Shown piece by piece: positions 1-21,417 of a DNA stretch of 21,417 nucleotides (positions are counted from its first letter, which is position 1; each line of letters opens with the position of its first letter). Source of the DNA: a virus; IMG/VR virus record IMGVR_UViG_3300042401_000380, positions 1 to 21,417 of that record; one strand, 5' to 3'. A program made the position numbers and the translations under genes. The notes below the pieces were generated by a model that was not told the DNA's origin, ran no database searches, and worked only from the letters and a program-made list of their open reading frames with translations.

Positions 1-378
1 GTCATCATGGTTATCCTCCCACGTCTTGATTGCGTCACGATACCCTTTTGCTTTGATCAATTGTGCGCGGTAGTCCGCTGCGGTTTCCACGCACATAGCA
101 CCGGGGGACAGGAAGATTGTCTGTAGTACTTCCATGACTCCCTCCTTACCTCCACAGGCATTCAGCTTGCCTGTTGTCTCAAGGTCACTCAATGCACCTA
201 GTGCGTTGGTGCTTCCAGTCCGCTGGTAGACTCGCTCCAGTGCCGTGTATATGAGTTTGTGTTGCGATATTGCAAACAGATCTTCTGACCATGCGAGGTG
301 CGGAAGAACCTCTGGGTCGATTGCGATTAGCGATAGTGCCGCTTTTTCTGCGGTGATTGCGATTGGTGTGTTTTTCAT
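1..378 (-). CDS. DnaB-like replicative helicase, N-terminal domain (3' end outside window)
   Basis: The frame is open from an ATG at 378 to the window edge (126 codons) without a stop. The product begins MKNTPIAITAEKAALSLIAI and continues with features of the DnaB N-terminal domain: an early E-K-A-A-L-S-L helix, an L-F-A-I-S-Q-H-K-L-I-Y-T-A-L-E segment near residues 35-49, a D-L-E-T-T-G-K-L stretch near 65-72, a G-G turn near 76, and a Y-R-A-Q-L-I-K-A-K-G-Y-R-D-A-I end. In DnaB this domain drives hexamer formation and primase or loader contact; the RecA-type ATPase domain would lie beyond base 1. A strong Shine-Dalgarno (GGAGGAG, then AATAA) precedes the ATG, which directly follows the methyltransferase stop. 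The family call rests on pattern recognition of the N-domain only, so a bifunctional primase-helicase or another DnaB relative remains possible. Confidence 0.8.
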   Translation of the reverse strand, partial: MKNTPIAITAEKAALSLIAIDPEVLPHLAWSEDLFAISQHKLIYTALERVYQRTGSTNALGALSDLETTGKLNACGGKEGVMEVLQTIFLSPGAMCVETAADYRAQLIKAKGYRDAIKTWEDNHDD

Positions 379-1131
379 TTATTCTCCTCCAAGAATTCTC
401 CATGCTGTTGCAGCCACAAGTGAATCTTGTCCATTTCCAACTGCTTTAAATCTGTCCATCCAATGGGCCATCGCATCATTTTTTCTGGCAATGTGGGGCA
501 TAATATATTCTCGAACCCCATCCACGCCAGTTGTTCGGGAAGCGTTCCGGGTGATTTCCTTGTTTCCATCCTCCTTTTCCACATTGGGGTTGATAGGTTG
601 TTCCTCTTGTAATCTGTCGATGTTGGAGTGAACAGCGAGAATCCAAACTCTTTCTCTTTTATGTACTCCTCCACAATCTCTGCTTCCCAACACACACCAT
701 TTTGCATTATACCCGATTTGGGCCAAATCAGATAAGACTGATCCAATCCCAAATTTAATAAGATTTGGCACGTTTTCCACAAAAACGATTTTAGGTCGAA
801 CCTCGCAAACAATCCTAAACATCTCAGACCACAATCCACTTCTTTTTCCATCAAGTCCAGATAACCTTGATTCACATTGATTGGCATTTGAAAAGTCTGT
901 ACATGGAAATCCTCCGCAGACAACATCGATTTTCCCTCTCCATGGAGTTCCGTCGAAGGTACAGACATCGTCCCAGATTGGGAATCTTGGCAAGATTCCG
1001 TCCCGTTGTCTTTGGAGTAAGACTTTTCGGCAGTAAGGTTCAATTTCGACAGCACAGACTGTGGTATGTCCGAGAAGGATGCCGCCGAGGATTCCTCCAC
1101 CTGCTCCAGCAAATAAGTGTAGCTCATTCAT
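379..1131 (-). CDS. C5 cytosine-specific DNA methyltransferase
   Basis: This 250-residue protein carries the ordered motifs of C5 cytosine methyltransferases: FAGAGGG (motif I, residues 7-13, AdoMet binding), GGFPCTDFS with catalytic Cys77 (motif IV), ENV at 119-121 (motif VI), KRERVWI at 158-164 (motif VIII) and AVGNGQ at 230-235 (motif IX). It transfers a methyl group from AdoMet to carbon 5 of cytosine in a short DNA target. Only about 65 residues separate motifs VIII and IX, so the target-recognition region is small. No restriction endonuclease lies beside it, so it is probably a solitary phage enzyme that masks the genome from host restriction; that role is inference. The start follows an A-rich leader without a Shine-Dalgarno. 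A second frame is also open across almost the whole gene (see findings). Confidence 0.95.
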   Translation of the reverse strand: MNELHLFAGAGGGILGGILLGHTTVCAVEIEPYCRKVLLQRQRDGILPRFPIWDDVCTFDGTPWRGKIDVVCGGFPCTDFSNANQCESRLSGLDGKRSGLWSEMFRIVCEVRPKIVFVENVPNLIKFGIGSVLSDLAQIGYNAKWCVLGSRDCGGVHKRERVWILAVHSNIDRLQEEQPINPNVEKEDGNKEITRNASRTTGVDGVREYIMPHIARKNDAMAHWMDRFKAVGNGQDSLVAATAWRILGGE

Positions 1132-1161
1132 TTTGTTTTCTATTTTTGTTTGTATTGATTG

Positions 1162-1836
1162 TTAGCAAGCCCGTTGGTAAGTCTCTTGTGCCTTGTAGAC
1201 CCATTCAGCCTTGAATCCCTGCCATCCCCTGCTCACGCATTCGGTTATCGCATCCTCCAGCGTCCAACCTGCTTCGTCTGCTTCACGTTGGATTCCGTTT
1301 AGTGCTGTTTGGGTTAGTGGTGATTTCTTTGCCTTTCTGATTTTAAGAAAATCATTCCAGACTTGCTCTGGAACAGAATCTGGTCTTATCAATTCTACTC
1401 TTATCTTCTCTTCTCTTATCTTATCGGTTCGCGTTGGGCTGCCCATAGGTTCGCCATGGGTTTCGATTGGGTTAGCCATGGGTAACCCATGGGTTTCACT
1501 TGGGTTAGCTTTGGGTTTCCTTCCGCCCTTCTTTCCATTCTCCCAATTAGCTATCAGAGAGGAGTTATACTCATCCCACTGGTGAATTATAACATTATCA
1601 CCTTCTCTGCGTATGAAACCAGCAGTCACAAATGCTGATTCAAACTTTTCAGCGTCACCATTGTATCGGCACAATGCTTTCAACCCCGCTGTTGGAAGGT
1701 TTGTGAACACGCTAGTTTTCCTGTTTTGGCAATGGCCCCATATCCTGATGAGATATACGGGCGCGGACTCATCGTTGAGTAAATCAACTAACATTCTTGT
1801 TTTCCAGTGATCTGGAAAGTCTGGAGATACTATCAT
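1162..1836 (-). CDS. Replication-initiator/primosome-like phage protein
   Basis: This 224-residue protein has two compact parts joined by a repetitive linker. Residues 1-100 (MIVSPDFPDHWKTRMLVDLL at the start) resemble the winged-helix N-domains of phage replisome-organiser proteins. Residues 101-138 are a polar linker with an 11-residue repeat, ANPSETHGLPM and ANPIETHGEPM. Residues 139-151 are charged (KIREEKIRVELIR), and 153-212 form a conserved-looking C-terminal block (PDSVPEQVWNDFLKIRK, then ALNGIQREADEAG and RGWQGFKAEW). Proteins of this shape often sit just before the helicase gene in phages and recruit it to the origin, which fits the DnaB-like gene two positions downstream. The linker DNA itself carries an iteron-like array. 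The general role is likely; the biochemical class (DnaD-, DnaT- or O-like) is not settled. The ATG overlaps the stop of a possible 26-codon leader ORF. Confidence 0.7.
   Translation of the reverse strand: MIVSPDFPDHWKTRMLVDLLNDESAPVYLIRIWGHCQNRKTSVFTNLPTAGLKALCRYNGDAEKFESAFVTAGFIRREGDNVIIHQWDEYNSSLIANWENGKKGGRKPKANPSETHGLPMANPIETHGEPMGSPTRTDKIREEKIRVELIRPDSVPEQVWNDFLKIRKAKKSPLTQTALNGIQREADEAGWTLEDAITECVSRGWQGFKAEWVYKAQETYQRAC
1381..1510 (-). repeat. Iteron-like repeat array within the initiator gene (candidate replication origin)
   Basis: On the plus strand, TCTTATC occurs four times at 1384, 1399, 1414 and 1419, the first three exactly 15 bases apart. Next to it, a 23-base direct repeat starting ccatgggtttc and ending ttgggttagc occurs at 1454-1476 and 1487-1509, 33 bases apart with two mismatches. 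Between them, 1476-1492 is a perfect inverted repeat (ccatgggt-a-acccatgg). All of it codes for the linker of the initiator-like protein, as lambda ori lies inside gene O. The repeats also produce repeated peptide, so protein-level selection is an alternative explanation. Confidence 0.45.
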
Positions 1837-1969
1837 ATTTTTATAAAGAAAACCCTTCCTAAAGTAAGACTCCGTCTATCGAGCGACAACGGCAGTAGGA
1901 AGGGTAAATTCATTGGTTTTTATCGATGGTCTTAAACATCGAGCCTCACAAGAGACTAACGTAAACTAT
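1837..1969 (-). promoter_or_regulatory. Intergenic leader with long hairpin before the initiator-like gene
   Basis: This 133-base gap holds a 9-base-pair inverted repeat (acccttcct at 1852-1860, aggaagggt at 1897-1905) enclosing 36 bases that contain further short pairings (ccgt at 1872-1875 with acgg at 1889-1892). On the transcribed strand the second arm is followed by TTTTC, so it could be a weak terminator or a structured leader. A second small stem, tcgatg/catcga, lies at about 1923-1940. A possible promoter inside it reads TTGTCG, 17 bases, TACTTT. Two tiny ORFs linked by ATGA junctions (1910-1939 and 1833-1913) lead into the downstream ATG; I do not call them as genes. Confidence 0.35.
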
Positions 1970-2317
1970 CTAGTTTTTGGATTTCGTCAAATTGTTTTTT
2001 ACAGACCAGTCCCAGAGTTGCAAAATCTCTTCTGCCTTATCATCCACGTTGTCTTGTTTCAATCCGTACGATTTCAAGTCAAGCCATGTACCATCTGGCA
2101 ACTCACCAGTGCATCTTACCTCGTATCCTACACTTGGGTAACCATGTTTCCTGTGATCGTAGACGTAAACCTCGACCTGTTTCTTCTTGCCCTTATTGCA
2201 ACGGCACTCTTCATGCCCTGCGAAGGTTTTGTAAAACGAGATATCCGATTGTCCAAGGTGATCCTTGAATTGCTTCCATCCATTACTTGTTAATTTATCA
2301 AAGTTCAGATCGTTCAT
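1970..2317 (-). CDS. Hypothetical protein (115 aa)
   Basis: I do not recognise this protein. It is a soluble, mixed-charge sequence beginning MNDLNFDKLTSNGWKQFKDH, with a C-R-C pair near residue 39, a basic KGKKK patch, a β-rich middle (VEVYVYDHRK, then GYEVRCTGELPDGTWLDLKSYG) and a helical tail. No signal peptide or membrane segment is visible. Its ATG overlaps the TGA of the nuclease gene (ATGA), so it is probably translated by coupling and may act with the nuclease/annealing pair; that link rests on position alone. Confidence 0.7.
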   Translation of the reverse strand: MNDLNFDKLTSNGWKQFKDHLGQSDISFYKTFAGHEECRCNKGKKKQVEVYVYDHRKHGYPSVGYEVRCTGELPDGTWLDLKSYGLKQDNVDDKAEEILQLWDWSVKNNLTKSKN

Positions 2318-3357
2318 AGTTTTGCTTTCTTGGGTTTGTCCTCAACTAGCTTTACAATTTCCTCTGCAACATCTGGCAGGATTTGAGTGAGATCGTATCC
2401 CGCTGACTCGCAGTACTTCTGCAATTTTGCAGCAGAGATGCTACCTCCGAATAGCTTAATGCTGTCGGAAAGTGACATTTCGGTGCAATTTCCGATATGT
2501 TCGATAACCTCCGCAGGGTATGTCTCACGTCCCTTTTGCCGTTGCAGTTTCCATCCATAGACTTTCTCACCTGCCTGTAGCTTTTCCTTTAGCAGATCCT
2601 TTGCCCAATCGACGAGGTAATTGTTGAAAATACTGCTCTGTTTTACAAACGTGGAGAGTCGCTCAATATCACCTGCGAGATGCTCCTGCATTTGCGCGAG
2701 GTTGGTCTGTAGGTCGTTTTGAACCACCTCTAGGGTGTTGGCAACTGGGTTAGTAATTTGTTCGCAAGTGGTGGAATTTTTACACCACTTGCAATAATCG
2801 CAAGCGGTTGGGATTTTGTCTGGGTCGTTATATGCTGCTAGGATTCCCTCAACAACCTCCTTGGCTTCTTCGATTGTCCAAGAATGCGTGACTACACGCT
2901 CCTGATCGCAGAACAGCAAGTGCGTAGTCCATTCGCGAATAGCGTATTCGCCAGTCTCGAAATCGTAGCTTGCTGCCATGTTGCCGTAGGCATAGGCACA
3001 CTGTTGCTCGGCGTACGAACGTAGGATTCCTGATTTTAGGTCTAGGCTTGTATGTATAGCAGGGATACGGCAATCCTCAGTTCCAACGTGATCGATCCCC
3101 GGCGTTTTAACTTTTAAGCTATCTTCGTCTGTTACCACCTCATGGTCACCAGCAATTGTCTTGGTCATCTCCACTGCCCACATGACCGAATCAGCATCTT
3201 TTGAATTTAGGTTCAAGAGAGGTTTATTGTTCCCCATGAACATTTCACGGAATGCCTCGTCCATGTGAGTCCCGCGAGACGCAGCAGGGGAGTTACCCCC
3301 TGCTGACTCGAAACAGGCACACTCAGCCAGCTTAGGAAGTAGTGAATGACGGATCAT
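2314..3357 (-). CDS. PD-(D/E)XK exonuclease, Cas4/RecB-like, with Cys cluster
   Basis: With the start at 3357 the protein has 347 residues. That ATG overlaps the annealing-protein TGA (ATGA) and is preceded by GGGAGG at good spacing; a further upstream ATG at 3372 is less likely. Visible nuclease features are SRGTHMDEAF with His31, Asp89 in GIDHVG, a DLKSG core with Asp106 and Lys108, and Gln118 in AEQQCAYAYGN. After the fold comes a cluster CDYCKWCKNSTTC (Cys186, 189, 192, 198), plus Cys13 and Cys15 near the N-terminus, as in nucleases of this superfamily that bind an Fe-S cluster. Next to an ERF protein, the expected role is 5'-end resection of double-stranded DNA to load the annealing protein. 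The C-terminal 130 residues are helical and unassigned. Confidence 0.8.
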   Translation of the reverse strand: MIRHSLLPKLAECACFESAGGNSPAASRGTHMDEAFREMFMGNNKPLLNLNSKDADSVMWAVEMTKTIAGDHEVVTDEDSLKVKTPGIDHVGTEDCRIPAIHTSLDLKSGILRSYAEQQCAYAYGNMAASYDFETGEYAIREWTTHLLFCDQERVVTHSWTIEEAKEVVEGILAAYNDPDKIPTACDYCKWCKNSTTCEQITNPVANTLEVVQNDLQTNLAQMQEHLAGDIERLSTFVKQSSIFNNYLVDWAKDLLKEKLQAGEKVYGWKLQRQKGRETYPAEVIEHIGNCTEMSLSDSIKLFGGSISAAKLQKYCESAGYDLTQILPDVAEEIVKLVEDKPKKAKL

Positions 3358-4010
3358 TTCGATGCCTCCCATTTGGCTACTGCTGCCAAAAACTTCTCAG
3401 GAGAGACGATAAGGTTGTCACGATATTTACCAGCGGGAAGATCATTCCACAACTGACCAGCTTTGATTTCACCTTTTGAGAGTAAGTATCCAGTAGCCGA
3501 TTCAGCTTTGGTTCCAATCACTGCCTCAACTTTTGTGAACCAGTTTGGATCCTCTTTTGGTGTTACGGGTGCTAGGACTTTTGTGACTGTTGTCCTAGCA
3601 GGGGCAACATTGCTGCGTCCCATTGCCATTTCACCATCGTCATCGTCAGGGCAAGCCATGACCATTGCCTGTAAAGCATACCTACGAGCGTAGGATATAA
3701 GAGATCCAATGCCTTGAGGATCTTCTTTTGATGGTTTCATATATGTTGTGCTTCTAATCCATTGCCCACTTGAATGCATTATTTGCGTTTGTACAAAATA
3801 TCCACGCTCATCCGAACCCGGCATCTGAACTATGCTAATTCCATGTTTTGTGAGTGATGGTTTAACTGTTTCCCACACCATAGAAAGGCTAGAGAATTTT
3901 GATTTAAAATATGGATTATCTTGATCTTTTTGAACCGATCCAATTTCTGCTTGTGCTTTTGCTAAAGCGGAAGCTAATTCATTTATTTGATCTGATTGTA
4001 TGTTATTCAT
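3354..4010 (-). CDS. erf: ERF-family single-strand DNA annealing protein
   Basis: The 218-residue product has the ERF signature: an N-terminal helix ending AKAQAEIGSVQKD, NPYFKSKFSSLSMVWETVKP (residues 32-51), KHGISIVQ, and the diagnostic PQGIGSLISYARRYALQAMV (98-117) followed by an acidic DDDD at 122-125. ERF proteins anneal complementary single strands during phage recombination, genome circularisation and repair. The last 85 residues are a less conserved tail ending FLAAVAKWEASK. The ATG follows the endonuclease TAA directly (TAAATG) with no Shine-Dalgarno, so translation may depend on coupling. The adjacent nuclease gene supports a two-component recombination system. Confidence 0.9.
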   Translation of the reverse strand: MNNIQSDQINELASALAKAQAEIGSVQKDQDNPYFKSKFSSLSMVWETVKPSLTKHGISIVQMPGSDERGYFVQTQIMHSSGQWIRSTTYMKPSKEDPQGIGSLISYARRYALQAMVMACPDDDDGEMAMGRSNVAPARTTVTKVLAPVTPKEDPNWFTKVEAVIGTKAESATGYLLSKGEIKAGQLWNDLPAGKYRDNLIVSPEKFLAAVAKWEASK

Positions 4011-4679
4011 TTATTTTAAGTATTGAAATACTAGGTTATTTGTGTGTTTATATTTATTTTTTAGAACTTTACGAATATTTTCTCGAAAAACTCCATATTT
4101 TTTTGCTGCTGCACTAATTGAAGAAAAAGTTTCTCCATCATTTTTGCAGATAATTTTTACTTGTTTTTTACCGGGAGGTTTTAATTTGACTCCAAGGCTC
4201 TTAAGTCTTATCCAAACAGTCGTTGTGCTAACATTGTATTTTTTAGCTATTTGTGTTGTGGTTAATGTTTTATATTCATTAATAAGAACATTGTAATCGC
4301 AGAAATGCTTGAATGTTAAGTTTTCTTTACCTTTCGGCTTTGGGGTTTCCTTGAATTTTTTTATTTGTGATTTGCTAATATTCTCCCCCCACCATCTCTT
4401 ATCTACATGCACCCCGTCTCCTCCATTAGAAATATTGGCTCTGCATTGATTGATTTCCTTCAATCTTTTGATCTCCTTTATTTCTAATTTGAATGCCATT
4501 TTTTCAGATAAATTCTTAAATGCTATTACAGCATTGCAGCCATGCTTCTTGTAGAACGCATCCCATAATTTACCACGACGTTTAAATGAAATGTATCTTT
4601 TTCCAGACCCTTTCCCGACATAGTAAATCTCACCAGTTTTTTCAGAAGCATGATAATAGATGTAGTATTTTTTTTCCAT
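4011..4679 (-). CDS. GIY-YIG homing endonuclease with C-terminal NUMOD-like DNA-binding repeats
   Basis: The 222-residue protein opens with a GIY-YIG-type core: KYYIYYHASEKTGEIYYVGK (residues 4-23), then GSGKRY, a helix with candidate catalytic Glu66 or Glu69, and NISNGGDGVH at 82-91, which is typical of Seg-like phage endonucleases. Residues about 143-163 form a helix-turn-helix (IAKKYNVSTTTVWIRLKSLG) and about 180-210 resemble a NUMOD1/IENR1 repeat (GETFSSISAAAKKYGVFREN). Such free-standing enzymes cut a target locus in related phages and spread by repair. The gene is clearly more AT-rich than its neighbours, a sign of separate origin. It lies between the intact ERF gene and a diverged copy of the ERF 5' end. 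A TTGACA element at 4709-4714 might be its own promoter. Confidence 0.85.
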   Translation of the reverse strand: MEKKYYIYYHASEKTGEIYYVGKGSGKRYISFKRRGKLWDAFYKKHGCNAVIAFKNLSEKMAFKLEIKEIKRLKEINQCRANISNGGDGVHVDKRWWGENISKSQIKKFKETPKPKGKENLTFKHFCDYNVLINEYKTLTTTQIAKKYNVSTTTVWIRLKSLGVKLKPPGKKQVKIICKNDGETFSSISAAAKKYGVFRENIRKVLKNKYKHTNNLVFQYLK

Positions 4680-4708
4680 CTAAAAATAGAATCCATTCTT
4701 TCAGTCAT

Positions 4709-4714
4709 TGTCAA
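4709..4714 (-). promoter_or_regulatory. Possible -35 element before the homing endonuclease
   Basis: A TTGACA lies on the minus strand about 30 bases before the endonuclease ATG. Possible -10 hexamers are TCTATT (18-base spacer) or TATTTT (20-base spacer), both weak. Initiation would fall close to the start codon. It is a consensus match only. Confidence 0.2.
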
Positions 4715-4729
4715 ATAAAAAAACAGATT

Positions 4730-4792
4730 CTCTGCCTGTGCTTTTGATAAAGCGATTGCTAGGTCTGCTATGTTTTCTGATTGTGTGTTCAT
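4730..4792 (-). pseudogene. Diverged duplicate of the ERF gene 5' end (remnant)
   Basis: Starting at the ATG at 4792, 21 codons encode MNTQSENIAD followed by LAIALSKAQAE, which aligns with the first 22 codons of the intact ERF gene (MNNIQSDQIN, ELASALAKAQAE). By hand, about 46 of 63 aligned bases and 14 of 21 residues agree, with one codon missing. Similarity stops at AQAE; the frame continues through unrelated sequence and into the endonuclease gene out of frame, ending at 4526. This looks like the severed 5' end of an ERF gene from a related phage, brought in with or left by the endonuclease insertion. It may still be translated and couple ribosomes to the endonuclease. Confidence 0.7.
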
Positions 4793-4817
4793 TTTGTTTT
4801 ACTGGTTTGTTGTTTAT

Positions 4818-5018
4818 TTACTGTTTGGTGAATTGGTCAAATTTTGAGCATACGTCAAAATCGTCGTGATTATCGGAATCGTTGTTGTTTTCTTTTGCTT
4901 TCCGTTTATCGCAATATTCGCGAAATCGATGGAGGATGTTTTCTTGTCCAAGTCTGTAGCAAGCGAAACATGATGCAAAGGACAATAGGAAGTATGAAAC
5001 TGCAATTGGTGTGGTCAT
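4818..5018 (-). CDS. Small single-span membrane protein (66 aa)
   Basis: The product begins MTTPIAVSYFLLSFASCFAC with one strong hydrophobic segment at about residues 4-20, followed by a basic region (HRFREYCDKRKAK) and a polar acidic tail (NNNDSDNHDDFDVCSK). The SFASC sequence is only a poor match to a lipobox. The start overlaps the TGA of the preceding 43-residue membrane protein (ATGA), which favours this frame over an overlapping alternative ending at 4814. Two adjacent small membrane proteins suggest a lysis or membrane-modifying role, but no family is recognised. Confidence 0.6.
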   Translation of the reverse strand: MTTPIAVSYFLLSFASCFACYRLGQENILHRFREYCDKRKAKENNNDSDNHDDFDVCSKFDQFTKQ

Positions 5019-5146
5019 TGGTTTTTTGTGAGTAGGAATATGGTTACAATAATCGCCACTGCTGGCGATAATGCCTTGAACGCTTCCAGCGTATGCTGGA
5101 GCGTCACAAGGATTGGAACTGACGTGAATGTTTCGATGATGCTCAT
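5015..5146 (-). CDS. Small membrane protein (43 aa)
   Basis: Translation from the ATG at 5146 gives MSIIETFTSVPILVTLQHTL, then EAFKALSPAVAIIVTIFLL and a TKNQ end. There is an amphipathic N-terminal half and one hydrophobic segment near residues 27-39. The stop overlaps the next gene's ATG (ATGA) and the start lies five bases after the stop of the 56-residue gene, so the three genes form a tight cassette. It could be a holin-like peptide; there is no motif to confirm that. Confidence 0.55.
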   Translation of the reverse strand: MSIIETFTSVPILVTLQHTLEAFKALSPAVAIIVTIFLLTKNQ

Positions 5147-5151
5147 ATTAA

Positions 5152-5322
5152 TTAGTCGCAGCAACCGCAACAAGGTGCGTCCTCGCAACGTGAGAATTTG
5201 CGAACATATGATTTAGTTTGCTCTTCAGTTAGACTTCTAACCCAAGCTGCAAAGCGGATCTTGTCTTCGTTTGCGTTCACCCATTCGGTGGTGAGTTCTT
5301 CAATGGTTTCTAGTGTGTTCAT
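5152..5322 (-). CDS. Small protein with C-terminal cysteine cluster (56 aa)
   Basis: The preferred start is the ATG at 5322 (MNTLETIEELTTEWVNANED). A longer frame from a GTG at 5409 would run through a promoter-like TTGACA and is less likely. The protein is acidic and helical and ends with CEDAPCCGCCD, five cysteines in eleven residues, which suggests metal binding or disulfides. It is the first gene of a three-gene cassette with the two small membrane proteins. Confidence 0.6.
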   Translation of the reverse strand: MNTLETIEELTTEWVNANEDKIRFAAWVRSLTEEQTKSYVRKFSRCEDAPCCGCCD

Positions 5323-5331
5323 AAGAGTTGT

Positions 5332-5361
5332 AGAATAATCAAAGCGGGTTGGGATTGTCAA
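5332..5361 (-). promoter_or_regulatory. Sigma70-like promoter for the 56/43/66-residue cassette
   Basis: The minus strand shows TTGACA (5356-5361), an 18-base spacer and TATTCT (5332-5337). The -35 is a perfect consensus match. The expected transcription start is near 5325, only about three bases before the ATG at 5322, so the mRNA would be nearly leaderless. Confidence 0.45.
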
Positions 5362-5526
5362 CAAGGTTTTTTTGGAAAGATTCCAGCGGATTTTAAAGCG
5401 TCTTTGCACTGGTCGATCAGCAAAGAATCCTTGTGACCATATGCGTCAACAACCGCTTGCAATGCTTGCACCAATTTTGTGTGCGAAGCGTTTTTGTAGT
5501 GTTCGGAAGATTTGAATAGTTTCATT
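5358..5526 (-). pseudogene. Possible frameshifted small ORF
   Basis: From the ATG at 5526 the frame stops after about 25 codons. One base out of phase there is an open, protein-like frame of about 54 codons (KLFKSSEHYKNASHTKLVQA, then LQAVVDAYGHKDSLL, ending GIFPKKPC) that has no ATG. Its in-frame ATG would be restored if the AAAA run straight after the start were AAA. This could be a real mutation, a homopolymer sequencing error, or a shorter gene starting at an internal TTG or GTG. No function is suggested. Confidence 0.35.
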
Positions 5527-5544
5527 TTAATTGGTTGGGTTTGG

Positions 5545-5565
5545 AGCGGGGATGGAACCCGCTCT
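5545..5565 (-). other. Intergenic hairpin
   Basis: gagcggg (5545-5551) and cccgctc (5559-5565) form a seven-pair GC-rich stem with a seven-base loop between two small genes. No U-rich tract follows on the minus strand, so it is not a standard intrinsic terminator. It may shape or protect the mRNA. Confidence 0.3.
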
Positions 5566-5574
5566 GTTTGGGTT

Positions 5575-5778
5575 TTAGTTATTTAAAATTTCGCGTCCTG
5601 CATTTATTGCAGCATCTGCACATTGAGTTTTTCCACGCAAATTCCGCAACTCATGAGGAAAACTCCAGCTAATGGTATTTGCTCCTTCTCCTGCATTGTT
5701 TTCTTGTGCTGCAAATATGCAGAATTCTTTTCCGTATTTAGAAATTGCTAGGATGGTTTTGTTACTAAGAGTTGTCAT
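5575..5778 (-). CDS. Hypothetical protein (67 aa)
   Basis: An unrecognised small soluble protein beginning MTTLSNKTILAISKYGKEFC and ending CADAAINAGREILNN. The first half looks β-strand-rich (TILAISKYGKEFCIFAA) and the end is helical. It has an A-rich leader without Shine-Dalgarno. It is the first gene after the promoter-like region at 5833-5860. Confidence 0.55.
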   Translation of the reverse strand: MTTLSNKTILAISKYGKEFCIFAAQENNAGEGANTISWSFPHELRNLRGKTQCADAAINAGREILNN

Positions 5779-5832
5779 TTGATTGATTTGGTTTTTGGTT
5801 TCGTTGCTGGCGTTGCGCCTTCAACTACAAAC

Positions 5833-5860
5833 AAGATACCAAGCCGCTTGGGTTATGCAA
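5833..5860 (-). promoter_or_regulatory. Sigma70-like promoter in the 5779-5936 gap
   Basis: In the longest intergenic gap (158 bases) the minus strand carries TTGCAT (5855-5860), a 16-base spacer and TATCTT (5833-5838), upstream of the gene at 5575-5778. The rest of the gap is AT-rich and shows no gene; the only ATG frame has six codons. Confidence 0.4.
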
Positions 5861-5936
5861 TAATTATTTTCATTTATTTTTCACTAGGATAAAAATAGTT
5901 ACTTAATTCTGTTGACACCCGCAGATGCCGATAGAA

Positions 5937-6089
5937 TCAAGCTGAGCAGACTTCCATCTTTCTAGGTCTGCCACCCTTTGCGCCATTAGCCCTTGCTGCC
6001 TCAACTTTTTTATCGGACGAAACGCATCCACCCTTGCGTCCAATCTCCGATAAAAACTGCCGCACTACATCAGGAATCGTTGTCTTCAT
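5937..6089 (-). CDS. Small basic KGGRPRK (AT-hook-like) protein (50 aa)
   Basis: The chosen ATG at 6089 gives MKTTIPDVVRQFLSEIGRKG, then GCVSSDKKVEAARANGAKGGRPRK and an EVCSA end. The pattern IGRKGG, EAARANG, KGGRPRK is common in short phage and mobile-element proteins, and KGGRPRK resembles an AT-hook core, so minor-groove DNA binding is plausible. Upstream in-frame starts would overlap the neighbouring gene far more. The start overlaps the end of the 56-residue gene by about 20 bases. Function is unknown. Confidence 0.6.
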   Translation of the reverse strand: MKTTIPDVVRQFLSEIGRKGGCVSSDKKVEAARANGAKGGRPRKMEVCSA

Positions 6090-6240
6090 TTTTGTCTCTT
6101 TCCTTGGCAACTCGCTTGAATGAATCCCAGTCGATATCGTCGTAGTTGTCTTGGTACTTTCGTTCCCAAGTTTTGGTTCTGGGCTTATCTCCCTTGCCGT
6201 TTCTGTGCCACTCATTGTTGTCAATTTTTCCGTGGCTCAT
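6070..6240 (-). CDS. Small GKGDKPR-type phage protein (56 aa)
   Basis: The start at 6240 is set by AAGGAG at about 6245-6250, one of the clearest ribosome binding sites in the window. The product begins MSHGKIDNNEWHRNGKGDKP and continues RTKTWERKYQDNYDDIDW. The NGKGDKPR plus Y-x-x-N-Y-D-x-I-D-W pattern recurs in many short phage proteins of unknown function. It is hydrophilic with a charged tail and overlaps both neighbours slightly. Confidence 0.65.
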   Translation of the reverse strand: MSHGKIDNNEWHRNGKGDKPRTKTWERKYQDNYDDIDWDSFKRVAKERDKNEDNDS

Positions 6241-6460
6241 CTTGCTCCTTAGTTTTGAAAACTCCGTCACGAACGAAAATATGCTCCATCAATTTTGCTG
6301 CGAGGACGAACTTGAAACTCGTCTCTTGGAGCGTCCGCATGATGTCATGATAGACATCGTGCTGGGTGATTTTGGTTAGGTCGATTTGAGAAAGGACTGC
6401 ATCAATTGCTTGTTGCGTCTCTTCTTCTCCAGCTTGTTTTTGTGTGTTTGTATCTGACAT
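6221..6460 (-). CDS. Hypothetical protein (79 aa)
   Basis: With the ATG at 6460 the protein starts MSDTNTQKQAGEEETQQAID and is mostly helical (AVLSQIDLTKITQHDVYHDI, then MRTLQETSFKFVLAAKLMEH). It is acidic at the start and basic at the end, with no membrane segment. The longer frame from 6508 would overlap the upstream gene. It is not recognised. Confidence 0.55.
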   Translation of the reverse strand: MSDTNTQKQAGEEETQQAIDAVLSQIDLTKITQHDVYHDIMRTLQETSFKFVLAAKLMEHIFVRDGVFKTKEQDEPRKN

Positions 6461-6464
6461 ATAT

Positions 6465-6710
6465 TTATTGGTTGAATGTGTTTTTCTCTCTCTCGATGAG
6501 CATGGCATCTGCGTCCACGAATGACAACTCTGCCACTATCTCAGGCAACTCGCCACTAAATTCTTCTGATGCCCTGTAGCCCCGCAGTGCTGCCCCTGCG
6601 AAGTAGTCCCTCATGCCCATGCCAGAATTTGGCTTGACTGATCCAGTCTTTGCGTCTCCACCGAAATGAGGCACAGGAAATGCAGGGTGGTTGTTGCGTT
6701 TAGTAGCCAT
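6465..6710 (-). CDS. Phage protein of the RDYFA-A family (81 aa)
   Basis: The start at 6710 gives MATKRNNHPAFPVPHFGGDA, followed by GMGMRDYFAGAALRGYRAS and a helical end (AELSFVDADAMLIEREKNTF). Short phage proteins with a G-M-[ST]-x-R-[DE]-Y-F-A-A-x-A-[LM]-x-G core and a later A-D-A-M-L are very common; their function is unknown. The gene overlaps its upstream neighbour by 11 bases. Confidence 0.7.
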   Translation of the reverse strand: MATKRNNHPAFPVPHFGGDAKTGSVKPNSGMGMRDYFAGAALRGYRASEEFSGELPEIVAELSFVDADAMLIEREKNTFNQ

Positions 6711-6882
6711 GCAATTTAGCGAGGAACTCGCGTTGAATTTGCCTACGTTCTGGAGTGCGCGTCCAAAAGAACGCACACGCTTGATCGACTACAATTGACA
6801 ACCGACGAATCCACGGATCTTCGTGATCTTCGATTCCGCACTGGTTTCGTCCGATCCCTTTGACGGGTTTTGTATTTTTCAT
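6700..6882 (-). CDS. Hypothetical protein (60 aa)
   Basis: An unrecognised basic protein beginning MKNTKPVKGIGRNQCGIEDH and ending RRQIQREFLAKLHGY. It has a Trp/Phe-rich middle (DPWIRRLSIVVDQACAFFW) but no clear membrane segment. The leader is A/T-rich (ACATAAATAAAT before the ATG) without Shine-Dalgarno. Confidence 0.55.
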   Translation of the reverse strand: MKNTKPVKGIGRNQCGIEDHEDPWIRRLSIVVDQACAFFWTRTPERRQIQREFLAKLHGY

Positions 6883-6896
6883 ATTTATTTATGTGT

Positions 6897-6920
6897 AAAA
6901 GGCTATTTCTTTTTAGCCTT
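6897..6920 (-). terminator. Weak terminator-like hairpin
   Basis: aaggcta (6899-6905) pairs with tagcctt (6914-6920). On the minus strand the stem is followed by a short T run (TTAC after CCTT). It overlaps the stop codon of the 44-residue gene. The U tract is short, so termination would be partial at best. Confidence 0.25.
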
Positions 6921-7037
6921 AGCTTTCTTTTGTACGGCATAGGCAATAGCGAGTGCTTGCTTCTGCGGTTTTGTTTTCATTTCAGTTTTTAGATTGCGTT
7001 CAAAGCAATTCTGTGAGGCACATTTTCGTAGTGGCAT
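6903..7037 (-). CDS. Small KQALAIAY-type phage protein (44 aa)
   Basis: A short gene from the ATG at 7037 to the TAG at 6903. The product begins MPLRKCASQNCFERNLKTEM and continues KTKPQKQALAIAYAVQKKAK with a poly-lysine end. The KPKKQALAIAY-x-x-x-K pattern is a recurrent short phage protein of unknown function, here with two cysteines added in front. It begins three bases after the preceding stop and is highly basic. Confidence 0.6.
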   Translation of the reverse strand: MPLRKCASQNCFERNLKTEMKTKPQKQALAIAYAVQKKAKAKKK

Positions 7038-7040
7038 AGG

Positions 7041-7241
7041 TCATTCTTCCCTGTCTAGTTCTGTGTCGAATTCAGCTAACTCATACATTTCATCCATGTC
7101 ACCATTGGCATAGTCTTCTGTTAGCTGGATAATTTTTTCTTCTGATACCTTTTTAGGGTTGTAAAACACATATTCATCTTGGACAGGAATCATCTCCCAT
7201 CCCTTTGGCCCTTCTTCTTTGTCAGTTACAAGTATATTCAT
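7041..7241 (-). CDS. Hypothetical acidic protein (66 aa)
   Basis: An unrecognised protein beginning MNILVTDKEEGPKGWEMIPV with a strongly acidic second half (YANGDMDEMYELAEFDTELD). It has no cysteine and no membrane segment. Its ATG overlaps the stop of the giant virion protein (ATGA), so it is probably translated by coupling to the end of that very long gene. Confidence 0.6.
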   Translation of the reverse strand: MNILVTDKEEGPKGWEMIPVQDEYVFYNPKKVSEEKIIQLTEDYANGDMDEMYELAEFDTELDREE

Positions 7242-10200
7242 TTTTTAAGTATTAATGGTATTTTTGACTTTTTCATCGTCCCAACAATGGTTTCTTTGCT
7301 TCCTGTTCTTACTGTTTGCTTGGGATGACTGCTTGCATAGTCAGGGAACAACGTAACTGGATCTCTTGGTGTTTCAAGAATAAAGTTATTTGCATCTTCT
7401 GGGCCAAGCATCATCCAGTCATAAGATGGATGTATTCTGAACTTAGGGTTTTTTATGAACTGGTCACGAAGATATCTTTCAGTGTCACTCATCTTAGCTT
7501 CTTGCTTTGGATCATTTCCAGTGTAGATAGCGAAAGCATCCATGTCTTTCGACAATTGAACTGCTGCTACGATATCTAAGTTTTTACCTTTATTGAAATC
7601 CATTGACTCTAATAGACGTTGAGCAACGGAAGGAATGAATGGCAGTCCATCAATCCTATCCATTGCGCTTCCACGTTGGTTAAATGTGAATTTAGACGCT
7701 TCTTCTGAGAATGTTTTGTCCTTATATTTATTAACAATTTTCTTATACCAATCTTGATCTTTGTACTTACTAATATGATCATCAAATGACTTATCGAAAC
7801 CCTCAATATTACCTTTAGTTGCTTGTGACTTCATTGATCCCAATGCACCCAAGAAATCAACGCTAGGCTTATATTTCTCAATATTTTTAGCTTCAAATCT
7901 TTCAATTAAATTGAATTCTGATTGGGTTATTTCATTGTCTTTTAATAAACTTTTAGCTTTCTTATATCGTTTTAAATGTTTGGCTGGATTTTTTGCTCCC
8001 AACTCAAGTATAACGTGCAATGCATCTAGTCGATCTTGCGGTATAGATGCAGACGTTGAATCGATTTCAAACATCACATCTTGAACGAATTTGCGATTGC
8101 TTTTATGCGCTCTTTCTTTCATCAATTGAATAAGTGCCATTCCAGACGTTGTATTCTTAATAATGTTCTTTGCCCTTGTAACAAAAGCAGCAGTCATATT
8201 TGCCCAAACAGGTTTAAATCCTCTTCCATCTGGTAATTTAGCTATTGCCTGATTCGATTTGAGCCAAGGATGCAATGGCCCACCCATGTTAGACCCCCTT
8301 GTGTTGTGCCTATCAGCCTCTAGCATTGCAACTTGTTCTCCAGATATTGAAGATATATCAGAAACTCTAGGAAGAACTGTTGTTTTAGGATCAACTTCGT
8401 ATTCAATAACACGATTATCTTCAGTTGGTTTTGTTGCTATTTTAAAGTATCCTCTATCTGGAAATTTAGATGGTAATTTTCCACCAATAGAATGAGTGAA
8501 ATCAGGTTCTATATCTCTTTCAGGTTCTTTTTTAGCGGTTTTAGGCTTTTTAGCACCCTCCGCTGGCATGAACTGCAAGCCAGTTATGTCAGAAGATTGT
8601 ATGCTTTTTTCTGAGGTAATAGCACCTATCATCTCCGAACTTTGCGGTTTTTCCGAGATGGTAGGTTTCATCTTGGTTAAAGTTTCAGATGGTATAAATG
8701 GAGTTCCTGTTTCGCTATCTTTTCCGATAGGCCCAGAAACTTTCACAACATTATCAATTGGAATGCGTCCAGATGCCCTTAAATAATCATCTGCGCCAAT
8801 CATAAAAAGATCAAGTCCATTTGGGTCTATTGCAAGAACAACGCCTTGTTTACCATGTGGAATATATGTTTCTGCCGTTACTACGCTTGTAGAAAGATTG
8901 ATTTCTTCTTCTGGAGAAATTACACCTCGACCATCTGTATCAATGTATCCTTGGTTTTGGATTCTTTCCCAATCTTCTTTTGTTACTCCACGAAACAAAA
9001 CGCCTCCAGTAAGTTCAGCTTCAAATTTGTCACCAAGAGCATCTGAATCAGCAATCTTTTTTCCTTTTTTCCATCGTCTACCTGTGTCCCTTGGGCCAAA
9101 CAATCCTTGCTCTATTTGCGTTGGAACACCTTTATTTAGTGATTCAAGATCGCTTAAATATCTGTCTCTTTCATCTAAACTTAACTTTTTTGCTCCGGGA
9201 TTCCTAACTTGAAATTCTAAATCGCGGACTTCTTTTCTTATTGTATCATACTTTTCATAGAGTCTTGTTGCTTCAGGCGAATCAAACGATTCTTCGTTTG
9301 CCTTTGTATTAAAAGCCTCCAAAGCGAACTTCTTTCTTGCATTTGCTTCAGCAAGCAATTTTTGAATATTTTCTATGTTTTGTGTTTCAACTTCATCACC
9401 TATCTTTGGAGAAATTTCAGTTTTTTCTCCAATAGTAGGTTCCAACTCCATATCAGGCAGCATAGCCTTGCCCCGCACAGGAGGCTCAATTTCACCCAGC
9501 GAGAGTGCCTTCGCTCCAACCACCTTGGTTGGTGCGGAAATGCCTTCTAGGGGGCGAATACGCGCAGAGATTGGCTCGTATTTGGTGGGTTGCTCTGCTG
9601 GCATGAACTGCAACTGACCACCTCTCACTTTGCCTGCCATTTCTGGAGTGATGTTTACTTTCCAGATTGGGGTGGAAGTATCTTTAGTAAATGCCTCTGC
9701 ATATGATTCTGCTAATTTTTTTGACATTAACTGTCCATCTTCAGCCCTAGATGCAAATGTCTCTTTTTCAATATCAGCTAAAAACTTTCCAGTTAATCGA
9801 TCGCGAAGAACAAATACACCCTCTCGGAATCCTTGAACTGTTTCAAAGTCATATTTTTTGCCAGCTTCAATCTCAGATTTCTCAACCTTGCCACCCATCT
9901 TTGCAATATACTTGCCAACCTCTTTAGGCATGATTTGGTCGTAGAATCCCTTCATGCCTTCACCACCGACTGTTAGGTCATCTCCAGTGGCAGTTCCAGA
10001 GTTTTCAGCAAGGATTTTCGATGCCACTTCTTTTCCTATCACCTCGCTCAATTGCTTGCCATTGGCATCAGCAGTATCGGAATCATAGACAGATCCATCA
10101 TCGTTGATTTTACCTGCTAATACTGTGTTTCCATTTTTAATGGCAGCAAACGCTTTTTGGTAACCCTTGGGAGTGTTCCATGTGATCTCATCAACCGCTT

Positions 10201-13200
10201 GACGCATTGCTTGCTCGTAGCGTTTTACCTGCTCGATGCCAGTAGTCCAGCCAATCCACGATTTGTCTGCATCCACGGCATCACGCAATGCGCGTTTGAA
10301 GAGTTGGATAGACCAGTCTTTGCGGAATGGTGCGTCTGGGACTAAATCTTTTCCATGTAATGTAATAGATTTAAGATATTCTAAAGCATCACTTTTTGTT
10401 TTAAACTTTACAGACGGGTCATATACTCCTTTGACTCTAAACACACCATTGTCATTAAAAATCCTATTTTCATCGATTTTTACATCCTGAATATACCCCT
10501 TCTCCCTACCTGCCTGATGCCTGTCAGACTGGAATTCCTCAACAAACAACCCATCGTTGCCCTGCGCGTCAGTACGCTCATTGATACGCATATGCGCTAT
10601 ATAGTTTGAGATATCTGGAAAATGTGATGAGAAGTAATCTTTTGATTCATTTGTGTATTGCTTCCACCTTCTTGAAACTTCGTTTTGCTGTTCAAAAGTA
10701 AGATTACCTGTTTCGTAACCAAGTTCTTGCTCAATCTCTGTTAATGTTTTTTCTTGTCGTGGCATTGTCATCACCACCTCGCGGTAGTTTGTGCCACCGG
10801 GGAGTTGGTATGTAGAGTGCTTAGGTTCAAGCGCATTCTTGCTTTGATACATCGCGTCTTGCAAACGAATTGGAAGCTCATCAAATTCAAGAGGATCATC
10901 AAATTCATCGTAAAATGCTTTTTCACCATACTCATCTTCAATTTTTATTCTGTATTCATCAGCAATTTTTTGAATGGAATTGTTTTGTCCAAGAGTAACC
11001 TCTTCAAACTTAACAGCACCTTCATTGCGGAGGTAATCCATAACCTTGTCTTTTGGAACCTTGCCTTGATTCTCCGCTGCGAGACGATCAATCTCACCAA
11101 GCACTCCAGACCATTTCAGTTCCTCGGCCTTTGCGTTCTGTGGGTTGTTGACGATTGCCTTGAGTTGATCTGGTGACGCAAATTTTCCCTGCACTTTTTC
11201 GTCGATGGTCTTTTGTAGTCCAGAGTACATTCCACGCTCGGAGGTAGGGTAGCGTTCCGTTTCCGCTGGCATGAACTGCGTTGCCGATGCTGATACCTCT
11301 GGTTCGCTTTCCATTGGTTCAAGTATAGCTTGCGTTGGATCAAACATGGATCTAACGCGCAACTTTCCATTCTCTACATCAATATACTCTGCTGGATGCA
11401 ATAGGTCTTGCTGATGCAATTGTAACTCCAATGGTTCAATGTTGCCTTGCGCGGCTAGTCTCGCTAGTTCCGTGTCAATTTCCATTGCTTGAGCGAATTG
11501 CTCTGGACTCTGCAATTCGGCAAGGGGATTTTCTGCTGGAAGATAGTTTTTAACTGCCAACTCGTAACTAAATGGCATCTTTGCCAATGCAGTTTCATCG
11601 TAGGAATTAATTCTATCCATGCGTCTAGAACGAATAACTACGTCCCTGCTATCTTGTCCCTTTCGTTTAGGCAAAGTGGTGCGTTCTGGATTCGCATCGC
11701 GGGTTTCCTTTCGATAGACATTGAATAAATCGTTGATCCTATTCTTCATTTCCATTGCTATCTCAGGGTCTGGATTAAGCCCAATATGCCCCTGCAAGCC
11801 TTGTTTGTGGTTATAAAGGTATTGACGCACAGAGTCCCAAAATTTGGTCATGTCTCCACCCCACAACCTCAAGTTGCGAGGACGCTTTGCTGCCCAAGCA
11901 TTAGCCTTGTCGTGCATCCGTGACATCGACATCGTTGTCATTAAAAAGTTGCCTTGTTTATCAAATTGAAAACCAAATGGGATTTCGGTTCTCATTTGTG
12001 GTTGCAATGCACGATACTTTTTGTCTCGTGTTGCAGCTTGGTATTCAATTTCTACAATACTTCCATCTTTTCGACCCAAGATTTCATTAAAGAATGCAAT
12101 CTTACGTTTCAGTGATGGAGCAACAAGGTCGTTTGGCAGTGCATTAATTGCAGCAACCTGTGTTGGTGAAAGGGTTCCCCGATAGTTTCCGTTACCTGTA
12201 TCTTCCAACCTCACTCCAGAAGCATCTTCAGGTGCTTCATCGATAGCCTTTCGGATTGCCTCTCCACGTTTCTTTGCGCGGCGTTTTGATTCCCTTGGGG
12301 AAATAATGCGAGGGGATCCATCTGCATTCCTAGCAATGCGTGTATCAACGCTAAGAGAAGTCCCGTCAGGCATTGCCTGAAGCGGAATATCAGGCCCAAG
12401 CGAAATCACGTTACCTAAGTCATCGACCAACTGACCATTTGCAAATCGATAGTCACTAATGAACGAATCCACTTTCACGTTGGGTGGAATAACAATCTCT
12501 TGAGTCTGACCATCTGGGGTTGTCATTTTGACAACTTGTTGTTGCTCGAAAAACTCGGAATCCTTGTATCGTTGTTGCAATGCACGATTGGTTGAAAACA
12601 CTGTCAAAGGGATTTCAGCCTCATCCTTAATCGGATCAGAATTGTAAACCAAAGATTCATTGAGATCACGAAGACCCCTTTGATATCGGCGCATCATTGC
12701 GAGTGCCTCTGGGTTTAGTTCTCCACCAATAACAGATGAAAATTGCCCTTGGTCATCAACAATGACTCCGTAATTACGAAGTGCTTCTTTGACTCGTTTT
12801 AGCGCACCATTCTTTGTTCGACTTTCAATCCAGTCCACAACAGAACGTCCCACGGAATCTAGGTTGCCCCGTAGATTGCCTTGGATTCCACCAGAAAGAC
12901 CTGCCAACTCTGACAGATACTCTTCCTTCATGTAGTTCCTCAACTGGTCTTGATTGGCAAAATTAGACAAGAATGACGCTCCACCAGATGCATCCATTGC
13001 CGCAGCATATTGCAATGCGAATTTATCCAATTCAGAGTCTGGAATTACACCTTTTTTAACAACCTCAAATGTTCCATCTGGATTAATTACTTTTTGATCG
13101 AAAAGTTCTTTTCGGATCGGCGCAATCATGTCACGAACTTCTTGGAAGTTTGATAATGCGTGTTGCATTTCGTGATTGATAACCCGCCCTAAGTTAAGTC

Positions 13201-15367
13201 CATCTCGTCCCATTTGTGTCACCAAATCACCATTAATGACAACTGTTGCACCTGTTTGATTTTGCATCTTGAGGTGGTTTGGTTTTCCAGTCTGTTCTGA
13301 AATTGCAAACCCTCTTGCGGTAGAGGATCCAGCTACATCTTGTAGATATTGCTTGATAGTTTGATCGGCTAAACCAAGCATCTCTTTTTCTGATGGAGAC
13401 AAACGAGGATTGCCAACAAGTTGTTGAAGCACACTTTCCGCATCAGTTAATGTCTTCCCATACAGATTGCGGTAGAAGTCCTCCATCTGATCTGGACGCA
13501 GAACCTTTACTTGAATGTTATTCAACCCTGCTGCCGCTCCAGTGGTCTTTGCCAAGTCCATTGCATCCGTGAAGCTCAATTGAACTTGACGCTTAATTTC
13601 TGCTTCTGTTTGCGAAGTCGATTTGTCTAATGCTTTTCGTTGTTCTGCAAAATTATCAATTTGATCTTGGATTCGACGCTCGTCATCCTTGTTTATCTGA
13701 GCAACTTTTTTTGCCTCTAGATTTTTGATCTTTAGATCAAGAGCAGATTTGATGTTGTTGACATTCGACAACTCATCGATGCTTGACATCAATGTTGGAT
13801 CAGCGGTTTTAATGAATCTCTGAATGTCCGCATCTTCATCTTTACGCAATTGAGACGGATCTGGTGTAACAATGGCATCTATCTTTTCAGCAAGCCCAGT
13901 TGTTGGATCAATCAAAGCACCACCACGCTCCATTAGTCTTGCTCCACCATACGCTCCAATACCTGCTCCAACTCCAGCACTATAGCCAAGATCGCGCGCA
14001 GTCTCAATATCAGGCAATCCAAGTGCCACATTCAATACAGCACCATTAACGGCAGGTTGAATAATAGCGTTAGATTGACGCACTGCCCAGTCAGCAACCC
14101 TTGCGCGTCCTTTTCCACCCAATGCCTGTGGCCCAAAAAGTTTCTTGGTAAGCTCACCAGATGTTGATGCACGTCCCGCTAACTCAAACATTCCTCGTCT
14201 TCCCAACCCTGCTTGCCCCGCAACATCTGCAATGGTTGTTGCAATGCCCCTTGTCATCTTGGCAGGTAGTTTTGCAGGCCCAACAATTGTGTTTGTTGCA
14301 GTTTTTACAAATGTATCTGGATCTCCAACCGCATATTCACCAATCTTGCGTGAAGCACCTTGGATCTTTTCAATGCCAGATTCTAGTCCTCCAGCGGTTT
14401 TTGCCACTCCCCTTGCAAGTGGTGCAACAACGCCCCTTAAAGCTAATTCTCCAGCTTTTCGTGTAACCTTGCCAGTGGCCTTTGCAAATGTGTTGGTAAT
14501 GCGGTTGGTTCCCGGTAATGAAATCGGTGACAATATTTCACCAAGCATCGAAACATTTTCATTAATCTCGTCCTTAGTTAATCCTTGTTCCTTTACCAAC
14601 TCTTCATAAGCCTTTTTAGCAAGTTCTGCTTCTTCTGGAGTTGCTCCTTGAGCTAAAGCGGCAACAGAAGCAAGTTTTTGAAGCAATGGGTTTTCAGCTA
14701 ACAAACGAGCAGCATTGTCAGGATCATCAGCATACACTTTTTGAGCAAACTGACGCATACCCTCACGAAGCATATATTTTTCAAATCGCTCATCATTAGA
14801 CTTTCCAAGCAATTTATCAGTAATGCTGCTGCCAAACATTGAGAATCGAACCGCAGCATCTGCTGTTTCTTGAATGTCTCCAGCAACTCCACTAACTCCA
14901 GATCTCCATATGTTTTTAGCTTCTTTTAATGTCTTTTCAGCCTCTTCAGGAGACTGGGACATTGAATCAATTGGCTTTAAAACTCCTTTATACAAAAATT
15001 CACCAGCACCTGTTCCCAATTGCTTTGCAATATCAATTGCGGTAGGTACAAAAGTGGTGACAGCCTCGGATGCTTTTTGTGTAAACTCTTTTTTATCTTC
15101 AGCGTCAAACAGAATTCTCTCTTGCTCACGGGTCAATTCTTGACCTGATTGCTTCATTTGTTGAAGCGTACCTGCGTCTTTAATTTTAGTAGGACTATTA
15201 TCTAGTTCATCTTCAGGGGGACTCCATTGATCTGGAGTATTTTCAACTAATTCAGCTTTAGGAGGACTCCATTGATCTGGAATATTTTTGGCCGATTCAT
15301 CCTCAGGAGGTTTCGATTGCTGTAGAACATTACTGTCTAATTCATCTTCAGGTGGTTGCCATGCCAT
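7238..15367 (-). CDS. Giant multidomain virion/ejection (polyvalent-type) protein, 2709 aa
   Basis: This is by far the largest gene and the last of the virion block, where T7-like phages place the large internal protein that enters the host. From the N-terminus: tandem W-x-P-P-E-D-E-L repeats (residues 1-57); helical and Gly/Ala-rich stretches, including a hydrophobic segment near 459-480; a coiled coil near 530-590; an HEMQH zinc metallopeptidase motif at 732-736; a conserved block around 1140-1330 (MSRMHDKANAWAAKRP); QFMPAE at 1364-1369; a block at about 1590-1820 (VEEFQSDRHQAGREKGY, GGEGMKGFYDQIMP); QFMPAE at 1920-1925; an ADP-ribosyltransferase-like segment at about 2115-2235 (FRG, STS); QFMPAE at 2265-2270; and a basic helical C-terminal block (HPWLKSNQ, MKERAHKSNRKF). 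Multi-enzyme 'polyvalent' proteins of phages are thought to be delivered with the DNA to counter host functions. The multidomain architecture is clear; individual activities are inferred. Confidence 0.85.
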   Translation of the reverse strand: MAWQPPEDELDSNVLQQSKPPEDESAKNIPDQWSPPKAELVENTPDQWSPPEDELDNSPTKIKDAGTLQQMKQSGQELTREQERILFDAEDKKEFTQKASEAVTTFVPTAIDIAKQLGTGAGEFLYKGVLKPIDSMSQSPEEAEKTLKEAKNIWRSGVSGVAGDIQETADAAVRFSMFGSSITDKLLGKSNDERFEKYMLREGMRQFAQKVYADDPDNAARLLAENPLLQKLASVAALAQGATPEEAELAKKAYEELVKEQGLTKDEINENVSMLGEILSPISLPGTNRITNTFAKATGKVTRKAGELALRGVVAPLARGVAKTAGGLESGIEKIQGASRKIGEYAVGDPDTFVKTATNTIVGPAKLPAKMTRGIATTIADVAGQAGLGRRGMFELAGRASTSGELTKKLFGPQALGGKGRARVADWAVRQSNAIIQPAVNGAVLNVALGLPDIETARDLGYSAGVGAGIGAYGGARLMERGGALIDPTTGLAEKIDAIVTPDPSQLRKDEDADIQRFIKTADPTLMSSIDELSNVNNIKSALDLKIKNLEAKKVAQINKDDERRIQDQIDNFAEQRKALDKSTSQTEAEIKRQVQLSFTDAMDLAKTTGAAAGLNNIQVKVLRPDQMEDFYRNLYGKTLTDAESVLQQLVGNPRLSPSEKEMLGLADQTIKQYLQDVAGSSTARGFAISEQTGKPNHLKMQNQTGATVVINGDLVTQMGRDGLNLGRVINHEMQHALSNFQEVRDMIAPIRKELFDQKVINPDGTFEVVKKGVIPDSELDKFALQYAAAMDASGGASFLSNFANQDQLRNYMKEEYLSELAGLSGGIQGNLRGNLDSVGRSVVDWIESRTKNGALKRVKEALRNYGVIVDDQGQFSSVIGGELNPEALAMMRRYQRGLRDLNESLVYNSDPIKDEAEIPLTVFSTNRALQQRYKDSEFFEQQQVVKMTTPDGQTQEIVIPPNVKVDSFISDYRFANGQLVDDLGNVISLGPDIPLQAMPDGTSLSVDTRIARNADGSPRIISPRESKRRAKKRGEAIRKAIDEAPEDASGVRLEDTGNGNYRGTLSPTQVAAINALPNDLVAPSLKRKIAFFNEILGRKDGSIVEIEYQAATRDKKYRALQPQMRTEIPFGFQFDKQGNFLMTTMSMSRMHDKANAWAAKRPRNLRLWGGDMTKFWDSVRQYLYNHKQGLQGHIGLNPDPEIAMEMKNRINDLFNVYRKETRDANPERTTLPKRKGQDSRDVVIRSRRMDRINSYDETALAKMPFSYELAVKNYLPAENPLAELQSPEQFAQAMEIDTELARLAAQGNIEPLELQLHQQDLLHPAEYIDVENGKLRVRSMFDPTQAILEPMESEPEVSASATQFMPAETERYPTSERGMYSGLQKTIDEKVQGKFASPDQLKAIVNNPQNAKAEELKWSGVLGEIDRLAAENQGKVPKDKVMDYLRNEGAVKFEEVTLGQNNSIQKIADEYRIKIEDEYGEKAFYDEFDDPLEFDELPIRLQDAMYQSKNALEPKHSTYQLPGGTNYREVVMTMPRQEKTLTEIEQELGYETGNLTFEQQNEVSRRWKQYTNESKDYFSSHFPDISNYIAHMRINERTDAQGNDGLFVEEFQSDRHQAGREKGYIQDVKIDENRIFNDNGVFRVKGVYDPSVKFKTKSDALEYLKSITLHGKDLVPDAPFRKDWSIQLFKRALRDAVDADKSWIGWTTGIEQVKRYEQAMRQAVDEITWNTPKGYQKAFAAIKNGNTVLAGKINDDGSVYDSDTADANGKQLSEVIGKEVASKILAENSGTATGDDLTVGGEGMKGFYDQIMPKEVGKYIAKMGGKVEKSEIEAGKKYDFETVQGFREGVFVLRDRLTGKFLADIEKETFASRAEDGQLMSKKLAESYAEAFTKDTSTPIWKVNITPEMAGKVRGGQLQFMPAEQPTKYEPISARIRPLEGISAPTKVVGAKALSLGEIEPPVRGKAMLPDMELEPTIGEKTEISPKIGDEVETQNIENIQKLLAEANARKKFALEAFNTKANEESFDSPEATRLYEKYDTIRKEVRDLEFQVRNPGAKKLSLDERDRYLSDLESLNKGVPTQIEQGLFGPRDTGRRWKKGKKIADSDALGDKFEAELTGGVLFRGVTKEDWERIQNQGYIDTDGRGVISPEEEINLSTSVVTAETYIPHGKQGVVLAIDPNGLDLFMIGADDYLRASGRIPIDNVVKVSGPIGKDSETGTPFIPSETLTKMKPTISEKPQSSEMIGAITSEKSIQSSDITGLQFMPAEGAKKPKTAKKEPERDIEPDFTHSIGGKLPSKFPDRGYFKIATKPTEDNRVIEYEVDPKTTVLPRVSDISSISGEQVAMLEADRHNTRGSNMGGPLHPWLKSNQAIAKLPDGRGFKPVWANMTAAFVTRAKNIIKNTTSGMALIQLMKERAHKSNRKFVQDVMFEIDSTSASIPQDRLDALHVILELGAKNPAKHLKRYKKAKSLLKDNEITQSEFNLIERFEAKNIEKYKPSVDFLGALGSMKSQATKGNIEGFDKSFDDHISKYKDQDWYKKIVNKYKDKTFSEEASKFTFNQRGSAMDRIDGLPFIPSVAQRLLESMDFNKGKNLDIVAAVQLSKDMDAFAIYTGNDPKQEAKMSDTERYLRDQFIKNPKFRIHPSYDWMMLGPEDANNFILETPRDPVTLFPDYASSHPKQTVRTGSKETIVGTMKKSKIPLILKK
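15194..15367 (-). repeat. Tandem W-x-P-P-E-D-E-L peptide repeats at the N-terminus of the giant protein
   Basis: Within the first 57 residues the units WQPPEDELD, SKPPEDESA, WSPPKAELV and WSPPEDELD recur every 14-16 residues, with D-Q between the later ones. The DNA repeats as well (a ctccattgatctgg block occurs twice near 15222-15277). Such short acidic, proline-rich repeats are likely unstructured and could bind a virion partner. Confidence 0.75.
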
Positions 15368-15368
15368 A

Positions 15369-16958
15369 TTATTTTTTAGTTCCAGTAACCCCGTTAAAAA
15401 TATATTTTTGTCCAGACTTTAATTTTTTCCACTCTTCTTGCGATTTAATTTCTAAAAGATTTTCTTGAGATTGAATGGGTTGGAAGTTTTGCGGCGTTTC
15501 AACAGATTGAATTTGTTCTTTAATTCCTTCTTTTGCCCTTGATACAATATTTTCTATCTCATCAATGTTTTGTTTAAACAAAAAGAAACTTAGACTTGGA
15601 TCAATTGACCCAAGATTAGATGCCAACAAACTTAATTCTTTTTCACTAATCGCACCCAAAGCACCACCTGTTGGAGATGCCGCTTTCATGTCTGCAAGTT
15701 TTTTGAATGCAATATTACCTTGCAGGGTCTTGGTTAGCTTTTCAACGTCCGAAGCATCAGTGCCGGGGATATAACTTAGCCAATTTGCCAAACCTCCAAC
15801 ACCGGGTGAAATGCCTTTATAGATGCTCCTAATCTGATTAATGGTGCGAAGCATCGTATCAATTTCACCAAGAGGCTCTTTTAATGCTTTGACTTGTTGT
15901 TTAATTTCACCCTTGGGGATCAAATCATAAGTTACATCACCAACTTGTTTTTTAGCACTTTTAACTGCTAAATTAGATGGGATTTGTTCTTGTGTTTGTT
16001 TTTTAACAGGAGGTTCAACCACATAATAAGTTTGACCATCAACAACCTGTTGCTTAACGGCCTTTACTTCATAATTTGGCAATTGCTTTGCAAGCATATC
16101 ATTTGCCATTTCAGCGTCTTCCCAACTTTCATATGTAGCAATCAAATCGTTAGGTTGATATAATGGAGCAGCAGTGCGAACTTCTGGGGTTGGAGTAACA
16201 GGGATTGCAGCACGAACTTCTTTTTCAGGCATAGGTGCTGGTTGACCAACCGCACCTCCAGTTGCGGCTTGCATATAAGCAAGAGGAGGATTTGTGACTG
16301 CTGCAATTTGCTCTTGTGATATAACTGGTTCAAATGGGGCAGTTGCAATCGCTGATGGTTCTTGAAATGAAATATCAGCCAAAACACCACCCCTATTAAA
16401 CCTGCTAAAATCTCGCATTGGCAACTGTTGATCAACAGATGACACAGAAGGAAATAGTGACGTTGGATCATCAACTGATGTTGGCCCTGTTGGTAATTCT
16501 CCATCAACTGAAGGGATAACTATTGGATCTTTGAAAAACCCTTTTCTTTTTGTGTTAATAGGAACCTTATCTCCACCACGTTCTTTTGTTAGGCTACTTA
16601 GATTTGCAAGCCTTGCTTCATTATAATCTTTTTCAAACTTTAGTTCCTCTGGGGTCTTTTCTGCTCTGATTCTAGCAAGTGCTTTGTCTCTTTCAAATTT
16701 TAGTGCTTCATCGTCTGCTTTTTGAAGCTTATCATCGTTTGCCTTAATCGCAGAAAAAACAGGTTCAGCTAACGCTTGGAACCCCTTTGCAGCACCCATG
16801 CTGACTAACTCCTGCTGCGCGGACGGAACCTCGTATTTCGGCATTGGAGTAAACTGAATGCTTACTCCAACGTCAAGAGGCTTGAGCGCAGAAAGAGGAC
16901 TCGCCCCAAGACTTGCGGTCTGTGGGGTGAACGAATAGCCACCAGTGGGTAGTGCCAT
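15369..16958 (-). CDS. Putative internal virion/ejection protein (529 aa)
   Basis: The protein begins MALPTGGYSFTPQTASLGAS. It has a charged coiled-coil region at about residues 70-125 (KLQKADDEALKFERDKALAR), a long low-complexity Pro/Gln/Ala middle, a segment near 275-320 (ATYESWEDAEMANDMLAKQL, then QTYYVVEPP) and a conserved helical block near 420-460 (KLADMKAASPTGGALGAISE, then LASNLGSIDPSLS) of a kind recurrent in internal virion proteins of podoviruses. No signal peptide or catalytic motif is seen. Only one base separates its stop from the giant-protein ATG. By position it corresponds to a T7 gp15-type component of the ejectosome, which is inference rather than sequence match. Confidence 0.6.
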   Translation of the reverse strand: MALPTGGYSFTPQTASLGASPLSALKPLDVGVSIQFTPMPKYEVPSAQQELVSMGAAKGFQALAEPVFSAIKANDDKLQKADDEALKFERDKALARIRAEKTPEELKFEKDYNEARLANLSSLTKERGGDKVPINTKRKGFFKDPIVIPSVDGELPTGPTSVDDPTSLFPSVSSVDQQLPMRDFSRFNRGGVLADISFQEPSAIATAPFEPVISQEQIAAVTNPPLAYMQAATGGAVGQPAPMPEKEVRAAIPVTPTPEVRTAAPLYQPNDLIATYESWEDAEMANDMLAKQLPNYEVKAVKQQVVDGQTYYVVEPPVKKQTQEQIPSNLAVKSAKKQVGDVTYDLIPKGEIKQQVKALKEPLGEIDTMLRTINQIRSIYKGISPGVGGLANWLSYIPGTDASDVEKLTKTLQGNIAFKKLADMKAASPTGGALGAISEKELSLLASNLGSIDPSLSFFLFKQNIDEIENIVSRAKEGIKEQIQSVETPQNFQPIQSQENLLEIKSQEEWKKLKSGQKYIFNGVTGTKK

Positions 16959-16962
16959 AAGG

Positions 16963-17475
16963 TTAAGCCCCGCCGAATGTTAGTCCAGATGCTGAAGGAA
17001 CTGCGAATTGGTTGACCCGCTGGTTGCTGCCACCTGCGCCTTGGTTAGCCGCAGTTGTCATTGCAGGATTGACCATCGTTGGGTTCATCATGTTGGCCCC
17101 CGTGGATGGAAGGGTTCCAGATGCCGCTCCAAGGTTTGCCATTGCGCCTTGACGTGCTGCATTGACATCGTATGCGCCACCAGTTACTGCTGACCCTGCA
17201 CTTTGAGCCTCAGTTGCGCTACGTTGACGAGCAGCGGCATCCTCTGCCGCTTTAATGGCATTCATGCCGCTTGCGTTCTGCTGCGCCCGTTGCGTACCTT
17301 CACGCGCAAGCATGGATGCTTGCTGGTTTTGAGCTTCAATCATGGAATTGCGTTGAGCCATGTCTGTTTGGTTCCTTGCAAGTGCAGCTTCCTCGCGTTG
17401 CATTTTCATTTGCTCAAGCAAGACCTTTGAATTGTCTGGTGGTGGTGGTGGTGTAGGCATTGATCCTCCTCCCAT
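16963..17475 (-). CDS. Low-complexity putative virion protein (170 aa)
   Basis: The protein begins MGGGSMPTPPPPPDNSKVLL. It has a polyproline run, then a polar Gln/Ala/Arg helix with coiled-coil character (residues 18-95) and a Gly/Asn/Met-rich tail. AAGGAG seven bases before the ATG is a good ribosome binding site. The codons for GGG (GGAGGAGGA) could themselves act as a Shine-Dalgarno for Met6, so two start sites are possible. Composition and position suggest a minor structural or ejection protein; no family is recognised. Confidence 0.6.
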   Translation of the reverse strand: MGGGSMPTPPPPPDNSKVLLEQMKMQREEAALARNQTDMAQRNSMIEAQNQQASMLAREGTQRAQQNASGMNAIKAAEDAAARQRSATEAQSAGSAVTGGAYDVNAARQGAMANLGAASGTLPSTGANMMNPTMVNPAMTTAANQGAGGSNQRVNQFAVPSASGLTFGGA

Positions 17476-17522
17476 AATATTACTCCTTAATTTTAATGTT
17501 AATTGTTTGGTTGGTTGTTAGT

Positions 17523-17551
17523 GAAATACATTTAATATTTCAAATTGTCAA
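17523..17551 (-). promoter_or_regulatory. Promoter-like element at the end of the YkgJ-type gene
   Basis: The minus strand has TTGACA (17546-17551) inside the last codons of the YkgJ-type gene, a 17-base spacer and TATTTC (17523-17528), followed by a 64-base gap before the 170-residue gene, one of the few gaps in the virion block. GAAATA/TATTTC can also pair as a small hairpin. The -10 match is weak. Confidence 0.35.
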
Positions 17552-17824
17552 TTTGTTTCTCGCTTCTTTGCAAAGATCGGAACCGGGTTGGAATTGTCTG
17601 CAAGAATTTGGCCTGTCTGCATATACCATGCAACAAACCTTCTCACCAACCTTTCCATCCAAGGCAACGCATCTGGAATCGGTGGTTTTCATTAAAGGGT
17701 AGTCTTCCCTTTGCATTTCTTTCGGGATACCAGTCGCATCAGATCGATCTCGTCGCAAGACAGGCCAAGACCACTTAAAGCAACAACAAGCACCGCACTT
17801 TTCGCAGTCGTATTCATCGTCCAT
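17540..17824 (-). CDS. YkgJ-family cysteine cluster protein (94 aa)
   Basis: The ATG at 17824 shares a base with the upstream TAA (TAATG) and gives MDDEYDCEKCGACCCFKWSW. The cysteine pattern C-x2-C-x2-C-C-C (residues 7-15), then C-V-A-L-D-G, a C-C pair, and ADRPNSCRQFQPGSDLC matches the YkgJ (UPF0153) family, thought to bind zinc or an Fe-S cluster through a C-x2-C-x2-C-C plus R-P-x-x-C-x-x-F core. Its biochemical role is unknown. It sits between two virion genes like an accessory insertion, coupled to the gene before it. A longer frame starting at 17851 is less likely. Confidence 0.85.
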   Translation of the reverse strand: MDDEYDCEKCGACCCFKWSWPVLRRDRSDATGIPKEMQREDYPLMKTTDSRCVALDGKVGEKVCCMVYADRPNSCRQFQPGSDLCKEARNKLTI

Positions 17825-18396
17825 TAAGCACGGGTAGCACGGGGAACCCATCCCATTCCAGCATTAAATGATCCAGTTGTTCCGGGTGCGGTATGCTTTA
17901 GCATCTCAGCTTGTGATCCAAATCCTCCAGTGCCACCAGCAGCGGAACCCATTGCGCCAATTGCAGCAGTTCCAACGGACTTAAATGCATCAGCCCATCC
18001 TTGTGATACCTTTTCCTCACCAGATTCAGGAACATCGTAACCACCCATTGACGAAAAACTCAAACTGCCACTGCCATCACCACTACCACGTTGCATGGCA
18101 GACCATGCTGAAGCAGAATCAGATTGTGATTTTGCTGCGCGTTCATATGGGGATGATATAGCTTGTCCAACTTTTCCAAATGCGTCTTTCAATGCATCAC
18201 CCATTTGGTTCTGTTTTTGGGGATTGTAATCAGGTCGAGGTTGCGCTCCAGTTCCTAACTTTCCAGAAAATAGATTTTGCATGGTGTCACCAGTTCTGCC
18301 AATGGCATTTGATGCACTTCCAAGAAGTCCACCGAATTGACTATTTGGCACTGGTGTTGCTGCTCCTGTTGCGTTTGCTGGTTGTGATCCACCCAT
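17824..18396 (-). CDS. Gly/Ser/Ala-rich putative virion protein (190 aa)
   Basis: The protein begins MGGSQPANATGAATPVPNSQ and is rich in Gly, Ser and Ala. It has a helix near residues 65-90 (MGDALKDAFGKVGQAISSPY) and a Gly/Ala-rich, mildly hydrophobic stretch near 140-160 (AAIGAMGSAAGGTGGFGS). No enzymatic motif is seen. It starts seven bases after the PAPS-reductase-like gene. Shared MGG start, composition and location link it to the 271- and 170-residue proteins; a minor structural or ejection role is inferred. Confidence 0.55.
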   Translation of the reverse strand: MGGSQPANATGAATPVPNSQFGGLLGSASNAIGRTGDTMQNLFSGKLGTGAQPRPDYNPQKQNQMGDALKDAFGKVGQAISSPYERAAKSQSDSASAWSAMQRGSGDGSGSLSFSSMGGYDVPESGEEKVSQGWADAFKSVGTAAIGAMGSAAGGTGGFGSQAEMLKHTAPGTTGSFNAGMGWVPRATRA

Positions 18397-18403
18397 AATG
18401 TTA

Positions 18404-19243
18404 TTATTCTTTGTTGTTCCAATCTACTGGTTTAAATCCTAAATCTGGTATCACGATGTCATCGTAAGGTGCTAGGTGTGAAATATTAGTTATCTTTGCC
18501 TTGAGTTTAGGGCAATCAACGTGTGGCCCTTGGTGGCGATCAACGCAGTTCAAACAGACAGGATAGAAGTCAGCATTGAGTGACTTGTCTGGATTATTCA
18601 TCCATCCATGCTTTCCCTTTACATATCGTGTTGGGTCTGGCTGGACATTGTTAGTCTCAAGGTATTCAAATACATCTTCATCAGTCCAATCTTTTAGCAA
18701 GTAAAGCGAAACAGGGTTTCCATCAATATGACGAATATCTTGTGACAACGAAAGTTGTCCTTTCATTAGGTCAGTATCCCCACCTTTAGTTCCAATCCAA
18801 ACTGCATTCCACGGAAAATTAAATGTTCCAGTTGGACGCATCAAAAAGTCATCTACACCACACATGAATGGTTCATTCGCTTTAGGGCGTTCAGTTCCCA
18901 AAGACAGAACAATGGAGTTTTGACCCCACTGGAAATAGTGAAGCAAATCAAAGCGAACATCTCCAGTATGGACATCAGGCCCATCTGCCAAAGTATGTTT
19001 AAATGCTGGATACTCGTACATGGTGAGTTGCCAGTCCTTAATTAACTTATCAGAATAAGCATACCTTTCGCGGAATTTTGGTTGCCTAAATTGAACCACA
19101 GGGATATCAATTCCACACTTAAATTTTAGAAAGTGCAGAAGTACAGTTGAGTCCTTTCCTCCAGACCAAAAGATGACCGAATTTGGCCATTGTTTGTTCC
19201 AACGAACTGCTTTATCGATTGTTTTATGTATTAGGTTTTTCAT
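18404..19243 (-). CDS. PAPS reductase-like / adenine nucleotide alpha hydrolase (279 aa)
   Basis: The start at 19243 shares a base with the upstream TAA (TAATG); a longer frame would add a Cys/Trp-rich stretch read from the overlap. The protein has the PP-loop SGGKDST at residues 27-33, then a PAPS-reductase-like core: a G-T-K-G-G-D motif at 151-156, PVSLYLLKDWTDEDVFEYL at 177-195, and cysteines at 230, 233 and 244 in YPVCLNCVDRHQGPHVDC. Family members use ATP-pyrophosphatase chemistry in sulfate activation and reduction, tRNA thiolation or DNA phosphorothioation. The canonical C-terminal catalytic cysteine of PAPS reductase is not obvious, so sulfonucleotide reduction is not assured. Its place inside the ejection-protein block suggests an accessory gene. 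Confidence 0.85.
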   Translation of the reverse strand: MKNLIHKTIDKAVRWNKQWPNSVIFWSGGKDSTVLLHFLKFKCGIDIPVVQFRQPKFRERYAYSDKLIKDWQLTMYEYPAFKHTLADGPDVHTGDVRFDLLHYFQWGQNSIVLSLGTERPKANEPFMCGVDDFLMRPTGTFNFPWNAVWIGTKGGDTDLMKGQLSLSQDIRHIDGNPVSLYLLKDWTDEDVFEYLETNNVQPDPTRYVKGKHGWMNNPDKSLNADFYPVCLNCVDRHQGPHVDCPKLKAKITNISHLAPYDDIVIPDLGFKPVDWNNKE

Positions 19244-20058
19244 TAAACGACAATGGCAGCGGCAATTCCTGCACCAGCAACTGCACCACCACCAGTAATC
19301 CATGACCCCATTGCGGCATTTTTGCTTTGCGCGTTTTGTGCCATAATTTGGTTTGCCATATTGTTATAATTTTGAGTGTCTGCTACGTTTGCGGAATGAG
19401 CGGATTGGATATTACCCATCGAGCGGTTAATTGCATCCTGTGCAGTTTGCCCTAGACCCTGCGCTCCAGATAGGACACCACGTTGCCACTCTTGAAGACT
19501 TTGTTGGTTCTGTCCTTTTGCTGCTAGTTGACCTGCAACCAATGAGCCGGGGTCAATGCCACCCTGCATTTGGGTTGCGTCTAGATACTTTTGACGTAGT
19601 GCCAAATCTTCCAAAGCAATCTGCCTTCCTTGTGCCGTGGATTGATCGAACATTGCAGACCTGCCAATGGTGGATCCCATGTCGAGTCCAGTCCCCATCA
19701 TTTGCGCCAGACCTTTTGTCTTTGCCCACTGCCCTAGTTTTTGCTGCCAACTCTCTGGAGAGGTTAGATTCTGTACAGTCTCGCTCATGCCTGACCGCAT
19801 CTTGGCTAGGGTTGGATCTACGTTTTCTTCAAATTGTCTAGCGCGATTTGCGTTTTCAATTCCTAGCTCAAATGCTTGTTGAGATACCTCGCTGGGGTTA
19901 AAGTCTTGGTAAATTGGCTTTAGTTGAGCAGCCATTTCAAGCAACCTACCTTGAGAAGCAAGACCACCATACATCCCTTTGTTTGCCTCGGATGCCATCA
20001 TCATGTTAAGTTCAGGACGAGGTTGTTGAATTTGAGGAGTATATGTTTGGCCGCCCAT
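19243..20058 (-). CDS. Putative internal virion protein (T7 gp14-like style, 271 aa)
   Basis: The protein begins MGGQTYTPQIQQPRPELNMM. It is mostly helical and rich in Gln, Ala, Met and Gly (EANKGMYGGLASQGRLLEMA, then SQQAFELGIENANRARQFEE). Residues 220-250 are Asn/Gln-rich, and it ends in a hydrophobic Gly/Ala segment (GSWITGGGAVAGAGIAAAIV). Size, composition and position before the larger internal proteins fit a gp14-like membrane-active ejection protein, by analogy rather than sequence identity. It lacks a Shine-Dalgarno. Confidence 0.6.
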   Translation of the reverse strand: MGGQTYTPQIQQPRPELNMMMASEANKGMYGGLASQGRLLEMAAQLKPIYQDFNPSEVSQQAFELGIENANRARQFEENVDPTLAKMRSGMSETVQNLTSPESWQQKLGQWAKTKGLAQMMGTGLDMGSTIGRSAMFDQSTAQGRQIALEDLALRQKYLDATQMQGGIDPGSLVAGQLAAKGQNQQSLQEWQRGVLSGAQGLGQTAQDAINRSMGNIQSAHSANVADTQNYNNMANQIMAQNAQSKNAAMGSWITGGGAVAGAGIAAAIVV

Positions 20059-20066
20059 AAGTTTAA

Positions 20067-20447
20067 TTAAGTTAAAGAATAGACTTCTCTTTTCAAAGGA
20101 GTCAACCCTAATTTTTCCATTATTTCGTTTGTAAAGTTAGTTCGTTCATCCTTTAATGGCACACCAATGTACCCCGGTGAATTGGTTATTTGAGAATAAG
20201 TTATCCAATCACTCATGCATTGCATCACATCTCTAGGTCGAGTAAATTTAGGATGAAATGCTGGATAAATTGTTGGAATAAAAACGTGATCAGAGTATCC
20301 AAACAATTCACCATCACGATAATGTGCATACACATTAATATTAGGATGCTCGATAATTTTATGGTCAAAATCTTCAGCGAAATCTGCTAATTCCAAGAAT
20401 TCATTTGTTCCTTTTTGGACGAGTTTGTATTGCATTTTTGATCTCAT
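20067..20447 (-). CDS. Hypothetical protein, possibly acetyltransferase-like (126 aa)
   Basis: A globular protein beginning MRSKMQYKLVQKGTNEFLEL, with a second possible start at Met5. The order β-strand, charged helix, YAHYRDGELFGYSDHV, a long helix, and a final MEKLGLTPLKREVYSL strand resembles a small GNAT-like fold. Its place just before the internal proteins recalls T7 gp13. There is no acetyl-CoA loop I can point to, so the fold call is weak. Confidence 0.5.
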   Translation of the reverse strand: MRSKMQYKLVQKGTNEFLELADFAEDFDHKIIEHPNINVYAHYRDGELFGYSDHVFIPTIYPAFHPKFTRPRDVMQCMSDWITYSQITNSPGYIGVPLKDERTNFTNEIMEKLGLTPLKREVYSLT

Positions 20448-20452
20448 ATGTA

Positions 20453-20707
20453 TTAATTAAATCCAACTAGAATATCATCTGGGTTGGCTATAGTTTGTGT
20501 ATAGTTAGCAAATTTATCCGCTTGCGCTTTCAGAATATTGTTGCGAGTAGAATTACTGCCACAGATGGCGCATGGCAAGCAATTATTTTGACCAGTCGTG
20601 AATGGGATTGATGAGTAAATTGGAACCACGGGATCATCACCAAATGGGGAGATGAACTTGTTTGGAAAGCTAGTGACCTCTTTGGTTGCTGTAATGATCG
20701 ATGGCAT
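20453..20707 (-). CDS. Hypothetical protein with C-x2-C-x2-C motif (84 aa)
   Basis: I use the ATG at 20707, one base after the upstream stop, giving MPSIITATKEVTSFPNKFIS. The longer frame from 20797 would overlap the upstream gene by 90 bases. The middle has NNCLPCAICGSNS, a C-x2-C-x2-C motif, and the end is hydrophilic (KFANYTQTIANPDDILVGFN). It is not recognised and is placed in the virion block. Confidence 0.55.
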   Translation of the reverse strand: MPSIITATKEVTSFPNKFISPFGDDPVVPIYSSIPFTTGQNNCLPCAICGSNSTRNNILKAQADKFANYTQTIANPDDILVGFN

Positions 20708-20708
20708 A

Positions 20709-21417
20709 TTAGCAGGGATTTTGGGCTTTAAATTGTTGTGCAGCGGCAGTTGCGGATTGAAGTGCAAGCACTCCAGCTTCCTCCTGCGCGTGTTCAAAAC
20801 TAATATATGACAAGAACGTAGCAGATGCCGTGGCTGAAATTGATTTCGATGGGTTTATATCACAAATCAATGTTGCGGTCTTGAATATTTTTGCGCTATA
20901 TGAGTTGTCATTTGCCGATTGTTGCTCGTATGGGTTAGGCAACAGGTCGATTAACAATGTTTCGCCAGTTTGTGCTACAACACAAGATTGAGTTTCGTCG
21001 CCCTGCGGAACACCTGTGGACTTTTCCATGTATGGATCCATGAAGAGTCGAACGATTTCCACTCCGAATTCACCGCACCACTCGATTAACAAAGAAAATG
21101 CCTTATCTACATCGTCTGTCAGATAAGACTCGCACGTTGAAACAAGTGAATTCCGTTGCGCCGATTCAGTGGTCAACCTTCGATACTGGGAGTTAAGGAA
21201 ACCTAGATTCTGAATCTCTGACTCATACGGAGTATTCTGCCATTGGTAGTCATCCGTGACCGCAAGTATGCGCTTTTGAAGGATTGGGTTGTATGATCCC
21301 TTGCTGCCCCTGTAGGACACTTTTAGGTCAACTGTGCCACCAATCTGCGTTGATTCGATTTCGGCATACACAAACTTCTTTAGATCCATTTCGTCTCCAA
21401 GCAATGGAGTTTCAAAT
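20709..21417 (-). CDS. Probable structural protein, C-terminal part (5' end outside window)
   Basis: The frame is open to the right edge (F-E-T-P-L-L-G-D-E-M-D-L-K-K at the boundary), so the visible 235 codons are probably the C-terminal part of a longer gene; an in-frame TTG at 21404 and ATG at 21389 also exist. The sequence is β-rich (GTVDLKVSYRGSKGSYNPIL, then KIFKTATLICDINPSKSISA) and ends in a Gln/Ala-rich helix. No motif identifies it. Position ahead of the internal-protein genes suggests a tail or other virion component. Confidence 0.55.
   Translation of the reverse strand, partial: FETPLLGDEMDLKKFVYAEIESTQIGGTVDLKVSYRGSKGSYNPILQKRILAVTDDYQWQNTPYESEIQNLGFLNSQYRRLTTESAQRNSLVSTCESYLTDDVDKAFSLLIEWCGEFGVEIVRLFMDPYMEKSTGVPQGDETQSCVVAQTGETLLIDLLPNPYEQQSANDNSYSAKIFKTATLICDINPSKSISATASATFLSYISFEHAQEEAGVLALQSATAAAQQFKAQNPC

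Follow-up and report, generated by a model that had tools for sequence, protein, structure and literature searches.

Two similar beginnings of an erf gene lie on either side of an endonuclease gene in a phage genome. Which of the two is native to the phage, and how did the other come to stand beside it? The locus is part of IMG/VR virus record IMGVR_UViG_3300042401_000380, whose full length of 21,417 bases is referred to as the window.

Layout of the erf locus

On the minus strand, in 5' to 3' order, an erf-like start is followed by a 222-aa ORF and then by a complete erf gene at 4010-3354 (Table 1). The ORF which begins with the upstream start opens with MNTQSENIADLAIALSKAQAE; the complete gene opens with MNNIQSDQINELASALAKAQAE. 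With one codon gap allowed, the two starts are identical at 48 of 63 bases (76%) and at 14 of 21 residues. Their alignment scores 49, compared to 28 for the best of 500 shuffles and 26 for the next best unrelated site in the window; the match is therefore far beyond chance. The complete gene encodes an ERF single-stranded DNA annealing protein (PF04404, E 5e-26, residues 13-137; PHROG Erf-like), and the profile match spans both parts of what appears to be a chimeric protein. An earlier note on this DNA had described two diverged erf starts flanking an endonuclease. That observation and its coordinates are correct; the feature itself is larger, with foreign DNA continuing to about 3705-3642 in the N-terminal part of erf.

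Table 1. Features assigned to the erf locus of the window
Feature	Position	Strand	Basis
Truncated resident erf start (21-codon stub)	4730..4792	-	DNA identity to endonuclease-free relatives; resident upstream flank
Left end (leader) of the inserted element, AATCTGTTTTTTTATTTGACAATGACTGAAAGAATGGATTC...	4680..4729	-	Missing in endonuclease-free relatives; beginning common to L038 and L065
Putative GIY-YIG homing-endonuclease gene, 222 aa; N-terminal nuclease and predicted HTH/NUMOD-like C-terminal DNA-binding part	4011..4679	-	Motif, model, homologues
Foreign class E erf N-terminal part, about codons 1-120	3650..4010	-	Identity profile and tree; right boundary 3705 to 3642
Resident erf 3' part, joined to the foreign N-terminal part	3354..3645	-	93-98% identity to best relative
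88-aa ORF from stub through leader into the endonuclease gene (+2 frame)	4526..4792	-	Equivalents in L038 and L065

Origin of the two erf starts

Fourteen IMG/VR loci (L001-L013 and L021) have window-like flanks, lack the endonuclease and carry one intact erf each. The stub is identical at 63 of 63 bases to the intact erf start in L005, L009 and L013, and 70-98% identical to that of the other eleven; the flank upstream of the stub is also of the resident type. The downstream start is only 70-78% identical to the erf starts of these relatives. Identity to the best relative along the downstream gene is 60-77% from 4010 to about 3650. From 3650 downward it is mostly 93-98% per 60-nt bin, through the 3' end of erf and into the next gene. 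Over the carried N-terminal part, mean DNA identity to the relatives is 57-73%; the same relatives are 80-92% identical among themselves there. At the sites which separate the foreign copy (L038 type, see below) from all fourteen relatives, there are zero foreign-type bases from 3642 onward. A fit with one breakpoint locates the change at 3705/3696; beyond that point, five foreign-type sites remain.

Because the stub equals the intact erf of relatives and the downstream N-terminal part is the outlier, the stub is the resident start, and the downstream start, with about 100-123 codons, comes from an immigrant erf allele. On this profile the foreign insert extends from about 4729 to a point between 3705 and 3642, and comprises the leader, the endonuclease gene and those erf codons. 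The two starts derive from two phage lineages; the earlier note was right that their divergence excludes a recent local duplication.

The note had gone on to propose that the upstream 63 nt arrived with the endonuclease from a related phage, and that the downstream gene was the resident, which had kept or regained its own start. The two starts do flank the endonuclease and have diverged, and the endonuclease did travel with the 5' end of another phage's erf. The foreign copy is the downstream one, however. A foreign origin for the upstream stub is refuted by the endonuclease-free relatives with the same flanks, where its sequence is found unchanged, and the downstream N-terminal part is the outlier; this direction of transfer is almost certainly wrong. 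The comparison of erf loci with and without the endonuclease, which the note had itself suggested, did find phages that match 4730-4792, as the beginning of an intact resident erf. The segment is thus not an independent gene unrelated to erf, an outcome which would have spoken against the note.

Two further invaded lineages

The same structure of stub, endonuclease and complete erf is present in two other IMG/VR phages, L038 and L065. Elsewhere in the 8.7 kb of L038 compared, no DNA similarity to the window was detected. Its relatives L041-L044 have an intact native erf and no endonuclease. Compared to L041/L043, the L038 erf is 50-72% identical over the first 360 nt and about 83-100% identical from about codon 120 to the gene end. 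In L065, the upstream 1,490 bp, including the stub, are 96.4% identical to endonuclease-free L071. The N-terminal part of the L065 erf is approximately 88-98% identical to L064 and L067, which belong to class E (see below) and both lack the endonuclease, and 53-75% identical to L071; the right junction is blurred by further or later mosaicism. The native stub ends at codon 21 in the window, at codon 23-24 in L038 (MNTQSDNIGDLAAALAKAQAEVGT) and at codon 9 in L065. The left junction is therefore not one fixed site.

Among 129 loci scanned with their upstream sequence (some contigs being counted more than once), only the endonuclease loci showed a second erf start; other weak hits look like short chance matches. 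The same arrangement without the endonuclease, which would also have counted against the earlier note, was not found in this set. Pattern searches of IMG/VR returned full copies only in L038 and L065, together with one distant N-terminal match (L147, 42% over 90 residues), and peptide and DNA pattern scans of GTDB genomes returned zero further copies. Three copies are known, all on metagenomic contigs, from scans that are non-exhaustive (the first query missed L065).

The endonuclease

In an alignment with annotated phage homing endonucleases, Y8, Y20-V-G-K-G, R28, E66 and N82 are invariant, and the window protein has the GIY-YIG catalytic motif. The window protein has no direct Pfam GIY-YIG hit; three members of the related-protein alignment match PF22945 (LEM-3_GIY-YIG), and NUMOD3 matches are also found among related proteins. 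HTH and NUMOD-like hits are located in the C-terminal part of the window enzyme. A structure model made from the three copies is of low confidence (pLDDT 52); all nine of its top PDB matches are nevertheless GIY-YIG proteins, with probability 0.85-1.00. These matches come from the three-sequence model, an earlier model made from two sequences having been uninformative. On motif, predicted fold and profile matches, the protein is assigned to the GIY-YIG superfamily.

The window endonuclease is 89% identical at the amino acid level to the L038 copy and 73% identical to the L065 copy. Between the window and L038 genes, dN is 0.06 and dS is 0.77; comparisons with L065 give dN of 0.15-0.18 and dS above 1.5, which is near saturation. 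The low dN relative to dS (dN/dS about 0.08) indicates that the gene is under purifying selection. It should be noted that every copy is an assembled contig, and a metagenome assembly that joined two phage strains could be suspected. Such a chimera is highly improbable: the same structure, with different junctions, recurs in separate IMG/VR records, and the endonucleases are diverged (74-86% DNA identity among copies) yet share a leader.

The gene is present at three loci and absent from the corresponding loci of relatives, and the window has no intron match; this presence/absence polymorphism is that of a free-standing homing endonuclease, and homing activity is presumed for the GIY-YIG protein. 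The gene does interrupt an erf reading frame, which is what would be seen if an intron or intein were removed to join the upstream start to the downstream erf. That explanation has a negligible probability, given that the window has zero Rfam intron matches at a permissive threshold and that the downstream erf is a full gene whose own ATG comes right after the endonuclease stop, so that a duplicated start would be needless. A group I intron in particular was rejected, as there is no Rfam match to a ribozyme core and only 0-1 nt between the endonuclease stop and the erf ATG.

Related GIY-YIG endonucleases are found directly 5' of terL in Proteus phage ZX7 (L142, 2917-3678) and Rhizobium phage RHph_Y1_10 (L143, 2995-3612), where the endonuclease genes overlap the terL start by 20-23 bp. 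No terL remnant is present beside or upstream of the endonuclease in either phage; these are therefore plain insertions upstream of terL.

Leader, junctions and expression

The three copies share a leader, AATCC(A)TTTTTCAATTGACA or a close variant. Its beginning, up to TTGACA, is common to the window, L038 (AATCCATTTTTCCAATTGACA) and L065 (AATCCATTTTTCAATTGACA), and resembles erf codons for NPFF/NPYF; this resemblance hints that the first insertion may have occurred near codon 35. The erf ATG follows the endonuclease stop after 0-1 nt in each of the three copies (TAA-ATG or TAA-A-ATG). Such spacing points to a translation of erf that is now coupled to the endonuclease, and to transcription from the native upstream promoter. 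When the region was scanned for promoters, sites were no more numerous than in shuffles.

The ORF that spans the stub has equivalents of 92 aa in L038 (3876-4154) and 83 aa in L065 (1465-1716). Stub and leader could together form a functional ORF of 83-92 aa that is maintained by selection, for example because it damps translation of the endonuclease, and this would be compatible with a homing element. The ORF is open in all three copies and overlaps the endonuclease start in the same relative frame (+2), an agreement expected by chance in 1 of 9 cases. The protein sequence after the stub is strongly diverged in L065, though, and the 88-aa ORF of the window has no family match; a selected function is considered unlikely.

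Erf allele classes and the likely target

A tree of erf N-terminal parts separates two sets, class E and class R, with a branch support of 98/100. Of the endonuclease-free genes, 13 fall in class E, together with all three carried copies (typed by QDNPYF / MPGSDERGYFVQTQ), and 24 fall in class R, including the relatives that serve as proxies for the three recipients. This is naturally read as the work of an enzyme that cuts class R but spares class E, with the carried class E piece repairing erf and, through a presumed resistance, protecting it. The target probably lies within erf, because insertion in the 5' part of this gene recurs in three lineages; to this extent the earlier expectation of cleavage near the 5' end of erf is supported. 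Outside the start codon region, one of the best conserved blocks of class R is GCAGAGAACGGAACAGTCCACAAGGAT (around erf nt 58-84). The carried copies depart from it at about a third of the bases, a divergence no higher than the average for the N-terminal part, and the block is therefore a candidate target site only.

Erf N-terminal parts are also exchanged without endonucleases in the same phage group (L018-L029 and L040). L040 has a class E N-terminus between L041/L043-like flanks. Phage recombination alone can therefore produce chimeras, and ordinary mosaicism offers an alternative account, in which Erf-type or host recombination swapped in the front of a neighbour's erf and the endonuclease is a passenger upstream of the allele. 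Erf is itself a recombination gene, and its conserved blocks, such as CPDDDDGE..AMG, provide natural crossover points. What mosaicism does not readily explain is the recurrence of the same endonuclease with a native stub in three lineages, the conservation of that endonuclease by selection (dN/dS of approximately 0.08), and the fact that the endonuclease-free chimeras keep no stub. Mosaicism as the whole explanation is judged improbable.

The L018-L029 erf loci carry a third N-terminal type, MKNIASALVKAQKAFGPALKTSTNPHFRSRYADL. The L024 sequence becomes similar to the window again at 3658, close to the window breakpoint. Crossovers seem to recur at the end of the erf core.

Proposed mechanism

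The locus is best read as a homing element of phages that replaces a gene end: it would cut class R erf and repair it with a linked class E N-terminus that the enzyme presumably cannot cut. This reading is held to be probable because of the three-part structure, the mapped foreign segment, the three invaded lineages with their endonuclease-free relatives, the co-occurrence with class E and the purifying selection. The donor phage would contain an erf 5' stub, then the endonuclease, then a complete erf whose diverged N-terminal part is of class E. In a recipient with an intact class R erf, the GIY-YIG endonuclease would cut the gene, most likely in its 5' part. Repair from the donor would then rely on homology at the stub side on the left and, on the right, at the conserved end of the erf core (CPDDDDGE..AMG, about codons 120-132), so that the endonuclease and the class E N-terminal part are copied in together. 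The steps after the cut would follow the co-conversion pathway known from phage homing (Edgell et al. 2010, PMC2988022). The product would consist of the native promoter and the first 9-24 native codons (the stub), the endonuclease, and a complete chimeric erf with a class E front and a resident back. The host gene would thus be rebuilt without an intron or intein. The product would have the same three-part form as the donor and be able to home again; its site would stay uncut, as the class E sequence presumably resists the enzyme.

Relation to known homing systems

The closest parallels are found in fungi. WHO elements of Torulaspora and Lachancea yeasts home into FBA1 and swap in a resistant 3' end, and the native end is displaced as a fragment (Coughlan et al. 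2020, PMC7282813); WHO cleavage has been shown experimentally. In both systems the endonuclease gene has a rebuilt, full-length chimera of the host gene on one side and a displaced piece of the native gene end on the other, the ends of the host gene have different histories, a swap of a resistant gene end linked to the endonuclease is proposed, and no splicing is involved. The window, L038 and L065 each have the replaced gene end and the displaced native fragment. WHO elements differ in affecting the 3' end of FBA1, in their intein-derived (HO/VDE-like) zinc-finger enzyme, and in occurring in clusters on yeast chromosomes. The phage element affects the 5' end of erf, has a GIY-YIG enzyme whose gene is in line with erf, and is known here from sequence alone. 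It therefore appears to work like a WHO element but is not one.

Fungal mitochondrial mORFs carry foreign C-termini of atp6, atp9, cox2 and nad3 (Beaudet et al. 2013, PMC3630166); examples are atp6 of Allomyces macrogynus and atp6, atp9, cox2 and nad3 of Glomus. These also combine a mobile endonuclease ORF with a foreign terminal piece of the host gene, displace the native end and express the hybrid, and the atp9 case involves a GIY-YIG enzyme. The mORFs replace C-termini in mitochondria, whereas the phage element replaces an N-terminus (the 5' and not the 3' end of the host gene) in phages.

Among phage systems, the free-standing Seg endonucleases of T4 perform intronless homing with co-conversion, as in SegF/gene 56 and SegA/uvsX; SegA adjoins and targets the recombinase gene uvsX (Edgell et al. 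2010, PMC2988022). As proposed for the erf element, a phage GIY-YIG endonuclease lies beside an essential or recombination gene, targets the neighbouring gene of a rival and co-converts the flanking allele. In the excerpts of that review, seg genes are listed between whole genes and a displaced native start is not described; the erf element is inserted inside a coding sequence and leaves a native stub. The same review includes endonuclease genes within phage coding sequences: mobE in nrdA of Aeh1 and mobA in T4 gene 60. Those insertions yield two-piece proteins that assemble, whereas the erf element would restore a full-length protein by means of the carried gene piece.

No earlier phage example was found in the open-access literature, as searched by word matching with incomplete coverage. 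In the published cases found, homing elements that rebuild a gene with a foreign end are confined to yeast chromosomes and fungal mitochondria, and to 3' ends. By analogy, the phage erf element is the mirror form, with the same logic applied at the 5' end in three lineages. Its presence there points to a solution of general use to selfish endonucleases that sit within coding sequences. The element would explain some of the mosaicism in the evolution of phage recombinase genes. With one enzyme and two allele classes, it is also a compact system for direct tests of target specificity and self-resistance.

Other features of the window

Two 250-aa ORFs on the same strand overlap almost fully in different frames at 375-1131; the ORF at 379-1131 encodes a C-5 cytosine methylase (Pfam) and 375-1127 is the alternative frame. 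The largest ORF in the window is a single one of 2,709 aa at 7238-15367. A protein of 299 aa with a PAPS-reductase domain is encoded at 18404-19303.
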